The position numbers and the translations under genes are program-made. Of a stretch of DNA of 64,000 bases, positions 1 through 64,000 are shown in pieces. Source of the DNA: Anaerolineae bacterium (GTDB lineage: Bacteria; Chloroflexota; Anaerolineae; Aggregatilineales; Phototrophicaceae); NCBI GenBank assembly GCA_022822545.1, contig JAJEBE010000003.1:1-64000 (forward strand). The letters are read 5' to 3'. Below the pieces are notes generated by a model that was given only the letters and a program-made list of their open reading frames with translations, ran no database searches and was not told where the DNA came from. Position 1 is the stretch's first letter; every line of letters begins with the position of its first letter.

Positions 1-165
1 GACAAGATCAAGTTGCTGCCGGATGAGCTTACGAAGGAGCAGCTTGGCTTCATTTATCCGCAAGGGTCGGACTTGGTCGAGCCTTTCGATGCGGCGCTGG
101 AAAGCATGATGGCGGACGGTTCGCTGCAGGCCATCAATGACAAGTGGTTTGGCGCGGACGCGTAA
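1..165 (+). CDS. Amino-acid ABC transporter substrate-binding protein, C-terminal end (partial)
   Basis: The window opens inside this gene. The last 54 codons are present and end in TAA. The visible tail has the features of the C-terminal lobe of the family 3 solute-binding proteins: a segment reading [18 protein letters not shown], then a closing helix and the characteristic INDKWFG ending. These proteins capture polar amino acids outside the membrane and deliver them to a permease. The next gene downstream is such a permease, which supports the assignment. The specific ligand cannot be told from this fragment. Confidence 0.85.
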
Positions 166-209
166 GACGCCTGACCGCAAGCGCAGCTAATTTGCCTATC
201 TATTGAAGT

Positions 210-231
210 GGGACGGGGCTAGCCCTGTCCC
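210..231 (+). promoter_or_regulatory. Intergenic hairpin between binding protein and permease
   Basis: A 10-bp inverted repeat (GGGACGGGGC pairing with GCCCTGTCCC, one G-T pair) closes over a two-base TA centre, in the 100 bases between the binding-protein stop and the permease start. It is followed by CGCTTTGC, which is too poor in T for a convincing intrinsic terminator. In binding-protein operons such a stem often protects the upstream message and lowers expression of the membrane component; that role is inferred here. Confidence 0.5.
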
Positions 232-265
232 GCTTTGCATTTCAAAAGACAAGATTGGATGCCTT

Positions 266-1270
266 ATGGCTTCGCGGCACGCTGAACCTGACCTGGACGA
301 GATCATCGCCGAATCGCGCGGGCGGGCGATGCGTTATGGGCGCCTGTATACATTTCCTTATTGGTTCCTGTTTTTGGTGGTGCTTGGCGTCTTGCTCGCT
401 TTCAGTATCCTCACGGATTCGGTGTATTCGAATATCTTCGAGCAGTTGATCGAAGGCGTGATCATGACGCTCTTCGTCAGCGCCACGGCCTATGCCTCCG
501 CGCTCTGTGTGGCGATGGTGGTGGGCATCATCCGCTCGAACCCGCCCGATCCGCCGCAATCGCGCCAGACCTTTAGCCGAGGGGCGCTGCGCGTTATCCG
601 TATTGCCATCTACAACGTCTGCACGGTCTACGTCAACGTGATGCGCGGCATCCCGATTCTGATCGTATTATTGGTGACGGCTTTTATCATTGTGCCGGCG
701 ATCCGCGATCTGCTCAACGATGCGCTTCTGGTGAGCCTGCGAGATTTGCTCGGGAATTCGGATATTCCCGATATCATCTGGCGCGGCAGTTCGCCGATGA
801 CGGCGATTGTCGCCCTGGGCGCGACTTATGGCGCTTATATGTCGGAGACGATTCGCGCCGGCATTCAATCGATACCAAAGGGCCAATTTGAGGCGGCTTA
901 CTCGGTGGGCATGACTTACTGGCAGACGATGCGGTCGATAATCTTGCCGCAGGCTTTTCGCAATGTGCTGCCGCCGCTGGGCAACGATTTCGTGGCGATG
1001 ATCAAGGATTCATCGCTGCTGGCTTTCCTCGGCATCCGCGATGTGACGCAGATCGCCAAGCTGTCATCCGGGCGTTCGTTCCGTTATGTCGAGACTTACG
1101 CCGTGACAGCTTACATTTACTTGACGCTGGTGATTATCGCCTCGACCCTGGTCAACCTGCTCGAAGACACCATCAATATCGAACGGGAGACGCCGCGCCT
1201 GGTGAAGCGTTTGCAGGGGCTGGTCCCGGGCAAGCAGAAGCGCGAACCGATAGTTGAGTCCTTCGATTAG
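266..1270 (+). CDS. Polar amino-acid ABC transporter permease (His/Glu/Gln family)
   Basis: This is an integral membrane subunit of an amino-acid importer, 334 residues from the chosen ATG. An in-frame TTG at 203 would add 21 residues but lies in the intergenic hairpin, so the ATG at 266 is preferred. A short cytoplasmic N-terminus is followed by a first membrane segment (FLFLVVLGVLLAF) and a typical transport core. The cytoplasmic EAA loop is clear: EAAYSVGMTYWQTMRSI followed by LPQAFRNVLPPLGNDFV, the signature that docks on the ATPase. It is longer than simple GlnP-type permeases (about 220 residues) because of N-terminal and mid-protein extensions, as in GltK/YckA-like members. No ATPase gene follows; the next gene is convergent, so the ATPase must lie upstream or elsewhere. 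Confidence 0.9.
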   Translation: MASRHAEPDLDEIIAESRGRAMRYGRLYTFPYWFLFLVVLGVLLAFSILTDSVYSNIFEQLIEGVIMTLFVSATAYASALCVAMVVGIIRSNPPDPPQSRQTFSRGALRVIRIAIYNVCTVYVNVMRGIPILIVLLVTAFIIVPAIRDLLNDALLVSLRDLLGNSDIPDIIWRGSSPMTAIVALGATYGAYMSETIRAGIQSIPKGQFEAAYSVGMTYWQTMRSIILPQAFRNVLPPLGNDFVAMIKDSSLLAFLGIRDVTQIAKLSSGRSFRYVETYAVTAYIYLTLVIIASTLVNLLEDTINIERETPRLVKRLQGLVPGKQKREPIVESFD

Positions 1271-1273
1271 GGG

Positions 1274-1657
1274 TTATTCTTCCGAGTAGAAGCCGATCTT
1301 GTTGCCTTCTGTATCTCGAGCCCAGGCGACGAATCCGCCGCCGGCATTTTCGCCGAGTTCAGTCTTGGGCAGGAGCAGCTCGCCACCGGCCGCGGGCACG
1401 CGAGCCAGGGCAGCGTTCAAATCACCGGAGATGGTGAAATAGACCAGGCTGCCTTCCGCCGAGGGTGTGTATCCGTACTGCGGATTATGCACCAGGCAGC
1501 CGCCAACGCTCCCATCATGCGGGAAAACGCCGAGTATGCTGCCCATGGTCTCGCGCTGATCGTTGATGAAGAGTTGCTTATCCAGCACTGTCTCGTAAAA
1601 CTTGCGAGCGCGCTCAAAGTCAGCGACAGGGATCTCAAACCAGTTAATGATGGACAT
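1274..1657 (-). CDS. VOC (glyoxalase/bleomycin resistance) superfamily protein
   Basis: A 127-residue protein of the vicinal oxygen chelate fold, with two babbab halves: NWFEIPVADFERARKFYE at the start and DTEGNKIGFYSEE at the end. VOC members include glyoxalases, dioxygenases and antibiotic-binding proteins; the substrate here is unknown. The start at 1657 is set by a strong AAGGAG seven bases upstream, which rules out a longer reading beginning 20 codons earlier. The stop codons of this gene and the convergent permease are only three bases apart. Confidence 0.85.
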   Translation of the reverse strand: MSIINWFEIPVADFERARKFYETVLDKQLFINDQRETMGSILGVFPHDGSVGGCLVHNPQYGYTPSAEGSLVYFTISGDLNAALARVPAAGGELLLPKTELGENAGGGFVAWARDTEGNKIGFYSEE

Positions 1658-1774
1658 ATCGCACTCCTTGATGTCTATGTCAAAACCAGATAGTACATCG
1701 AAACCGCGCGGAGACAAACCGCTTCTGAGTGAGTTGCATGAAGAGGTTGCTGAAGATGGGAGGAGAGCTTGTTG

Positions 1775-2761
1775 TTATCGCTGGCTCTGCAATTGGGCGT
1801 CGTCGGCATCAATGGCGGCGAGAACGTCACTGGCTTCCGGCGCATCCGCACTGGCGGTACCGAGACGCTGTCTGGTCACTTCTTCAGCCTGATCTATGGA
1901 GTCGGCTTTGTCCAGGTAGAGAGAGTGGTTGAAGTCGAACCCAAGGTTTTGGCCGTGCAGCTGCACTTCGTCCATGGCATCAATGGTATCTTGCAGCTTG
2001 TCGATTTCTTCTTTGATTTCGATACCCAGGCGTTGCCCTCTGATGCTCTTGGTGTCTTTGGTGCCGAGCAGGGACATTTGCGCGTAGACGGTGCCCAGGG
2101 CGGACAGGGTGCTTTCCAGTTGTATCTCGGCGCGTTTGATGATGCTGGCGCTGGCTTCCAGGCTGACGAGTTGGCGCTGGAGCAGTTTTAGTTGTTGCTG
2201 CAAGTCATGGCGGGTGCCTTGGTCTTTTTCCGTTTCGATGCGCTGCTTCACCAGTTCGATCTTGCGCGGCACCTGCTGCAAGTCGCGGGCTGCCAGGTCA
2301 TTATTTTCGAAGTAGTCGATACGGTTCGCCAGGCTGTACATGTGGGCGATCCAGTCGTTGATGCCGCTGATGAGCGTGCGCTGCCGGGTGCGCATGGCGC
2401 CGCGGGCGATATCCGCCAGCTTGAGCATATTCCGCCGATATTCAAAGGCGTCGCGCAGCCGCTCGCGCGAGACGCGATTGCGGATATTGCGCAGGTCGTA
2501 TTCGCGTTCGAAGTCTTCGGCGAGGGCTTGCTCGGTCGCTTCCGGATCGGTCAGGGTGGAGGCTACCAGCACGGTTTCCGCCAAGCCGCCCAGCACCAGC
2601 CAGAACCAGGGCTGCCACTCGATGAAGGGCAGGCTGACATCCCCGACGAAGAGAAAGAGGATGGCCGTGACCATGAGGGTGACCAGGGTCTCCCAGCGCA
2701 GGAAAGCATTCGTCAGCAGCGCGCCCAAGACCTTCTGCCTTCCATCAGTTTCGGCTGTCAT
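1775..2761 (-). CDS. Membrane-anchored coiled-coil protein, predicted PspA partner
   Basis: A 328-residue protein I do not recognise by name. Two hydrophobic segments lie near the N-terminus (TLMVTAILFLFVGDV and PWFWLVLGGLAETVLVAS), joined by a short turn. The rest is almost entirely charged helix with coiled-coil character (residues about 75-290), ending in an acidic, alanine-rich tail. It lies 97 bases downstream of pspA on the same strand with a GGGAG ribosome site, so the two are probably co-transcribed. The arrangement suggests a membrane anchor or sensor working with the PspA scaffold in membrane stress, replacing PspB/PspC, which are not seen. That function is inferred from context only. 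Confidence 0.6.
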   Translation of the reverse strand: MTAETDGRQKVLGALLTNAFLRWETLVTLMVTAILFLFVGDVSLPFIEWQPWFWLVLGGLAETVLVASTLTDPEATEQALAEDFEREYDLRNIRNRVSRERLRDAFEYRRNMLKLADIARGAMRTRQRTLISGINDWIAHMYSLANRIDYFENNDLAARDLQQVPRKIELVKQRIETEKDQGTRHDLQQQLKLLQRQLVSLEASASIIKRAEIQLESTLSALGTVYAQMSLLGTKDTKSIRGQRLGIEIKEEIDKLQDTIDAMDEVQLHGQNLGFDFNHSLYLDKADSIDQAEEVTRQRLGTASADAPEASDVLAAIDADDAQLQSQR

Positions 2762-2858
2762 GCCTGGCTGGCTCCCTTTCTCAGTGCCTCGGACGCGGAC
2801 GATCTACTAGCTTGTCGGTTGGTATGAGAAATTGTCGGACAGAGGTGAATGCGCCCCC

Positions 2859-3539
2859 TCAGTTATCACCCAGGAGCCGCTGACGGCGTTCTTCCAGCTG
2901 CAATTCCACCTGGCCGATGCCGACAGTATCTTCGATCTGGTCGGATAGCTTGCGGCTGGCGAGCTCGGCGCGCGCGTCTTCTTCGTCGATTTTGGAATAG
3001 ATGGAATCGAGCAGGGTGTCGATTTCCTGGTCGCCGGTGGTATCCAGTTTGTCCATGACCTTCAGCGTCTTGGTCATGACCTTCTTGGTTTCCGCCAATT
3101 CCAGCAAGGAGCGCATCTTTTCGCGTTCCTGCTTGATGGTGGTGAGGCGGCTTTCAAGTTTCAGGCGCATGTTGAGCATGCCTTGATATTGCTCTTCTTG
3201 TGATTGCCACTGCTCATAATATTCTTGCGCCAGTTCCTGTTTGGTGTTCAATTCCGCCTGGGCGGCGGCGGCGAGGTCGTTTTTGCCGCGCAGGATCAAG
3301 GTATCAATGTCGCGGTCAAGTTTATCGGAAAGATTGGAGAATTCTTCGTATTTGCGTTTGAGCGTGCGGACGGACCCGCCGACGGTCGCGGCTGAGTCGT
3401 CGAGAGCTTCCAGGTTGCGCTCCACTTGCCGGATGTATTCGTCCATGACTTTGAGCGAATTTGTCTCCAGCGCCCGATCGATCATTCCGTGCATATTGGC
3501 GCTGAAGAGCGTTTGGACCTTCTGTAATATGGATGGCAT
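2859..3539 (-). CDS. pspA: PspA/IM30 family membrane-stress protein
   Basis: A 226-residue, almost wholly helical protein of the PspA/Vipp1 (ESCRT-III-like) family. It has an N-terminal amphipathic helix (MPSILQKVQTLFSANMHGM) that binds stressed membrane, then long coiled-coil helices: MDEYIRQVERNLEALDDS, and later KYEEFSNLSDKLDRD and MRLKLESRLTTIKQEREK. Length matches E. coli PspA (222). Members oligomerise on the inner face of the cytoplasmic membrane to limit proton leakage. It is first in a two-gene unit with the coiled-coil membrane protein at 1775-2761. A sigma-70-like promoter lies 54-83 bases upstream of the start. No PspF-type regulator is nearby. Confidence 0.9.
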   Translation of the reverse strand: MPSILQKVQTLFSANMHGMIDRALETNSLKVMDEYIRQVERNLEALDDSAATVGGSVRTLKRKYEEFSNLSDKLDRDIDTLILRGKNDLAAAAQAELNTKQELAQEYYEQWQSQEEQYQGMLNMRLKLESRLTTIKQEREKMRSLLELAETKKVMTKTLKVMDKLDTTGDQEIDTLLDSIYSKIDEEDARAELASRKLSDQIEDTVGIGQVELQLEERRQRLLGDN

Positions 3540-3592
3540 TTGCGGATTTACCCCTTACTGCGCTTGACCTTACTCAACTGCGGATGGAAGCC

Positions 3593-3622
3593 AGTATATC
3601 ATAATTGCGCGGCGATAATCAA
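3593..3622 (-). promoter_or_regulatory. Probable promoter of pspA
   Basis: On the minus strand TTGATT (-35) and TATACT (-10, five of six consensus bases) are separated by 18 bases and lie about 54 bases before the pspA ATG. The local sequence is AT-rich compared with its surroundings. Confidence 0.6.
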
Positions 3623-3930
3623 AGTTGTACTGATGGGGCGTGTATCCATTTCGGTTGAAACTGAAAAACTTTAGCACCGAGGGGCGCGTAGACACAGCCC
3701 TTCTACACCGAGAGAAACGAGGACACCGAGAATCGTTTGGAAAATATGTCTTTTTCTTTGTGTCTTCGCGCCTTGACGGTGGGTGCCGGCGGTTGGTGTC
3801 CAGGCGCTACGCGCGACCTGCTGTGAAACTGAATCTGGCTCATTTGAATTTCAACCGACTTCGATACACTGCCTACTGACGCTTCATATAGACGTTTACG
3901 CATCAATTACCGTTAGGTTTCTCGTCCTGT
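3623..3930. other. Non-coding stretch with degenerate dispersed repeats
   Basis: About 300 bases between the pspA promoter and the 3' end of hom with no convincing gene. It contains three copies of CACCGAG (around 3675, 3706 and 3723) and a T-rich stretch (TCTTTTTCTTTGTGTCTTC, about 3748-3766). This resembles the widespread degenerate intergenic repeat that reads ACGAAGACACAAAG on the other strand. Similar relics appear near 25066-25085 and 59605-59640. Short open frames here lack ribosome sites and known motifs. Confidence 0.5.
3681..3700. repeat. 20-base dispersed repeat, copy 1
   Basis: The 20-mer GGGGCGCGTAGACACAGCCC occurs here and again, exactly, at 16631-16650, both times in intergenic DNA. 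At the second site it is the centre of a palindromic element; here the flanking arms are missing or too diverged to see. Confidence 0.8.
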
Positions 3931-4956
3931 TCAGGTCGCGTTGGCAATCCGATGGATCGCCAGCAGATCGGAGAGAATCGCGCTGCCGGTCTCGAGCTTG
4001 CCCGCGCCGGCGCCTATCAGCGTGACTGCGCCCATGAGGTCAGTCTCGAGGGTGATGGCATTGGTCGAGCCGGCGACGCTCGCCAGCGGATCGCTTAGCG
4101 GGAGGCGGGTCGCCTTGACGGAGCCGCCGTTCGGCGTCGCCTGGGCGATCAGCTTGTAACGCTGCCCGGCCGCTTTGGCCGCCGCGATGTCCTCGCTGCT
4201 GATATCGGTGATGCCGCTGACGTCCAGGTCGCTCATCTTCAGGCGGCTGCCGAAGAGCGCGTTGGCCAGGATCAGGACCTTGCCGGCGGCGTCCCAGCCT
4301 TCGACATCGCCGGCGGGGTCGGCCTCGGCGTAGCCAAGGGCTTGGGCCTGCGCCAGCGCCTCGGCGTAGGACATGCCCTCTTCCATCCGCGTCAGGATGT
4401 AATTGGTGGTGCCGTTCAAGATGCCGCGGGCGGCCTGGATCGCGCAGCCGGCCAGCGCCTCTTCCGCCATTTGCATGACAGGCGTGCCCGCCATGACCGT
4501 CGCTTCGCAGCGCAGGTGAAGTCCCCTCGCCGCCGCTTTCGAGCGCAGATTGTGGTAGTCCAGCGCGACCGGTCCCTTATTGGCGAGGGCGAGATGCAAG
4601 CCGGCGTCAAGGGCTTGGCGGCAGTAAGCGAGGGCGGGCTGCGCGCTTTCGAGGTCGGTCGGGCTGAGTTCGACGAGAACATCGGCTGAGCCGGCGCCGA
4701 TCATGTCGCTCGCGGTCATATCGCGGCGCAGACCGACGCTCTCTGGATAGTGCTGGAAACTGCCGGTTTGCGCGGCCGAAAGCAGCGCAGCGATATCCAG
4801 CCCGGCGGGCTGAAACAGCGCGCCCTTGGTCGCTGTCACGACGCCGATGATGGCGGGCGCGAATTGGTATCGCTTTTCCAGTTGCTCGGCTTTGCTCTGC
4901 AAGATTTCGGCGACGCCTTGCCCGACGACGCCGAAACCGATGAGGATGAGTTTCAT
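3931..4956 (-). CDS. hom: Homoserine dehydrogenase (no ACT domain)
   Basis: Catalyses NAD(P)H-dependent reduction of aspartate semialdehyde to homoserine, the branch point to threonine and methionine. The 341-residue protein starts with a Rossmann nucleotide site (LIGFGVVGQGV, residues about 4-14). The catalytic domain shows ANKGPVA (family usually ANKAPL), GTTNYILTRM and AEADPAGDVEGWDAAGK, including the acidic residues and Lys that handle homoserine. It stops soon after the catalytic domain, so the C-terminal ACT regulatory domain of many Hom proteins is absent and threonine feedback may be missing. An upstream in-frame TTG would add ten residues; the ATG at 4956 is chosen because the family begins directly at the Rossmann strand. 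No thrB or thrC adjoins it. Confidence 0.92.
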   Translation of the reverse strand: MKLILIGFGVVGQGVAEILQSKAEQLEKRYQFAPAIIGVVTATKGALFQPAGLDIAALLSAAQTGSFQHYPESVGLRRDMTASDMIGAGSADVLVELSPTDLESAQPALAYCRQALDAGLHLALANKGPVALDYHNLRSKAAARGLHLRCEATVMAGTPVMQMAEEALAGCAIQAARGILNGTTNYILTRMEEGMSYAEALAQAQALGYAEADPAGDVEGWDAAGKVLILANALFGSRLKMSDLDVSGITDISSEDIAAAKAAGQRYKLIAQATPNGGSVKATRLPLSDPLASVAGSTNAITLETDLMGAVTLIGAGAGKLETGSAILSDLLAIHRIANAT

Positions 4957-5055
4957 CGTACCGTCCGATTGCTTGATGGCAGCCAACGCTCGCTATGATA
5001 CTCGCCTCATGCCAGAGGGCGATAGTGTGATTCGATGAGAATGTGAATATGGAGG

Positions 5056-5529
5056 CTAGGCGGATTCAGCCAGGCGTTCAACGGCTGCCAGGGCCTTGTC
5101 GACGCTCTCTTGCGGGCGCACGCCGATCTGCTGATCGACCAGGATGCCGCGCTCGTCAATGACCCAGTAGGAGCGAGTGGCGGATATCGGCAGCTTGACG
5201 ATGATTAGCTTGAAGCCCCAGGCGTCCCAGGCGTCAAGCATTTTATGTTCCGGATCGGAAAGCAGGTCGTACTGCAATTGCTTGCGCTGCTTCCAGCGCG
5301 CCAGTTCGGCGACGCTATCGGAACTGACGCCGAGGACGACGGCGTTGCGGGACACAATTTGCGGGAAGACATCGCGAAAGCCGCAGGCTTGATTATTGCA
5401 GCCTATGGTGTTGGCTTTGGGGAAGGCGAAGATTATCACAGGCCGGCCGCGATAATCGCTGAGGCGCACGGTTTGCCCGTCCTGATTCAGCAGTTCAAAT
5501 TCCGGCGCTGCTTGACCTATGGTTGGCAT
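5056..5529 (-). CDS. Peroxiredoxin, BCP/PrxQ-like (paralogue 1)
   Basis: A 157-residue thioredoxin-fold peroxidase of the AhpC/TSA superfamily, bacterioferritin-comigratory-protein branch. These reduce hydrogen peroxide and organic hydroperoxides in the cytoplasm. The active site reads TIGCNNQACGFRD: Cys44 is in the peroxidatic position and Cys49 is the resolving position five residues later, as in PrxQ. The family norm is TPGCT, so the Pro and the Thr after the Cys are replaced (Ile, Asn). A closely related paralogue with a more conventional site is at 9521-9982. Confidence 0.88.
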   Translation of the reverse strand: MPTIGQAAPEFELLNQDGQTVRLSDYRGRPVIIFAFPKANTIGCNNQACGFRDVFPQIVSRNAVVLGVSSDSVAELARWKQRKQLQYDLLSDPEHKMLDAWDAWGFKLIIVKLPISATRSYWVIDERGILVDQQIGVRPQESVDKALAAVERLAESA

Positions 5530-5580
5530 GGGCTAAGTCTCCTGTGTTCGCGCTGGGGCTATGTCTCGATTGTACCATTT

Positions 5581-5764
5581 GCGGGCGATCCAAGGCTGGC
5601 CCCTACAGATACCGAAATTTTTTTGCATGACTTACATGCTACTACTGAGCGGGGGCGGGCGACCCGATGGCTCGCCCCTACGGTTTGGGGGGGGGGGTGA
5701 ATAACGAGGGTATTATCCCGCCGGCTCGGAGAATCTGGTGCGGGCGACCGAATCGCCCCTACGG
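5581..5764. repeat. Cluster of three palindromic intergenic elements
   Basis: Three related units occur at 5581-5607, 5655-5683 and 5740-5764. Each begins GCGGGCGAC or GCGGGCGAT and ends in a complementary arm continuing as GCCCCTAC; the last two share TCGCCCCTACGG. Central bases differ. An 11-base G run lies at 5687-5697 between units 2 and 3. A larger member of the same family is at 16617-16666. This is the look of a REP- or MITE-like family confined to intergenic DNA; no coding capacity is seen. Confidence 0.75.
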
Positions 5765-5804
5765 GTTTCGCGTTAGTGCATATCCTCGAAATTCGCCGCT
5801 TCTT

Positions 5805-7844
5805 CTAGTGGATCGCGATGCCGTGTTCGGCGTCTTCTTCACGGGCGACGCGCTGCCCCTCGGCGATGTCCACCCGGACGAGCAGATAGCCGCCGAGAAC
5901 GAATAGCAATATCAGGCTGAGTATGGCGGGACGGCTGCTGCCCAGGACGATGCCGGCGAAGGCGAATATGAGGGGACCGATGATCGAGGCGAATTTCTCC
6001 ATGATGCTGTAGAAGCCGAAGAATTCGCCGCTCTTGGCTGTCGGGCAGAGGCTGGCGTAGAGACTGCGGCTGAGCGCTTGGCTGCCGCCTTGCACCATCG
6101 CCACCATCAACGCGAGCATCCAGAATTCCAGCGTCGCGTCCAGCAAGTAACCCCAGCAGGCGACGATGCAGTACACGAACAGGGAGAGCAAGATGCTGCG
6201 GCGGGTATCAAGCCAATTGGAGAGTTTGACAAAGCGCGAACGAAGAAGCCAGGCGAGGGCCAGGGCCACAATTTCAAAGGCGATGATGATGAGCATTATT
6301 GTGGGCAGGCTGCTTTCACGGGAGGCCGGCAGGACTTCGATCTGCGAAATGGCGATCACGTTGCCGCGCGCGGCCGGGGAATCCGAGAGATTCACTATTT
6401 CCAGCATGTGCGCGCCTGCTGCGCCGATGTCGATCGTTTCGGTCTCGCCGTAGCGCAGGGTCTCGCTATAGGCGTCGATTATCAGCGGGGCGTCTTCGCT
6501 GTCTCCGGTCAGGGTTTCGCCGTTCAAGCGGAAGCCGATGAGGCCGCCGTCGGGCGCCAGCCGATAGGTCACTATTAGTTGCCGCCCGACGAAGGCGAAG
6601 GATTGAGTCGCCGTCGCATCGTTGCTGGTCAGGTAATGCAAGTCGGCGGGGACGCCGGTCAGCAGAGCGGTGAGGCTGCCCAAAAGATTAGCGCCGATGA
6701 GTTCTTCGCCCGGGACCAGCAGGCTCTGCCAATCGCCAGTCGCCTCAAAGGCGTCGCCGGCGGGGGTGTAGGTTCCTTCGCCGACGTGTTCCCCCTGCGC
6801 GAGGTACGGCGCAGGCGCGGCGCCGGTGAGCGAGGCGGGCAGGCTGTTGACAAGGGCGATGCCCAGGATTGGCAGGGCGAAGGCGTTGATCAGGATGAAA
6901 GCCAGATAGAAGGGGGCGCGGCTGTCGTTGTGGGCGGGCAAGCGGCCGAAGATGATGCTGAAGGGGATGCCGGCGAATTGCACCAGCAGTATGGCGAGCA
7001 CCAGCTCGGTCAGCCCGAAGCCCAGCTCGGCGCCATAGATTGCCGCCACCGCGATGATCGTGCCGATGGCGTCATTGTAGATGAGGAAGGCGACGAGGTA
7101 CTTGAATAATTCACGGTAGCGCTGGATGTTGCGGAAGGTGTCGCGCAGGCGCCTGATGCTGACGCCGAGCACGGTTTCGCCGCGCTGGAGGACGGCGGTC
7201 ACCGATGGCGGTTCGGGCACTTGACGCAGGATCGGCAATGAGAACAGGAGCCACCAGATGGCGACGCTGAGGAAGGACAGGCGTATGCCGGCGTTTTCAA
7301 AGAGGCTATCGGGAATGAAGAAGAACATCGCCACGTTGATCGCCAGGAGGATGCCGCCGCCGAGGTAGCCGAGGGCATAGCCGCGCGTGGATACCCAGTC
7401 GCGGTCTTCTTTGCGGGCGACATGCGGCAGCAGCGCGTCGTAGAAGATGATGGATCCGCCGAATCCGATGCGTCCCAGGACGAAAAAGAGCGATGCCAGC
7501 AGCCAGTCGCCCGTGCCCACGAAGATCAGCAATCCGGTCCCGACCACGCCGCCGCCGATGCAAACGGCCAGGAAGCGTTTTTTGCTGCGCATGACATCGG
7601 AGATCGTGCCGAGGATGGGCGAGAGGATCGCCAGGATTAAGAGCGAGAAGCTGATGGTCAGGGACCAGTAGGCGGTGGCGGTGGCTTCGCTGGGCAGGGT
7701 GCTGCCGGCGACGGTGCTGTAGTAGATGGGCAGAAGGCTGGCGAGTATGGTGGTGGCGAAGGCGGAGTTGGCCCAGTCGTACATGGCCCAGGCGTTGATT
7801 CGCCGCTTGTAAATGAGGTCTTCTCCTGCGCGCGCCTCTGCCAT
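5805..7844 (-). CDS. MFS transporter, UMF1/Atg22-like, with large inserted extracytoplasmic domain
   Basis: A 679-residue polytopic protein. The N-terminal signature NAWAMYDWANSAFATTI is typical of the UMF1 (vacuole-effluxer Atg22-like) branch of the major facilitator superfamily. About twelve hydrophobic segments are visible; the late ones include the conserved GGSQALSRSLYASLCP and FFGFYSIMEKFASIIGP. Ordinary UMF1 proteins have about 400-450 residues. Here about 175 residues (roughly 333-506) are inserted between hydrophobic segments in the second half. The insert is non-hydrophobic and beta-rich, and probably folds outside the membrane as a sandwich-like domain (for example RLAPDGGLIGFRLNGETL). 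The substrate is unknown; UMF1 relatives are often guessed to export amino acids or sugars. Confidence 0.85.
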   Translation of the reverse strand: MAEARAGEDLIYKRRINAWAMYDWANSAFATTILASLLPIYYSTVAGSTLPSEATATAYWSLTISFSLLILAILSPILGTISDVMRSKKRFLAVCIGGGVVGTGLLIFVGTGDWLLASLFFVLGRIGFGGSIIFYDALLPHVARKEDRDWVSTRGYALGYLGGGILLAINVAMFFFIPDSLFENAGIRLSFLSVAIWWLLFSLPILRQVPEPPSVTAVLQRGETVLGVSIRRLRDTFRNIQRYRELFKYLVAFLIYNDAIGTIIAVAAIYGAELGFGLTELVLAILLVQFAGIPFSIIFGRLPAHNDSRAPFYLAFILINAFALPILGIALVNSLPASLTGAAPAPYLAQGEHVGEGTYTPAGDAFEATGDWQSLLVPGEELIGANLLGSLTALLTGVPADLHYLTSNDATATQSFAFVGRQLIVTYRLAPDGGLIGFRLNGETLTGDSEDAPLIIDAYSETLRYGETETIDIGAAGAHMLEIVNLSDSPAARGNVIAISQIEVLPASRESSLPTIMLIIIAFEIVALALAWLLRSRFVKLSNWLDTRRSILLSLFVYCIVACWGYLLDATLEFWMLALMVAMVQGGSQALSRSLYASLCPTAKSGEFFGFYSIMEKFASIIGPLIFAFAGIVLGSSRPAILSLILLFVLGGYLLVRVDIAEGQRVAREEDAEHGIAIH

Positions 7845-7951
7845 ATCTCGCCCCCGGTTGCTGGAAGTTTTCCTACGCTGTTAAGGATACATCGAATTCG
7901 CAAGCGGGGCATGAACTTTGACATATACGCCGCGCATTCGATCGCGATGGG

Positions 7952-9424
7952 CTAATAACCGCCTTCGGGATTGGGGTAGGCGTGCCCGCCGCCAAAGCTG
8001 AACGAGGGCGTCGGCGTCGCGCGGGGGGGCAGCGGCACATTGTAATCGATCGGCAGCGAACTGATGACCGCTTCCGTCTCCAGTGTGAACAGCGCCATCC
8101 AGCCCGTATCGCCCTCCGCTTCCACTTTGACCCAGGGGCTATAGGGGCTGCGGGCGAGCAGCGTCACCGCCATGCCAAAGGGGAGGGTGCGCTTGACGCG
8201 GAAGTAGGTGTCCGGCGCCTCGCGCAGGTTCCCCCCGCGGGGCACATTGACTTTGGCTTGATCGGCATAATCGCCGTAGCGCTGGGGCGGCTCCGGCGTG
8301 ATGTCGTAGACGCTATGGATCTGCCCGTGGCGGCCGGCGAGCAGCTCGGCGCTCATCCAGCCGGTATCGCCGTTGCCGAAGCGGATGTGCAGCCATTCGC
8401 CATCGCTGCTGGCGCCGAGGATGCCCATCGTTTCGCCGGCGGGCACTTGAAAGAGCAATTGCGACTCGATATCGGGCGCGACGCGCATGTTGACGCCGCC
8501 TTGCGTTTGCGCGTAACCCGGTTGCGGAATGGGCACCGGGCGATCAAACAGGCGGATCGGCATGTGCTTGATCAAGTCGTATTCCAGCAGAACCGGCTCG
8601 CCCGGCAATTGCGCCGGCCGATTCCAGTCGCCCGTCTCATAGCGCAGGTTCAACTGCTCGCCGACGTTCAAGGTGACAGATTGACCGTAAGCGACCAGGA
8701 GCACATTGCCTTCGATGACGATGAATTTGGTGGTATCGGCTTGCGTCAGCACGATGAGCGTCCCGTTGATTTCGGTGGCGACGCTGTTGATGAAGACGCT
8801 GGCGGTTTGGCCGTATAGCCCTTGGACGACCAGCGCGCCGACCGAGGGCATGGCGGCGCAATCGGAGGCGGAGGGGCCGCTTTCGATAGTTATCGAGCGC
8901 CAGCGCGCCAAGCCGGTCTCGGCCGAGACGCGGTTGCTGATGCTGACGCTGCCTATTATCAGCGCATCCATGAGGATGTTCTTTTCCAGGCGCAGCCAGA
9001 GCAATCCGCCGCCTGCCGCCGCGGATAAGGGCGGGCTTTGCAGGCGCTCAATCTGATTGGCTTCCGCCTGGGCGGCGGGGGTGTTGAGGGCGTTGGAGGC
9101 TGGATCAAGCTTGGGCGGCAAACCGCCGTTGCAGAAGTAGCCGGTGGGACCGGCGAGGCAACTATCGCTGGCCAGGGCGTAATGCGCGGCCAGGGCCGCT
9201 TCACAATTCGCGGCGGTGATGTTCGCTTTTTCTTCGGCGGGGGCGTCGGGCGCGTCGGTAGGCGGGAAGCGGATGGCGGTCGGCACCAAAGTCGGGATCG
9301 GCGTCGGGGTTATGTAGACGATGACGGACGCAGGGCGTTGAATCTGGTCCGCCGTTTGCTGCTGGGCGCGGCAGGCGCTCAACAGCAGAAGCAGGGCAAA
9401 CGCGGCGGCCAGTTGGGTTTTCAT
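7952..9424 (-). CDS. Lipoprotein with FecR-like region and two SH3-type domains
   Basis: A 490-residue surface lipoprotein. A hydrophobic signal ends in a lipobox LLSAC with Cys18 as the lipidation site. A threonine/proline-rich linker (TPTPIPTLVPTA) follows. The middle part (about 195-285) has the repeating strands of a FecR-like barrel. Two bacterial SH3 (SH3b) repeats follow: one about 300-365 (NMRVAPDIESQLLFQVPAGE, ending DTGWMSAELL) and one about 390-450 (NLREAPDTYFRVKRTLPFG, ending DTGWMAL). SH3b domains often bind cell-wall or surface glycans. The tail is proline/glycine-rich. Exact function is unknown. Confidence 0.8.
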   Translation of the reverse strand: MKTQLAAAFALLLLLSACRAQQQTADQIQRPASVIVYITPTPIPTLVPTAIRFPPTDAPDAPAEEKANITAANCEAALAAHYALASDSCLAGPTGYFCNGGLPPKLDPASNALNTPAAQAEANQIERLQSPPLSAAAGGGLLWLRLEKNILMDALIIGSVSISNRVSAETGLARWRSITIESGPSASDCAAMPSVGALVVQGLYGQTASVFINSVATEINGTLIVLTQADTTKFIVIEGNVLLVAYGQSVTLNVGEQLNLRYETGDWNRPAQLPGEPVLLEYDLIKHMPIRLFDRPVPIPQPGYAQTQGGVNMRVAPDIESQLLFQVPAGETMGILGASSDGEWLHIRFGNGDTGWMSAELLAGRHGQIHSVYDITPEPPQRYGDYADQAKVNVPRGGNLREAPDTYFRVKRTLPFGMAVTLLARSPYSPWVKVEAEGDTGWMALFTLETEAVISSLPIDYNVPLPPRATPTPSFSFGGGHAYPNPEGGY

Positions 9425-9520
9425 CTCGATAGGTCCAGCACAGCGTCAGTTAGCGGGCGCGGCAATTGTACCAGATTGGCTGGGCGGGGCGGATTAGCTT
9501 GAAGCAAACCGCGGATGCGC

Positions 9521-9982
9521 TTAGTCGGCGGCCAGGAATTTCAGCGCTTTTTCGATGCTCTTCTTGGGGCTGATTTTGACCTGGGCATCGAGCACTTCGC
9601 CCTCCTCGCCGATGATCCAGTGCGAGCGGATCACGCCCATGTACTTCTTGCCGTACATCGACTTTTCGCCCCAGGCATCCCAGGCTTCCAGCACCTGATG
9701 TTCGGGGTCGGAGAGCAAGTCATATTGCAGCGATTCCTTCTCAATCCACTTTGCCAGCGCGGCCGGCTCATCCGGGCTGAGCCCGAGCAGGACTGCGTCA
9801 GCTGTTTCTATCCGCGCGAAGTTGTCGCGGAAGCCGCAGGCCTGCGTCGTGCAACCGGAGGTGCCGGCTTTGGGATAAGCGAAGAGCAGAACCTTCTTGC
9901 CGCGGTAATCGCTGAGCGCGACCTTTTCGCCCTTTTGGTTGAGCAATGCAAAATCCGGCGCGATGTCGCCTACTGCTGGCAT
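9521..9982 (-). CDS. Peroxiredoxin, BCP/PrxQ-like (paralogue 2)
   Basis: A 153-residue thiol peroxidase of the BCP/PrxQ group, clearly related along its whole length to the protein at 5056-5529: both have PEFELLNQ or PDFALLNQ at the start, LSDYRG, ACGFRD, YDLLSDPEH and DAWDAWG. Its active site TSGCTTQACGFRD has Cys44 (peroxidatic) and Cys49 (resolving) and keeps the usual Thr after Cys44. The start at 9982 follows AAGGAG by about seven bases, so a reading 20 codons longer is rejected. It probably uses thioredoxin as reductant. Confidence 0.92.
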   Translation of the reverse strand: MPAVGDIAPDFALLNQKGEKVALSDYRGKKVLLFAYPKAGTSGCTTQACGFRDNFARIETADAVLLGLSPDEPAALAKWIEKESLQYDLLSDPEHQVLEAWDAWGEKSMYGKKYMGVIRSHWIIGEEGEVLDAQVKISPKKSIEKALKFLAAD

Positions 9983-10048
9983 AATTGTCTCCTTTGATTG
10001 TCCATCCGGCTGATTGTAGCGCATGACTTGAGGGAATGGCACGGGGCG

Positions 10049-11125
10049 CTAGGGGCAATCGCGCGCGCCTTGAATTTCCCGGCGGGCGAGATCAATGCCG
10101 AGCCACATGGTCGCTGTCGCCTGCGCCGGCATCATCAAGTGCAGGTCCGGCGGAAATTGGGCGAGGAAAGCCTCGTCGCTAGCAATTGGCGCGAGCGCGA
10201 TGCTGCCGCCTTCGGTCTCGCTGGCGGTGGCGAAAGGCATATCGCTATCGGGCGCTGTGATGCGGCGATACCAATCGGGGTCGTGAATCAGCAGCAGCGT
10301 GCTGACCTCCGGGCGCAGGGTGAGCAGGTTGAAGACGATGCCGGTGGCGCATAGCTGGGCGCGGCCGGTTTTGAGCATGTCCAGGAGATAGAGCAGGGCG
10401 GGGTGATCATAGAAGAAATCCCAGCGCGGGGGTTGCAGCTGTTCGGGAAAGTTGAATAATTCTTCCAGCACTTCGCGCAGAATCTGATGCCTGAGGCTCC
10501 ATTCGCGTTGATCGGCAAAGTCGGCCGTCGTCGGCTCGAAGATCATCGCCGGCAATACATGAACCATGCCGCTGTCGATGGCGGTGGCGGCTGAACGGCG
10601 CGCCAGCAGCGCTTTGTAGCCGCCCCCATCATTAAAGACGGTGAGCGTGCCGATGCCGATGGTCGCGCTGCGCCCCCAGCCCCGCCTTAACGCTTCGGCC
10701 GGCGCTACTTGTCGATGGTAAGTGGCGCGGGAGGGCGCGCGCATCCAGCCTTCGGCGACAGCATCGCGCAGTTCGCGCTCCAGGGCAGCGCAGGTCGCCA
10801 GCATGTCGAAGTAGCGGCCGATGGCGCCGCGGAGGCGAAGCGGCTTCACCCGTATCGCTTGCATGGTGAAGGTCTGGCCGTCGTACAGGCCGGGCTTGCT
10901 GTTCTGCAGGTCATGCAGATAGCTGTAATCGTAGCAGGCGAAATCGCGCGCTTCCGGCGCCGGCAAGCTGCGGTCGAGCAAGCTGTCGACATCGTGAATT
11001 TGCTGATCGGCCGGGTAGAAAACGGTCACCGGGTGCTCAATGTCGCCCCGCGAAAAGGGCTCGCACTGATACAAATGCCGCAAGTAGTCGGTCATATTCT
11101 TGTAGTCGCGGTTGTCGAGTGGCAT
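10049..11125 (-). CDS. Uncharacterised protein with Nudix-like box
   Basis: A 358-residue soluble protein that I cannot name. The clearest hint is near residue 205-225: RHQILREVLEELFNFPE resembles the core of the Nudix box (REuxEExxxL), preceded by a hydrophobic strand and MVHVLPAMIFEP, which fits the strand before a Nudix helix. The glycine that opens a canonical box is not evident, so this may be a degenerate or divergent Nudix fold. The N-terminal third (YPADQQIHDVDSLLDRSLP) has no recognised motif. It stands alone, divergent from the AT-rich islet that starts 30 bases upstream. ATG at 11095 is a possible shorter start. Confidence 0.5.
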   Translation of the reverse strand: MPLDNRDYKNMTDYLRHLYQCEPFSRGDIEHPVTVFYPADQQIHDVDSLLDRSLPAPEARDFACYDYSYLHDLQNSKPGLYDGQTFTMQAIRVKPLRLRGAIGRYFDMLATCAALERELRDAVAEGWMRAPSRATYHRQVAPAEALRRGWGRSATIGIGTLTVFNDGGGYKALLARRSAATAIDSGMVHVLPAMIFEPTTADFADQREWSLRHQILREVLEELFNFPEQLQPPRWDFFYDHPALLYLLDMLKTGRAQLCATGIVFNLLTLRPEVSTLLLIHDPDWYRRITAPDSDMPFATASETEGGSIALAPIASDEAFLAQFPPDLHLMMPAQATATMWLGIDLARREIQGARDCP

Positions 11126-11155
11126 TTGATATCTTGGTCGATGGCCTTTCTCTAC

Positions 11156-11184
11156 TTGTACAGGATTATGTCAACATGTAAATT
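11156..11184 (+). promoter_or_regulatory. Possible promoter of the AT-rich islet
   Basis: TTGTAC and TAAATT are separated by 17 bases, about 80 bases before the first small membrane protein. The surrounding sequence turns abruptly AT-rich here. Confidence 0.4.
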
Positions 11185-11262
11185 ATACGCTTAGTGGAAG
11201 TAGCGGGGTCGTCCAAGTAAACTCACTATCGTAATCTCGTAGATTAGTAAGGAACTGTCAGT

Positions 11263-11727
11263 TTGGACCCAGCAAAGACTCAGATGATAATTCACTTTGT
11301 CTTGTGGATTTGCCTCAGTATATGTTTACCTCTCCTACCAATTGGGCTTGGTATTTTGATCGCAGCTTTGCAGCAAGTCGAGATTTCGCTGTTTAATCTA
11401 TTAGATGGAATAGAACTTTTGCTAATCTCGTTGGGGTTGGTAACCGCAACGGGTATTGATCTGTCACAAGTTAGAAGTGCTTGGTCAGATCGGGATTTGC
11501 CGTACTTCCTTATCCGCCTGTTGCTTATATTGCTTGGCATCGGAAACATCATATTACTTACGCTGATTTATGTTAACGATCGAGTAACAGATTTGCGATT
11601 CGATACTGAGACAAAATTCATTTTTGTAGGCATATTGGCTGTTTCGATTAGCCTGATTACTGTTGTTCTACAACTACATATTGGTTATATTCGTAATAGG
11701 AGGAGTGTGGAGGAAGCGTCAGCATGA
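11263..11727 (+). CDS. Small four-helix membrane protein of unknown function
   Basis: A 154-residue protein with four strongly hydrophobic segments (about 9-35, 43-65, 79-105, 116-142) and short charged loops. The last loop contains YIRNRRSVEE, which suggests a cytoplasmic C-terminus. The start is a TTG at 11263 preceded by AAGGA at a good distance; an ATG seven codons later has no such site. Codon use is AT-rich, unlike neighbouring genes, which suggests recent transfer. The stop overlaps the next start (ATGA), so the two are translationally coupled. No homologous family is recognised. Confidence 0.6.
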   Translation: MDPAKTQMIIHFVLWICLSICLPLLPIGLGILIAALQQVEISLFNLLDGIELLLISLGLVTATGIDLSQVRSAWSDRDLPYFLIRLLLILLGIGNIILLTLIYVNDRVTDLRFDTETKFIFVGILAVSISLITVVLQLHIGYIRNRRSVEEASA

Positions 11728-11915
11728 GTCCTGAAATCCTCGTACTGCTGTTTATCTTCTTGATATTTCTGCTGATAGGCTCAATAGGAATGAGCTTGTA
11801 TTTGCTCCACGATATAAGAAGTGGAAGCTATCGTAAATTGATTTCAGCGAGCGAACAGCATGCTGACTTTGCAGAAAATGTCAAAAGCCTTCGAAAAAAA
11901 AACTTGGAGACGTGA
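11724..11915 (+). CDS. Short single-pass membrane protein, coupled to the upstream gene
   Basis: A 63-residue protein. One N-terminal membrane helix (residues about 4-28, ILVLLFIFLIFLLIGSIG) is followed by a basic, probably cytoplasmic tail. It begins in an ATGA overlap with the four-helix protein upstream, and its stop lies two bases before the GTG of a truncated third reading frame. This makes a tightly packed three-gene cassette. Base composition matches the upstream gene and not the chromosome. Function unknown. Confidence 0.5.
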   Translation: MSPEILVLLFIFLIFLLIGSIGMSLYLLHDIRSGSYRKLISASEQHADFAENVKSLRKKNLET

Positions 11916-11917
11916 GA

Positions 11918-12007
11918 GTGGAATCTGGCACATCACCGCAAAAAGTTCGCGATTACATCTACCTTGATACAAATCGCGCAAAGTCGATCTGTTCTCAAAT
12001 AAGCTGA
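11918..12007 (+). pseudogene. Truncated start of a third cassette gene, DUF6414-like N-terminus
   Basis: Beginning at a GTG two bases after the previous stop, 29 codons read through to TGA at 12005-12007. They contain VRDYIYLDTNRAKSICSQIS. This strongly resembles the opening of a family of bacterial proteins that start YIYLD-N-+-KSI-SQ (DUF6414 by memory), which normally continue for 200-300 residues. Here the sequence ends at once and GC-rich host DNA resumes within about a dozen bases. I read it as the remnant of a gene cut at the edge of the islet. Family assignment rests on this short motif only. Confidence 0.5.
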
Positions 12008-12020
12008 AATTCAACGCGCA

Positions 12021-12983
12021 TCAATTCTGCCTTTCAGCCAAGCGCTGCGCCAGCCACATCAAGCCGTCGGCAATGAGCGCCTGCGCCAAGGACAGGCCGG
12101 CCAGGCCAAGGCCGATGACGATGCCGAAGGGCGCATGCCGCCAGACTGCGCCCATGCTGCCGAGTTGCAAAAGCGCAAGCCCCCAATCGCCGTAGCTGCT
12201 GTAGCCGAGAAAGAGCAGGAAAGTCGCCGCGCCCGGCAGCGTGAGCTCAGCCTGCAAAGCTAATGAAACCGCCAGCGACGCCGCGCTGACGAAGACAAGC
12301 AGCGCAAGGATCAACAGGATCTGAGCGACCGCCGCGAAAAGACGGTCTTTTATGGCGAGCCTCGTTAGAATGCCCAGCGCGGCGAATGACGCGATCATGG
12401 ACAGGGGCAGCAAGAAGCCGGCGGTCACATTCAAGGCGATAAGGGGTGGAATGAGGCGCCAGTCCGCGGCTGAGGTCGCGGACTCCGCGTTCAGCATCTG
12501 GAGGTAGCCGCCGCCGAATGCGGTCAGGTCAAAGAGTATGCCCAAGGCGAGGATCAGCCGGACGAGAAGAATCGCTGCGATTGGCGCGCGCAGCCGGTAG
12601 AGAATGCCCAGCCAGCGAGCGCGCAAGGCCAGCCCAGCGCCACGCTCGGTGATGCGCAGATTGTCCCAGGTATTGCTTTGGACTTGGGCGTCAAAGGCAG
12701 CGGCGCCCAGGAGCAGGGCCGTGATCGCGGTCAACGTTTGCAGCGCTGCGGCGGGGAAGTACAGGCTCCCCCAGAGGACGCCGGTGGCGCTTTGGCTGGC
12801 TCCTGAGTTGCCCGTTGCCGCCGCGTCCAAGAACAGCGCTGCGCCCCCAAGCAAGATGCCGAGCAAAAGCAGTTGCATGATGAATTGGCGGCGGGCATCG
12901 CCGACGCGAGGATGAAACCATTCGTAATCGAGCAGCGGATTCCGCGCCCATTGGGGCAGCAAGCGCTTCCTGATGTTATTCAT
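12021..12983 (-). CDS. Polytopic membrane protein, ABC-2-permease-like
   Basis: A 320-residue integral membrane protein with about eight hydrophobic segments. The cytoplasmic N-terminus (RNPLLDYEWFHPRVGDARR) is followed by paired helices and a conserved-looking loop QSNTWDNLRITERGAG, an arrangement like that of ABC-2-type permease subunits. No ATPase is adjacent, so the function is open. The ATG at 12983 overlaps the end of addA by eight bases, indicating translational coupling. A longer reading into addA (35 more codons) lacks sense as a membrane protein start and is rejected. Confidence 0.5.
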   Translation of the reverse strand: MNNIRKRLLPQWARNPLLDYEWFHPRVGDARRQFIMQLLLLGILLGGAALFLDAAATGNSGASQSATGVLWGSLYFPAAALQTLTAITALLLGAAAFDAQVQSNTWDNLRITERGAGLALRARWLGILYRLRAPIAAILLVRLILALGILFDLTAFGGGYLQMLNAESATSAADWRLIPPLIALNVTAGFLLPLSMIASFAALGILTRLAIKDRLFAAVAQILLILALLVFVSAASLAVSLALQAELTLPGAATFLLFLGYSSYGDWGLALLQLGSMGAVWRHAPFGIVIGLGLAGLSLAQALIADGLMWLAQRLAERQN

Positions 12984-15900
12984 CGTGAGGCACAAGTTCG
13001 CCGATGGTCGATTCCAACCGGTCCAGCTCCGCCATACAGTCTTGGCCGGCGAGCCGGACGGCGCGGTTGCCGCGAATGTAGTGGACATAAGTTTGCGGCC
13101 AATGATCGAGACCGAGCTTCGCGCGCAGCGCGGCCGCGTAAACGCCCAGTTGCAGGAGATAGCGATCGGCGTGCTGCTCGTAGGCGCCGCCTGTCACGGC
13201 GCTTGTCTTGTAATCGATGACGGTCCATGCGCCGTCGGGCTGCTGCAAGGCGAGGTCCATGACGCCGTGAATGGCGCGTTTTTCTGTTCGGAACATAAAA
13301 GGCAGTTCGGTGTAAAGCGGACGGCCATCGGCGCGGGCGGCGTTGACCCAGCGCTGGACATCGCTGGACCCGTGCAGCGAGATCAACGCTTCGACCTGGC
13401 GCAGAGCGTAGGCAGCGGCGGCGGAGTTCGTGATTCCCTTCTCCCAGGCGATGGCGCGGAGCAATTCGCGCGCGCTCGATCCTTCAAGCGGGAAATGCCC
13501 GTAACACAAGTATTCATGCACGATCTCGCCGATGAGGGCCGGCGTGACAGTTTGCCGCCCAATGGGCAAGGTTATGGCAGCGTCGGGCAAGCCGCGGGCA
13601 GCGCTCCGACGAAATCTGCGGGCGGCGGATTGGCGTTGCTGGCGGCTCAGGCCGCGGCGATACTCGCCGATGTCCGCGATTTGCGAGGCGCTGATATGGC
13701 GCAGGCCGGGCGGGCCTCGGCTTGGCAGCGGCTCTATCAGCGGCGGCGAGAAGGGCGGATACTCGCTCTCCTCTGCCTGATAGTCCCACAAGTCTTTCTT
13801 TTGGTTAGCCGACTGGTAAAGCGCAGCGGACGGCGGCGGCGCTTGCGGCATGATGATCGAGACAGGGCGCTCGGCGAAACTCTTTTCCTGCTTCGGCTCG
13901 CGTTCTATATCTTCAAGCTCGAGCGCGGCGATCAACTGTTGCAGCCAACCTTTGCTCGCCCAGCGTCCATTCTTATTTTGCTGGACCTGGCCGCTGATGA
14001 GCAGATAATCTTGCGCGCGGGTGGCGGCGACATAGAGCAGCCGTTTGCGCTCAGCCGCTTCCTTGAGCGCAGCCAGGGCGGCATTACGCTGATGCGCGAA
14101 ACCACTCGCATAGCGGTTTTCGTCCGCGTCATAAACCTGGCAGCTCAACCCGCTTTTGGGATCGGCAAGCAGGGTCGGCGCGCCTGGGAAGCCGCGTTCC
14201 CAGGACGCATCCGCCAGGATGACCAGGGGGAATTCCAGGCCCTTGCTGGCATGCACGGTCATGAGGCGGGTGGCGTCGCCCGCTGCCAGATGCGCTTCGC
14301 CTTCGCGCGCTTCACGCGTCGACAGATCGGTCAGGTATTGGGAGAACTTGCCAAGAGTGATCTTGCCGCTCGCTTCGGCCAGATGCAGCAGCTTCTCGAT
14401 ATTGCCCCGCCGCCGAGCGCCATCGGGCAGGCCGGTCAAGATGGCGAGATAATTCGTCTTGGCCAGGGTGCGGCGCAGCAACTCGGAAATCGTGACGCGA
14501 CCCGACATGCGCAGCAGGTCGGCCAGGGTAGCCAGGGCGTGATTCACCAGCGGCAAATCGGCATCGACCATGCCCGGCGCCGATAAACCGGCCGCCGCGA
14601 TATCCAGGGCGCGCCAAAGCGGCAGCGGGCCGGATGCGCCGTTTTCGTCGGCCGGGATCAGACGCAAGGCGAAGAGCAAATCATCGCTGAAAGCGAATAT
14701 CGGCGAACGCAAAACGGCCGCCAGCGCCAGATCATCGGCGGGGTTATGCAAGAAGCGCAGCAAATCCAGCATGTCCCAGACTTCCTGCCGGTCATAATAA
14801 CCGCGCCCGGCGATGGTGATGTATGGCAACTCTGCCGACTTCAGGGCATCTTCGTAAATTGTCACATGCGACATCGACTGAAACAGGATTGCGATATCGC
14901 CGTATTCAATGTCGCGCCAATCGCCCTTTCCCTTGTCGAAGATTTGACGACGCTCAGCCAGTATCGCTTTGATACGCTCGGCGATTGCGCAGGCCTCCCA
15001 GCGGCGCATGTCTTCCGCCGTATATCGTTGCCGCCGATTTCGCTTGCTCTTTGCCGGCTCGCCCAATTCATCGCGAATCAGCCTGTCCAGAAGCTGCAAT
15101 TCAATGGCGGGTATGCCGGGCGAGTCCTGGCGAGAGGCGCTCATCGGCTTGTCAAAGACCACTTGAAAGTCCGCCACCGGGCTGTCTTTATCTTGCTTCA
15201 AGAGGCGTTGAAAGAGGGCATTGAACTGTTCCACCAGATTATGATGGCTGCGAAAAGACATCGACAGCGGCAGCTCGAGACAGGCATCGCGGTCGCGGAA
15301 CGAAGCGCGGACGCAGTTGAAGACGCTGACATCGGCGCCTCGGAATTGGTAAATGCTCTGCTTGGGATCGCCAACAGTGAATAGCGAACCGGCGGTCTCC
15401 ATATCCGCCAGTTGGTTGATAATCCGCCATTGCGCCTTGTTGGTATCCTGAAATTCATCGACGAGAAGGTGTTTGAATTCGGCATTGCGATAACGGGCGC
15501 GCACCGCTTCATCTTTCAGCAAGTCCGCCGCCAGCCGCTCCAGGTCGTCGAAGTCGAGTTGCGCCGCCGCCTGTTTGCGCTCGCGGTAGGTCCGGCGCGT
15601 CTCTTGCAAGAGCGCATGCCAGCGCGGCAGCAGCTGCGCCGTCAGTCTATCCAGATCGCCGGGCATTTCGCCGATGTTGCCCAGCGCGGTCTTGAGGCGT
15701 TTTCGCAGGTCGCGCAGCAGTTGGGCGGCTTCGTTTTTGGCATCCTTGCCGCCCCATTTTGCGGCCGACCCTTTGTTGCCGACAGCGCCCTTGTCATGGC
15801 ATTCTCGCATGAGTCGCATGACTTGCGCGGCGTCGATGTCTTCCGCTGCCATTTGCGACAGGTAATCTTCATATTGCAGGACGAGCGCCGAAAGCATGTC

Positions 15901-16545
15901 GCCGGCGGGCAGATAAGCCAGCGCGCGCAGGGCTTCGGCGGAGTCGATCAGACGCTCTCGCTCGGCCATCGTCTCGGCTGCCCACTCATCCATCCAGCGT
16001 CCAAAGGGATTTTCAGGCGGCGGCGGATAATCGGCGTTGACCAGCGACATTTGCTTGAGCGCGGCTTCGATCTTGAAGGCATCGTAGTGCGCGAATAATT
16101 TCGAGCCGGGCGGCTTGATATCCGCCAGCAGATCGGCGACGACATCGTCCAGCATAATCGCGGCTTCGACCTCGTCCAGCACTTCGAATTTGGGATCGAC
16201 GCCGGCCTGGGCCGCGTTGGCGCGAATGATGTCGGCGCAGAGCCCGTGGATCGTATCGATGCGCGCGCTGTCTATTTGCGACAGGCGCTCCGCCCAGCGT
16301 TGCAAGCCCGGTTCCTTGGCGCGCCGCTCCAATTCCTGCCGGGCGCGATGGCGCATTTCAAAAGCCGCTTCACGCGTGAAGGTGATAGCCACCAGGGCGC
16401 TTATGGGCCAGTCGGGATTGCTGGCCAGCAGTTGCAGATAGCGCTGCACCAACACTCGCGTTTTGCCCGAGCCGGCGCCCGCCACGACGATGAGGTTTTT
16501 GTCCTGAGTATGAATGGCGGCTCGCTGTTCCCGCGTCGGCTGCAT
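12976..16545 (-). CDS. addA: ATP-dependent helicase/nuclease subunit A (AddA/RecB-like)
   Basis: An 1189-residue superfamily 1 helicase fused to a nuclease, the motor subunit that processes double-strand breaks for recombination. Visible motifs are Walker A AGAGSGKT (residues 22-29), Walker B LLVDEFQDTN (about 358), GDPKQSIYQFRGAD (about 390), VHASKGLEFPLVILAD (about 765) and YVAATRAQDYLL. The C-terminal PD-(D/E)XK nuclease shows HGVMDLAL and VIDYKTSAV near residue 1110, with the catalytic Asp and Lys. Length is typical of AddA (about 1200). It lies 168 bases downstream of addB on the same strand, and the spacer holds a palindromic repeat. Confidence 0.93.
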   Translation of the reverse strand: MQPTREQRAAIHTQDKNLIVVAGAGSGKTRVLVQRYLQLLASNPDWPISALVAITFTREAAFEMRHRARQELERRAKEPGLQRWAERLSQIDSARIDTIHGLCADIIRANAAQAGVDPKFEVLDEVEAAIMLDDVVADLLADIKPPGSKLFAHYDAFKIEAALKQMSLVNADYPPPPENPFGRWMDEWAAETMAERERLIDSAEALRALAYLPAGDMLSALVLQYEDYLSQMAAEDIDAAQVMRLMRECHDKGAVGNKGSAAKWGGKDAKNEAAQLLRDLRKRLKTALGNIGEMPGDLDRLTAQLLPRWHALLQETRRTYRERKQAAAQLDFDDLERLAADLLKDEAVRARYRNAEFKHLLVDEFQDTNKAQWRIINQLADMETAGSLFTVGDPKQSIYQFRGADVSVFNCVRASFRDRDACLELPLSMSFRSHHNLVEQFNALFQRLLKQDKDSPVADFQVVFDKPMSASRQDSPGIPAIELQLLDRLIRDELGEPAKSKRNRRQRYTAEDMRRWEACAIAERIKAILAERRQIFDKGKGDWRDIEYGDIAILFQSMSHVTIYEDALKSAELPYITIAGRGYYDRQEVWDMLDLLRFLHNPADDLALAAVLRSPIFAFSDDLLFALRLIPADENGASGPLPLWRALDIAAAGLSAPGMVDADLPLVNHALATLADLLRMSGRVTISELLRRTLAKTNYLAILTGLPDGARRRGNIEKLLHLAEASGKITLGKFSQYLTDLSTREAREGEAHLAAGDATRLMTVHASKGLEFPLVILADASWERGFPGAPTLLADPKSGLSCQVYDADENRYASGFAHQRNAALAALKEAAERKRLLYVAATRAQDYLLISGQVQQNKNGRWASKGWLQQLIAALELEDIEREPKQEKSFAERPVSIIMPQAPPPSAALYQSANQKKDLWDYQAEESEYPPFSPPLIEPLPSRGPPGLRHISASQIADIGEYRRGLSRQQRQSAARRFRRSAARGLPDAAITLPIGRQTVTPALIGEIVHEYLCYGHFPLEGSSARELLRAIAWEKGITNSAAAAYALRQVEALISLHGSSDVQRWVNAARADGRPLYTELPFMFRTEKRAIHGVMDLALQQPDGAWTVIDYKTSAVTGGAYEQHADRYLLQLGVYAAALRAKLGLDHWPQTYVHYIRGNRAVRLAGQDCMAELDRLESTIGELVPHDE

Positions 16546-16616
16546 AGCGTCCCTCTACTCGATCACAGTAAAACCAAGTTAGTCATGCGACAAATGAAAT
16601 GCAGCGGATGTTATAA

Positions 16617-16666
16617 GCGGGCGACTCACAGGGGCGCGTAGACACAGCCCGTCAGTCGCCCCTACA
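16617..16666. repeat. Palindromic intergenic element with internal 20-mer
   Basis: Arms GGGCGACT and AGTCGCCC form an 8-bp inverted repeat, preceded by GC and followed by CTACAA. The interior contains GGGGCGCGTAGACACAGCCC (16631-16650), identical to 3681-3700. The outer arms match the three-unit cluster at 5581-5764 (GCGGGCGAC and TCGCCCCTAC). It sits between addB and addA. Confidence 0.75.
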
Positions 16667-16713
16667 ATGATTTCGGTTTTTGCCATTCTCTTTACCTTGC
16701 AATATTTTTCTCA

Positions 16714-19700
16714 TTACTTTATTGGTTCTACGACTGCGGCAGCGGGCAGGGATTTGTTGCGCCCGGTCACCTGCATTCGACAGAGGCGCGAGAATTCGCA
16801 GTAGCGCGAGCACTTGCCATTTTCGCGCTTGCTGGCCTGAACCGGGAATTGTCCGGCTCGTCCCATCCGCAGGTTACGCGCGATATGCGCTTTGGCCAGT
16901 TCGAGCGCGGCCCTATCATCTTCGTCGTCGGTTGATAGGGCGCCGCTGGTCTTGAGATTGCGGAGATGCCAGAACATGCCGCTCGCCACATTCTCATCGG
17001 CGCCAAATTCTTCAAAACTGCTTATCAACGCGAGGATGTAGATACTCATCTGAAAGTCACGGCCGATTTCTATTTCGCTCCGCGGTATGGGCCTGCCGCC
17101 GGTCTTGTAATCGACCACGACGAGACTGCCGTCAACATTGTCGATACGGTCGATCAGGGCGGTCACGCGCAGCGGCTTGATGCCGCCGCCCAATCTTATT
17201 GTCACTTCCTCGACAAATTCTTCCTGTCGATACACGAAGCGGGTATCGCCTAGATTGAGCGGGCTATCGGGCGAGAAATCCAGCTTAATGAAGGCTTCCA
17301 GTCGCTTCAAATGAAATTCGCTTTCTTCTGTCCAAGTGGAGGTCTCGCTAAAATTCAAGAGTTCGGGCGCGCGGGGCAAGATGTCTTCGGCCGCCGCGAC
17401 GAGTAAAGAAAGCGCCTTAGCCTGATTGTTTTGGTGGATCTCGAGCTGGCGAGAACGGACTTTGCGATAAGTTTCTTCCAGGATTCTGTGGTTGAGCGCG
17501 CCCGTCTGGGCCGGGTCAGCGCCCAACTCCGGTTCCACTGCCTGGGACAGCCCCAGAATTCTCTTGGCGAAGAACCGGAAAGGACAGTGGCCAAAGTCGT
17601 TCAGTTGACTGGCGCTCCAAAGCCGGTCTTCGCCAAGCAGGTGCTCTAGTTTTTTAAGCAGCGCTGACTGCGACAATATTCCGCTGTATTGGTCGAAGGG
17701 CGCATTCGACAAACGCCGCATTTCCACCGCTCGATTGTCCTCCACCCGCTGCCAATGCCCGGCAAGCTCGGGCTGGCTACGCAGCCAGTTCCGCGCGCCG
17801 AGCGCCAGTTCCGCTTCTTCGGCATCTTGCCGCCCAAGTTGATCGGCGACCGCGAGCATCAGTTCAGAGTTGTTGGCGGCGGTATGCGGCTCTATGACCG
17901 CGCCGGCAGGACGGCTCTCAATCGGCGCATCGGGGAAAACCGCCCGGACCGCCCGCCAAAGGTAACTCTCGATCCACAGGCGACCCGCTTGATAGGTCGG
18001 GCGCGACAAGGTCAGGGTCTGGCGGGGCAGGCTGATCAATTCGTAGAAGAGGCCGCGGTCGTCGATGCGTTCGGCGCGCGTCCCCAGAGGAATGCCGCGG
18101 GTTTGCAGTTGCTTCCGTTCGGAATCGAGGTAGAGGGGATCTTCGGCGGCTTCCGCCGGGAAGACCCCTTCCGCCAAGCCCAGGATGAAGACGTGATCCT
18201 GTGGCAAGCCGCGCGCTTCCGCCGCTGTAGTCACCAAGACCTGACCCCGCCGCGGCTGATTGATGGAGTCGTCGGCGCCGGTTTGCAAAGCCTGTTTGAG
18301 ATCGGACCAGAATTGTCGCCAGGTCATCCGCCCGCCCGGTTGCATCGTCTCTTGCAGGACATCATCGCTCGCCAGCATATCGCGGAGGATCATTTTTAAG
18401 CCCTTGAGCGCGTCAATATCGCGGGCGACGATGTCGCGATTGGCTCGCTCGTGTTCCCAAGCATTACGGATGATGTTCAGCGAATACGCGCCGCTATCGG
18501 CGTCCGCCGGCTCAATGGGGTCGACGCCGAGAAGCGCCGCAATCAGGCTGATATAATCGGACACATCGGCGCGCTCCGGCGGCGTAACCGCGGCGATGAG
18601 CTTGGACAGGGCCTGCGAGAGCGTCCCTGCTTGCTCGGCGGTCACCGTGGTCAAGGACTCATCATCCCTGTCGGTGCTGGTATGGCGCCGCGCCAGTTGA
18701 ACAAGCGCGGACCAGTCGTCGGCGCCTCCGCCGAGAAATCGGCGCTCAAGGCTGACGCGATCCAGCTTATCGATCAATAAGTCATCCAGGCCGACATCAA
18801 AGTAGGGCGAGCGCAAGACATCCAGCAGATCACGGCGGCGGAAGCGCGGCGCGAGCTCCAGCAGATTGATGATGGCGGCGATGACGGGCGCGCTGCTGTA
18901 GCTGCGTTCGTAATGGAGCAGGAGCGGCAAGTCGTATTCCTGGCCGCCCCATTCAAAGTAGCTGGCGTAGCGCTGCCAATCGCGGAGGGCGACCAGGATG
19001 CCATCGGCCGGCGCGCCCTCCAGAAGCAGGCCTTTTACCGCGCGCAAGACTGCCCGCGTCTCTTCGGCTGGGTCCGGCATTTCAATCAGCTTGATCGCGC
19101 CGCTGCTTCCGGCGGGGGAATCGCGAAACAGGGATTGTCCCAGGCGATGCAAGGCCTCGTGGCGGGTAAGGGAGGTCTCCTCGGCCCATCTCAGCTCCAG
19201 GCTGACGCCGGCGGCATTAAATGTCTTTTGCAGACCTTGCCGCGCCAGCACGCTGCGCCCAGGAGCCAGCGCGAACTCTTCGTCCGGCGGCGCTGCCAAA
19301 GTGATATGCGTCTGCTTGATGCCGCGCGACAGCTCCGCCAGCATTTCGGATTGCACCGGCGTAAACTGGTCGTAGCCGTCAACGAGCAGCAGGTCAACAT
19401 TTGCAGTGATGGCCGGACGCTTGCTTAAGGTCGCCAGCGCCAGCCAGCCCTCGCCCTCCACGTCCGCCAGGTCGCTCTGTCTCAGCGTCTCCTGGTAGCG
19501 TCGATAGATGGCCGCGATCTCTTTGTCCTTTGGGCTGCGCGCCGCCTTGGCGAAGTCAGCGACATCAATCTTGTTCTGCTTGAGTTCGTCTATCAAGTCC
19601 GCCAATACCGCCACGAAGCCGCGCGTCTCCGCGATACGCTGGAAGACGCTCAGTTGATCCTCGCCCAGCATCTGCCATAGCAAAGATCGTAATATCTTAT

Positions 19701-19983
19701 GCCGCATCAAGCTGGAAAGCCGGCGGACGGGCGCGCCCGCGATCTTGAGCAGACGCGCGTTCAGCGTGTAGAAGTTGAAGAATTCGATGTTGAAGAAAGC
19801 GGACGGACTATCGTCGGCTTCGAGCAGACGCTGCTGGAAGCGCAATTCCTGTCGGCGCGTCGCCAGCAAGACCCAAACGCAGGGAAAGGCGCCCTGGCTC
19901 GTATTGGTCAGTTGACGCAGGGTTGAAATCGTCAGCGCGGTTTTGTCAGCCCCGATGGGCGTCAGATGCAAGGTCGCGCTCAA
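16714..19983 (-). CDS. addB: ATP-dependent nuclease subunit B (AddB-like)
   Basis: A 1089-residue partner of AddA. The C-terminal PD-(D/E)XK nuclease is clear: LIDRIDNVDGSLVVVDYKTGG near residue 955. The iron-sulfur cysteines that staple this domain are present: one in DFGHCPFRFF (about 800), and three in CSRYCEFSRLC near the C-terminus. The N-terminal P-loop is degenerate (TPIGADKT rather than GxxGxGKT), so the protein may not hydrolyse ATP. AddB recognises Chi-like sites and cuts one strand during break resection. It starts nine bases after the NERD-domain gene and is followed by addA, forming one repair operon. Confidence 0.9.
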   Translation of the reverse strand: MSATLHLTPIGADKTALTISTLRQLTNTSQGAFPCVWVLLATRRQELRFQQRLLEADDSPSAFFNIEFFNFYTLNARLLKIAGAPVRRLSSLMRHKILRSLLWQMLGEDQLSVFQRIAETRGFVAVLADLIDELKQNKIDVADFAKAARSPKDKEIAAIYRRYQETLRQSDLADVEGEGWLALATLSKRPAITANVDLLLVDGYDQFTPVQSEMLAELSRGIKQTHITLAAPPDEEFALAPGRSVLARQGLQKTFNAAGVSLELRWAEETSLTRHEALHRLGQSLFRDSPAGSSGAIKLIEMPDPAEETRAVLRAVKGLLLEGAPADGILVALRDWQRYASYFEWGGQEYDLPLLLHYERSYSSAPVIAAIINLLELAPRFRRRDLLDVLRSPYFDVGLDDLLIDKLDRVSLERRFLGGGADDWSALVQLARRHTSTDRDDESLTTVTAEQAGTLSQALSKLIAAVTPPERADVSDYISLIAALLGVDPIEPADADSGAYSLNIIRNAWEHERANRDIVARDIDALKGLKMILRDMLASDDVLQETMQPGGRMTWRQFWSDLKQALQTGADDSINQPRRGQVLVTTAAEARGLPQDHVFILGLAEGVFPAEAAEDPLYLDSERKQLQTRGIPLGTRAERIDDRGLFYELISLPRQTLTLSRPTYQAGRLWIESYLWRAVRAVFPDAPIESRPAGAVIEPHTAANNSELMLAVADQLGRQDAEEAELALGARNWLRSQPELAGHWQRVEDNRAVEMRRLSNAPFDQYSGILSQSALLKKLEHLLGEDRLWSASQLNDFGHCPFRFFAKRILGLSQAVEPELGADPAQTGALNHRILEETYRKVRSRQLEIHQNNQAKALSLLVAAAEDILPRAPELLNFSETSTWTEESEFHLKRLEAFIKLDFSPDSPLNLGDTRFVYRQEEFVEEVTIRLGGGIKPLRVTALIDRIDNVDGSLVVVDYKTGGRPIPRSEIEIGRDFQMSIYILALISSFEEFGADENVASGMFWHLRNLKTSGALSTDDEDDRAALELAKAHIARNLRMGRAGQFPVQASKRENGKCSRYCEFSRLCRMQVTGRNKSLPAAAVVEPIK

Positions 19984-19992
19984 AGTCGGCTC

Positions 19993-20733
19993 CTAATGAT
20001 AGAGGATCTTAACCAGGGCTTGCACCGCGCCGGGCGACAGCCGCTCCTCGGCGAAGTAGCTGTCGCGCAGGCTGGCGACCAACTGGCTGGCATAAGCCAC
20101 CGGGACGGCCGGCTGCCGCAGTTTGAGGGAAACCTCGGGCGCGTCCCGCAAGAATACAACAGCCGCGTACACGGGAATCTCCTGCATGTCGCAGTCCTTC
20201 AAGTGCGCGCGCAGCTGTATGGCTTTGGCGACTATCTCCCGCGTCGGGTTCCAGCGCAGCGGAGTCCACTTGCTTTTGCGCCGGCGCTTCAGCCAGTGCC
20301 CGCCTTCGTTGAAGAATGCGCCTTTCCGCCGGCTTATCCGCAGCGCCAATACACCGTGTTTGCTGACCAGCGCGGCGTCGAGGTAGCCGGTGCTTCGCTT
20401 GCTGATGTTGCGGATCAGAACATACTGATGATCCAGGTCTTTCGCCAGGATTTCGCCGAGAAGCCGGGCGTTCTTGTTGTCGGTCTTCCAGGTGACTGAC
20501 CGCAGCGCCAGCGCCATGGCGAGAAGGGCGACGACGGCGCCGATAACCAAGAGCGCTTTGCGCGTCAGGTCGTAAATGGGGTAGCCCCGGTTGAAGGGCG
20601 ACACCAGGCCGAAAATATGCAGAGCGATGCCGGCGACGAGCAGGGCGGCGCCAAGCAAGAATACCAGCGCCGCGGCGATAAGAAGATCGCTCGAGCGCCG
20701 ATTCAAGCTGCGGGTCGGGGCTATACTCCGCAT
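19993..20733 (-). CDS. Membrane-anchored NERD (nuclease-related) domain protein
   Basis: A 246-residue protein. Two hydrophobic segments (about 17-45 and 58-80) precede a cytoplasmic domain with the strand pattern of NERD: YVLIRNISKRSTGYLDAALVSKHGVLALRI, where Asp in GYLDAA is the expected acidic residue, then RRKGAFFNEGGHW and a Lys/Arg-rich stretch. NERD belongs to the PD-(D/E)XK-like nuclease clan, but catalytic activity is rarely shown. It is the first gene of the addB-addA unit with a nine-base gap, which suggests a role linked to DNA processing or its control at the membrane. That link is inferred. Confidence 0.7.
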   Translation of the reverse strand: MRSIAPTRSLNRRSSDLLIAAALVFLLGAALLVAGIALHIFGLVSPFNRGYPIYDLTRKALLVIGAVVALLAMALALRSVTWKTDNKNARLLGEILAKDLDHQYVLIRNISKRSTGYLDAALVSKHGVLALRISRRKGAFFNEGGHWLKRRRKSKWTPLRWNPTREIVAKAIQLRAHLKDCDMQEIPVYAAVVFLRDAPEVSLKLRQPAVPVAYASQLVASLRDSYFAEERLSPGAVQALVKILYH

Positions 20734-20843
20734 CGCTTGCCGCCGGCCTTTCGTCTCGGTCCGTCACACAGTTACGATGATAGCCCATCTGTCGGCGCTT
20801 GCAATCTGCGTCGGCGGGCGTTCGCGGGAGCGGCGAGTTTGAA

Positions 20844-20849
20844 TATAAT
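20844..20849 (+). promoter_or_regulatory. Possible -10 element upstream of the kinase-like gene
   Basis: A perfect TATAAT in an AT-rich pocket about 80 bases before the kinase-like gene. No good -35 hexamer is seen at 16-18 bases; the preceding TTGAA could act as a weak extended element. Confidence 0.3.
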
Positions 20850-20927
20850 TAGTAATGGCGCGGCAATGCAGGTTTAATTGATGCGGGGGATCAGCGGCGG
20901 ATGACCGACAAGCGAACGTAGCGGACG

Positions 20928-22220
20928 ATGATGAACGATATGCAAAGCGTATCAAACAGCGAGGCCAACGCCGGGCTGAACGAAGTGCACCGCTTCGGCA
21001 GCGCCAGCGAATCGCTGTTCCGACGTCTGTATCGCGGTTTGAACCGACGGCGGCAACTGGAAGAAGAACTGCGTCAACAGCGCGCGCTGGCCGGGCGAGA
21101 AGCCTCGCGCCATGCTGACTTGCAGCGGCGCTTTTCGCAATTGCAGGCCGCTGATAGCCGGCGCGGCAGTGAAATGGAGCGGCTGCAAGCTGTGCTGGGC
21201 AGCCTGGAAGAAGGCATTATCGCTCAAGATCCCGGCGGCAAGGTGACCATGATGAATCGGGCGGCGGAAGCCATGCTCGGCGGCAAACGCGCCTTTTGGG
21301 ATAGCGAGCTTGGCACCCTCTTCGAGCGCTATCGCGATGTGGAGGAGATCCCGGCCGAGCTGACGCCCTTGGGCGAGCCCGACGAAATCCCGCTGAATCA
21401 TCGCATCGTCAGGGCGCAGCTTGTCGCCGTGGGCGATGAGAGCCGGCGGCGCATCGGCACGGTCATCATCCTGCGCGATGTGACTTATGACGCGCTCGCC
21501 GAGCGGCTGAAAGACGGCTTCGCCCGGCATATCGCCGAGGAGATGGAGAGCCCGATTAGTGTCATCAGGCTGGCCAGCGAGTTGCTAAGCGGGCAGCCGG
21601 AAGACAGCGCAATTAATCAGCGCCTGTTGGAGAAGCTGCTGCAAAATGTGGATATCCTGGATCAACTGGCGCTTGAGCTGCTCGATATTGCCAAGATGAG
21701 CGCCGGCGTCTTCGAGGTCAAGCGCGAACCGCTGGCTGCCGAAGCGCTGCTTTGGGCGGTCGTGAATGGCATTGGGCCGGATGTGAAGCGCCGCGGCATT
21801 GACTTGCTGGTGATGACGCGCGGTCTCAGCGGCGTCATATTGCGCGGCGATGAATCGCGCCTGCAATGGGCGCTGGGGCATCTCATTCGCAATGGCGCCG
21901 ATTACAATGCGGAAGGCGGCTATGTGGCGCTGACGGCCCGCGTCGAGACGCGCAAGTCCAAACGCTACCTCCTCATCAGCGTCAGCGACGATGGCGCCGG
22001 CATCGGCCCGGCCGACCTGCCTCATGTATTCGAGCGATTTTATCGCGGCAGCGCGGGCGCCGGGCAAGGCAGGCCCGCCGGCCTGGGCCAGGGACTCTAT
22101 GTCGCCAAGGCGATCTGCGAGGCGCACGGCGGTTACCTGCAGGCGGAGAGCCGCTTGGGCCTGGGCAGCATTTTCACGCTGGCTGTCCCGGCGCGCCAGG
22201 CGGCCGCGAACGCGAATTAA
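20928..22220 (+). CDS. Histidine-kinase-like protein with PAS domain but no phospho-acceptor His
   Basis: A 430-residue cytoplasmic protein with a coiled coil (about 32-80), a PAS domain (about 85-190, LGSLEEGIIAQDPGGKVTMM), a dimerisation helix pair and a HATPase domain. The ATP site is intact: N box GHLIRNGADYN, G1 DDGAGIGPADLPHVF, F box FERFYRG and G2 GLGQGLYVAK. The H box is abnormal. Where kinases have F-x-x-x-V-S-H-E-L-R-T-P, this has FARHIAEEMESPI, putting Glu at the phospho-acceptor His; a His lies three positions earlier. It has no signal or membrane segments and no neighbouring response regulator. It may bind ATP and signal by conformation, or the displaced His may act instead. The NYN gene follows after 30 bases. 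Confidence 0.8.
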   Translation: MMNDMQSVSNSEANAGLNEVHRFGSASESLFRRLYRGLNRRRQLEEELRQQRALAGREASRHADLQRRFSQLQAADSRRGSEMERLQAVLGSLEEGIIAQDPGGKVTMMNRAAEAMLGGKRAFWDSELGTLFERYRDVEEIPAELTPLGEPDEIPLNHRIVRAQLVAVGDESRRRIGTVIILRDVTYDALAERLKDGFARHIAEEMESPISVIRLASELLSGQPEDSAINQRLLEKLLQNVDILDQLALELLDIAKMSAGVFEVKREPLAAEALLWAVVNGIGPDVKRRGIDLLVMTRGLSGVILRGDESRLQWALGHLIRNGADYNAEGGYVALTARVETRKSKRYLLISVSDDGAGIGPADLPHVFERFYRGSAGAGQGRPAGLGQGLYVAKAICEAHGGYLQAESRLGLGSIFTLAVPARQAAANAN

Positions 22221-22250
22221 CCCGGCCGCGCGCGCCAGAAATTAGTTGAG

Positions 22251-22736
22251 ATGCCATATCTGATCGACGGCCATAATCTGATCGCGGCCCTGCCTGATAT
22301 CAGCCTTGCCGATGAGAACGATGAGGCAAAGCTGGTCCTCAAGCTGAGAGGATTTTCGACGCGCGCGAAGACGAAGTGCACCGTCATATTTGATCGTGGA
22401 CTGCCGGCTGGCACATCCAAACTTTCCACCAGCGCGGTCAAAGTTGTATTCGCTTCCGAGCGATCCAGCGCCGATTCTTTGATCAGGCGGCGCATAAGCC
22501 AAACGCGCGATGCCAGAAACTGGACGCTGGTATCTTCCGACCGGGAGATTGTCGATCGCGCGCGCCGGCGCGGCATGCGACAAGTATCGGCCGCTGAATT
22601 CGCGCGGCAGTTGGGGCAAGGCGATACGGCGGGGTCAAGTATTGCCGGCCCGGAAAAGCCGACGCCCTCCGAAGACGATACGGCCCTGTGGCTCCAGCAC
22701 TTTGGCGATGCTGAAGACGGGGACGGCGTCGAATGA
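22251..22736 (+). CDS. NYN-domain (YacP/Rae1-like) putative endoribonuclease
   Basis: A 161-residue protein with the PIN-like NYN fold. MPYLIDGHNLI gives the first acidic residue, VIFDRGLP the second strand, SSADSLIRRRI the third motif with Ser-Ala-Asp, and LVSSDREIVDRA the fourth with Ser-Asp. These match the metal-binding acidic positions of YacP/Rae1, an RNase that cuts mRNA in association with ribosomes in Bacillus. The last 40 residues are an acidic, low-complexity tail. It follows the kinase-like gene closely and precedes the tRNA cluster. Confidence 0.85.
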   Translation: MPYLIDGHNLIAALPDISLADENDEAKLVLKLRGFSTRAKTKCTVIFDRGLPAGTSKLSTSAVKVVFASERSSADSLIRRRISQTRDARNWTLVSSDREIVDRARRRGMRQVSAAEFARQLGQGDTAGSSIAGPEKPTPSEDDTALWLQHFGDAEDGDGVE

Positions 22737-22787
22737 AAGCGGGCTTTTCCAGCGGGCGGCGAAGGCTTTGCCCGACAAGATTATTCC

Positions 22788-22816
22788 TTTACTTTGGCGC
22801 GCGGGGCAAGTAAGAT
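22788..22816 (+). promoter_or_regulatory. Promoter of the tRNA-Pro/Gly/Met cluster
   Basis: TTTACT and TAAGAT are separated by 17 bases. The -10 ends 11 bases before the tRNA-Pro 5' end. The tRNA-Val promoter at 24033-24061 has almost the same geometry. Confidence 0.65.
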
Positions 22817-22827
22817 GCAAAGGACTG

Positions 22828-22901
22828 CGGGGCGTGGCGCAGCCCGGTAGCGCGCACGGTTTGGGTCCGTGAGGTCCCCGGTTCGAATCCGGGCGCCCCG
22901 A
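22828..22901 (+). tRNA. tRNA-Pro (anticodon TGG)
   Basis: A full cloverleaf. Acceptor arm CGGGGCG pairs with CGCCCCG, the anticodon stem CACGG/CCGTG closes loop TTTGGGT giving TGG, and the T arm CCGG-TTCGAAT-CCGG is normal. Discriminator A; CCA is not encoded. Confidence 0.97.
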
Positions 22902-22912
22902 CATGCAAGAGC

Positions 22913-22983
22913 GCGGGTATGGTGTAACGGTAGCACTCCACCCTTCCAAGGTGTCAGTACGGGTTCGAATCCCGTTACCCGCT
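22913..22983 (+). tRNA. tRNA-Gly (anticodon TCC)
   Basis: Acceptor arm GCGGGTA pairs with TACCCGC, the anticodon loop CTTCCAA gives TCC, and the T arm CGGG-TTCGAAT-CCCG is normal. It is 11 bases after tRNA-Pro and probably shares its transcript. CCA is not encoded. Confidence 0.97.
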
Positions 22984-23024
22984 AATAAATGCGCGCTTGA
23001 CAGATGAATTAGCGTTTGCGCGAT

Positions 23025-23097
<73 letters not shown>

Positions 23098-23143
23098 CTG
23101 ACAAATCAGCCGCCCGACTGTTTTTCGTCTTGCTCGGCTGGGT

Positions 23144-23965
23144 CTAGCTCCAGCGCCGATGCGATCTAATGCGGTCATAAGCCGACTTGACTTCCTTGAA
23201 GCGCTGTTCGGCTTCGTCTTTCTGGTGCTCGCTGACATCCGGATGGTATTCCCGCGCCAGCTTGCGGAAAGCTTCTTTGACCGCTTCCTGCCCGGCGCCA
23301 ACTTCAATTTCAAGCGCCAGGTAAGCGGCGCTGATCTGTGTCGCCGACTCCATATCCGCCGGCCCGGATTGCCGCGTGTGATAGTGAAAGCGTTGCTGCG
23401 CGCGCTCTTCGCTGATGCGACGCTTGAATTTCGGCGAGGCGATATCGCCGACGTACCAGCTCCCGCGGATATTGGTTTGGCAATCGCGCCGGCGGACTGA
23501 CACCGCTTCCAGGGGAAAGTCCCGCGTATGCCAGACGACAAATTCGTTGCGATGCGTCGTCTCGTCCAGATTGACTTGCGCCAGGGACAGGTCTGCGCCG
23601 CTGAGTTCGTAGGCGTGGATGGCGCCGACATTCAGCGCGCGCAAATCATCCTGCCAGCCTTGCAGCCGGCCGCAGTAGCCATCCGCGGGCAGGAGATTCA
23701 AATTGATGAGAAAAAGGGAGCCGATGCTCGCTTTGCTGTTCTGCTTCAAGATGGCTCTAAGCGCGCGGGATTTGGGCGGCCGGTCGATGATGTAGGCGTA
23801 AAGCCGACTGTTCATCCAGGTTTCGACGACAATATCCGGTTCGTGGCTGAGCGAGGTCAGGCTGGCTTCGCGGCGGGCGCTGGCGGATTTGACATCCTGC
23901 GCCTCACGAAAGCGCTGTTTGATCAAGTCTGCGCAGGGGTGCGGCACATCGACTATCTTTCTCAC
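23144..23965 (-). CDS. J-domain (DnaJ-like) protein with novel N-terminal region
   Basis: A 273-residue protein. The C-terminal 65 residues are a J domain with the essential HPD (KLAREYHPDVSEHQKDEA, then FKEVKSAYDRI), which stimulates the ATPase of Hsp70 partners. The N-terminal 200 residues are not the Gly/Phe or zinc regions of DnaJ. They carry strands such as DIVVETWMNSRLYAYII and NEFVVWHTRDFPLEAV and may be a substrate-recognition or scaffold domain. A J domain at the C-terminus marks it as a specialised class C co-chaperone. It is convergent with the tRNA cluster. Confidence 0.8.
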   Translation of the reverse strand: MRKIVDVPHPCADLIKQRFREAQDVKSASARREASLTSLSHEPDIVVETWMNSRLYAYIIDRPPKSRALRAILKQNSKASIGSLFLINLNLLPADGYCGRLQGWQDDLRALNVGAIHAYELSGADLSLAQVNLDETTHRNEFVVWHTRDFPLEAVSVRRRDCQTNIRGSWYVGDIASPKFKRRISEERAQQRFHYHTRQSGPADMESATQISAAYLALEIEVGAGQEAVKEAFRKLAREYHPDVSEHQKDEAEQRFKEVKSAYDRIRSHRRWS

Positions 23966-24032
23966 CGGCGAACGGCATGATAATAGAAGCAGAGCGGGAG
24001 CTTTGTCAAATGCGCGGCGCGGTTCGAATGTC

Positions 24033-24061
24033 TTGCAATCGCGAAAGACTTGCGCTAAACT
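24033..24061 (+). promoter_or_regulatory. Promoter of tRNA-Val
   Basis: TTGCAA and TAAACT are separated by 17 bases; the -10 ends 12 bases before the tRNA, nearly the spacing seen for tRNA-Pro. Confidence 0.65.
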
Positions 24062-24073
24062 TGGGGTTGATAT

Positions 24074-24146
24074 GGGCCGTTAGCTCAACTGGCAGAGCGC
24101 CTCGTTGACGTCGAGGAGGTTACAGGTTCGAGTCCTGTACAGCCCA
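24074..24146 (+). tRNA. tRNA-Val (anticodon GAC)
   Basis: The anticodon stem CCTCG/CGAGG closes loop TTGACGT giving GAC, and the T arm ACAGG-TTCGAGT-CCTGT is normal. The acceptor stem GGGCCGT against ACAGCCC has one C-A mismatch at its fifth pair; the rest pairs well. CCA is not encoded. Confidence 0.93.
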
Positions 24147-24211
24147 CAGGAGCAAATCGCATATATGAGCGCGCCGGCATCATTGCCGGTGTTTTATTTC
24201 CGCGAGTGGCC

Positions 24212-24904
24212 TCACATGATGCCGAAGGATTCAAAGGCCTCGACCGTGCCCATGCCGGCCTCGAGCGCTGCCCGCACTTGATTCTCGCCACGCGCTTTTT
24301 CCAGGGCGGCGGTGAAGACGTCGCGTTCCGCGCTTTGCGGCACGATGCAGACGCCATCAATATCGCCGAAGACGATATCGCCGGGGTCTATTTTGACGCC
24401 CTCCATCTCGATCGGACTGCGGTAATCTATGACCCGGCCGCGCGGTCCTTGATCCTGAGCGTAGCCGCCAAAAGAAAATGTGGGAAAGTCCAAGTGAAGA
24501 ATCTCGTTGGTATCGCGCGAGTAGCCATGCACGACGGCGCCGGCCGCGCCCAGCAAACGGGCGCGCGTGCTCATCAAGCCGCCCCAGAGCGCGTAGGTTG
24601 GCGAGGCGCCCGCGCAGATATAGACCTCGTTCGGTTTCATCGTGTCCAGCGCGTGGAACATCAAACCGAAGGGATTATTGACTTTGTCATCATCGGCGTC
24701 ATCCACCGCTTCGGCGGTCAGGTCGGCCTCGAGCACGGTCATGGCGCGGCCGATGACCACCATGCCGCTCGCCAGCGGTTTGATCTGCGGCGGCAGAAAC
24801 TGATGCAACAAACCGAGTTTGTCCATCACATCGCCGACGACGGCGGGAAACAACTCCTGCCGCGCCAGCACAAATAATTCCTCATCCGATTGCCAAAGGG
24901 CCAT
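24212..24904 (-). CDS. RraA / HMG-aldolase-like family protein
   Basis: A 230-residue protein of the RraA fold, shared by 4-hydroxy-4-methyl-2-oxoglutarate aldolases and the RNase E inhibitor RraA. Core motifs are VVGDVMDKLG near the start, GGLMSTRARLLGAAGAVVHG (about 115-135) followed by YSRD, whose Arg-Asp pair binds substrate and metal in the aldolases, and GDIVFGDIDGVCIVP near 190. These proteins are trimers or hexamers in the cytoplasm. Whether this one cleaves an oxo-acid is unknown. AAGGAG lies nine bases before the ATG at 24904, ruling out an eight-codon longer form. Confidence 0.85.
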   Translation of the reverse strand: MALWQSDEELFVLARQELFPAVVGDVMDKLGLLHQFLPPQIKPLASGMVVIGRAMTVLEADLTAEAVDDADDDKVNNPFGLMFHALDTMKPNEVYICAGASPTYALWGGLMSTRARLLGAAGAVVHGYSRDTNEILHLDFPTFSFGGYAQDQGPRGRVIDYRSPIEMEGVKIDPGDIVFGDIDGVCIVPQSAERDVFTAALEKARGENQVRAALEAGMGTVEAFESFGIM

Positions 24905-25109
24905 CGCGTCGCTCCTTTGCCGCAGCACAATTGCTTACTCGAATCAGCATTGTAACCTGCGCGGGGGCGATGCACAAAAGCACAGGGCCTTTCGCAAGGA
25001 GCAATCGCTACAAATGACGGCGGCCGACATGCCACAGACTCAGACGAATTATCCGCAAAAACTGCCTAAACTCTGTGCTTTCTGTGGTTAGAAGAAATGA
25101 CGCGCCGGT

Positions 25110-25646
25110 CTAGAATTCGATGCCGGCTCGCGCTTTGATGCCGGCGTCAAAAGCATGTTTGAGCTTCACCATTTCGGTGGCGGTATCGGCGTAGTTGATG
25201 AGGGCGGGCGGGGCGTTGCGGCCGGTGATGAGCAGGTGCTGACGCGGCGGTTTGTTCGCGCGCAGCCATTCGATCACCGCTTCCGTCTCCAGCCAGCCGA
25301 AATCCAGCAAGTAGGTAAACTCATCCAGCGCGACAAGATCGTACTCGTCCGACACGATGGTATGCTGCGCTATCTCCCAGCCATGGAGAGCGCGGGCTTG
25401 TGTTTCATCCAGGTCGCGGCTGGTCCAGGTGAAGCCGTCGCCGGTTTTGATCGGCTCCAGGCCCAGGGCCTTCAAAGCGCGCACTTCGCCCCATTGCCCG
25501 CCTTCGTGTTTGAGAAATTGAATCAAAGCGACTTTCTTTTTGCGCCCCAGCATGCGCAAGATCAGGCCGAAGGCGGAGGTTGACTTGCCGCGGCCATCGC
25601 CGGTGTTGACCAATACCCGACCGCGCCTCGCTTGCCGTTCCGTCAT
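25110..25646 (-). CDS. cobO: Corrinoid adenosyltransferase (CobO/BtuR)
   Basis: A 178-residue ATP:corrinoid adenosyltransferase, which makes adenosylcobalamin or adenosyl-cobyrinate by attaching the 5'-deoxyadenosyl group to Co(I). It has the CobA-type P-loop NTGDGRGKSTSAFGL, VALIQFLKHEGGQWGE, and YDLVALDEFTYLLDFGW (Walker B), with LLITGRNAPPALI near the C-terminus. It is the last gene of the B12 operon and starts in an ATGA overlap with the ABC ATPase. Imported corrinoid would therefore be converted directly to the coenzyme form. Confidence 0.93.
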   Translation of the reverse strand: MTERQARRGRVLVNTGDGRGKSTSAFGLILRMLGRKKKVALIQFLKHEGGQWGEVRALKALGLEPIKTGDGFTWTSRDLDETQARALHGWEIAQHTIVSDEYDLVALDEFTYLLDFGWLETEAVIEWLRANKPPRQHLLITGRNAPPALINYADTATEMVKLKHAFDAGIKARAGIEF

Positions 25647-26650
25647 TCCAGTTGACCTTCCAGCCTGTTCAGGACGGCCTCAATCGTTTGGTGCTTCGTG
25701 ACACTCTCATTGATGCGCAGTTTCCAAATCGGCTCGCGTCCGTTTTGCGCGCGCATGACCACGATCTTGCCGGGCTCGTTATTCAGGGCGAAGCCGGCGC
25801 GTCTGACAGCGCGGCGCATCCAGGCGGTCTCTTCGCTGTCGCCGGCGACATGGATGGCTCGTCCGCCGGGCGGATCGAGAAAGAAGCCGCCACGCCGCTG
25901 ATCGAAGCGGACGCCATCGGCGCGGAATGTCTCGCTGAGGCGGCCATCCAGCACTAGATCTTCCGGCGCGCCGACGGTGATGCCAGCGGGGCTCATCAGC
26001 CAGAGACGGTCGCAACTGCGCAAGGCCAGATCAAGATCGTGCGTGGAGACCAGAATCGCGCGCTGCTGCGAATGCGCCAGCCGCTTCAGCAGGGACATCG
26101 TTTCGATCCGGCGGGGCAAGTCCAGGTAGGCGGTTGGTTCATCGAGCAGCATGATCTGGCTTTCTTGCGCCAATGCTCGCGCGATCAGCAGTTTTTGACG
26201 CTGTCCATCGCTTAACTCCGCCAACGCTTGCTCGGCCAGATCTTCGCCTTTAACCGCGCGCAGCGCCGCCGCGACTTTGCTGTGGTCCTCAGGAGTCATT
26301 CGCCCGAGCCAATCGGTATGCGGGTGCCGGCCCAGGGCAACCAGCCCGTAGCCGGTCATCAGCATCGGCGGCGGCAGGGCCGTCAGGACCATGCTTAGGT
26401 GGCGCGCCAGCTCACCTGGTTTCAGGTTCGCGATGTCACTGCCCGAAATAAGCACTTGACCGGCCAGTGGCTTCCGCACACCGGCCAGCGTGCGCAGCAG
26501 CGTTGACTTGCCGATGCCGTTTGGTCCCAGCAAGCCGACCAGCTTTCCGCGTTGCAAGCGCAACTCAAGACCATGCCCCAACCGAAGATCGCTTTTGCCG
26601 CGACGCCGATAGCCAATGGCGAGAGCGCGCGTTTCCAGTGGTGGCGTCAT
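25643..26650 (-). CDS. btuD: Cobalamin ABC transporter ATPase (BtuD-like) with C-terminal extension
   Basis: A 335-residue ATPase of the FecE/BtuD group. Walker A GLLGPNGIGKSTLLR (about 38-52), Q-loop region HLSMVLTALPPP, signature LSDGQRQKLLIARAL (LSGGQ variant) and Walker B IMLLDEPTAYLDL are present, and the switch His is in VSTHDLDLALR. About 90 residues after the ATPase core (VTKHQTIEAVLNRL at the end) are extra compared with BtuD (249 residues). It starts in an ATGA overlap with the permease and ends in an ATGA overlap with cobO. A much longer open frame upstream is the shadow of the permease gene. Confidence 0.9.
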   Translation of the reverse strand: MTPPLETRALAIGYRRRGKSDLRLGHGLELRLQRGKLVGLLGPNGIGKSTLLRTLAGVRKPLAGQVLISGSDIANLKPGELARHLSMVLTALPPPMLMTGYGLVALGRHPHTDWLGRMTPEDHSKVAAALRAVKGEDLAEQALAELSDGQRQKLLIARALAQESQIMLLDEPTAYLDLPRRIETMSLLKRLAHSQQRAILVSTHDLDLALRSCDRLWLMSPAGITVGAPEDLVLDGRLSETFRADGVRFDQRRGGFFLDPPGGRAIHVAGDSEETAWMRRAVRRAGFALNNEPGKIVVMRAQNGREPIWKLRINESVTKHQTIEAVLNRLEGQLE

Positions 26651-27810
26651 AACTTGCCTCGCGCCTGACGCAGCAGGACCAGCATCACCACCGGCGCGCC
26701 GAGGAAGGCGGTGACCACATTGAGGGGGAGCACCAGATTGTTGCCCGGCAATTCGGCGATGATGGCGGCGCAGAGCGCCACGCAAGCGCCAGCCAGGCAG
26801 GCGCCCGGCAGCAGCAGTCGATGATCGGAACTGCCCAGCAAGCCGCGGCTGAGATGCGGCACGGCGATGCCGATAAAGGCGATGGGACCGCAGAAGGCGG
26901 TCACCGCGCTGACCAGCAGGGCGGTTGCCAGTACGATGCCGATGCGCGCCCGCTTGAGATTGATGCCGAGGCTGCGCGCATAATCTTCGCCGAGCAGCAA
27001 GCCATTCAGGGGCTTGACGAGCGCGGCTGCTAGCAGCAAGCCAGCGACGACAAATGCCGCGAGTATCGGTAGTTGCGCGCTTGTGACGCCGCTGAAGGAG
27101 CCGAAAGTCCAGTTGATGTAGGCTTGTATCCGCTCCGGCAAGGCGAAATAAAGCAGCAGGCTGACCAGCGCGCCGACGAAGTAGCCGAACATCAAGCCGA
27201 GGATCAGCAGCGTCACGCTGCTGCGGACGCGGACGGCGACCAGGAGCACCAAGGTCATCGTCAGCGCGGCGCCGGCCCCGGCGGCAGTCGTCAAAAGCAG
27301 GTCGCCAGCCAAGCCCAAGCCAGCCAGCAGCGCGCCACCGACCGCGCCCGAACCCAGCACGACCAGCGCCACACCCAGGCTCGCGCCGGACGAAACCCCC
27401 AAGACAAAAGGCTCCGCCAATGGATTGCGAAAATAGGTTTGCATCAGCAAGCCGCTGACGCCGAGGGCCATGCCCGCCAGCGCGGCGGTTGCCGTCTTGG
27501 GCAGGCGGAACTTGAGCACGATATTCGTCCAGGACAGGTGATCGGCCTCGCCGCCCAGCAGGATCGTCAGGATCTGCTCCGGCGGTATTGAAGCCGAGCC
27601 GAGAGCCAGATTCAGCAGCAGAAGCAGGCCCAGCGCGACGAACAGGGCGACCAGCAAGAGTGGTCTGGCGCCGGCGAATTCTCGTCCGCCGATGCCGATC
27701 CAAGTCCATAGATATCGCTCCGATTGCGCTGTGAGCGAGTGGCGCGTCCTTGTCCAATCGCCGCGCAGGCTTGCCCCGCTCAAGGCGGGTTTGTCCGCCA
27801 GTTGCGACAT
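26647..27810 (-). CDS. btuC: Cobalamin ABC transporter permease (FecCD/BtuC family)
   Basis: A 387-residue FecCD-type permease with about ten membrane segments, after a 40-50-residue cytoplasmic N-terminus longer than usual. Family landmarks are RLPKTATAALAGMALGVSG, YFRNPLAEPFVLGVSSGAS and GPIAFIGIAVPHLSRGLLG, the last including the loop that touches the ATPase. It carries corrinoid from BtuF across the cytoplasmic membrane. The family also includes iron-siderophore permeases; the riboswitch and cobO decide for B12. It shares one base with the stop of btuF. Confidence 0.9.
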   Translation of the reverse strand: MSQLADKPALSGASLRGDWTRTRHSLTAQSERYLWTWIGIGGREFAGARPLLLVALFVALGLLLLLNLALGSASIPPEQILTILLGGEADHLSWTNIVLKFRLPKTATAALAGMALGVSGLLMQTYFRNPLAEPFVLGVSSGASLGVALVVLGSGAVGGALLAGLGLAGDLLLTTAAGAGAALTMTLVLLVAVRVRSSVTLLILGLMFGYFVGALVSLLLYFALPERIQAYINWTFGSFSGVTSAQLPILAAFVVAGLLLAAALVKPLNGLLLGEDYARSLGINLKRARIGIVLATALLVSAVTAFCGPIAFIGIAVPHLSRGLLGSSDHRLLLPGACLAGACVALCAAIIAELPGNNLVLPLNVVTAFLGAPVVMLVLLRQARGKL

Positions 27811-29003
27811 TACTCGACCGCCAATCGCTGATAAAAGGCGAAGTCGCGCTCGGGCAGCAAATCGGGATGAAAGATCGCCAGCAGGTCGGCCAGCACCAGA
27901 TGCGGATTGGTCGCGCCCGATTCGTAATAATTGTTGCCGCCGTTGGCGTTCTCATCGCGATTGTTGTTCCAGATATTGCCATTCTGATAGGCGGCGAAGT
28001 CACCGAAGCGGCTGTCCAGCGCGAGCAGGTCAGCGCCGGCATAGACGCCGAAGGTCTCGACCAGCCAGATATCCGCCTCCAGGCCGCCATCGTAGACGAC
28101 TTCAAAGCTCAAACCCTGGCTCGCCATCGAGCCTTCTTCGGCCAGCAGCAACTCGCCGCCGGCATCGCGAATCAACTGCCCGATGTAGGTATCGCCGCCG
28201 GGGATAAACCAGGCATCGGCATAACCCAGGAAGGCGTTGGTCAAGACCTTTGGCCGCTGGGCCTCGCTCAGATCAGCAGCCAGGGTCTTCACCGCCTCAT
28301 AAGCCGCCGCGATATCGGCGTAGACTTCGTTGGCCCGCGCTTCCTGATTGTAGAAGAGCGCGGTGAACTTGAGCCACTCCGCCCGCCCCAGCGGGGACAA
28401 TTCGCGCCAACTGGCATCCAATGCGGTGAATAGGCCCGCCTCAAGCAGGACGGGGTGGGCATCCGTGGCCGGATTGAAGCCGTAGCTCAAGACCAAATCG
28501 GGGTCCAGCTCCAGCACGCGTTCGATGTTGATCTCGGCGCCGAAACCGACCTCAGCCACATCGCCCGCGGCGACCATATCGGTCACTTCCGGCGTGCTGA
28601 TATAGAATCCGCTATCGACGCCGATCAGCTGATCCAGCAGGTCGAGTTGAGACAAGGCAGGCAGTTGCGTGGTCGAGAGCGCGATCAAATTGCCGGCCGG
28701 CACCTCGATGAACTGCGCGCCCGCGGCGAAGTCTTCGGCGGGCGGCATGGGACTGCCGCATTGCACGAGCACGTAACTGAACTCCGGCGCGCCGTCAAAA
28801 GCATCGGAGACGCTGACCACTTTGTAGTGATTGAAGTATTGGACCGTGAAGCGGGCGGCGTCGACGATTGCCGCCTTCTGCGGGAAATAATCGATATCTT
28901 CCGAGAAGTCAGTGACGCAGCCGTCAGTCAGATTGACTTCCTGCGCTTGAAGTGAATAGAGATTCGCTAGCAGAATAACGAGAACCAGCAGCTTGAATTT
29001 CAT
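27810..29003 (-). CDS. btuF: Corrinoid-binding periplasmic protein (BtuF/FepB-like)
   Basis: A 397-residue extracytoplasmic binding protein with a signal peptide (MKFKLLVLVILLANLYSLQAQ). The two lobes of a type III binding protein follow, for example VGFGAEINIERVLELDPDLVLS in the first lobe and PKVLTNAFLGYADAWFIPGG in the second. The Asn/Tyr-rich stretch NNNRDENANGGNNYYESG before the final helix is unusual. AAGGAGGG sits nine bases before the ATG at 29003; an open frame 32 codons longer runs through the riboswitch platform and is rejected. Such proteins bind haem, siderophore or B12; the cobalamin riboswitch upstream argues for corrinoid. Confidence 0.88.
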   Translation of the reverse strand: MKFKLLVLVILLANLYSLQAQEVNLTDGCVTDFSEDIDYFPQKAAIVDAARFTVQYFNHYKVVSVSDAFDGAPEFSYVLVQCGSPMPPAEDFAAGAQFIEVPAGNLIALSTTQLPALSQLDLLDQLIGVDSGFYISTPEVTDMVAAGDVAEVGFGAEINIERVLELDPDLVLSYGFNPATDAHPVLLEAGLFTALDASWRELSPLGRAEWLKFTALFYNQEARANEVYADIAAAYEAVKTLAADLSEAQRPKVLTNAFLGYADAWFIPGGDTYIGQLIRDAGGELLLAEEGSMASQGLSFEVVYDGGLEADIWLVETFGVYAGADLLALDSRFGDFAAYQNGNIWNNNRDENANGGNNYYESGATNPHLVLADLLAIFHPDLLPERDFAFYQRLAVE

Positions 29004-29054
29004 TTGAGTCCCTCCTTTTGGACTTAGGAGGAAACGGGGCTGATACGCGCCCAG

Positions 29055-29082
29055 AAAAAATGCCCGCCGGTATGGGCGAGCA
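29055..29082 (-). terminator. Riboswitch expression platform: intrinsic terminator
   Basis: On the minus strand an 8-bp stem TGCTCGCC/GGCGGGCA with a six-base loop is followed directly by six T. It lies between the cobalamin aptamer and the btuF ribosome site. It is well placed to stop transcription when B12 is bound. Confidence 0.8.
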
Positions 29083-29134
29083 AGGGTTTTGCGTACCATG
29101 CTCGTCTCCCTTTTGACGCGAAAGATTTACGAGC

Positions 29135-29260
29135 TAAGTCTCAGGCAGGCATTCGGACTTCTGGCTGCTGGCCAGTTACCGCTGCGCGACAGTGTCGGAC
29201 TTTCACCGACTTCCCCATTTACGCGTCCGACATCCGGGTTCAGACGCGCCTGAGTCTTAG
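29135..29260 (-). promoter_or_regulatory. Cobalamin (B12) riboswitch aptamer
   Basis: Read on the minus strand, an 11-bp closing stem (AAGACTCAGGC with GCCTGAGACTT) encloses the class hallmarks: GGGAAGTCGGTGAAAGTCCG, then ACACTGTCGCGCAGCGG, then the B12-box region AAGTCCGAATGCCTGCC. Size (about 125 bases) and order fit the classical AdoCbl aptamer. It controls btuF-btuC-btuD-cobO through the terminator downstream: high adenosylcobalamin should shut off uptake. Confidence 0.95.
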
Positions 29261-29302
29261 AATATGTAAGTCATGCAAGCCTAACACGGCTGGCGCGGTA
29301 TG

Positions 29303-29593
29303 TCAAATGCGGCGGGATTGCCGCCTCTTGTCCAAGCCGATAAGCAACAGCGGCAAGACGACAAGGCCGATGACAGAGGCGATTAGGAGCGGCAGATCCT
29401 GCGCGATGACATTGAGCAGGAAGAGGACCGCCAGCGCCAACAGAAAAAATGCCAGCAACATCGCCGCGCCGCCCTTGATGCGATAATTTCTTTCGAGCGG
29501 TATCTCCTTATCGCGCAGGATGAGGAAGACGGCCGGCATCAAGCTGACGCCGGCGAAAAGACTGATGGCGGAGATCAGCGCATTCTCGTCCAT
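29303..29593 (-). CDS. Small three-helix membrane protein of unknown function
   Basis: A 96-residue protein with three hydrophobic segments (about 6-26, 42-63, 67-86) and a basic C-terminus (DKRRQSRR). It starts ten bases after the dehydrogenase gene stop on the same strand, so it is probably the last gene of that unit. I recognise no family. Confidence 0.55.
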   Translation of the reverse strand: MDENALISAISLFAGVSLMPAVFLILRDKEIPLERNYRIKGGAAMLLAFFLLALAVLFLLNVIAQDLPLLIASVIGLVVLPLLLIGLDKRRQSRRI

Positions 29594-29603
29594 CGGCGGG
29601 TGG

Positions 29604-30593
29604 TCAGCCCTCGCCAGGATAACGCAGGCCCCAGCTCGCGCGCATTCGGTCCAGCGTTTCCATCATCGCCAGCGTTTCGTCCAGGGGCATCACATCGCTC
29701 TCGGTTTTGCCGGCGCGGATGTACCTGCCAACGGCCGCCGCTTCGTATTGGAAGCCTTCGCCCTCCCGGTCATAGCGGAATGTTTCCGGCTCCCTGCCGG
29801 CCACAGCGACCGTCAATTCGTAGGGCGCCCACCAATTTGACATGGAGATAATTCCATTGGCGCCAATGATGCGCGCCTCATGCGGCGTGCTAAGCCGAAT
29901 CGCGGTGGTGATGGTCGCCATTTGGTAGTCGCTGTACTTGAAGACCGAGACCGAGAGCTCGTCCACGCCGGTGCTGCCCAGCGTCACTTGCGATGCGATC
30001 TCGCGCGGCTGCTCGCCATAGACCATTGACGCCAATTGCACACAATAGCAGCCAACGTCCAGCAAGGCGCCTCCCGCCAGCGCCGGGTTATATGTCCGGC
30101 TATCCGGCACAATGCTGCCGGTGCGGTAGCCGAAGTCGGCTTGCACGAGCATCACATCGCCGATGACCTTGCTGGCCAGCAGCTCGCGCAGCTTCGCCAT
30201 GGCGGGGAAGAAGCGCGTCCAGAAGGCCTCCATCAAGAAGCGATCATTAGCGCGCGCGCAATCGATCATTCGCTTGGCTTCGGCCGCGTTGACCGCGAAG
30301 GGCTTTTCGCAAAGCACATGTTTGCCCGCTTCCAGGCACATGATCGTTTGTGGCAAGTGATGCGTATGTGGCGTGCCGATGTAGGCGACATCGACCTCCG
30401 GATCATTCGCAAGCTCTTCATAACTGCCGTAGCGCTTGGTTGCCCCATATTCAGCGCCGAAGGCATCGGCTTTGCTTTGCGAGCGTGACGCCACTGCGTA
30501 GATCTCAGCGCTCGGCTCCAGCCGCAAACCGTTGGAGAACCTGCGCGCGATGCTTCCCAGCCCGATCAAACCCCAGCGGATCTTGTCGCTCAT
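29604..30593 (-). CDS. Gfo/Idh/MocA family oxidoreductase
   Basis: A 329-residue NAD(P)-dependent dehydrogenase. The N-terminal Rossmann site is WGLIGLGSIARRFSNGL; YIGTPHTHHLPQTIMCLEAGKHVLCEKPFA includes the family EKP motif with the catalytic Lys. The C-terminal domain has FGYRTG and GGALLDVGCYCVQLA, with Asp in the substrate pocket. Such enzymes oxidise sugars, inositols or trans-dihydrodiols. The aldo/keto reductase gene upstream overlaps it by four bases (ATGA), which suggests a joint role in metabolism of a sugar or polyol. Substrate unknown. Confidence 0.9.
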   Translation of the reverse strand: MSDKIRWGLIGLGSIARRFSNGLRLEPSAEIYAVASRSQSKADAFGAEYGATKRYGSYEELANDPEVDVAYIGTPHTHHLPQTIMCLEAGKHVLCEKPFAVNAAEAKRMIDCARANDRFLMEAFWTRFFPAMAKLRELLASKVIGDVMLVQADFGYRTGSIVPDSRTYNPALAGGALLDVGCYCVQLASMVYGEQPREIASQVTLGSTGVDELSVSVFKYSDYQMATITTAIRLSTPHEARIIGANGIISMSNWWAPYELTVAVAGREPETFRYDREGEGFQYEAAAVGRYIRAGKTESDVMPLDETLAMMETLDRMRASWGLRYPGEG

Positions 30594-31567
30594 ACCGGTT
30601 TCTCCTCCGTCTTCAACTCCAGCCAGGCGATTTCAGCCGCGCTCAATTCGATATCGGCCGCGGCGGCATTTTCCGCAATCTGGTCGATTTCCCAATTGGC
30701 GATGATGGCGTGATAGCGCGGGTTGTTGCTCAATACGTATGCGACCGAGAGCTGCGCCGGCGAGACGCCTTTGTCCGCCGCCAACTCCAGCACGCGGTCC
30801 AGCCGCTGGAAGTTGCTCTCATAAGCGTAAGCGCCGATGGGATTGGTATCCCAATAATCGCTGAAGCTAGCGATGTTGTCGCGCGTGAACTTGCCGGTCA
30901 TGAAGCCGCCGGCCAAGCTCGACCAGGTGAAGAGCGATATTTCGTTGGCATCGTACCAGGCGCGGTCGCTTTCGCCTTGTTCGCCGCTGACGCTGATGCA
31001 GCCGGCCCAGGGTTCCTTGACCATCTCAGCCACGCTGAATTGCGGGCTGCTTACGGTGAAGGGCGCCTTGCCATTGGCGGCCGCGTAGGCGTTGGCGGCG
31101 GCGACGCGGTCGGCGCGCCAGTTGGAGCCGCCGTATACCCCGATATGCCCCTTCGACTTGTATCCGTCCAGCACATCCACAATCTCGCCGACCGGATAAT
31201 CGCGATCATCGCGATGCAGCAGGTATAGCTCGACATAATCTGTGCTCAAGCGCTCGAGCGATTCTTCCAGGTCGCGGCGGATGTACTCCGGCGCGACGCG
31301 CTTGGGTTCGCCTTTGTATGGATGGGAGCCCTTGGTCAGGATCAGGACCTCGTCGCGGATGCCGCGGGCTTTGATCCAGGCGCCGAGTTCCTTTTCGCAG
31401 ACGCCCGCGCCGTAGCCATGGGCGGTATCGTAGCTGGTGAAGCCTTGCTCAAACAGCGCATCCAGCAAACGGAAATTGCCGTCGCGGTTATCGGCGGTGA
31501 GCATGACCGTGCCTTGCAGCAGGCGCGCGACCGGTTTCTTTACGCCGTCAATCTGGTTGTATTTCAT
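30590..31567 (-). CDS. Aldo/keto reductase
   Basis: A 325-residue TIM-barrel NADPH oxidoreductase. The catalytic tetrad is visible: Asp and Tyr in YDTAHGYGAGVCEKELG, Lys in ILTKGSH and His in LYLLHRDD. The C-terminal SVAYVLSNNPRYHAII fits the cofactor-binding region, although the usual IPG motif is altered. It is the first gene of a unit with the Gfo/Idh/MocA gene (ATGA overlap). The ATG at 31567 begins the usual strand, ten codons inside the longest open frame. Substrate unknown. Confidence 0.9.
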   Translation of the reverse strand: MKYNQIDGVKKPVARLLQGTVMLTADNRDGNFRLLDALFEQGFTSYDTAHGYGAGVCEKELGAWIKARGIRDEVLILTKGSHPYKGEPKRVAPEYIRRDLEESLERLSTDYVELYLLHRDDRDYPVGEIVDVLDGYKSKGHIGVYGGSNWRADRVAAANAYAAANGKAPFTVSSPQFSVAEMVKEPWAGCISVSGEQGESDRAWYDANEISLFTWSSLAGGFMTGKFTRDNIASFSDYWDTNPIGAYAYESNFQRLDRVLELAADKGVSPAQLSVAYVLSNNPRYHAIIANWEIDQIAENAAAADIELSAAEIAWLELKTEEKPV

Positions 31568-31767
31568 CAGAGGCAGTCCTTTCTGTACGCGCGCCATTGT
31601 AGCGCAATGACCTGCGAAGCGCAGTAGCTCATTCCTCGGCGCGCGGATTTGCCCCGGCGATCTGGCCCGCGGATCCAGGAGACCAAGGCGTCGATGGGAA
31701 TCGGGCTGATGCGGTTGCTCAACGACAGAGTACGTTCAACCGCGCCGGGCGGCGCAGCGGGAAGCGT

Positions 31768-34700
31768 CTAGGACTTCAAGACATCGCGCGGCTTCGAGCT
31801 GCCTTCTTTCGGCGGCCCGACCACGCCGCGTTCTTCCATCATATCAACCAGGCGCGCCGCCCGCGTATAACCGATGCGCAAGCGCCGCTGCAGCAGGGAG
31901 ATGGAGGCCTTGTCCAAACGGCGCACCATGTCCACCGCCGTCTGATACAGTTCATCTTCTTCTTGATCTCTGTTGCCCCCATTGCCGTCGCCTTGCCGCG
32001 CACCGGCCGCCGACATGTCCCAGAAAGCGGCTTGGCCGTCTGTCCCTTGCTTTGGCGCGGTACCTGGGGTAATAGCGTCGGCAGCCTGCGAGGGAGTGGG
32101 AGACGACTTGGGCGGCAATGGTATCGGCTCCACGCCGGCGATCCCGCTCTTCTGCAATTTCCAGAAACGGCTGATGCGCTGGATTTCTTCATTGGAAAGG
32201 TGCACGCCCTGCGCGCGCTGCGGCGCCGGCGCATCGCCCGAGAGATACAGCATATCGCCCTTGCCCAGCAGACGCTCCGCCCCCGGCTGATCGATGATGA
32301 CGCGGCTGTCCACGCTGCCGGCCACAGCAAAGGCGATCCGCGCCGGGCAATTCGCTTTGATCAGCCCGGTCACCACATCCACGGACGGGCGCTGCGTGGC
32401 GATGACGAGGTGGATGCCGGTCGCCCTTGCCAGCGCCGCGATACGAGCGATGGCGCGCTCGGTGTCGTCTGGCGCCATCATCATCAGGTCCGCCAGCTCA
32501 TCAATGATCACGACGATGTAAGGCATCGCCGCCAGGTCAGGATCTAAAATGCTGTTGTAATCGATGATATTGCGCGCGCCAGCCTGGCTGAATTTCTTGT
32601 AGCGTTCATCCATCTCGGTCGTGACCCAGCGCAATACGCCGATGATCCGCTCGAGCTCCACAACGACCGGCGCCACCAGATGGGGCAGGCCATTGTAGCC
32701 TGTCAGTTCCACGCGTTTGGGATCGACCATGATAAAGCGGACTGACTCAGGCGAGTTATTAACGAGGATGCTATTGATGATGGCGTTGACGCAGACCGAC
32801 TTGCCTGAGCCGGTCGTGCCGGCGATCAGCAGATGCGGCATCTGGGTCAGATCGGCGGCCATCGGCCTGCCGTCAACCGACATGCCCAGGGCGATCGCCA
32901 GCGGCGAGTCGATTCTTTGATAAGCGCTGGAATCCATGACATCGCGCAAGCCGACGCGGGCCGAGACCGGATTGGGCACTTCGATGCCGACATAGCCCTT
33001 GCCCGGCACAGGCGCTTCCATGCGCAGCGAACGCGCGCCCAAAGCCAACTGCAGATCTTTGTCCAACTTGGCAATGGCGCCGACTTTGACGCGATTGCGT
33101 TTGCCGGTCTTGGCGGTCATGTAGGCCGGCTCGACCCCGTACTGCGTGATAACCGGGCCGGAATTGACTTCGACAACGCGCCCGGGCGCGCCAAAGCTGG
33201 CCAGCGTGTCTTCAATGATTTGCGCCTGTTGCTGCAGCGCCGCCTCATCGAACTCGCTGGCGGTACCCGCATTGAGCAACTCGCGGTAATCGGGCAGGTC
33301 CCAACCGAGGCGCTTGGTCGGCTTCGCGGAAACAGCAGCGGGCGCTTTTTTGAAGCTCGCGCTTTGTCCTTTGTCTGAAGGCTTGCTCTCGGTCGGCGGC
33401 GCTTTCGCCTCGCTTGGAGCGCTCTCGTTATCCGCTGTTGGTATGTCGTCAGGATTGGAGGCGCTATCGGCTACTCCCGGCATGTCGCGGTTTCGAGGCG
33501 CGACATCCTCCGGCGCCCTATCCGCCGCCGGACCCGGGGTCGGCGGAGGCGCGGCTGATTCGGGCCCTGGCTCAAGCGGTTTGATTGGCGGGCGCGGACG
33601 ATCCCGGCTGACTGACGGCGGAGGATTGGCGCGGCGGGGTCTTGGCGCAGGCGCCGACAAATTTGCGGTCGGCGGCCCGGCGGTTGACGGGGGCAGGTCA
33701 TCGCCGAGGTTGAGAAAGCGCTCCAGGCGACCAGCGCGCGCTGCCGGCTTCGCCGCTTTTACTGGCGCGCTTTCATCCTGCCTGCGGCTCAGAAGGCGCC
33801 GCATCAACCCTTTATCGCCAGTCTCGGCAGGCGTCTCAATCGCCACCGACTCCCTATTTTGCCGGGGTTCAGCTTTGGCGCGGCGACCCAGGAAAGCGCG
33901 CAGCCGGCTCGGAATCGGCATCCAGTCGCTGCTCGGTTCCGGCAGTGCCGGGCCCCCCGCCGGCGAGGCGCTCAATTGCGCCGGTTCCGGCTTGCGGACG
34001 CGCACATGACTCTCGTTCCGCGCTATCGCCAACTGCTCCTGTTGGGTCTGTAAGCGCGCTGCTCGCCGCTGGGCCAGGATCTGCCCGATGCGCGTTCGCA
34101 AATTGCGGCTGAGGCTGATGACCACCACCGAAAGCTCTACTATGCTGGAGCGCGTCGTCAGCATCGCGGCGATCGTCAAGGCCATGAAGACCGCGACGAA
34201 ACCGCCGAGTTCAGTGAGGTTGATGACCAGAGCGCTGTATAACCAGCCGCCGATGAGTCCGCCGCCGCGCCCGTCTTGATAGGACTGCCGCACGGCCTGC
34301 CCGATACAATCGCGCCCGCATTGCTGGGGATAGCCGAAGCTATCGAGGAATTGAAAGAGGATCAGCGCGCCCAAGAACCCCAGCGCCAGGCCCGACAAGC
34401 GCACTGGATCGATTATGGGCGCCTCATCGCCGAAATGCCGCACGATCAGCCAGAGGCCGACCGCGAACATGGCGATGGGGACGGCAATGGCGCCCCAGCC
34501 GAGCAGTTGCCCGATGACCGTATGTACGCTGCCGATAGCCGCCTGCTCCGGCGAAAGCGCGCTGAAGACGAAAACAATCGCGCCGAATACCAAGCCGACT
34601 CCGATCAGGTCCAGCTTGCGGTCGAGGTCCAGCCAATCGCCCGAAGCGATCTTTGGCGTTTTGTTGGCGCGCGCGCGCGCTGCGCCGCCTGGCTTGCCAT

Positions 34701-35331
34701 CCTGCTGCCGTGAGAAGGCGTCGCCGCGTTTGACATCGGCTGGCCGGGTCGCCCCTCGGCTCGCGCCGAATCGCCCGCCGCTCTCGCCATCTCCCCGTCG
34801 ATTGCCGGCGCCATCGTCTTTGCCGTCACTACGGCGCAGCCGTCCGCCTATTGCGCCGATCTTCCCAGTCACCGATGCGAAGGCCTTTGAGCCAGCGCTC
34901 GGCTCGGGCGCTTCTCGCGGTGATTGGCCGCGGCGCGAGAAACGCTTTCGCCAGCCGCGTCTGTCTTTATCGGCCTCTGGTTGCTTCGGACTTTCCGAAC
35001 GGGCTGACTTCTTCTGATGTTTGCCGGCGAGGCGCGCGCGTCGTTCTTCACTATTGGCTACCGACGGCGCCGGGTTACGCGCCTTCGGCGACTTGGGTCC
35101 CGCTTTCGCTTGCTTCCGGTCGCCCGCCAAGCCTCCGGCCCGCGGATCTCGCTTGCCGCTTCCGGCCCGCATCCGGTCTTCCGGCGGCTCATTGTCTTCC
35201 GCCCGCGCTTGACGCGAGCCGCTGCCGCCCAAAACATTGGAGCGGCGCCCGCCCGAACCCCCCAACTCGTCGGGGTCGAAGAACTCGTCATCATCAATGT
35301 ATTCAGGCTCGCCATCGCCACGATAGTCCAT
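31768..35331 (-). CDS. ftsK: DNA translocase FtsK/SpoIIIE with long charged N-terminal extension
   Basis: A 1187-residue chromosome translocase at the division septum. About 240 residues of low-complexity, Gly/Arg/Lys/Glu-rich sequence precede the membrane part, whereas most FtsK proteins start near the first helix. Four or five membrane segments lie about 244-415. A Pro/Ala-rich linker (about 430-660) follows, then the motor: LIAGTTGSGKSVCVNAII (Walker A, about 835), FIMVDPKRVELTGYNGLPHL, and VVIIDELADLMMM (Walker B), then IATQRPSVDVVTGLIKAN. The C-terminal gamma winged helix (KASISLLQRRLRIGYTRAAR) recognises orienting sequences. A start at 35331 is chosen because the acidic MDYRGDGEPEYID opens the conserved reading; no strong ribosome site is visible. 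Confidence 0.92.
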   Translation of the reverse strand: MDYRGDGEPEYIDDDEFFDPDELGGSGGRRSNVLGGSGSRQARAEDNEPPEDRMRAGSGKRDPRAGGLAGDRKQAKAGPKSPKARNPAPSVANSEERRARLAGKHQKKSARSESPKQPEADKDRRGWRKRFSRRGQSPREAPEPSAGSKAFASVTGKIGAIGGRLRRSDGKDDGAGNRRGDGESGGRFGASRGATRPADVKRGDAFSRQQDGKPGGAARARANKTPKIASGDWLDLDRKLDLIGVGLVFGAIVFVFSALSPEQAAIGSVHTVIGQLLGWGAIAVPIAMFAVGLWLIVRHFGDEAPIIDPVRLSGLALGFLGALILFQFLDSFGYPQQCGRDCIGQAVRQSYQDGRGGGLIGGWLYSALVINLTELGGFVAVFMALTIAAMLTTRSSIVELSVVVISLSRNLRTRIGQILAQRRAARLQTQQEQLAIARNESHVRVRKPEPAQLSASPAGGPALPEPSSDWMPIPSRLRAFLGRRAKAEPRQNRESVAIETPAETGDKGLMRRLLSRRQDESAPVKAAKPAARAGRLERFLNLGDDLPPSTAGPPTANLSAPAPRPRRANPPPSVSRDRPRPPIKPLEPGPESAAPPPTPGPAADRAPEDVAPRNRDMPGVADSASNPDDIPTADNESAPSEAKAPPTESKPSDKGQSASFKKAPAAVSAKPTKRLGWDLPDYRELLNAGTASEFDEAALQQQAQIIEDTLASFGAPGRVVEVNSGPVITQYGVEPAYMTAKTGKRNRVKVGAIAKLDKDLQLALGARSLRMEAPVPGKGYVGIEVPNPVSARVGLRDVMDSSAYQRIDSPLAIALGMSVDGRPMAADLTQMPHLLIAGTTGSGKSVCVNAIINSILVNNSPESVRFIMVDPKRVELTGYNGLPHLVAPVVVELERIIGVLRWVTTEMDERYKKFSQAGARNIIDYNSILDPDLAAMPYIVVIIDELADLMMMAPDDTERAIARIAALARATGIHLVIATQRPSVDVVTGLIKANCPARIAFAVAGSVDSRVIIDQPGAERLLGKGDMLYLSGDAPAPQRAQGVHLSNEEIQRISRFWKLQKSGIAGVEPIPLPPKSSPTPSQAADAITPGTAPKQGTDGQAAFWDMSAAGARQGDGNGGNRDQEEDELYQTAVDMVRRLDKASISLLQRRLRIGYTRAARLVDMMEERGVVGPPKEGSSKPRDVLKS

Positions 35332-35478
35332 GCTGTGACACTGTCCGTTTCCCCGGTTGATAGCGCCAAACAGACGGCCGCCTGCGCGGCGCAGCTTCCA
35401 GCATAGCATAGTCTCCGAATTCGGGCGATTCGCTTTAGAACAAATTTTCGCAGAGCGGGCCGAGGCAGCGGCGGATGC

Positions 35479-36456
35479 TCAGGACATCCTGATGACGACC
35501 TTGCCCTGCGCGCGTCGCTCCTGCAATTCACGCAGGGCAGCGACCGCGTCGTCCAGCGGGAAAGTCTTGTGGATATGCGGCTTGATCTCGCCCGCGGCAA
35601 AATAGGCCATCAGTTGCTCGAAAGAGCGGCGGATCACGGCGGGATTGTTCTGCCAATATGCGCCCCAAAAGAGGCCCACAATCGAGGCGTTCTTGAGCAA
35701 AGCGATATTGACCGGCGCGGAAGGGATGCGCCCGCTGGCGAAGCCAATGACGAGGTATCGCCCTTCCCAGGCGATACGGCGCAGGGCTTGGTCGAAGAGA
35801 TCGCCGCCGACCGGGTCGAAGACGACATCGGCGCCGCGCCCGTCGGTCAGGGCTTTGACTCGATCGCGCAGGCTCTCGTTTGTATAGTTGATCACGTCAG
35901 CCGCGCCGTACTCAAGCGCGAGATCGAGCTTTTTGGTTGTACTCGCCGCCGCGATGACGCGGGCGCCCAGCAGCTTGCCCAGTTCAACCGCCGCCAAGCC
36001 GACCCCGCCCGCCGCGCCCAGCACCAGCAGAGTCTCGCCGGGCTTGAGCCCCGCGCGATGCGTCAGCGCCACATGCGCCGTGCCATAAGCGAGCGGAATC
36101 GCAGCCGCTTGTTCAAAGCTCATTGCCGCCGGGATCGGCAGCGGCATTGCGGCGGGCGCCACAACTGCTTCCGCGAAGCCGCCCCACATCAAGGTCGAGA
36201 CGACGCGCTGCCCAACTTTCAGCCCCTCGACGCCTTCGCCGACCTCGCTGATCTCCCCCGCCACCTCCATACCCGGGCTGAAAGGCAAGGGCGGTTTCAG
36301 CTGATACAAGCCTTGGACCATGAGGATATCGGGAAAGTTGACGCCGCAGGCCCGCACCCTGATCTTGACTTGTCCCGCGCCGACGTTTGGGCTCGTCGTC
36401 TCAGCCAGCGCCAGATCGTCAACCGGACCAAATTCGCGACAGATAAGCGCTTTCAT
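35479..36456 (-). CDS. NADPH:quinone oxidoreductase (zinc-independent MDR family)
   Basis: A 325-residue medium-chain dehydrogenase/reductase of the quinone-reductase branch. MKALICREFGPVDDLALAE opens the catalytic domain; ACGVNFPDILMVQGLY and PGMEVAGEISEVGEGV are typical. The Rossmann site reads LVLGAAGGVGLAAVELGK. The zinc-ligand cysteines of alcohol dehydrogenases are absent. It reduces quinones or enoyl-type carbonyls with NADPH. It begins 11 bases after the M42 peptidase gene. Confidence 0.9.
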   Translation of the reverse strand: MKALICREFGPVDDLALAETTSPNVGAGQVKIRVRACGVNFPDILMVQGLYQLKPPLPFSPGMEVAGEISEVGEGVEGLKVGQRVVSTLMWGGFAEAVVAPAAMPLPIPAAMSFEQAAAIPLAYGTAHVALTHRAGLKPGETLLVLGAAGGVGLAAVELGKLLGARVIAAASTTKKLDLALEYGAADVINYTNESLRDRVKALTDGRGADVVFDPVGGDLFDQALRRIAWEGRYLVIGFASGRIPSAPVNIALLKNASIVGLFWGAYWQNNPAVIRRSFEQLMAYFAAGEIKPHIHKTFPLDDAVAALRELQERRAQGKVVIRMS

Positions 36457-36467
36457 ATTGACGCCGC

Positions 36468-37451
36468 TCAAATGGCAATATCGTTGGCGAGCAGGCCGGT
36501 GAGCAGGTCGATGCAAGCCTGGACATCGCCGATGTCGACAGTCTCGCTGGTCGTATGCAGGTAGCGGGTTGGAATGGAGATGCAGCCGCTGGGGACGCCG
36601 GCGTCCGCCATTTGAATCGCGGAGGCGTCTGTCGTGCCGCCCGCCAGCAACTCCAATTGATAGGGGATGTCATCGGCCTCGCAGCGGTCGATCATCCAGT
36701 TCTTGATCGCGGCGGGCACAATCAAACCCGGGTCATGCACCTTGATTGCCGCGCCGCCGCCCAGCTTCACCAGCATCTTCCGCCCGCGAATCTGGTCGCC
36801 GCTGCCGGTCACATCAATGGCAATGCCGATATCGGGATGCACACCCTGGGCCGCTGTCTTGGCGCCGCGCAAGCCGACTTCTTCTTGCACCGTGAAGGCG
36901 AAGTACAATTCGTTTGGCGTCCGCCGTCCCAGCCGGCGCATCGTCTCGATAGCGACGACGCAGCCGATGCGGTCGTCCAGCGACTTGGCCACGATGCGGC
37001 TGCCGCGGACTTGCATCTCGCGCATGAAACCGGCCGGCTGCCCGACCGGCGTCGCATTGCCGCCTCCATCCGCCTGCACATCAATGTAGAAGTCGGTCAA
37101 GGCTTTCCCGCCGCCGTCTTGCACGGCGATCACGCCGACTGTCCCATCTTCAAATTGCACCCGGTTGCCGTTCAAGGTGTCGTTGCGCAAGCCGCCGAGA
37201 CTGGCGAAACGCAGGTATCCGCTTTCCGGCTCCTGATAATTCGCCATCAGCCCGATCTCATCCATGTGCGCCGCGATCAACACCTTCGCGCCGCCGGAAC
37301 CGACGCGACAGATGAGATTGCCCAAGCCGTCTATCCAGATCTCGTCAGCCAATGCCGAGACTTCCTCGCGGATCAATTCGCGGATGCGATGCTCGTAGCC
37401 GGGCGGTCCCCAGGTTTCCACCAGTTTCTTGGTCAGTTCAATCACGGACAT
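36468..37451 (-). CDS. M42 family metallo-aminopeptidase
   Basis: A 327-residue co-catalytic metallopeptidase of the M42 (glutamyl aminopeptidase/TET/FrvX) family. Metal and catalytic residues are visible in order: His-Met-Asp-Glu in IAAHMDEIGLM, Asp in AKSLDDRIGC, Glu-Glu in FTVQEEVGLRGAKTA, Asp in IAIDVTGSGD, and His in RYLHTTSETV. GGTTDASAIQ precedes the last. These enzymes form dodecameric shells that degrade peptides; some related proteins are endoglucanases or sugar deacetylases. Length (327) is slightly below the family norm of about 350. Confidence 0.92.
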   Translation of the reverse strand: MSVIELTKKLVETWGPPGYEHRIRELIREEVSALADEIWIDGLGNLICRVGSGGAKVLIAAHMDEIGLMANYQEPESGYLRFASLGGLRNDTLNGNRVQFEDGTVGVIAVQDGGGKALTDFYIDVQADGGGNATPVGQPAGFMREMQVRGSRIVAKSLDDRIGCVVAIETMRRLGRRTPNELYFAFTVQEEVGLRGAKTAAQGVHPDIGIAIDVTGSGDQIRGRKMLVKLGGGAAIKVHDPGLIVPAAIKNWMIDRCEADDIPYQLELLAGGTTDASAIQMADAGVPSGCISIPTRYLHTTSETVDIGDVQACIDLLTGLLANDIAI

Positions 37452-37534
37452 ACTCCAGACTTATTTCACCTTGTCGCCAAAATTGTAACGCATCCGATTG
37501 CCGCTTGCGCTCGAGCCAGGCCAACTCCAGCCGC

Positions 37535-38971
37535 TTAGCCCGGCGTCACTTCGGGCAGATCCGCCGCGGCGCTGATCATCTCCGCGGGCGCGCGTTCCAC
37601 GAGGCGCATGGGCAAGCCATCGCGCGGGAACAGGGTGATCAAGGCGGCGGGCTTGATCTCGACGCCATCAATCAGGCGGAGTTGATAGCGTTGCGCAATG
37701 GTCGCCAGCAGCAGATTGGCTTCCATGATCGCGAAGCTATTGCCGATGCATACCCGCGGACCGCCGGCGAAGGGCAGGTAGGCGTATTTGTGCATGTTCT
37801 CGATCTCGGGGTCCAGCCAGCGCTCGGGTAGGAAATCCTTCGGTCGCTTCCAGTGCTCGGGGTGGCGATGAAGGAGATAGATCATGACTTGCGCCGTCGT
37901 GCCCTTGGGCATGGGATAGCCGCAGACTGTCGTGTCTTCGGCGGCGGTTCGGCTGACGGACCAGACGGCCGGCATCAGCCGCAGCGCTTCCTTGATGACG
38001 ATGTCGGTATAGGGCAGGCGGCGCAGGTCTTCCAGCTTGGGCGCGCGCCCGGCCAGCACCGAATCCAGCTCGGCATGCAGCTTGGCTTCAACTTCAGGAT
38101 GTTGCGCCAAGAGCCACCAGGTCCAGTTCAGAGTATTGGCGGTGGTTTCGTGCCCGGCCAGGAAGAGCGTCACCGCTTCGTCACGCGCTTGCAGGTCAGT
38201 CATGCGCTCGCCATCGGCATCTTCCGCCAAGAGCAACATTGACAAGAGGTCACCGCGGTCTTCGCCGGTTTTACGCCGGTCATTGATGAAGCCGTAGACG
38301 ATTTTGTTCAACGCGTTATTGGCAAGCCAAGATCGCAGCCGCAGCGGAGTCGGGAGCCAATACGGCAGGATGCTGGCTGTGTTGTTGGCTTTTTGCACGA
38401 CAGCGACCGCTTTTTTGACCTGGTTGACTGTGCTTGAGGCATCGGCGTCGAAAAGAGTCCGCGCGACGATCGTCAGCGTGAGTTGCATCATCTCTTCATC
38501 CACATCGACGACGGCGCCATCGCTCCAGCCTTCCAGCCGCTTCAAAGTATAGTCGACCATGGTATCGGCATAGGCGTGGACGCGGACGGCATGAAAGGCC
38601 GGCGCCACCAGACGACGCTGCCGCTTCCAAAAGTCGCCGTTGCTCGTTACCAGCCCCTCGCCCATGAAACGGGCCAAGCCGGTTTTCTTGCTGGTATAGG
38701 CGGGTCCCTTGATAAAACGTTTCGATTGGCGCACGAAGAGTTCATATATGACATCTGGATTGGCGACCGAATAATTGTGCGTATCGCCGATCATGAAGTG
38801 CCAGACATCGCCATAAGTCTCCATCCAACGTGTGACGTGGCTCAGCGGGTCTTTGAAGAACCGGCGGTAAAACAAGTAATTCTGCCAGACGCCTTCGCCC
38901 ATCTCGGTGGGACCTGGCGGGAATGCGCTGGCTTGGGCTGGCCTTCCGTCAACGCTAGCCGCAGGGTTCAC
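37535..38971 (-). CDS. Cytochrome P450
   Basis: A 478-residue soluble haem monooxygenase. Helix C WKRQRRLVAPAFH, I-helix oxygen motif LFLAGHETTANTL, the ExxR pair in IKEALRLMP, PERW, and the haem loop FAGGPRVCIGNSFA with Cys408 as the iron ligand are all present. The sequence style (PAFHAVRV, PERWLDPE) is like bacterial relatives of the CYP4/CYP102 haem domains that act on fatty acids or hydrocarbons. No ferredoxin or reductase gene adjoins it. The start is GTG at 38971, chosen because AAAGGAGG lies nine bases before it. Confidence 0.95.
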   Translation of the reverse strand: MNPAASVDGRPAQASAFPPGPTEMGEGVWQNYLFYRRFFKDPLSHVTRWMETYGDVWHFMIGDTHNYSVANPDVIYELFVRQSKRFIKGPAYTSKKTGLARFMGEGLVTSNGDFWKRQRRLVAPAFHAVRVHAYADTMVDYTLKRLEGWSDGAVVDVDEEMMQLTLTIVARTLFDADASSTVNQVKKAVAVVQKANNTASILPYWLPTPLRLRSWLANNALNKIVYGFINDRRKTGEDRGDLLSMLLLAEDADGERMTDLQARDEAVTLFLAGHETTANTLNWTWWLLAQHPEVEAKLHAELDSVLAGRAPKLEDLRRLPYTDIVIKEALRLMPAVWSVSRTAAEDTTVCGYPMPKGTTAQVMIYLLHRHPEHWKRPKDFLPERWLDPEIENMHKYAYLPFAGGPRVCIGNSFAIMEANLLLATIAQRYQLRLIDGVEIKPAALITLFPRDGLPMRLVERAPAEMISAAADLPEVTPG

Positions 38972-39126
38972 TAGTGCCGCCTCCTTTGAGCTGCGCTTTT
39001 ATACCCATCGTAGCCGATAACGATGCTTGTGGCTATGCCCCGTCGCAGGCGCGATTTGCCATACAGGCGCGCTTGCGGGAAAATACGCGACAAGATCCGC
39101 ATTAACGAAGCAGCGAGGGCTGGGGT

Positions 39127-40773
39127 ATGTATACAATTGGACTCGACTTCGGCACATTATCCGGGCGCGCGGTACTGGTCGACGCCCGCGACGGCGGCGA
39201 AATCGCTGAATCCGTCTTCGATTATCCCCACGGCGTGATGGATGAGCAACTGCCCTCTGGCCTGAAATTACCGCCCGATTGGGCGCTGCAGCATCCGCAA
39301 GATTACCTGGATGTCTTTGTCCATACTGTGCCGTCGGTGCTGAGACAAAGTGGCGTTGCGCCGGCCGATGTCAAAGGCATTGGCATCGATTTCACCGCCA
39401 GTTCGCCGATGCCCACGACTGCCGATGGCAGGCCTCTGTGCTTTCTCGACGGGCTCAAGGACGAGCCGCATGCCTACATCAAGCTGTGGAAGCATCACGC
39501 GGCCCAGCGTCAAGCCGACCAGATCAACGAAACTGCCCGCATGATGGGCGAGAGTTGGCTGCCGCGGTATGGCGGCAAAATCTCATCGGAATGGTTTTTT
39601 AGTAAATTGTTACAAATCCTGCAAGAACGCCCGGATATCTACGCCCAAACAGAGCGCTTCATCGAGGCGGCCGATTGGGTCATCTGGCAATTGACCGGTC
39701 ATGAATCGCGCAACACATGCACCGCCGGCTACAAGGCGATGGTGCAAGATGGGGACTTCCCGAGCGCGGATTATTTCCGCGCGCTGGATCCCGCCTTTGA
39801 AAATGTGGTCGACGAGAAGGTTGGCCGCGAGTTCGCAGAATTGGGTTCTAAAGCAGGCGAGCTTAGGCCGCAAATGGCGGACATGATGGGGCTTCCAGCC
39901 GGCATCGCCGTCGCGGTCGCCAATGTCGACGCCCATGTCACCGCGCCCGCGGTCAAAGCGACTGGCCCCGGCATCATGGTTATGGTCATGGGCACGTCTT
40001 GCTGTCACATCCTTTCCGGCCGCGACCTGCAAGTCGTGGACGGCATGTGCGGCGTCGTTATGGGCGGCGTCATCCCGGGTTTATACGGTTACGAAGCCGG
40101 CCAGAGCGCCGTCGGCGATATCTTCGCCTGGTTCGTCGATCATGCCGTGCCGGGCGAATATCAATCGGCGGCGCGGCGCGCCAAGCTCAATCTGCATGAG
40201 TATCTTGAGCGCGAGGCGGCCAAACAGCAGGTCGGCGCGCACGGGCTTATCGCCTTGGATTGGTGGAACGGCAACCGCAGCACCCTGGTGGATGTCGATC
40301 TGACGGGCATGCTGCTGGGCATGAATCTGGCGACGCGGGCGCCCGATATCTACCGCGCGCTCATCGAATCCACCGCCTACGGCACCCGCGAGATCATCGA
40401 AGCCTTTGACGCGCAAGGCATTGAAGTCAACGAGCTGGTGGCCGCCGGCGGCTTGCCGGAGAAGAACGCGCTGCTCTGCCAAATCTTCGCCGATGTCACG
40501 GGCCGGCCCTTCAAGCTGTCAGGTTCGGCGCAGGCGCCCGCCTTGGGCTCGGCGATGCACGCCGCTGTCGCCGCCGGCATCTACCCTGATATTCACGCGG
40601 CCGCGGACAAGATGGGCAAACTGAAAGAAGGCGTCGTCGCGCCAATCGCGAAAAACCAGGTGGTCTATGACAAACTCTTCGCCGAGTATCAGACGCTCTA
40701 CGATTACTTCGGGCGCGGTTCCAACGATGTCATGAAACGCCTGAAAGCCATCAAACACGATGCTATCGGTTAG
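39127..40773 (+). CDS. araB: Ribulokinase
   Basis: A 548-residue FGGY-family sugar kinase, which phosphorylates ribulose in arabinose breakdown. The N-terminal phosphate motif is GLDFGTLSGRAVLVD. GIGIDFTASSPMPTTADG is the typical ribulokinase substrate region, GTSCCHILSG matches the adenosine motif, and the C-terminal VAAGGLPEKNALLCQIFADV holds the second FGGY signature. Length and landmarks agree with bacterial AraB (about 560). No araA or araD is adjacent, and no AraR or AraC site is recognised. It is divergent from the P450 gene with about 155 bases between. Confidence 0.93.
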   Translation: MYTIGLDFGTLSGRAVLVDARDGGEIAESVFDYPHGVMDEQLPSGLKLPPDWALQHPQDYLDVFVHTVPSVLRQSGVAPADVKGIGIDFTASSPMPTTADGRPLCFLDGLKDEPHAYIKLWKHHAAQRQADQINETARMMGESWLPRYGGKISSEWFFSKLLQILQERPDIYAQTERFIEAADWVIWQLTGHESRNTCTAGYKAMVQDGDFPSADYFRALDPAFENVVDEKVGREFAELGSKAGELRPQMADMMGLPAGIAVAVANVDAHVTAPAVKATGPGIMVMVMGTSCCHILSGRDLQVVDGMCGVVMGGVIPGLYGYEAGQSAVGDIFAWFVDHAVPGEYQSAARRAKLNLHEYLEREAAKQQVGAHGLIALDWWNGNRSTLVDVDLTGMLLGMNLATRAPDIYRALIESTAYGTREIIEAFDAQGIEVNELVAAGGLPEKNALLCQIFADVTGRPFKLSGSAQAPALGSAMHAAVAAGIYPDIHAAADKMGKLKEGVVAPIAKNQVVYDKLFAEYQTLYDYFGRGSNDVMKRLKAIKHDAIG

Positions 40774-40874
40774 TAGAACGACTGCGCCGCCCAGGCCGCG
40801 CTGCCCAGGCCTGAAGTAGCCTTGTGAGAAATAACCAAAAGTACTGCAAGTAATTGGGATATTATTGCGCTTTA

Positions 40875-40903
40875 TTGAGGCTGCCTCGGCGCGATAGTAT
40901 AAT
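40875..40903 (+). promoter_or_regulatory. Near-consensus sigma-70 promoter of amt
   Basis: TTGAGG and a perfect TATAAT are separated by exactly 17 bases, 45 bases before the amt ATG. It is the strongest promoter match I see in the window. Confidence 0.75.
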
Positions 40904-40948
40904 TGCAACGCTGGAGAAACCAGAAAATTGTCTGTGCGGGGGTGCTGA

Positions 40949-42385
40949 ATGAACAAAGGCAAGTTAGGTATGGGCAACAAGCGCAAGATATTCTATCGCT
41001 TCATCTCGCTGTTTTTTGGTTTGGTGATACTGTACAGCTTTGGCTTTGGCACAATCGCACAAGACGAACCCCCGGCTGAGGATGCCGCTGCCGAAGTGGT
41101 GGTGGAAGAAGGGATCACTGCGACGGAAGTCCAGTTCAACCTGGATCAGACATGGATTCTGATCGCCGGTTTCATGGTCTTCTTCATGCAGGCCGGTTTT
41201 GCCATGTTGGAAGGCGGCATGATCCGCGAGACGGGGGTGGTCAACTCGCTGGCGGAAAACTTCATGGACGCCTGTATTACTGGCCTTGTTTTCTTCTTGG
41301 TCGGCTATGGTATCGCTTATGGCACCATAGAAGCCGGGCTTGACGGCGGCGGCTGGACGCCGGGCGCAATGCCGCTAATGCTCGGCGGGGCGGACGGCAC
41401 GGGCGCTGGCGATGGCGCGCTGTTCGTAAGCTTCTTCTTCCAATTTGCCTTTGCCGGCGCGGCCGCAACTATCGCCACCGGCGGTATGGCCGAGAGAACC
41501 AACTTCGTCGGCAAGTTGATTTACAGCGCGATCCTCGGCGCAATCATATACCCGGTTGTGGTTTTCTGGACTTGGGGCGGTGGCTGGATCGCGGCGCAAG
41601 GTTTCGTAGACTTCGCCGGTTCGACCATTGTTCACATGACAGGCGGCATCGTGGCGCTGGTCGGCGCCTACGTGCTGGGGCCGCGCGCCGGACGCGTCTT
41701 CGGCCGCCCGCCCGCGGCATCAAATCTAGGTCTTGCGGCGCTCGGCACTTTTATCCTCTGGTTCGGCTGGTACGGCTTTAATGTTGGCTCGGCGCTGGGC
41801 GCGAGTGATGTGAACGTGCTGGGCTTAGTGGCTGTGAATACGACGCTCGCCGCCACAGCTGGCGCGCTGGGGGCGATGTTCCACACCTATTTTGTCACCA
41901 AGCACTGGAATGTCAGCTTCGTCTTAAACGGTTCCTTGGCTGGCTTGGTCGCCATCACGGCCGGCTGCGCCTCGGTCACGCCAATTAACGCCGTGATAAT
42001 CGGAGCGCTGGCGGGCGTGGTTCTTGTCATTTCGATCGGCGTAGTGGAAGGCTTGAAGATTGACGACGCCGTTGGCGCATTTTCCGTCCACGGCGCATGT
42101 GGCGCTTTCGGCACGCTGATGATCGGCATCGTTGGCTCGGAGGCGCTGGGCGCGCCCAGTCTTTTTGACGGCGGCGGCCTTGGTCTGTTTGGGACGCAGC
42201 TCATCGGGGTGGTTGTGGTCGCGGTTTGGGCCGGCGTCACCAGCTACATTATGTTTACGTTGCTGAATCGCATTGACGTCTTGCACGTGCATCCGGAAGC
42301 GGACCGCATCGGCATTGACGCCTACGAGCATCACGCCTCAGTCTGGCCAAACGTCCTGCCCCTGAACGAGCCGGACCAAGAATAG
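40949..42385 (+). CDS. amt: Ammonium transporter (Amt family)
   Basis: A 478-residue channel-like transporter. A signal-like helix (about 14-36) precedes a short acidic linker and about eleven membrane helices. Family landmarks are FMVFFMQAGFAMLEGG, FFFQFAFAGAAATIATGGMAER and DFAGSTIVHMTGG, where His is the first pore histidine. AVGAFSVHGACGAFGTL holds the second. Both pore histidines are therefore kept. Ammonium transporters are often paired with glnK, which is not found here. A strong promoter and a terminator flank the gene, making it a single-gene unit. Confidence 0.95.
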   Translation: MNKGKLGMGNKRKIFYRFISLFFGLVILYSFGFGTIAQDEPPAEDAAAEVVVEEGITATEVQFNLDQTWILIAGFMVFFMQAGFAMLEGGMIRETGVVNSLAENFMDACITGLVFFLVGYGIAYGTIEAGLDGGGWTPGAMPLMLGGADGTGAGDGALFVSFFFQFAFAGAAATIATGGMAERTNFVGKLIYSAILGAIIYPVVVFWTWGGGWIAAQGFVDFAGSTIVHMTGGIVALVGAYVLGPRAGRVFGRPPAASNLGLAALGTFILWFGWYGFNVGSALGASDVNVLGLVAVNTTLAATAGALGAMFHTYFVTKHWNVSFVLNGSLAGLVAITAGCASVTPINAVIIGALAGVVLVISIGVVEGLKIDDAVGAFSVHGACGAFGTLMIGIVGSEALGAPSLFDGGGLGLFGTQLIGVVVVAVWAGVTSYIMFTLLNRIDVLHVHPEADRIGIDAYEHHASVWPNVLPLNEPDQE

Positions 42386-42414
42386 CGCGCCTTTGCGACA
42401 CTCACGACAAAACC

Positions 42415-42450
42415 AAGGCGATCCGAAACGGGTCGCCTTTTGCTTTCTTC
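42415..42450 (+). terminator. Intrinsic terminator of amt
   Basis: An 11-bp stem starting AAGGCGATCCG, pairing with CGGGTCGCCTT over an AAA loop, is followed by the T-rich TTGCTTTCTTC. It lies 29 bases after the amt stop and could also slow transcription from the convergent dtd side. Confidence 0.8.
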
Positions 42451-42465
42451 GCTTTGCCCACAGGG

Positions 42466-42915
42466 TTATAAGTTGTCGCTGTCAAGCATGATGGTCACGG
42501 GGCCGTCGTTGTGGATTTCCACCTGCATCAGCGCGCCGAAGACGCCACACTCCACTCGTTTGACGCCAGCTTGGCTCAGGCAGTCGGCGTAGCAACGCAC
42601 CAGCGGTTCGGCGATCTCGGGCCGGGCCGCGCCAATATAACTTGGTCGCCGTCCCTTGCGCGCATCGGCGTAGAGGGTGAACTGCGACACCACCAGCGCG
42701 CCACCGCCGACATCCAGCAGCGACTGATTCATCTTGCCTGCCGCGTCAGCGAAAACGCGCAGATTGGCCGTCTTCGCCGCCAGCTTCTCCGCCACGGATT
42801 CGTTATCCGAATGAGTGACGCCGACCAGCGCAACAAAACCGAAATCGATCGCGCCGGTGATTTCGCCGTCCACGCTTACCGAGCCCTTCGTCACGCGCTG
42901 CAAGAGCACACGCAT
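42466..42915 (-). CDS. dtd: D-aminoacyl-tRNA deacylase
   Basis: A 149-residue editing enzyme that removes D-amino acids (and mischarged Gly) from tRNA. MRVLLQRVTKGSVSVDG is the typical start; LVVSQFTLYADARKGRRPSY carries the SQFTL active-site motif. The cross-subunit Gly-cisPro motif is present as NDGPVTIMLD. Full length for the family (about 145-150). It is the last gene of a four-gene minus-strand unit with gaps of 8-15 bases. Confidence 0.96.
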   Translation of the reverse strand: MRVLLQRVTKGSVSVDGEITGAIDFGFVALVGVTHSDNESVAEKLAAKTANLRVFADAAGKMNQSLLDVGGGALVVSQFTLYADARKGRRPSYIGAARPEIAEPLVRCYADCLSQAGVKRVECGVFGALMQVEIHNDGPVTIMLDSDNL

Positions 42916-42930
42916 ACCGGCGCCTCCATT

Positions 42931-43218
42931 TCAAGCTCGCTGGTTCAAGATCTGCATCACGCGCAAAAGGAAGAACTGACAGCAGGTATCGACGTGGTAG
43001 TGGATATCCAGTTCTTCCAGTTGGCGGTCATACCTGCCGGTGACTTGGAATTGCGGCGCTTCGGCATGCTCGCCGCAGACGACATCACGAAACTTGCGCT
43101 CCAATCCGTCGCCGAGTGACCGGCGCGTACTGTCAAACATCAATTGAAGTTCGCGAGCGTCGAGGAAGGCGTCGGGCTGTTCATCGCCTTCAATTCGAAA
43201 ATCAAATTCGATCTTCAT
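42931..43218 (-). CDS. Small conserved-looking protein of unknown function
   Basis: A 95-residue soluble protein, acidic at the start (MKIEFDFRIEGDEQPDAFLD), with alternating strands and a helix (QFQVTGRYDRQLEELDIHYH, then CCQFFLLRVMQIL). I recognise no family. It lies between a VOC gene and dtd with gaps of 13 and 15 bases, inside one transcription unit, which supports it being real. Confidence 0.55.
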   Translation of the reverse strand: MKIEFDFRIEGDEQPDAFLDARELQLMFDSTRRSLGDGLERKFRDVVCGEHAEAPQFQVTGRYDRQLEELDIHYHVDTCCQFFLLRVMQILNQRA

Positions 43219-43231
43219 GTGTCTGTTGCGG

Positions 43232-43621
43232 TCAGTCGATCATATTTGTCTGCCGCTGCACCAACTGAATCGTATAACCCCAGGGGTCGCGCAGGAAAGC
43301 CAGCCTGTCGCCGTTCGGGCGGTTATCGATGTCGCCGTCCAAGGCAGCGCCGGCGTCAACCAGCCGCTGACGGGCCGCATCCATGTCCGCTACGGAAAAT
43401 GCCAGATGGAAGGTGACCGCGTGATGTTCGGCGTAATCGATGAATGAGCCAAGCGGATTGCTGTATATCTCGATCATGCTTTTGCCGGCGCTATCCGCCA
43501 GGAAGTGAATATACGGCGGCTCGGCGAATGACCGTACGATTTGCATATTGAGGTTTTCGCAATACCAGGCGGCCAGCGCCGCCGGATCCGCCACATTAAA
43601 AGCGATGTGCTCCAATCTCAT
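43232..43621 (-). CDS. VOC family protein (glyoxalase-like)
   Basis: A 129-residue vicinal oxygen chelate protein. MRLEHIAFNVADPAALAAWY begins the first module with a possible metal His, and HLAFSVADMDAARQRL the second, ending LRDPWGYTIQLVQR. Metal-ligand positions (His5, Glu in MIEIYSN, His in FHLAF, Gln in IQLV) are compatible with a metalloenzyme such as glyoxalase or a dioxygenase. Substrate unknown. Second gene of the dtd unit. Confidence 0.85.
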   Translation of the reverse strand: MRLEHIAFNVADPAALAAWYCENLNMQIVRSFAEPPYIHFLADSAGKSMIEIYSNPLGSFIDYAEHHAVTFHLAFSVADMDAARQRLVDAGAALDGDIDNRPNGDRLAFLRDPWGYTIQLVQRQTNMID

Positions 43622-43629
43622 GATGTCCC

Positions 43630-43818
43630 CTATTCCAATTCAAATCGTTCCGAATCCGAGGCGGGCGATTGCTCGCTCTCTACTTCCGGGTCGTCCGCCT
43701 CCAACTGCTGGCTGCGCAGCCAACTCATGCCCATCATGCCCAGAAATACGATGGCGATCCCCAGGAAGATAATCTCGTCAAATGGCCCCAAGGCTCCGTG
43801 CGCCAGGATAAAGGGCAT
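43630..43818 (-). CDS. Small single-pass membrane protein
   Basis: A 62-residue protein with one hydrophobic helix (about 14-34, IIFLGIAIVFLGMMGMSWL) and a strongly acidic C-terminal tail of about 25 residues. It starts the dtd unit, eight bases before the VOC gene. No family recognised. Confidence 0.5.
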   Translation of the reverse strand: MPFILAHGALGPFDEIIFLGIAIVFLGMMGMSWLRSQQLEADDPEVESEQSPASDSERFELE

Positions 43819-43969
43819 GTCCCGCCTCGATTATCAGCCTAATCGGCTGCATTATAGACGACGCCAGGCGCAAACTGAACCGATGGTTGTCAGGTCGCCC
43901 CAAGAAAAGCAGAATGGCATGGGCGCGGCTTATGCCGCTCGCGGGCGGCTACACCGGAGAGCAAGGTAT

Positions 43970-45616
43970 ATGTCCGAACAGATTCTGAGCGTCAGCGGCT
44001 TGCGGAAGTATTATGGCGCGAAGCTGATACTCGATGATGTCACTCTCAATTTGAATCGAGGCGAACGGGCGGTCCTCGTCGGCGAAAACGGCGTGGGCAA
44101 GTCTACGCTGGCTCGGCTGATCCTGGGTATCGAAGCGGGCGAGGGCGGGACGATCCGCCGCCAGCCCGGCAGCGTTGTGGCTTATCTCCCGCAAGAGGCG
44201 CAGGTCGCCGACGCGCTGACAGTCGGGGAATACATCAGCGAATGCCTCGGCGAGCTGGATACGCTGGGGCGCCGTTTGACCGAGCTGGAAACGCAGATGG
44301 CCGAGGGCGACGATATAGAAGCCGCGCTGGATGAATACGGCCGATTGCAGACGCTGTTTGACCTGCGAGGCGGATACACCCTGGACGCGCGCCGCGAGCA
44401 GATCTTCGCCGGTTTGGACCTGGGCCATATTGACCAGGCGCGGGCGGTCATGTCGCTGAGCGGCGGCGAGAAGACGCGTATCGGCTTGGCGCTATTGCTC
44501 TTGCAGGCGCCCGATCTGCTGATATTGGACGAACCGACAAACCATCTGGATTTCACCGGTTTGGCCTGGCTGGAAGATTATCTGCTGGCTTATCCGCAGG
44601 CGCTGTTGATGATCACCCATGACCGCCGCTTCATCGACCGCGTGGCGACCAAGATACTTGATCTGTCGCCGGTGACGCACAGCCTGACGACCTATCATGG
44701 CAATTACTCGGATTATCTCGCCCAGCGCGAGGCGCAATATCAGCGCGAGGTCGATGCCTATCACAATCAAGTGAATCGCATGAAACAACTGCGCGCGCAG
44801 ATGAAGAAAGAAGCGCACGGGCATCGCAAGGCGAAGCGGCCCGATGATGGCGACAAATGGATCAAGTTCACCGCTCAGCAGCAGGTCGCTCGCACTGTGA
44901 GCAAGTTGGTCCGTTCGGCCCGTCAGGAGTTGGACGCGCTCGAGGCGAACCGGCTGGATAATCCGCGCCAGGTCTGGCATATCGAATTTGAATTCGACCC
45001 GCTGCCATTAACCAGCATGGAGCCCTTGCAATTGCAATCATTGAGCATGGCTTTCGACGAACGCGAGCTAATCTCCGGCGCCGACGCCATCTTGCGCAAG
45101 GGTGAGCGCGCCGCTTTGGTCGCGCCGAATGGGGCGGGCAAGACCACGCTCCTGCGGCTGATCATGGGCGAGTTGGAGGCGACCGGCGGCGCAGTCAAGA
45201 TCATGCCCAGCGCCAAACTCGGCTACCTCGACCAGACCGGCGATGCCTTTGACGAGCGCGCCAATGTCGTTGAGTTGCTCAGCGCGATCAGTCATGACAG
45301 TGCCGACAACATCCTCACCCTGCTGCACCGCAGCGGCTTGTTCCGCGATGCGCATCTGGCGGCCAAATCGGTTGGAGATTTGAGCTTGGGGCAAGTCCGC
45401 AAGCTTGGCATCGCCCGCCTTATTCACAGCCGCGCCAATTTGCTGCTGCTGGATGAGCCGACGAACCACCTCGATTTGATGAGTCTGGAAGCATTGGAGC
45501 GGGCCCTGCTTGCTTTCCCGGGCGCGATCCTGGCGGCGACGCACGATCGCTGGTTCATCGACAAAATCGCGACCGCAGTCTGGCGCTTGCGCGATGGCAA
45601 ACTCGTGATTGACTAA
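43970..45616 (+). CDS. ABC-F family ATPase
   Basis: A 548-residue protein with two ATP-binding cassettes and no membrane domain, the ABC-F type that acts on the ribosome (EttA, Uup, resistance factors). Cassette 1 has VGENGVGKSTLARL, LSGGEKTRIGLALLLL and LLILDEPTNHLDF. Cassette 2 has VAPNGAGKTTLLRL, the altered signature LSLGQVRKLGIARL and LLLLDEPTNHLDL. The linker is a helical pair rich in Lys/Arg (about 255-330). The start at 43970 follows GCAAGG; a longer frame begins 143 codons upstream but overlaps the opposite-strand VOC and small membrane genes. Whether it is housekeeping or gives antibiotic protection is not decidable. Confidence 0.9.
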   Translation: MSEQILSVSGLRKYYGAKLILDDVTLNLNRGERAVLVGENGVGKSTLARLILGIEAGEGGTIRRQPGSVVAYLPQEAQVADALTVGEYISECLGELDTLGRRLTELETQMAEGDDIEAALDEYGRLQTLFDLRGGYTLDARREQIFAGLDLGHIDQARAVMSLSGGEKTRIGLALLLLQAPDLLILDEPTNHLDFTGLAWLEDYLLAYPQALLMITHDRRFIDRVATKILDLSPVTHSLTTYHGNYSDYLAQREAQYQREVDAYHNQVNRMKQLRAQMKKEAHGHRKAKRPDDGDKWIKFTAQQQVARTVSKLVRSARQELDALEANRLDNPRQVWHIEFEFDPLPLTSMEPLQLQSLSMAFDERELISGADAILRKGERAALVAPNGAGKTTLLRLIMGELEATGGAVKIMPSAKLGYLDQTGDAFDERANVVELLSAISHDSADNILTLLHRSGLFRDAHLAAKSVGDLSLGQVRKLGIARLIHSRANLLLLDEPTNHLDLMSLEALERALLAFPGAILAATHDRWFIDKIATAVWRLRDGKLVID

Positions 45617-45630
45617 AGGCGCGGGGCGTC

Positions 45631-46500
45631 TCAGTCCGCGTCGACGGGAATCTTGAAGCCGGAGGCTGGCGGCGGCGCATCATCATCGCCTGGCTCGTCT
45701 TCGGCGCTGTCGCCGGCCGCGCTGATGTCGATGCGGACCGCTTTCTTGCCAAGCTGGGGAGGCTTGCTCTGCTGTTTCCGTCTCCGCTTGCGCGGTTTTT
45801 TCTTCGGCTTCTTAACCTGGACCGAGATATCAACTTCCACGTCAGCCGCCTGGTCCGCATCAGCGCTTTCGCTAATTTCGACCGTGCGCCGCGCTTCGGC
45901 AAGGGCGCCGGCGTCTTCCGCAGCCGCAGTTTTTGGCGACTCGGCCTGGGGCCTAGATTCTTTCTGTGAACCGGTCGCATCTTGCCCCGATCCAACGGAT
46001 TGCGCCGCGCGCATCCGCTTGACCATGGCGACGATGTCGTCTTCGAATATATCCCAGCGAGATGGCGCCAGCGATTCCAGCATGAGCTCCAGCGCGTCAA
46101 GCAAAGCCATGCTATCGGCCTCGTTGCTGTTCAAGGCGAAGATCCGCCAAACGCGCAGGGCCCGATAGCTCGGGTGCAAGCGCAGGCCTTCGTCGATGAC
46201 CGTCAGCGCCTCCTGGACTTCGCCCATCGAGAGCAAGGTAGCGCCGAGGCGCGTGTATAAACGTGGCATATCTTTGGGCGGCAAGCCTTGCCCTTTTGGC
46301 AGAGCGAGCAATTCTCGGTAGAGCGGCAGCGCTTGCTCCGGCACCTCGAAGGCGGTCCAGCTTGCGGCCAGTTCAAACATGATGCGCGCATTGCCGGGGT
46401 AGGTGGCGTGCAACTGCCGAAAATGTTCGATCGCCCCGCGCAGATTGCCTCGCCGTTTCAATTGCAGACCGGCATCAATCAACTCGGTGATCACCGCCAT
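45631..46500 (-). CDS. Tetratricopeptide repeat protein with basic low-complexity tail
   Basis: A 289-residue protein. The first 130 residues form about three TPR-like helix pairs (LQLKRRGNLRGAIEHFRQLH, MFELAASWTAFEVPEQALPL, GATLLSMGEVQEALTVI). The second half is disordered-looking: acidic and Ala-rich, then a Lys/Arg cluster (KKPKKKPRKRRRKQQSK) that could bind nucleic acid, then an acidic end. Probably a cytoplasmic scaffold. It is convergent with the ABC-F gene, 14 bases apart. Confidence 0.7.
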   Translation of the reverse strand: MAVITELIDAGLQLKRRGNLRGAIEHFRQLHATYPGNARIMFELAASWTAFEVPEQALPLYRELLALPKGQGLPPKDMPRLYTRLGATLLSMGEVQEALTVIDEGLRLHPSYRALRVWRIFALNSNEADSMALLDALELMLESLAPSRWDIFEDDIVAMVKRMRAAQSVGSGQDATGSQKESRPQAESPKTAAAEDAGALAEARRTVEISESADADQAADVEVDISVQVKKPKKKPRKRRRKQQSKPPQLGKKAVRIDISAAGDSAEDEPGDDDAPPPASGFKIPVDAD

Positions 46501-46665
46501 CGTCCTTCTTCCTCATCGCGCTTGTCTAGCATGAGTATAGCATGGTCGAACGGCGCCAAGTATCTTCATTGCGCGGTCGGCAAGAGGGTGGCTTGTGGCT
46601 TGCCCCGCCAAGCGGCCGAACGGATAATGGGTGGCGTTCAGGCAGGCAGGAATGAGGGATATTTT

Positions 46666-47586
46666 ATGCGCCATTTGCGTCGCGGGATTGGCAATATCGT
46701 CGGACTTGCGTTATGCCTGTCGCTTGCGCTGCTCGTGTTGCCCTTACAGGCGGCTGATAGCGAGCCGCTCGCAGTTGAAACGGGTGAAGCCGAGAACCCG
46801 CTCGGTGATGCGCTGGTCAGCGTCAATGGCGCGCAGATCGAGCGCGCGCGTTTCAATGCGGCGTTCGCGCGTCTCGCGGCCTTCTCAACCGCCGCCGATC
46901 CCAACACGCTTGCCCTGGACGTATTGAATAGCCTGATTGGCGACGAGCTGATTCAGCAATTCGCCATAAAGAATGACCTCGCTGCTGCTGCTCATGAGGC
47001 GGTGGAGGACGAGATCGAGAGCCTGAAAGACAACATGGGCGCGGACCGTTGGGAAGAGTGGCTTAAGGAGAATCTTTACACCGCCGACGAATTCCGGGAC
47101 GAACTCCGCCAGCACTTTGTCGCGCTGGCCGTGCGCGAACAGGTGACGGCGCATTTGTGGGAGGAGGTCTTGCATGCGCGCGCGCGTCACATATTGGTGG
47201 CGCAGGAAAGCGAAGCGGAACTTGTGATAGGGCGCTTGCGGGCCGGTGAAAGTTTCGCGGCCTTGGCGGGGGCGCTTTCACTCGATGTCTCGACCCGCGA
47301 ATATGGCGGCGATCTCGGCTGGTTTATCCGGGGCGAACTGCTGGATCGGCGTCTTGGCGAGGCGGCCTTTTCACAAGGCCTGGGAGAGATAGGCGGTCCG
47401 ATCGCCACTCGCCTCGGCTACCATGTTCTGCAGGTTATCGGCCGAGCGGAGCGCGGAATTGAGGCCGGTCGCCTGCCGCATCTGATCGAGAACACCTTCA
47501 ACTTGTGGCTGGAAGCGCAACTTGAAGCGGCGGATATCCGATTTGATCTGGAAGCGCTCGACTCGTTGCCGGGCGCTATGCCTTGA
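46666..47586 (+). CDS. SurA/PrsA-like peptidyl-prolyl isomerase
   Basis: A 306-residue exported folding factor. The signal peptide is RRGIGNIVGLALCLSLALLV. A SurA-N-type helical chaperone region (about 50-165, LVSVNGAQIERARFNAAFA) precedes a parvulin domain: RARHILVAQESEAELVIGRL, LSLDVSTREYGGDLGWFIRG and ATRLGYHVLQVIGR, all family hallmarks. It has one parvulin domain. GAGGGA lies eight bases before the ATG at 46666, so a longer open frame starting at 46288 is rejected. Its last 11 bases overlap the 3' end of the convergent glycosyltransferase gene. Confidence 0.88.
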   Translation: MRHLRRGIGNIVGLALCLSLALLVLPLQAADSEPLAVETGEAENPLGDALVSVNGAQIERARFNAAFARLAAFSTAADPNTLALDVLNSLIGDELIQQFAIKNDLAAAAHEAVEDEIESLKDNMGADRWEEWLKENLYTADEFRDELRQHFVALAVREQVTAHLWEEVLHARARHILVAQESEAELVIGRLRAGESFAALAGALSLDVSTREYGGDLGWFIRGELLDRRLGEAAFSQGLGEIGGPIATRLGYHVLQVIGRAERGIEAGRLPHLIENTFNLWLEAQLEAADIRFDLEALDSLPGAMP

Positions 47587-48988
47587 CGACAGGCACAACA
47601 TAGCCGTCATCGAGCCAAACTTTCAGCCGGCCCGGATCCACGGCGTCGCGGCGGAAGCCCGTCGGCTCGTTGAGGCTTAACTGAACCAGTTCTTCGTCCC
47701 TGACAAATGTGCTGAGAAAGTCGTGATAGATACCGCGGTGCGGCGAAACATAACACCAGGGCGCGAGTCGATACTTGGTTTCAGCGGTAAGTTGCGGGAT
47801 CCGATATGTCAGTGGCGGCTTCTTGACCGCATTAAGTATGATATCGGCATAACTGTCGACCATCGCGTCGTGCGAGAATTCCGCTCTGAGATAGCTTAGG
47901 GTCTCTGGAGATGTTCGGCGGCGTTCGCTAAGAATGCTGTGCGTTATCGCCGCGGCGCTTTCGATTTCGCCGTAATCGATGCTGTCGATATGTTCTTCGG
48001 GCAGAAGTTCGCGATAAGTCGCGACGCGAGAAACGACCGCCGGCGTGCCGCAGCCCAATGATTCAAAGACCGCATTGCCGAAAGTCTCGATGATGTTGCC
48101 GATACACAGGCTTACATCGGCCAGGCTGTAATACTGCGGTATTAGAGCTTCGCTTATCCATTCGTGAAATATGAAAATATCGCTAAGGCACATTTCATTG
48201 ATGCGGCGTCTTAGCCCGTTGTAATAATTGACATATTTTGGTTCCTTGGAGACGCCGGGCCAGAGCGGCACCAAGACGCGCAGATCCTGCCAGCCATAGT
48301 CATGCACCAGCCGATGCGCCACCTGCACCACATCGAAAATTCCTTTGTTGACGTCGGGCCGGTGCGGAAAGAGAACGACAGGATGCTTGACAATTTCGGC
48401 CGGGATGTACTCAAAGATTTCCTTTGGCTCCGTATAACGGAAGAAATCCCAATCGAAGCCATTGTGGATGGCGTGCATGCGTCCGCTAATTTGCGGCGCG
48501 AATTGCCCGACGGCCGCTTCATAAGAGGCGCGTGTATGTTCTGATGGCAAAATCCATTCGTCGCCTTGAAACAGGAAGGCGGACATGACCGGCTCAGGGT
48601 AGATGATCGTTCGAAGCGAAATCACCGTTGGAATGTCTTGATAGGCGTAGGGAAATATCAAGCTGCCATCGTGGCTGTAGTGCACGTCCGCCTCGGCGAA
48701 GGCAGCACCGATTTCGCGCATCGCGTTTGCAATATGATAAAGCGGTGTGAGATAGGGCTCCGGATAGGGTTGCTTGAAGCGAAGCACAGGCAGGACTTCT
48801 ATATTTTCATGCCATTTGAAAGGTGTCTTTGAGCCTTCAATGGGCGTGGTGTAGATCGTTACCTGATGCCCTTGCTCGCCCAGGTGCAGCGAGATTTTTT
48901 TCAATTGCATCTCGGCCCCGGCTATAGAGATATCCGGGAACAGAGCTGTCATGGAGAAGCCGACGATCTTTTTGCCCATAGTTTTCAC
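47576..48988 (-). CDS. Glycosyltransferase, GT4-like
   Basis: A 470-residue GT-B fold glycosyltransferase. The N-terminal acceptor domain has AGAEMQLKKISLHLGEQGHQ. The donor domain includes VVLFPHRPDVNKGIFDVVQV, and near residue 305 the nucleotide-sugar motif ETFGNAVFESLGCGTPAVVS, matching the E-x7-E of family GT4. About 85 C-terminal residues (CYVSPHRGIYHDFLSTFVRD onward) lie beyond the fold and are not usual. Acceptor unknown; possibly cell-surface polysaccharide. A GTG at 48988 and an ATG at 48979 are both possible starts; neither has a strong ribosome site. Confidence 0.85.
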   Translation of the reverse strand: MKTMGKKIVGFSMTALFPDISIAGAEMQLKKISLHLGEQGHQVTIYTTPIEGSKTPFKWHENIEVLPVLRFKQPYPEPYLTPLYHIANAMREIGAAFAEADVHYSHDGSLIFPYAYQDIPTVISLRTIIYPEPVMSAFLFQGDEWILPSEHTRASYEAAVGQFAPQISGRMHAIHNGFDWDFFRYTEPKEIFEYIPAEIVKHPVVLFPHRPDVNKGIFDVVQVAHRLVHDYGWQDLRVLVPLWPGVSKEPKYVNYYNGLRRRINEMCLSDIFIFHEWISEALIPQYYSLADVSLCIGNIIETFGNAVFESLGCGTPAVVSRVATYRELLPEEHIDSIDYGEIESAAAITHSILSERRRTSPETLSYLRAEFSHDAMVDSYADIILNAVKKPPLTYRIPQLTAETKYRLAPWCYVSPHRGIYHDFLSTFVRDEELVQLSLNEPTGFRRDAVDPGRLKVWLDDGYVVPVVKA

Positions 48989-49090
48989 TCAGGTGATATT
49001 CATGCCACAATTACTGTTGCCTATTATTTCAGCGTATCACAAAGCAAAACCTGAGTAAAGTGGTCTGGCTGCGCGAGCCGGGCCGGCGGG

Positions 49091-49819
49091 TCAGGCAGAG
49101 ATTATGGTGCCGACGGCGGTATCGCCTCGCAGCGCTTTCACCAGGTCCTCCGGGTTCCAGAAGTCCAGCACGATGATGGGCATGGCGTTTTCCTGGCAGA
49201 GGGTGAAGGCAGTGGTGTCCATCACGCGCAACTGTTGATCGAGCACTTGCTGGTAATCCAGCTTGCTGTAGCGGGCGGCGTCGCGGTTCTTCAGCGGGTC
49301 AGCCGAATAGACGCCATCAACCTTGGTCGCTTTCACGATGACATCGGCATGGATTTCGCTGGCGCGCAAGGCGGCCGCGGAATCGGTCGTGAAATAGGGG
49401 CTGCCAATACCGCCGGTCAGGATGACGACGCGGCCTTTTTCCATGTGGCGGATGGCGCGCAGCCGGATGTAGGGCTCGGCGATGGAATTCATTTCGACGG
49501 CGGTTTGAACTCGTGTCACGATGCCGAGGCGTTCGATGGCGTCTTGCAGCGCCAGGCCATTCATGACAGTGGCGATCATGCCCATGTGGTCGGCCGTGCT
49601 GCGGTCCATGCCCAACTTCGCCGCCGGCTCGCCCCGCCACAAGTTGCCGCCGCCGATGACGATAGCGACCTGTATGCCCAAGTCATGAACTTCGCGCACG
49701 CGTTGGGCGATATAGGCCGCCATTTCCGGGTCAATGCCGACGCCGCTGCCACCGGCCAGCGCCTCGCCGCTAAGCTTCAACAAGACACGTCTGTAAGGCA
49801 GGCTGCCATTCGCGCTCAT
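49091..49819 (-). CDS. pyrH: UMP kinase
   Basis: A 242-residue bacterial UMP kinase (amino-acid kinase fold), which converts UMP to UDP. VLLKLSGEALAGGSG is the phosphate-binding start, IVIGGGNLWRG and DHMGMIATVMNGLAL the UMP site, and TGGIGSPYFTTDSAAALRA and KATKVDGVYSADP the conserved core. AGGGAGA just upstream fixes the ATG at 49819; nine extra codons are possible but unsupported. In many bacteria the order is rpsB-tsf-pyrH-frr. Here a MerB-like gene interrupts tsf and pyrH, and frr does not follow. Confidence 0.96.
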   Translation of the reverse strand: MSANGSLPYRRVLLKLSGEALAGGSGVGIDPEMAAYIAQRVREVHDLGIQVAIVIGGGNLWRGEPAAKLGMDRSTADHMGMIATVMNGLALQDAIERLGIVTRVQTAVEMNSIAEPYIRLRAIRHMEKGRVVILTGGIGSPYFTTDSAAALRASEIHADVIVKATKVDGVYSADPLKNRDAARYSKLDYQQVLDQQLRVMDTTAFTLCQENAMPIIVLDFWNPEDLVKALRGDTAVGTIISA

Positions 49820-49873
49820 TGTTTCTCCCTGGTTAGTTGTCTCCATCGTTTACGATCAAGCGCCGGCGCGCAA

Positions 49874-50560
49874 TCACGCGGGCGGGGCCAGCCAGAACTC
49901 GCCGGTTAATCCCAGCGCGCGAAAGATCGATTGCGCTTCCGCGGAAGACTTGCCGCGGTAGGCGGGCGACATCCGGTCGTGATACCAGCGCCTCGCCAGC
50001 GCCCATACTTGCGACAAGCTTAGCACCGCGCCTCGATTTTGACCGACACGTCGGCGCCATTTGTCAATCTCGTTTTCCGACCGGAAAAGCAAAATATTGG
50101 CTCAAGTATCTACAATATCGTCATACCATTGGCGAAAAGGATGGGCGAAATGCACAAGTCGGTCCTCACTATTTTGCAGCTCCCCGCCGGCGATGCGGTA
50201 GCGCATGGCCTCCTCGCCCAGGGGATGGCGCGCCTCGATTTGCGCGTCGCAATTCAGCATCGCCGGGATGCCCAGGGAATCCCAGGCGCAGTTGGCGTAT
50301 AGCGCCACATCGTCGATAATGACGCGATAATCGGTCGGCGTTGCCGAAAGCGGATGCGCCATCAAGATTTCATCGCTCCCCGCCTGGAGTACGAGGGCAT
50401 GCGCGTCGTGCAGCCGCCGCAGCGCATGCCGGGCGTCCGGCAGGGAAAGCCCGAAGCGCTCGGCAAGCATTGCCAAGGATGGCGCGGCGCCCGTCGCGAT
50501 GAGAGTCTCATACACGAAGAGACGAATCTGCCAATCGCTGTCTCGCGTAGTCACAGCCAT
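49874..50560 (-). CDS. MerB-like (alkylmercury lyase family) protein, probable selenoprotein with in-frame TGA at Sec153
   Basis: A 228-residue reading with one in-frame TGA at 50104-50102. Both halves match one family without any frame change: a winged-helix N-terminus (LAMLAERFGLSLPDARHALR), ILMAHPLSATPTDYRV, ANCAWDSLGIP, then DDIVDT-TGA-ANILLFRSENEIDKW, LSLSQVWALARRWYHDR and ALGLTGEFW. Relatives have Cys at the TGA position. Cys91, Asp94 and residue 153 reproduce the spacing of MerB Cys96-Asp99-Cys159, so TGA most likely encodes selenocysteine in the active site. A SECIS-like hairpin follows. MerB cleaves carbon-mercury bonds; this subfamily is not proven to. The ATG at 50560 lies five bases after a terminator T-tract and has no ribosome site, so the start and expression are uncertain. 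A nonsense-mutated pseudogene is the alternative. Confidence 0.72.
50071..50104 (-). promoter_or_regulatory. SECIS-like hairpin immediately after the in-frame TGA
   Basis: On the minus strand, 13 bases after TGA, stem TTTTCC/GGAAAA closes on the tetraloop GGTC, with a weaker helix extension below an internal loop. The loop begins 19 bases after the TGA and opens with GG then T. In E. coli fdhF the loop GGUC starts 18 bases after UGA. Bacterial SECIS elements need a G in the first two loop bases and 16-37 bases of distance, and both hold here. Confidence 0.7.
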
Positions 50561-50564
50561 ACAC

Positions 50565-50591
50565 AAAAAAGGATTAGCCGATAACTAATCC
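50565..50591 (-). terminator. Intrinsic terminator between tsf and the MerB-like gene
   Basis: The 7-bp stem GGATTAG/CTAATCC with a 7-base loop is followed by six T on the minus strand, 50 bases after the tsf stop. The T-tract ends five bases before the ATG of the MerB-like gene. Confidence 0.85.
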
Positions 50592-50640
50592 TTTGATCGT
50601 CCAGTCTCGCCTTTGTCAGGCATATCAGGCGCTTGAATAA

Positions 50641-51246
50641 TTAGGCTCCGTCGCCGATGGCGAAGCGCTGAAAGCGGCCGATGTTAATCGTCTCGCCCAC
50701 TTCGGCGACCGTCTCCTGCAGGTACTGGGTTATGGTTTTGTCATCGTCCTTGATGAAGGACTGCTCCATCAAAACGATCTCTTCGTACCACTTGTTCATG
50801 CGCCCGGACACGATCTTTTCCGCGATGTGTTCCGGCTTGCCTTCATCCAGGGCGCGCTGCATCTGCCGCTCGGTTTCCGAGGCGACTTGCGCTTCCGGCA
50901 CATCTTCGCGCTTGACATATTGCGGATTCATATTGGCGATGTGCATGGCGATATCTTTGGCGAAGGCCTTGAATTGATCGGTGGCGGCGACGAAGTCGGT
51001 CTCGCAATTGACTTCGACGATGACCGCCAGTCGCTGGTCAAAATGGACGTAATTGCCTATGACGCCCTCGTTGGCGCTACGCCCTTTGCCTTGCAGTTTG
51101 ATGCCGTCCTTCAGCGCCTTTTCCCGCAAGAATTCCGCCGCCGCGTCGATGTCGCCGTCGTGCTCCACAAGCGCATTTTTGCAGTCGAGCGGACCGGCGC
51201 CTGTGATTTCTCGCAGCGCTTTCACCTCTTTTGCTTTTACTGCCAT
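50641..51246 (-). CDS. tsf: Elongation factor Ts, short form
   Basis: A 201-residue nucleotide-exchange factor for EF-Tu. The N-terminal UBA-like helix is VKALREITGAGPLDCKNALVE and the core has NYVHFDQRLAVIVEVNCETDFVA, the TDFV motif that displaces Mg/GDP. The protein lacks the second half of the core seen in E. coli EF-Ts (283 residues), as in Thermus and other short types. AGGAG before the ATG at 51246 fixes the start. It follows rpsB by 46 bases and is followed by an intrinsic terminator. Confidence 0.96.
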   Translation of the reverse strand: MAVKAKEVKALREITGAGPLDCKNALVEHDGDIDAAAEFLREKALKDGIKLQGKGRSANEGVIGNYVHFDQRLAVIVEVNCETDFVAATDQFKAFAKDIAMHIANMNPQYVKREDVPEAQVASETERQMQRALDEGKPEHIAEKIVSGRMNKWYEEIVLMEQSFIKDDDKTITQYLQETVAEVGETINIGRFQRFAIGDGA

Positions 51247-51292
51247 CTCTCTCCTCGTCTCCGTAAAGCTGAATCGGAAGCAGCTCAACAGT

Positions 51293-52159
51293 TTATTCGT
51301 CTTTGCCGCCGTCGCCGTCGGCATCAGCTTCGCCAGCGTTTTCATCGCCGAAGAGCTTGGAATCGCGCAGCTTCGCCAAGGTGGATTCACCGAGCAAGTC
51401 TTCGTCAGCGAGTTCCTCTTCGTAGGCATCGGCGAGGAATTGTTCTTCCTCTTCTTCCACGCCGGCCGACTGGCGCAGGTTATGCCCTTCCAGCACCGCA
51501 TCCGCCAGCGCGCTGATCAGCAGGCGGATAGAGCGCATGGCGTCGTCATTGGCCGGCAAGATATGATCGACCATATCGGGGTTGGCATTGGTATCGACCA
51601 GCGCCAAAACCGGAATCTTCAAGATATTGGCTTCCTTGACCGCGGTATACTCCCGTTCGGCATCCACCACAATCAGAAGATCAGGAATGCGCTTCATCTC
51701 GCGAATGCCGCCCAAGCGCAATTGCAGCTTGGATATCTTGCGCTGGAGGACGAGACCCTCTTTCTTGGTCAGGCGATCAAACTCGCCGGCGTCCCGCCGC
51801 TGCTCCAATTGTTTCAACGTGTCGATGCGGCTGCGGATCGTCTGCCAGTTGGTCAGCGTCCCGCCGAGCCAGCGATAATTGACGTAGGCCATGCCGCAGC
51901 GCTCCGCTTCGCGCTGGACAATCTCTTGCGCCTGGCGCTTGGTGCCGACGAAAAGCGCTGACCCGCCGCCCGCGATCAGGTTGGCGATCATGTCGTGAAA
52001 CTGGTTGAGATTCCTGAGCGTGATTTGCAGGTCAATGATGTGAATCCCGTTGCGCTGGGTGAAGATGAATTCATCCATCTTCGGATTCCACTTGTTGGTG
52101 CGGTGCCCGAAATGCACACCGGTCTCGAGCAAAGTCCGCATTCTTACTGCTGAAGGCAT
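51293..52159 (-). CDS. rpsB: 30S ribosomal protein S2
   Basis: A 288-residue S2. MRTLLETGVHFGHRTNKWNP, IHIIDLQITLRNL, VNYRWLGGTLTNWQTIRSRI and ALVDTNANPDMVDHILPAND are hallmarks. About 55 acidic residues (EEEEEQFLADAYEEELADED onward) extend the C-terminus beyond E. coli S2 (241). Two ATG codons compete: AAGGAG is one base before the upstream ATG (52165) but seven bases before 52159, so 52159 is chosen. A leader ORF overlaps this start, and a promoter lies about 145 bases upstream. Confidence 0.97.
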   Translation of the reverse strand: MPSAVRMRTLLETGVHFGHRTNKWNPKMDEFIFTQRNGIHIIDLQITLRNLNQFHDMIANLIAGGGSALFVGTKRQAQEIVQREAERCGMAYVNYRWLGGTLTNWQTIRSRIDTLKQLEQRRDAGEFDRLTKKEGLVLQRKISKLQLRLGGIREMKRIPDLLIVVDAEREYTAVKEANILKIPVLALVDTNANPDMVDHILPANDDAMRSIRLLISALADAVLEGHNLRQSAGVEEEEEQFLADAYEEELADEDLLGESTLAKLRDSKLFGDENAGEADADGDGGKDE

Positions 52160-52200
52160 TGCCATACTCCTTGGATATTTGGTGTTTTATGCTCGCACAT
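52144..52200 (-). CDS. 18-codon leader ORF overlapping the rpsB start
   Basis: In the rpsB leader, GGAGG lies seven bases before an ATG (52200-52198) that opens an 18-residue frame, MCEHKTPNIQGVWQCLQQ. Its TAA is inside rpsB, 16 bases past the rpsB ATG, in another frame. Ribosomes reading it would pass over the rpsB ribosome site and terminate just after its start, which suits translational coupling or autoregulation. Conservation is untested, and the frame could be chance. Confidence 0.35.
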   Translation of the reverse strand: MCEHKTPNIQGVWQCLQQ

Positions 52201-52301
52201 CGTTCAGCCTCCGGTGACAATCCGCCCTTGCGGACAACACCCACCGCGAGTCCCGATGTGTGCTATTTTGGCATAGCGCCGAAATGGCGAAATGCCGCGC
52301 G

Positions 52302-52330
52302 ATTCTAGCATAGGCAGCGCTTGAGAACAA
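52302..52330 (-). promoter_or_regulatory. Promoter of rpsB-tsf
   Basis: On the minus strand TTGTTC and TAGAAT (five of six consensus bases) are separated by 17 bases. The transcript would have a leader of about 140 bases before rpsB. Confidence 0.6.
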
Positions 52331-52429
52331 TGACGGGTTTGGCGCCCGCAGGGCAATAGCTTGAAATAATCTTGCGCCGCCGAGTGCACCGAGCAACAGT
52401 TTGACTGATGACGCCGCGATGTCTTGCGG

Positions 52430-53542
52430 CTATCGGCTCGTATTCAGAATATCCTCAAGCGCGTTGATGAAGGCCTTATTCGCCTCTCGCGTTCCCAGGC
52501 TGAGGCGCATGGCGTAAGGCAGGCCATTGCCCGTCTGGCCGCGGAGGAGGAAGCCGCGGTCTCGCAGTTCTTCTTGCAGCGCGTCGGCGGGCAGGCGCGT
52601 CTCAAAAAGGATGAAGTTCGCCGCCGGCTTCCAGTAGCGGATATCGAGCCGGTCGAATTCGGCGCAGACCCAGCGCGCCTCGCCGCGGAGGCAGGCGACA
52701 ACTCGCTGCACATGCGCTTGATCGCGGCAGGCGGCGATGCCGGCCGCCAATGACAGCTTGTTCTGATGAAAGCCGCGATGCAAGCCGGCGATCGCGTTCG
52801 CGATATCGGGCCGGGCGATGCCATAACCCAGACGCATGCCAGCCAGCCCGTAAGCTTTCGAGAAGCTGTGGACGATCACGATGTTGCGCTCGTCCAGGAC
52901 ATACCGCAGAGAATCGGGGAAGTCGTCTTCTACGAAGTGGTGATAAACCTCATCAGCCAGGACCAGGACGTGATCGGGCAATCCGCGCATCAACTGATCG
53001 ATAGCGTCCGCCGAGATCAAGGTGCCGGTCGGGTTGTTGGGATTACAAATCATCACCAGCTTGGTCCGCTCGCTGATGGCGGCCAGCACCGCCTCCGGTC
53101 GATAGCGGAAGGTCTCCGGCTCCAGCGGGACATCAATGATTTTGGCGCCGAGCGGCAAGGATACTTTTTTGTAGGCGCCGGCAAAGGTGGGGGAAGACAG
53201 GATGACTTCATCGCCCGGCATCAGGACCGCGCGCATGATCAGTTCCAGCGCTTCGAATCCGCTGCAGCCGGTGAAGATCTGCTGCGGCGTCAGCCCGCGC
53301 CCGAGCGTTTCCACGATGGCGCGGCGCAGCTCTATGTCCGAGAACTGGGGGTAATATGAGAGGGTGGGCGCGACAGCGTTTATAGCTTCAATGACGTCCG
53401 GCGATGGCCCCAGCGGATTTTCGTTGTTCTGCAAGCGATGGCAAGGCATATCGGGTGAGGGGCCCCGCCCGTCATCTAACGCGTTATCTGCTTCTTCCCG
53501 CTTGAAGGGCGCGATGTAGGGGTTGAACTGGAAAAGGCTCAT
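52430..53542 (-). CDS. hisC: Histidinol-phosphate/aromatic aminotransferase
   Basis: A 370-residue class I/II PLP aminotransferase of the HisC type. NENPLGPSPDVIEAI is the typical substrate-side start. MICNPNNPTGTLIS, VLADEVYHHFVEDD and SFSKAYGLAGMRLGYG follow; Lys in SFSKAYG is the Schiff-base Lys. NFILFE and the Arg near LRLSLGT bind substrate carboxylate or phosphate. It converts imidazole acetol phosphate to histidinol phosphate, or acts on aromatic keto acids; no other his genes are adjacent, so the exact substrate is uncertain. GGGAG lies just upstream of the ATG. Confidence 0.88.
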   Translation of the reverse strand: MSLFQFNPYIAPFKREEADNALDDGRGPSPDMPCHRLQNNENPLGPSPDVIEAINAVAPTLSYYPQFSDIELRRAIVETLGRGLTPQQIFTGCSGFEALELIMRAVLMPGDEVILSSPTFAGAYKKVSLPLGAKIIDVPLEPETFRYRPEAVLAAISERTKLVMICNPNNPTGTLISADAIDQLMRGLPDHVLVLADEVYHHFVEDDFPDSLRYVLDERNIVIVHSFSKAYGLAGMRLGYGIARPDIANAIAGLHRGFHQNKLSLAAGIAACRDQAHVQRVVACLRGEARWVCAEFDRLDIRYWKPAANFILFETRLPADALQEELRDRGFLLRGQTGNGLPYAMRLSLGTREANKAFINALEDILNTSR

Positions 53543-53649
53543 TTGCTCCCTTTTGCGCTCGAGGCAGCGATTGCTTGGGCGAGCGGCGATGATAACGCAT
53601 ATCGTCTGATGTGTTAAGCCGCCAGTGATCGAGCGAGCCGACGCTGCCG

Positions 53650-54054
53650 CTAGCGGGTGTTGCGCAATTGCATTGAAGCGCCATCCTTCGGCTTAAAACC
53701 AAATTGATCGTAGAAGCCGATCAGTTCTTCGCCGCAATCAAGCATGACGACTTCTATGTGCTCGGTGCGCTTCAGGATCTTTTTAAGCATTTGAGAGGCG
53801 ATGCCTTGGTGGCGATAGGCGCGGTCGACCACGACATCATCGATCACCGCGCGGTAGAGATCATCGGTGATGACACGGGCAAAGCCTATAAGATGGTCTT
53901 CGTCCCAGACGCCGAGGGTAATCTGGCTGCGATCCAGCATGAGCTGGATATCAAGCGGACTGCGGGTATCGGCCCAGTTGGTTTGCCGGAAAAGTAGATG
54001 GAGTTCTTCCGGATTGAGCGGCTCGCTGAAAGAGTAGATGTATCGTGTCGGCAT
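53650..54054 (-). CDS. GNAT family N-acetyltransferase
   Basis: A 134-residue acetyltransferase. IGFARVITDDLYRAVIDDVV leads into the acetyl-CoA site: VDRAYRHQGIASQMLKKIL matches the (Q/R)xxGx(G/A) loop. The C-terminal FYDQFGFKPKDGASMQL is the common FY-x2-GF element. It resembles small YjgM-like GNATs that act on amines or amino acids. The ATG at 54054 is chosen over a start 28 codons upstream, whose extension is basic and unlike the family. Confidence 0.88.
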   Translation of the reverse strand: MPTRYIYSFSEPLNPEELHLLFRQTNWADTRSPLDIQLMLDRSQITLGVWDEDHLIGFARVITDDLYRAVIDDVVVDRAYRHQGIASQMLKKILKRTEHIEVVMLDCGEELIGFYDQFGFKPKDGASMQLRNTR

Positions 54055-54273
54055 CGTCTTTACCCGTGTCTCATGCGCAATGTCATTTTTGACGCGCAAC
54101 CGTAAGAATCGACCCGCGCGCCAATACAAAATCATCATACCGCAAAGCGCGGATCGCGGTTGCCAATTTGTACCCTTTGTCCAGTGCGAGGGGTGGCGCC
54201 CAGCGGTTTCGCGATACTCTTAGGCAGTGCTAAAATAAAGTCCTGTGACAGATTGTCTTGAGGATTTGCGAGT

Positions 54274-55488
54274 TTGGCCAGATCGCGCTGGGATTCATTC
54301 ATCCAGTTTCTGTGCGAGATCTATCAGACGCCGGAAAACGAACGTCAGCGTCTGGTGGATGAATTGCTCAATACGCATGATGAATGGCCTTGGGTCGAAC
54401 GCGACAAGGCGACCTTCGTCTATGATTCCTGGACGGCGGAGAATGTCGCTTTGAATATTGACATCGTCAATCGCGACCCGCCCTTCGAGACTATGGCGCG
54501 GCTCGAGGACACCTCGCTCTGGTATTTTCAGCGCTACTTCGAACGGGATGCGCTGGTGGATTATATGTTCGCCGTTGATGATCCGGGTACGCCGCTGGCG
54601 CAAGAGATTGACTTGATGGATCGTGTTGGCAGATTCTGGCAGGCGGACCCGCTCAACGCCCTGTCGATCCGCGCCAGCCAGGTGGATAGCTCCGTCTTGC
54701 AGATGCCGCGAGCGCGCCCGTTTCCCAGTTGGCAATCGATGGCGGCGGTGCCCCGCGGACGGGTTTATCGCCACCGTTTTAGCTCGGTCCAGCTTGGCTT
54801 CAAGAATCGCAGCCTTTGGGTTTATACGCCGCCGGGTTATGACGCCAACGATGGGCTGGAGTATCGCCTGCTGGTATTGATGGATGGCCAATGGGCGATG
54901 AACATCCTGGAGGCGCCTTATATCGCCGATGCGCTGATCAAGCATGGGCGGATGCAACCCGTCATTATTGCGATGCTCGCCAGCGGATCGCAGTCGGATC
55001 GTCTGGCCGAGTACGTCGGCAATGACAAGCATTACGCCATGATAGCGGCGGAGCTGCTGCCCTTCTTGCAAGCGGAGCACCGTATCGAACCGCTTGATCT
55101 TGGGCTGGGCGGCTTCGGGGAAGGCGCCATCGCCGCCGCCTATGCCGCGCTGAAGAACCCGGCCATTTTCGGGCATCTCATCATGATTTCACCGCCATTG
55201 GGACGGGCGCCGGCGGTGCAATTGCTCAAGGATTTTGCGCAGCGCTTCCGAGATTTGCCTATCCTGCCCAATCATATCTTCCAGTCGGTCGGGCGTTATG
55301 AGCAGGACCTGCGCTTCTATCAACCGGCGCTGGCGCTGCGCGGCATACTGGAGCGGCGCATGTCGCACGACCCGGACTTGCGCTACCGATTTGTTGAGCT
55401 AGGCAGCGGCCACAGCTTGGCCGCCTTCAAGAGCGTGCTGCCGGAAGCGCTGGCGCACGTCTTCCCCGCTCAGGCGATACCGACCTGA
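54274..55488 (+). CDS. Enterochelin-esterase-like alpha/beta protein lacking the nucleophile Ser
   Basis: A 404-residue protein in two parts. The N-terminal beta domain (about 45-150, YDSWTAENVALNIDIVNRDP, WYFQRYFERDALVDYMFAVD) resembles the Fes N-terminal domain. The C-terminal esterase fold has RSLWVYTPPGYDANDGLEYR and LLVLMDGQWAM. At the nucleophile elbow, where active enzymes have G-x-S-x-G-G, this reads GLGGFGEGAIAAAYAAL with no Ser. A His near the end (GSGHSLAAFKSVLP) remains. It is therefore probably not a classical esterase. The start is TTG at 54274 with GAGGA nine bases upstream. rsmI follows after eight bases. Confidence 0.75.
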   Translation: MARSRWDSFIQFLCEIYQTPENERQRLVDELLNTHDEWPWVERDKATFVYDSWTAENVALNIDIVNRDPPFETMARLEDTSLWYFQRYFERDALVDYMFAVDDPGTPLAQEIDLMDRVGRFWQADPLNALSIRASQVDSSVLQMPRARPFPSWQSMAAVPRGRVYRHRFSSVQLGFKNRSLWVYTPPGYDANDGLEYRLLVLMDGQWAMNILEAPYIADALIKHGRMQPVIIAMLASGSQSDRLAEYVGNDKHYAMIAAELLPFLQAEHRIEPLDLGLGGFGEGAIAAAYAALKNPAIFGHLIMISPPLGRAPAVQLLKDFAQRFRDLPILPNHIFQSVGRYEQDLRFYQPALALRGILERRMSHDPDLRYRFVELGSGHSLAAFKSVLPEALAHVFPAQAIPT

Positions 55489-55496
55489 CGCAGCCC

Positions 55497-56321
55497 ATGG
55501 GTACTCTTTACATCGTGCCAACGCCGATCGGCAACCTCGAGGACATCACCTTGCGCGCCTTGCGCATTTTGAAAGAGGTCGCGTTGATCGCGGCTGAGGA
55601 CACCCGCACGTCGCGCGTACTGACCAGGCATTTCGACATCAATACGCCGATGACCAGCTACCACGAGCATAACAAGCTTGCCAAGCTGGATGTCATCTTC
55701 GCGGCTTTGGAAACGGCCGATGTCGCGCTGATTTCGGATGCCGGCACTCCCGGCATCTCTGACCCCGGTTACGAGCTGATCGCGGCCGCGCTTGAACGCG
55801 GCTACGCTGTTGCGCCGCTGCCAGGCGCCTCAGCCCTGACGACGGCGCTGGTTGGGTCGGGCCTGGCGACTGATCGCTTTCTGTATGTCGGCTTCCTGCC
55901 GCGAAAAGCCGCCGCCTTGCGCGCGCAGTTGGAGTCGCTCAAAGAGCGCTGCGAAACGATCGTCGCCTATGAAAGTCCTTACCGACTTGCGGATACTCTT
56001 TCGCTCATCGTCGAGGTCATGGGCGAGGGCAGGCGCGTCTGCGTCGCGCGCGAGTTGAGCAAGAAGTTCGAGCAGTTTTACCGCGGCCGGGCCGGCGAGT
56101 TGAGCGCGTTATTCCAGGCGGATAATCCGCGCGGCGAAGTGACGCTGGTGATCGCCGGCGCCGATGCTGAAGCGGCTAAGTGGAGCGAAGCGGAAGTCCA
56201 GGCGGCTCTGAAGGAGCGGATCGCTGCCGGCGACTCGCTTTCGCGGGCGGCGCGGACCGTATCCAAGTCGGCCGGCTGGAGCAAAAGCGCGGTTTATCAA
56301 CTCGGCATTAAGGACAATTGA
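55497..56321 (+). CDS. rsmI: 16S rRNA (cytidine1402-2'-O)-methyltransferase
   Basis: A 274-residue SAM-dependent methyltransferase of the tetrapyrrole-methylase fold that methylates C1402 in the decoding centre. LYIVPTPIGNLEDITLRAL is the hallmark start; AAEDTRTSRVLTRHF, TSYHEHN, LISDAGTPGISDPGYEL and PLPGASALTTALVGSGL are all conserved. The C-terminal helical part ends in an SKSAVYQL segment. It sits eight bases after the esterase-like gene and has no clear ribosome site, so it is probably translated by coupling. Confidence 0.96.
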   Translation: MGTLYIVPTPIGNLEDITLRALRILKEVALIAAEDTRTSRVLTRHFDINTPMTSYHEHNKLAKLDVIFAALETADVALISDAGTPGISDPGYELIAAALERGYAVAPLPGASALTTALVGSGLATDRFLYVGFLPRKAAALRAQLESLKERCETIVAYESPYRLADTLSLIVEVMGEGRRVCVARELSKKFEQFYRGRAGELSALFQADNPRGEVTLVIAGADAEAAKWSEAEVQAALKERIAAGDSLSRAARTVSKSAGWSKSAVYQLGIKDN

Positions 56322-56331
56322 GGGCCGCCAC

Positions 56332-58050
56332 TTAATCGCCAGCGACTTCCAGACGCGACACATCGACATCAATAGCGTGCTCGCCGAGTTTCGCGCGCAG
56401 CGCCTGCCACTGATCTTCCCGCACGACGCAAGCCATTGGTCCCAGGCGCGCGCCCAGAAAGCGGCGTAACGCCGGAATAGCGAAGATCTTTTCGAGCGTC
56501 TCTTCCGATGTCGTGCGCAGGACGATCAGGTTCTCGAATGTCACGGAAGTCTTGGCGCCATCTTGCCAATTGCGCAGGAGCTTTACGACAGGCAGGGGCA
56601 GTGGCTTGCCATCCAACTGCCGGCTGATGAAGCCGTGGATATGCTGTGCCGTGATGCCTTGGGCGCCCGCCCGCTGGATGCTGGCCGCGTCGATCGTATA
56701 GACGTAGGGATCGCCGGCGGCTTTGCAATGGGCGAAGCGGGCCAGTTGAAATCGCTCAAAGCGGTCTACGCGCCTGGATGCCAGCAGCGCGCCATCGTTG
56801 CGCACTTCGATCCTCGTTCGCGGCTCGGCTTGCCGCGGCCATTCGCTGAGTTGCAGGAAGGCGCGCCCGTAGGCGGTCAGGCGCATGACATCCTCGCCGA
56901 CATCGACCAGGCCCAGCCAGTGCATCGGACCCACGATGTAGAATTCGATCAGCGAGCCTTCTACCGCGTCCCAGCTTTCGAATCCGCTCAAGTATTCGCC
57001 CGCTTCATTGCGGATATACCAGCGGTCGTAATCGCCGTCCAGCCGCTGAAAATCCGGCTCAAACTCTTTGATGATCTCGATCAGATCGTTGATGGAGACC
57101 CAGCCCTGCTCCGGCAACAGATCGCCGAATAGCTCAATGACCGCTTTGCGCGCGGCTGCCGCATCGTAGGCCCAGCCGGAATCTTCCGGGTATAAGCCCG
57201 GTATATGCCACATATCGCGGTAGATCTGGCTTTCCAGCCAGGCGGACGCCAGGCTTCGGATTTGTTCGGCGCGCGTCGCTTTTAGCCAATTTCGCGTTTC
57301 ATCGCGACGCGGTTGGGCTTTGCCATCCTGCGCGCCGATGAGGTCCGCGCTTATGCCCAGCGCCAGCATAAAAGCCAGCCGCGTTTCCGCCGGCCTCAGC
57401 AGGTAGCGCTTGATTGCGGCAGTCGCCGCTTCCGCGAAGCGCTCGTCTTCTATGGCCGCCTCGCTAACTTGCAGCCAGGCGAGCAGAGTCGTCATGTCGT
57501 CGACGATTGATGTATCGGCCGGGTGGATATCGTCCACATTGTCAATCAGCCCGATGCGCGGCAATTCTTCTTCCGCCGGCTCGGACGCGGCTTCCAGGTT
57601 CACATAGCTGGTCTTGTGCAGTGGCAGCGCCTCGATGAGGTCGGCGGGAATATAGACGAAGCCGAGCAAGTTGTCCCCGACTTTGTCATAGCCTTCGCTG
57701 ATGAAGCCGCGATAATAGAGCGTTTCGGCCAGGCTATTGCCCTGGATATGCGGCTTGTCCCGCGCGATCTGCGCCCGGCCCAGTTTGCGGATCTCGCCGT
57801 AAAAGCGCTCGAATTGCCCGACCTTCATCCGTTGCTGCGCGCTGCTGACCAGCAATTGCAATGCCGTCCGCGCCGGCTCGTCAAGCTTGTCCCATACCGC
57901 TTCCACTTTCGTCGAATCCAGCATGGCGCCCTGCAGGCGCCGGATGAGATTGTCATTGGACAGGCTCTTGCTATCGACGCCCCAGACCTCCGCCAAAGCC
58001 GGCAGCATGCCCGGATCGCAGTCGTGCAAGGTGGCCAGCAGATTCTTCAT
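56332..58050 (-). CDS. XPB/Ssl2-like helicase-associated domain protein
   Basis: A 572-residue soluble protein without helicase motifs. Winged-helix-like segments alternate (RTALQLLVSSAQQRMKVGQF; LLPEQGWVSINDLIEIIKEF). The C-terminal region (RIEVRNDGALLASRRVDRFE; TIDAASIQRAGAQGITAQHI; VRIxxRLE-type ending) matches the domain annotated as helicase XPB/Ssl2 N-terminal in actinobacterial and chloroflexal proteins. A role with DNA repair or transcription helicases is suspected only from that name. It starts in an ATGA overlap with the zinc-ribbon protein upstream. Confidence 0.75.
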   Translation of the reverse strand: MKNLLATLHDCDPGMLPALAEVWGVDSKSLSNDNLIRRLQGAMLDSTKVEAVWDKLDEPARTALQLLVSSAQQRMKVGQFERFYGEIRKLGRAQIARDKPHIQGNSLAETLYYRGFISEGYDKVGDNLLGFVYIPADLIEALPLHKTSYVNLEAASEPAEEELPRIGLIDNVDDIHPADTSIVDDMTTLLAWLQVSEAAIEDERFAEAATAAIKRYLLRPAETRLAFMLALGISADLIGAQDGKAQPRRDETRNWLKATRAEQIRSLASAWLESQIYRDMWHIPGLYPEDSGWAYDAAAARKAVIELFGDLLPEQGWVSINDLIEIIKEFEPDFQRLDGDYDRWYIRNEAGEYLSGFESWDAVEGSLIEFYIVGPMHWLGLVDVGEDVMRLTAYGRAFLQLSEWPRQAEPRTRIEVRNDGALLASRRVDRFERFQLARFAHCKAAGDPYVYTIDAASIQRAGAQGITAQHIHGFISRQLDGKPLPLPVVKLLRNWQDGAKTSVTFENLIVLRTTSEETLEKIFAIPALRRFLGARLGPMACVVREDQWQALRAKLGEHAIDVDVSRLEVAGD

Positions 58051-58418
58051 TTGACCCGCTTCGCTTCACCGACCAAGGCGGCGTAAATATCGAAGTGGTA
58101 GGCGATCTTGGTGTAATCCTGCGCGCTGAACACGATGCGAGTCGGCGCCGCGCAGGTGGGACAGTAAAAGTCGAGAAAGCCCTGTTCGTCAGCGGGCAAG
58201 CCGGGCGTCAGGTCATCGAATACGCGCTGCAATTGGCGCTGAAAAATGGAGCGTCCATTGGCTTGGTAGAAGCTGCGCCAGCGGAAGCGAATGCGATGAT
58301 CGCAACGCGGGCAACGGTAGATGCAAGTCCCGGCCACACGGTTGCGATAATCGGCGCCATCAAGCAAACCACGAAATACCGCTCGCGCGTCAAAATGGTC
58401 GATGGCTGCGCTTCGCAA
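58047..58418 (-). CDS. Zinc-ribbon-like small protein
   Basis: A 123-residue protein with two CxxC pairs: YRCPRCDHRIRF (about 34-37) and FYCPTCAAPTRI (about 84-87). Four cysteines so arranged suggest one zinc knuckle with a 45-residue insertion. The start is TTG with GGAAGG shortly upstream. Its stop overlaps the ATG of the helicase-associated gene, so the two form a coupled pair and may act together. Family not recognised. Confidence 0.6.
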   Translation of the reverse strand: MRSAAIDHFDARAVFRGLLDGADYRNRVAGTCIYRCPRCDHRIRFRWRSFYQANGRSIFQRQLQRVFDDLTPGLPADEQGFLDFYCPTCAAPTRIVFSAQDYTKIAYHFDIYAALVGEAKRVK

Positions 58419-58560
58419 GATGCCTTCCCGCCGTCTCCTGACAGTTTGATTTTAGCATAGCCCCTCGGCGGCAGCGATTGCGGCTGCCCTGTTCACGTAC
58501 AAACTCAAGGGCGCATGGCTGCCACAAACGGCGATTTGAACAAAGCGCCGCATGAAACGC

Positions 58561-59466
58561 TCAGTCGATCAGCAGGCTGCCATAGCCCATATAGGCGCAG
58601 CGACCGCCCACCACGACGCCGGTGATTGCGGCGCCGTTGCGCTCTATCCGTATGCGAATGATGCTCGGCCGTCCCATTTCGACCCCTTGTTCGCTGATCA
58701 TGTCATCCGCCTCAGACAAGCCATATTTCAGCAAATACGCCCCAAGAGGTCCGCTGGCAGAGCCGGTGGCCGGGTCTTCGCTGACGCCGAGCGCCGGCGC
58801 GAACATCCGGCTATGCGCGGTTGCGTTTGCGAGAAGGGTCTCCGTTGTCATTAGGAAGATATTCTGCGCATCGCTGCCGGCCAGTACGCTGCGCCACCTG
58901 TCGTATTTCAACTGGGCTTTGCCGGCCGCTTCCAACGAGCGGACTGGCACATAGAGGAAGGGCAGACCGCTGCTAACAACTTGCAGCGGCGCGCCCGGCA
59001 AGAGGTCAGCCTCAGCGAGAGACAGCATGTCCGCAATCCCTTGACGATCGTGAATGATGTCATGGAATTGCGGTATCGGCTGCCGCATCCACACGTCACG
59101 CGGCGCTCCGTCTTCGTCCGCTTCAATAGTGACGGCGATGGGGCCGACGCCTTCTTCAAAGACAATCGCGCCGTCGCCCTTTGCACCATCAAGCCGGCCG
59201 AGGCGCGCCAGGGCGAAGGCCGTGCCAACAGTGGGATGCCCGGCCATGGGCAACTCCGCTGCCGGCGTGAAGATGCGCAGTCTGTAGTCATTGGCGCTGC
59301 CCACCGGCGGGAAGAGAAAGGTCGTTTCGGACAGATTCAGTTCCTGCGCGATCCGCTGCATCGTGACTTTGGACAAGTCCTGAGGCGGGTCGAGAAAGAC
59401 CGCCAACTGGTTGCCGCCGAATTGCCGATCGGTGAAAACATCCAGAAGATGATAATCCAGGCGCAT
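58561..59466 (-). CDS. PhzF family epimerase/isomerase
   Basis: A 301-residue protein with the two-lobed diaminopimelate-epimerase fold. [18 protein letters not shown] is the signature start, [13 protein letters not shown] carries the active-site Glu, and [20 protein letters not shown] the conserved loop. The second lobe has [17 protein letters not shown]. PhzF isomerises a dihydro-anthranilate in phenazine synthesis, but most homologues have no known substrate, and no phz genes are nearby. Confidence 0.93.
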
Positions 59467-59741
59467 TTACGTTTTATCTCCGCCGCATCCAGTCATCGGT
59501 TTCTGCATGTTTATAGCATAGTACAGCATACTGCACCCGAAATAGCAGGCGACGATATTCGGGCGCTGGCAGATGTTGACAATAGGTCGAAAAAGCTAAA
59601 TTCTCCGTGTCCTCAAGTTAACTCATTGAACTCTGTGGCAAAGCTAATTTCCTTTGCGCTAGTTCCTGGGCAAGCGCGACTCTGGTGGACGAATGGGGCG
59701 CTTTGGTCTACACTCCTGGCACTTGCGAGAAGGAGGCGGCG

Positions 59742-60830
59742 GTGGCGATCGATTATTTGAAGCGGCTTGACACTTTGCTCGAAAACAGCGAGGCGGACCT
59801 GGTGGCTTTTGTGCCGGGCGAAAACATGGTCTATTTCACCGGGCTGCACTTTCACTTGTCCGAACGGCCTATACTTGGCCTCTACAATGACCAAGGGCTG
59901 TCCTTCATCATCCCCGAATTGGAAGTGGCAAAGCTGGAAGCGCGTCCGGAATTGGAGGCGCGCCGCTTCCTTTGGGCCGACCAGGACGGTTATGAAGCCG
60001 CCTTCAGCGAGGCCGTCTCGGCTCTGCTGCCCGGCAATACCAGTTGCGCGCTGGATGGGCAGACGCTGCGCCTGTTTGAATGGCTGGCGCTGGAACGCGC
60101 GGGGCTGTCCGCTGCAAATGCGCTGGACATCGGCGACCTGTTTCTCAACTTGCGCGCGCGCAAGGCGCCGGAAGAAATCGCCAATATGCAGCGGGCGATT
60201 GATATCAGCGAGGCGGCTCTAAAAGCAACGATGAACTGGGCGCGGCCGGGCATGACCGAACGACAGATAGCAGACCGCTTGGGCGCGGAAATGCTGGAGC
60301 GGGGCGCGCAGGGTCTGGCCTTTCTGTTGGCGCTAACGGGCGAGAAATCTGGCTTGCCGCATGGCGATACGGGCGACCGCGTCTGGGGCAAGAACGAGTT
60401 TCTTCTGATCGACTTCGGCGCGCGCTATCAGGATTATCCGGCCGATATCACGCGCACATTCTGCCAGGGCGAGCCGACCGCGCAGATGCGCGCGATGTAT
60501 GAAGCGGTCTACCAGGCCAACAAAGCCGCCCGTGAATTCGCGGGCCCGGGAGTAAGCTGCGAAGCGGTCGATCGGGTGGCGCGGGCTGTCATCGAAGAGG
60601 CGGGGCTGGGCGAGTATTTCATTCATCGGCTGGGGCATGGCTTGGGCTTGAGCGTGCACGAGCTTCCCAATATTGTCGAAGGCAATTCGCAGTTGCTTGA
60701 GCCGGGCATGGTCTTCACGATCGAGCCGGGCGTTTATCTGCCCGGTGTTGGCGGGGTGCGGATTGAGGACAATGTAGTGGTCACGGAAGCTGGCATTGAT
60801 GTCCTGACATCTTATCCGCGCGAGTTGTGA
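59742..60830 (+). CDS. Xaa-Pro peptidase (M24 family)
   Basis: A 362-residue metallopeptidase that removes N-terminal residues before proline. A creatinase-like N-terminal domain (about 1-125) precedes the pita-bread catalytic domain. Metal ligands are visible in order: Asp in LLIDFGARYQDYPADITRTF (two Asp), His in RLGHGLGLSVHE, Glu in FTIEPGVYLPG and Glu in GVRIEDNVVVT. The start is GTG at 59742, fixed by AAGGAGG six bases upstream; the open frame continues 19 codons further but without a ribosome site. A 275-base gap upstream holds only repeat-like relics. Confidence 0.93.
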   Translation: MAIDYLKRLDTLLENSEADLVAFVPGENMVYFTGLHFHLSERPILGLYNDQGLSFIIPELEVAKLEARPELEARRFLWADQDGYEAAFSEAVSALLPGNTSCALDGQTLRLFEWLALERAGLSAANALDIGDLFLNLRARKAPEEIANMQRAIDISEAALKATMNWARPGMTERQIADRLGAEMLERGAQGLAFLLALTGEKSGLPHGDTGDRVWGKNEFLLIDFGARYQDYPADITRTFCQGEPTAQMRAMYEAVYQANKAAREFAGPGVSCEAVDRVARAVIEEAGLGEYFIHRLGHGLGLSVHELPNIVEGNSQLLEPGMVFTIEPGVYLPGVGGVRIEDNVVVTEAGIDVLTSYPREL

Positions 60831-60928
60831 TCGACTGTCAGGCCGGGCGCGGACCAGCCGAGAGTAGTCGGCTTATGCCCACTGGTTCGCAGACGAAGAG
60901 ACCGATCTCTGTCGAGATACTTGACTCA

Positions 60929-61426
60929 TCAGGCGCGCATGACGCCGCAGACGGGCGCCTCCCACGGCAGTTGCTCGTGCCGTGTTAGAAGCGCCTTGAG
61001 TTGCGCGTATGACCCCGCGGGAAAAGGCGTCCCTCGCCGCGCGCTCATGTCCACATTCATCATCACGACTTCAACGATGGCGGCCAGTTGCTGGCGCGAC
61101 TCATTGACGAGAAAGCCCATGAAATACGCCCGCTTGGCGCTGAGCGCGATCAGCCTGATAAACACCCTCACCTGGTCTTCAACAAGCAGTTCCGCGAAGT
61201 AACGAATATGCTGCTCCAAAGCGAAATTGCCAAATTTATCCGCTGCGGCGTAGACCTCGCCAAGCCCGACTTTCTCAAATACTTGCCCCAGGCCTCGCTC
61301 CACGATATGCAGATAATACTGGACATTGACATGCTTGTTTTCATCGAGAAAGTTGGCCGGTATCGTCAACTCGCAGATCGGCTCAAGTTGTCTTATCTCG
61401 CTCAGCGTCGTTTCGATTCTGCTCAT
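60929..61426 (-). CDS. Hot-dog fold thioesterase
   Basis: A 165-residue protein of the 4-hydroxybenzoyl-CoA thioesterase type. The long helix preceded by FLDENKHVNVQYYLHIVERG has the D-x-N-x-H-x-N-x-x-Y pattern with the catalytic Asp. HIRYFAELLVEDQVRVFIRL continues the sheet. Such enzymes hydrolyse acyl-CoA thioesters in the cytoplasm. Substrate unknown; no fatty-acid genes adjoin it. Confidence 0.8.
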   Translation of the reverse strand: MSRIETTLSEIRQLEPICELTIPANFLDENKHVNVQYYLHIVERGLGQVFEKVGLGEVYAAADKFGNFALEQHIRYFAELLVEDQVRVFIRLIALSAKRAYFMGFLVNESRQQLAAIVEVVMMNVDMSARRGTPFPAGSYAQLKALLTRHEQLPWEAPVCGVMRA

Positions 61427-61527
61427 AGCGTCTCTCGTGTTATGTGACCAGCCGCCATTATAATGTTTGAACTTGCGCTGGCGTACCGTGGCCTCAATCC
61501 GCCGGGGTCAGTTGCCGGCTTTGAGTA

Positions 61528-62460
61528 ATGGAAAATGATATGGTGAAACACGAGCGGATAAACCGCGATAATCTTTCGCGCTTGCGCCGGCTGGCGACGA
61601 CGCGTTTTGGCTGGATATCGCAAGTGCGCTGGTCGCCCGGCGGAGATCTATTGGCGATCGCCGGCGGCGATGGCATCGCGCTCTATCGGGGGAGTTTTGG
61701 CGGGGCTCCCGCTATTCGGCTGGCCGCGTCCGCTGCCCCGATCAAAGATATCGCTTTCAGCCCGGATGGCGGGTGCCTGGCCGCCGGCAGCGCCGATACG
61801 ACAGTCAAAATCTGGACGCTGACTGATTGGGATGAGTTTGAAATCAAGACATTACACGGACATGCCGGTTCGGTTGAAGCGGTCGCGTTTTCGCCTGACG
61901 GACGTATTCTCGCCAGCGGCGGCGCTGATGACGTCATTCGTTTGTGGGAGGTTGTCGGCGGCGAATCATGTGGCCGCCTGGAGGGCCACGACGATGAATT
62001 GACGGCGCTGGCATTTGACCGGGCGGGCGAGCGCCTTTTCTCGGGCAGCCGCGACCGCAGCGTCCGCTGCTGGCATCCGCGCGCGGGCGCGAAACCAACC
62101 ACGCTCGGCGAACACGATGATTGGGTGCGGGATATCGCCCGGCTGCCGCATTCGGGCGCCCTGGCTTCCGCCAGCAAAGATATGACCATCCGCTTTTGGA
62201 ATGACAGCGGCAGTAAACCGCCCGTCATCCCCGCCCACGCCGGCGGGGTTGATGCGCTGGCTTTCTCGCCGGATGGGACCACCCTGGCAAGCGGCGGTCG
62301 CGACAATATGATTCGCATTTGGGACGCGCAATCCCGGCGAGAGTTGCGCCTGCTCGATGGGCATAGCCGTCCGGTACTGGCGCTGGATTTCAACCCGACC
62401 GGGTCAATGCTGGTCAGCGGCGGCGGCGATAATCAGATCATGCTCTGGGGACTGGCCTGA
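61528..62460 (+). CDS. WD40 beta-propeller protein, seven blades
   Basis: A 310-residue protein made of exactly seven WD40 repeats, enough to close one propeller. Typical blade elements are AFSPDGRILASGGADDVIRL and AFSPDGTTLASGGRDNMIRI, each ending in a Trp. Blade 1 is the most degenerate. There is no signal peptide or other domain, so it is probably a cytoplasmic interaction platform. Two ATG codons (61528, 61540) are possible starts; neither has a strong ribosome site. Confidence 0.88.
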   Translation: MENDMVKHERINRDNLSRLRRLATTRFGWISQVRWSPGGDLLAIAGGDGIALYRGSFGGAPAIRLAASAAPIKDIAFSPDGGCLAAGSADTTVKIWTLTDWDEFEIKTLHGHAGSVEAVAFSPDGRILASGGADDVIRLWEVVGGESCGRLEGHDDELTALAFDRAGERLFSGSRDRSVRCWHPRAGAKPTTLGEHDDWVRDIARLPHSGALASASKDMTIRFWNDSGSKPPVIPAHAGGVDALAFSPDGTTLASGGRDNMIRIWDAQSRRELRLLDGHSRPVLALDFNPTGSMLVSGGGDNQIMLWGLA

Positions 62461-62546
62461 GCGAACTGCGCTGCCCGGATATAGCATCAACGAGCAAGGC
62501 AAACTAGAATGGTACAAGTGGGTTAGACCAAGGACAGAGACATACC

Positions 62547-63038
62547 ATGACAGATTTGAGGACGACCTGGCCACAGGTGCGCGAGCGCCAGCTAGCCATG
62601 ATGCGCTTGACTTGCGACTCGCTCGGTCACATTCTTCGCGGCGTCTCCGCTGACGAAGCCCGCGCCCTGCGGGATGGCGACGATGGCTGGTCGATCATCG
62701 AGATCCTCTGCCACCTGCGCGACTTCGATGAGATCTTCTACAAGCGCGCGGTTATGATGCTGGAAGAGCCTCATCCGCAACTGCCGGGCTACGATCACGA
62801 GGCGATGGCTATCGAGCGAGCTTATCAGCAGGACAACCTGCAAGAGGCCTATTATGCCTTGCGGGCATCGCGGCAGCGCTTCATCCAGTTTTTTGCGGCG
62901 CTCTCGCCGGAGCAATGGGAGCGCGGCGGCGTTCATCCGGAGCGCGACAGTTTCACGATGACCGATGCCGCGATGCAGGTTGGCTTGCATGACCTCGATC
63001 ACCTCGAGCAGATTACGCGCGTGCTGGCGGGACGCTAG
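62547..63038 (+). CDS. DinB/YfiT-like four-helix bundle protein
   Basis: A 163-residue DinB-superfamily protein. The metal-binding histidines are in place: His in IIEILCHLRDFDEIF (helix 2), and two in MQVGLHDLDHLEQI (helix 4). Members include thiol-dependent transferases (bacillithiol, mycothiol) and damage-induced proteins; the specific role is unknown. It is 86 bases downstream of the WD40 gene on the same strand. Confidence 0.82.
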   Translation: MTDLRTTWPQVRERQLAMMRLTCDSLGHILRGVSADEARALRDGDDGWSIIEILCHLRDFDEIFYKRAVMMLEEPHPQLPGYDHEAMAIERAYQQDNLQEAYYALRASRQRFIQFFAALSPEQWERGGVHPERDSFTMTDAAMQVGLHDLDHLEQITRVLAGR

Positions 63039-63228
63039 CGCTCCAGCCGGCGCGGACGCCGACAGCCGCGATGACCAGAGAAGAGCCAAGGCTCATCATC
63101 GGCATGATGTTGGTGATATTTCTCGCGCGCTTTCCGGTGCTGGCTGGGTGTGGGCCTTGTGTGGGCGGGATGCTTTGGCGGACATTTCTCGCCCTCACTT
63201 GAAAGGCGCTTGACGCAGGAGATAACCG

Positions 63229-63804
63229 ATGAAAGTTTTGATCGAACGCATTCGCGCGGAAGGCATCAATCTTGGCGATGGCATCCTCAAGGTTGATAGC
63301 ATCATCAACCACCAGCTTGACCCGACGTTGATGACGGGGATGGGCGTCGCCTTCGCCGAACGCTTCGCCGGCACTCCGGTGGACCGCATCCTGACGGCCG
63401 AGATTTCGGGCATCGCGCCCGCCTTGATGACCGCCATTGAGATGAAGGTGCCGGTGGTTTACGCCCGCAAGAAAAAACCGATTACCATGTCCGGCCCAGT
63501 CTTTTTGGAGACGGCGCCGAGCCATACCAAAGGCGGCGAGACATTGCTTCTGGTCTCGGCGGAATTCCTGCATGCCGGCGAGAATGTCTTGATCATCGAC
63601 GACTTCCTGGCGACCGGCAAAACGCTGCTGGCTCTCGCGCGCATCGTCGCCAGCGCTGGCGCCAATCTGGTCGGCGTCGGCGTCATCGTGGAAAAGACCT
63701 TTGAAGGCGGGCGCGCCGCCGTGCTGGAAAAATACGATGTCCCGATTCGCGCGCTCGCGACGATCACCAGCATGGAAGGCGATGCGATCAGCGTCCGCGA
63801 GTAA
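63229..63804 (+). CDS. xpt: Xanthine phosphoribosyltransferase
   Basis: A 191-residue salvage enzyme that joins xanthine to PRPP. INLGDGILKVDSIINHQLDP is the typical start of the Bacillus-type Xpt. VPVVYARKKKPITMSG binds the base, and the PRPP loop is VLIIDDFLATGKTLLA. Length equals the family (about 190-195). AGGAG lies eight bases before the ATG. The 190-base upstream region does not show the conserved core of a purine riboswitch. Confidence 0.95.
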   Translation: MKVLIERIRAEGINLGDGILKVDSIINHQLDPTLMTGMGVAFAERFAGTPVDRILTAEISGIAPALMTAIEMKVPVVYARKKKPITMSGPVFLETAPSHTKGGETLLLVSAEFLHAGENVLIIDDFLATGKTLLALARIVASAGANLVGVGVIVEKTFEGGRAAVLEKYDVPIRALATITSMEGDAISVRE

Positions 63805-63816
63805 TCACGCCGCGCT

Positions 63817-64000
63817 TCACAGTTTCACCGCTTGACCAAGCCGAGCCGATTCTTGCGCCGCCAAGGCGAAGCGCAGGACCTCTCGGCCGTCTTCGCCGGT
63901 AAGTTGCGGCGCGTCGCCGGCGAAAAAGGCATCGATCATCTGCCGCGTCGAATTGATGAAGCTATGCTCCCAGCCGACCGGCATATCCGAGAAACTGCGC
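63817..64000 (-). CDS. Gfo/Idh/MocA family oxidoreductase, C-terminal end (partial)
   Basis: The minus strand is open from the window edge to TGA at 63817, giving 60 codons. The segment SFINSTRQMIDAFFAGDAPQ followed by LTGEDGREVLRFALAAQESA and a final V-x-L is the usual tail of Gfo/Idh/MocA dehydrogenases. It is convergent with xpt, 12 bases apart. The cofactor domain lies outside the window. Confidence 0.8.
   Translation of the reverse strand, partial: RSFSDMPVGWEHSFINSTRQMIDAFFAGDAPQLTGEDGREVLRFALAAQESARLGQAVKL

What the first reader, a model, noticed from the sequence alone, without database searches (positions are those of the whole stretch)
49874..50560. Probable new selenoprotein: MerB-like enzyme with TGA at the second catalytic cysteine
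Seen: one in-frame TGA (50104-50102) joins two halves of a single MerB-like family protein with no frame change. Upstream is DDIVDT, downstream ANILLFRSENEIDKW, and both are conserved in relatives, which I recall as having Cys at that place. Residues Cys91, Asp94 and Sec153 match the spacing of MerB Cys96-Asp99-Cys159 (3 and 62 versus 3 and 63). A hairpin with loop GGTC begins 19 bases after the TGA; in fdhF it is 18. Inference: UGA is read as selenocysteine, giving an active site with a selenol, the strongest mercury-binding group in biology. A standard annotation would split it into two fragments.
Basis: partly seen in the sequence, partly recalled or inferred. Interest (0 to 1): 0.93.

Follow-up and report, generated by a model that had tools for sequence, protein, structure and literature searches.

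The report
Selenium-armed organomercury-lyase enzyme family
A bacterial gene that annotation cuts short at a TGA codon very likely makes one selenium-containing protein built like the organomercury-cleaving enzyme MerB; the same TGA, followed by the same kind of RNA hairpin, is kept in relatives from six bacterial phyla, so a family of likely mercury-detoxifying enzymes has probably been overlooked.

The parts
49874..50560 (-). Read-through CDS of the MerB-fold selenoprotein, 228 codons incl. one UGA (predicted Sec), final stop TGA 49876-49874
50102..50104 (-). In-frame TGA, predicted selenocysteine 153, aligned to MerB Cys159
50073..50088 (-). SECIS-like hairpin in the coding sequence, upper stem around loop GGUC (50082-50079), 19 nt after the UGA
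50288..50290 (-). Cys91 codon, aligned to MerB Cys96
50279..50281 (-). Asp94 codon, aligned to MerB Asp99
50568..50594 (-). Terminator-like hairpin with T-run just before the ATG
   Evidence: 12 pairs; but 3 terminator-like sites in the region against 2.7 expected by chance
50641..51246 (-). tsf (elongation factor Ts), upstream neighbour
   Evidence: TIGR00116 184 bits, cut-off 104
49091..49846 (-). pyrH (UMP kinase), downstream neighbour; ends in TGA used as a stop
   Evidence: TIGR02075 311.5 bits, cut-off 243.9

Best explanation
The gene very likely encodes a selenoprotein of the MerB fold in which the in-frame UGA is predicted to be read as selenocysteine at the place of MerB's mercury ligand Cys159, giving an active site of Cys91, Asp94 and Sec153 that would cleave carbon-metal bonds, most probably of organomercurials. 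Step 1 (strongly supported by sequence): SelB would bind the coding-sequence hairpin with the GGUC loop, 19 nt after the UGA, and deliver Sec-tRNA(Sec). Step 2 (supported by sequence and predicted fold): the product is one 228-residue protein with an N-terminal winged-helix-like part and the MerB catalytic core. Step 3 (inferred from MerB): Cys91 and the Sec153 selenolate bind the metal of R-Hg+, Asp94 handles the proton, R-H leaves, and Hg(II) is passed to cellular thiols or selenols. The selenolate would speed capture and protonolysis. The physiological substrate and the fate of the metal are unknown.
Against: No protein evidence. Immediate neighbours are not mer genes (tsf, rpsB, pyrH), and no MerA reaches cut-off in the genome (best 340.6 against 454.45); merR, merT and merP were not searched for. 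The protein fails the curated cut-offs of both MerB models (57.6 of 193; 41.1 of 200). Hairpin stability in the window is not exceptional (z -1.43). In 9 of 60 rows the 36-nt MFE fold is not the GGUC hairpin. Seven further rows have another hairpin, loop GUGA, which is locally weak (-4.3 to -6.2 kcal/mol) and appears in the 36-nt MFE in only 2 of the 7. selA is common in this class (315 of 396 genomes over cut-off), so its presence alone says little there. One of the 19 omega pairs is 0.94 downstream (L058/L063).
Confidence: 0.8

Rival explanations
1. It is a selenoprotein, but not an organomercury lyase: the MerB fold with Sec works on another substrate (another organometal, a metalloid, a redox or sensing role, helped by the N-terminal winged-helix-like part).
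For: No mer gene among the window's immediate neighbours or among the ten neighbours scanned from nine other loci, three of which had no Pfam match; fails MerB cut-offs; no MerA over cut-off; the N-terminal 65 residues align with LexA and MntR-type winged helices.
Against: All three catalytic positions of MerB are kept in exact register, with Sec in one of them; canonical MerB also has the N-terminal part (alignment to 5c17 spans model residues 3-198); 895 genomes with a MerB homologue but no MerA are reported for ordinary MerB (PMC8261052, passages).
Confidence: 0.35
2. The TGA is a real stop: a decayed gene, a sequencing error, or a functional 152-residue truncated protein.
For: Gene callers predict only the ~150-residue fragment (of the 118 short hits among the 120 listed, 116 end in the Thr that precedes the TGA). 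Decay does happen in this gene: G080 and G085 hold broken remnants.
Against: TGA at the same codon in all 49 homologues L048-L096; downstream half kept (median omega 0.29) and matching MerB; hairpin covariation; the truncated form would lack the second metal ligand.
Confidence: 0.03
3. UGA is read as another residue (Trp, Gly or Cys) by a reassigned or suppressor tRNA.
For: P0046, a JGI-sourced relative, has Trp in this column, which may be a TGA translated with another code table by the pipeline (not checked).
Against: tRNA-Sec with anticodon TCA and selA, selB and selD in the genome; TGA ends pyrH and this gene itself; the window hairpin fits the published bSECIS model; other relatives have Cys there.
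Confidence: 0.02

Closest known systems
SaoL, MerB-like organometallic lyase selenoprotein (NCBIfam NF040728; Haft and Gwadz 2023, known here only through the review PMC13188914)
   Same: MerB fold with one Sec; listed motif 'CU'. The local match of our protein runs to SaoL model position 146 of 159 at our residue 140, which would put our Sec near its last position, so the Sec may sit at the same place (inferred).
   Different: Scores 38.5 of a 140-bit cut-off; here the residue before Sec is Thr in the window, not Cys; the protein continues 75 residues after the Sec; neighbours in the window are tsf and pyrH; found in Chloroflexota, Acidobacteriota, Gemmatimonadota and others. No SaoL sequence could be fetched, so a direct alignment was not made.
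MerB, organomercurial lyase (NF009710, NF033555; PDB 3f0o, 1s6l, MerB2 5c17)
   Same: Fold; the Cys96 and Asp99 equivalents; metal-ligand position 159.
   Different: Cys159 is replaced by predicted Sec, Cys117 is not kept in the window protein, the immediate neighbours are not mer genes, and the score is far below both curated cut-offs.
Bacterial selenoproteins such as formate dehydrogenase FdhF
   Same: In-frame UGA plus a coding-sequence hairpin with a G at the loop start about 19-20 nt downstream (fdhF spacing recalled, not tested).
   Different: Unrelated protein family and chemistry (recalled).

Membership tests
Bacterial selenoprotein | In-frame UGA conserved in homologues or aligned with Cys | tested here: met
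   window plus 49 of 49 loci TGA; Cys in P0047, L128, L129 and the 13 actinobacterial relatives read of 31; Trp in P0046
Bacterial selenoprotein | Sec machinery in the genome (selA, selB, selC, selD) | tested here: met
   all over cut-off
Bacterial selenoprotein | bSECIS: loop 3-9 nt, upper stem 4-16 bp, G in the first two loop positions, spacing 16-37 nt, MFE <= -7.5 (criteria from PMC13188914, passages) | tested here: met
   window: loop GGUC 4 nt, stem 6 bp, spacing 19 nt, -8.4 kcal/mol; across A5, 45 of 60 rows show the GGUC hairpin at or below -7.5
Bacterial selenoprotein | Selenium or Sec detected in the protein | not testable with these tools
   needs mass spectrometry or 75Se labelling
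MerB (organomercurial lyase) | MerB domain PF03243 | tested here: met
   99.5 bits, gathering score 27
MerB (organomercurial lyase) | Curated MerB score (NCBIfam) | tested here: not met
   NF009710 57.6 of 193; NF033555 41.1 of 200
MerB (organomercurial lyase) | Cys96 and Asp99 | tested here: met
   Cys91 and Asp94 in register with 1s6l
MerB (organomercurial lyase) | Cys at 159 | tested here: not met
   UGA, predicted Sec, in register
MerB (organomercurial lyase) | MerB fold | tested here: met
MerB (organomercurial lyase) | Organomercury protonolysis activity | not testable with these tools
   needs enzyme assay
SaoL | NF040728 equivalog score | tested here: not met
   38.5 of 140; L085 scores 64.2, L092 55.1, L130 43.2, L080 42.9
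SaoL | Other SAO operon genes (saoB, saoC, saoP, saoT ...) nearby | not tested
   immediate neighbours in the window are tsf, rpsB and pyrH; the genome was not searched for SAO genes

The most novel reading that the evidence does not exclude
A large, widespread and perhaps ancient MerB-fold selenoenzyme family outside the mer operon detoxifies environmental organomercury in mostly uncultured bacteria, and one branch of it has replaced BOTH mercury ligands (Cys96 and Cys159) by selenocysteine, making a diselenolate organometal lyase (L130, L141, L142: two in-frame TGAs each, each TGA with its own SECIS-like hairpin, Asp99 turned into Glu).
Probability: 0.5. Interest if true: 0.88.

Novelty: new variant of a known kind. 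Interest (0 to 1): 0.77.

Why it matters
A family whose genes are cut short at the UGA is easily missed by surveys that read annotated proteins and ask for Cys159. One such survey (PMC8261052; 84,032 genomes) screened for Cys96, Asp99, Cys117 and Cys159, lists 0 Acidobacteria, 7 Chloroflexi and 1 Gemmatimonadetes genome with MerB, and has no occurrence of 'seleno' (passages). If these enzymes cleave methylmercury, a share of natural demethylation capacity is invisible today. It also tests a clean chemical idea: whether evolution used selenium's affinity for mercury inside a mercury-cleaving active site, at one ligand or, in the double-TGA branch, at both.

Tried and rejected
Sequencing error, decay, a truncated functional protein, and a reassigned UGA were considered and judged very unlikely (see rivals). 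Folding stability as evidence was dropped (z -1.43). selA co-occurrence was tested and is weak evidence. In the window's family 34 of 34 genomes with the full-length TGA gene have selA over cut-off against 40 of the other 64, but 29 of the 34 are one genus. In the class, 36 of 38 genomes with a TGA-bearing match have a strong selA (E < 1e-130), G219 has E 5e-61 and G452 only E 1e-11, against 315 of 396 over cut-off overall (I read the TGA column in only part of these 38). Among 21 genomes holding L075-L080 and L082-L096, 18 are over cut-off, one is partial (G108, 208 bits) and two have none (G111, G112; their merB-like genes lie on contigs of about 4.3 kb, so binning or completeness may be at fault); three of the 21 look like genomes already counted (G099, G101, G102). 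No base rate was measured for those other phyla. A search scored on residues 145-228 alone found nothing at E <= 0.001 among 24 candidates. A functional operon was looked for in ten neighbours from nine loci (three without any Pfam match) and in four neighbours of the double-TGA genes and not found; the neighbours of the other loci were only clustered by BLAST, not named. Searches for papers: (listings). No paper describing this family or a double-Sec MerB was seen in them; SaoL's own paper and Haft and Tolstoy 2025 are not held, so they could contain it. Papers were seen as passages only: PMC13188914, PMC9312934, PMC2398784, PMC8261052, PMC4525700, PMC8763373, PMC11639659.

Full report
OBSERVATION. 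On the minus strand, 50560-49874 is one frame with a single in-frame TGA at 50104-50102. Read through, it is 228 residues. PF03243 (MerB) scores 99.5 bits over residues 71-193 read through, 58.7 on the upstream half and 25.0 (just under its gathering score of 27) on the downstream half. The neighbours are tsf and rpsB upstream and pyrH downstream. pyrH ends in TGA, so TGA is a stop elsewhere in the genome.

MACHINERY. The window's genome (4.27 Mb, 94.9% complete) has tRNA-Sec (70.7 bits; ARAGORN calls SeC, anticodon TCA), selA (559.3 bits), selB (342.9 bits) and selD (375.5 bits), each over its cut-off. selD itself carries an in-frame TGA.

CONSERVATION. Of 98 genomes of the same family, 43 have a match. 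34 of these hold the gene at full length with one TGA (one, G065, also has a TAG near the C-terminus), G031 has a relative with two TGAs, two have only broken pieces (G080, G085), and six have relatives without a stop. In 30 of 30 loci read, the TGA is at the same codon. In named genome contigs, all 49 loci L048-L096, and the window, have exactly one TGA, at that codon; many are the same genomes as. By record title they are Chloroflexota, Acidobacteriota, Gemmatimonadota, Actinomycetota (L089, L093), KSB1 and Marinimicrobia, at 38-83% identity to the window. Nearly all are metagenome-assembled, so single titles may be wrong. Of the 31 actinobacterial relatives L097-L127 I read 13; all have Cys there, 12 of them as Cys-Cys (by eye). 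Cys also stands in P0047, L128 and L129, and Trp in P0046. In a tree of 66 rows, 51 Sec rows and 3 Cys rows form one side against 12 Cys rows (100/99), with 3 changes of the label needed; several long branches make the exact placing of the Cys rows and of L130 unsure.

ANNOTATION BLIND SPOT. Of 385 database hits, the best 120 were listed; 118 are 180 residues or shorter, and 116 of these end in the Thr that precedes the TGA (one of them is the window's own fragment). A search scored on residues 145-228 alone found no hit at E <= 0.001.

SELECTION. Median omega is 0.23 for the 152 codons before and 0.29 for the 75 codons after the TGA (19 usable pairs of 20; 0.27 downstream without codons 154-166; one pair reaches 0.94 downstream). 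The downstream half is not decaying.

HAIRPIN. Of the 67 hairpin rows compared (alignments A3 and A5), 60 have loop GGUC at a fixed distance and 7 have GUGA. In the 60 GGUC rows (A5) 99.0% of cells pair. The outer pair 18-31 occurs as CG 50, GC 4, UA 4 and AU 2, pair 21-28 as CG 58 and UA 2, and pair 22-27 as CG 59 and AU 1; pair 19-30 fails in 3 of 60 rows, and pair 20-29 never varies. No shuffle of 500 reaches the covariation score (18 of 500 reach the count of pair types), and slid structures fall to 41-63% paired. A sixth pair, 17-32, tested on the first 43 rows, fails in 13. The outer pair joins the third base of codon 158 to the first base of codon 163, so the residue at 163 follows the pairing. 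Codons F159 (TTC 50 of 50), S161 (TCG in all 43 rows with Ser) and R160 (CGG 43, CGT 7) rank 1, 2 and 4 in synonymous conservation among 46 columns. The window hairpin meets the four bSECIS criteria of the 2026 review (PMC13188914, passages). Against: z is only -1.43; in 9 of 60 rows the 36-nt MFE is a different fold, and 45 of 60 show the GGUC hairpin at <= -7.5 kcal/mol. In the seven GUGA rows the local hairpin with a bulged base is weak (-4.3 to -6.2 kcal/mol) and is part of the 36-nt MFE in 2 of 7 (L069, L074); its loop begins with G then U at the same distance. A broken remnant in G080 has the loop changed to GGAC.

MECHANISM (inferred). MerB cleaves Hg-C with Cys96, Cys159 and Asp99 in its active site (PMC4525700, passages). 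Here one ligand would be a selenolate. [quoted passage not shown] No MerA over cut-off is in the genome, so the released metal would go to thiols or selenols. Genomes with MerB but no MerA are known (895 in PMC8261052, passages).

KNOWN OR NEW. The 2026 review lists one MerB-like selenoprotein, SaoL (motif CU); an earlier review lists an alkylmercury lyase MerB-like selenoprotein with the same accession (PMC9312934). Our protein scores 38.5 of the 140-bit SaoL cut-off and fails both MerB models; L080, L085, L092, L130, L128, P0047 and the actinobacterial L101 also fail all three. So it is best read as a second, separate and broader MerB-fold selenoprotein family. Whether its Sec and SaoL's Sec are one inherited trait could not be tested.

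SIDE FINDING: DOUBLE SEC. L130 (G031) has two in-frame TGAs, at the Cys96 and the Cys159 columns, and Glu for Asp99. A class-wide search (396 genomes) found two more with both TGAs, L141 (58%) and L142 (52%), from two other families of the class. The first TGA is followed by a hairpin whose loop holds GU about 19 nt downstream (for L130 z -1.29), the second by the same CTTCCGGTCGGAAG hairpin. G031, G360 and G286 have selA. L130 and L141 match PF03243 (80.3 and 79.2 bits); L142 was not scanned, and its frame runs on into a stretch that matches an AAA ATPase domain.

CONFIDENCE. Sec decoding about 0.97; MerB fold and active-site register about 0.97; organomercury or organometal cleavage as the function about 0.6. 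The overall figure of 0.8 lies between these.

Noticed in passing
L130:805-1464, L141:1501-2160, L142:1501-2160(-): MerB-fold relatives with TGA at both metal-ligand positions (Cys96 and Cys159), Asp99 replaced by Glu, each TGA followed by its own SECIS-like hairpin: a candidate double selenoprotein.
   Followed up: partly
L067, L069-L074 (alignment A3): In one clade the GGUC hairpin is replaced by one with loop GUGA and a bulged base, and Ser161 becomes Glu; a natural switch of hairpin type within one family.
   Followed up: partly
L128 and L129: Cys forms in which the Asp99 position is also Cys (NCAWC ... YTC), in genomes that have selA.
   Followed up: no
L149:1906-1959: A second in-frame TGA right after the conserved Trp168, a place where many relatives have Cys; only a weak hairpin follows.
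   Followed up: no
L142 / L162:3550-4626(-): The double-TGA frame of G286 runs on without a stop into a stretch matching an AAA ATPase domain: a possible fusion.
   Followed up: no
L131 (G080) and L132 (G085): Broken remnants of the gene, followed by a pyrH-like frame, with the Cys91 region deleted; in G080 the loop reads GGAC.
   Followed up: partly
window 50568-50594 (-): Terminator-like hairpin whose stem ends 7 bases before the ATG, likely the tsf terminator; how the gene is transcribed past it is unclear.
   Followed up: no
window codon 139 (50146-50144): Ala139 is GCC in 42 of 46 rows with Ala (rank 3 for synonymous conservation), 14 codons before the TGA, without explanation.
   Followed up: no
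L017:1531-1533: The genome's selD has an in-frame TGA near its start, so SelD is probably itself a selenoprotein.
   Followed up: no
window 29127-29268 (-): Cobalamin riboswitch, 65.2 bits.
   Followed up: no
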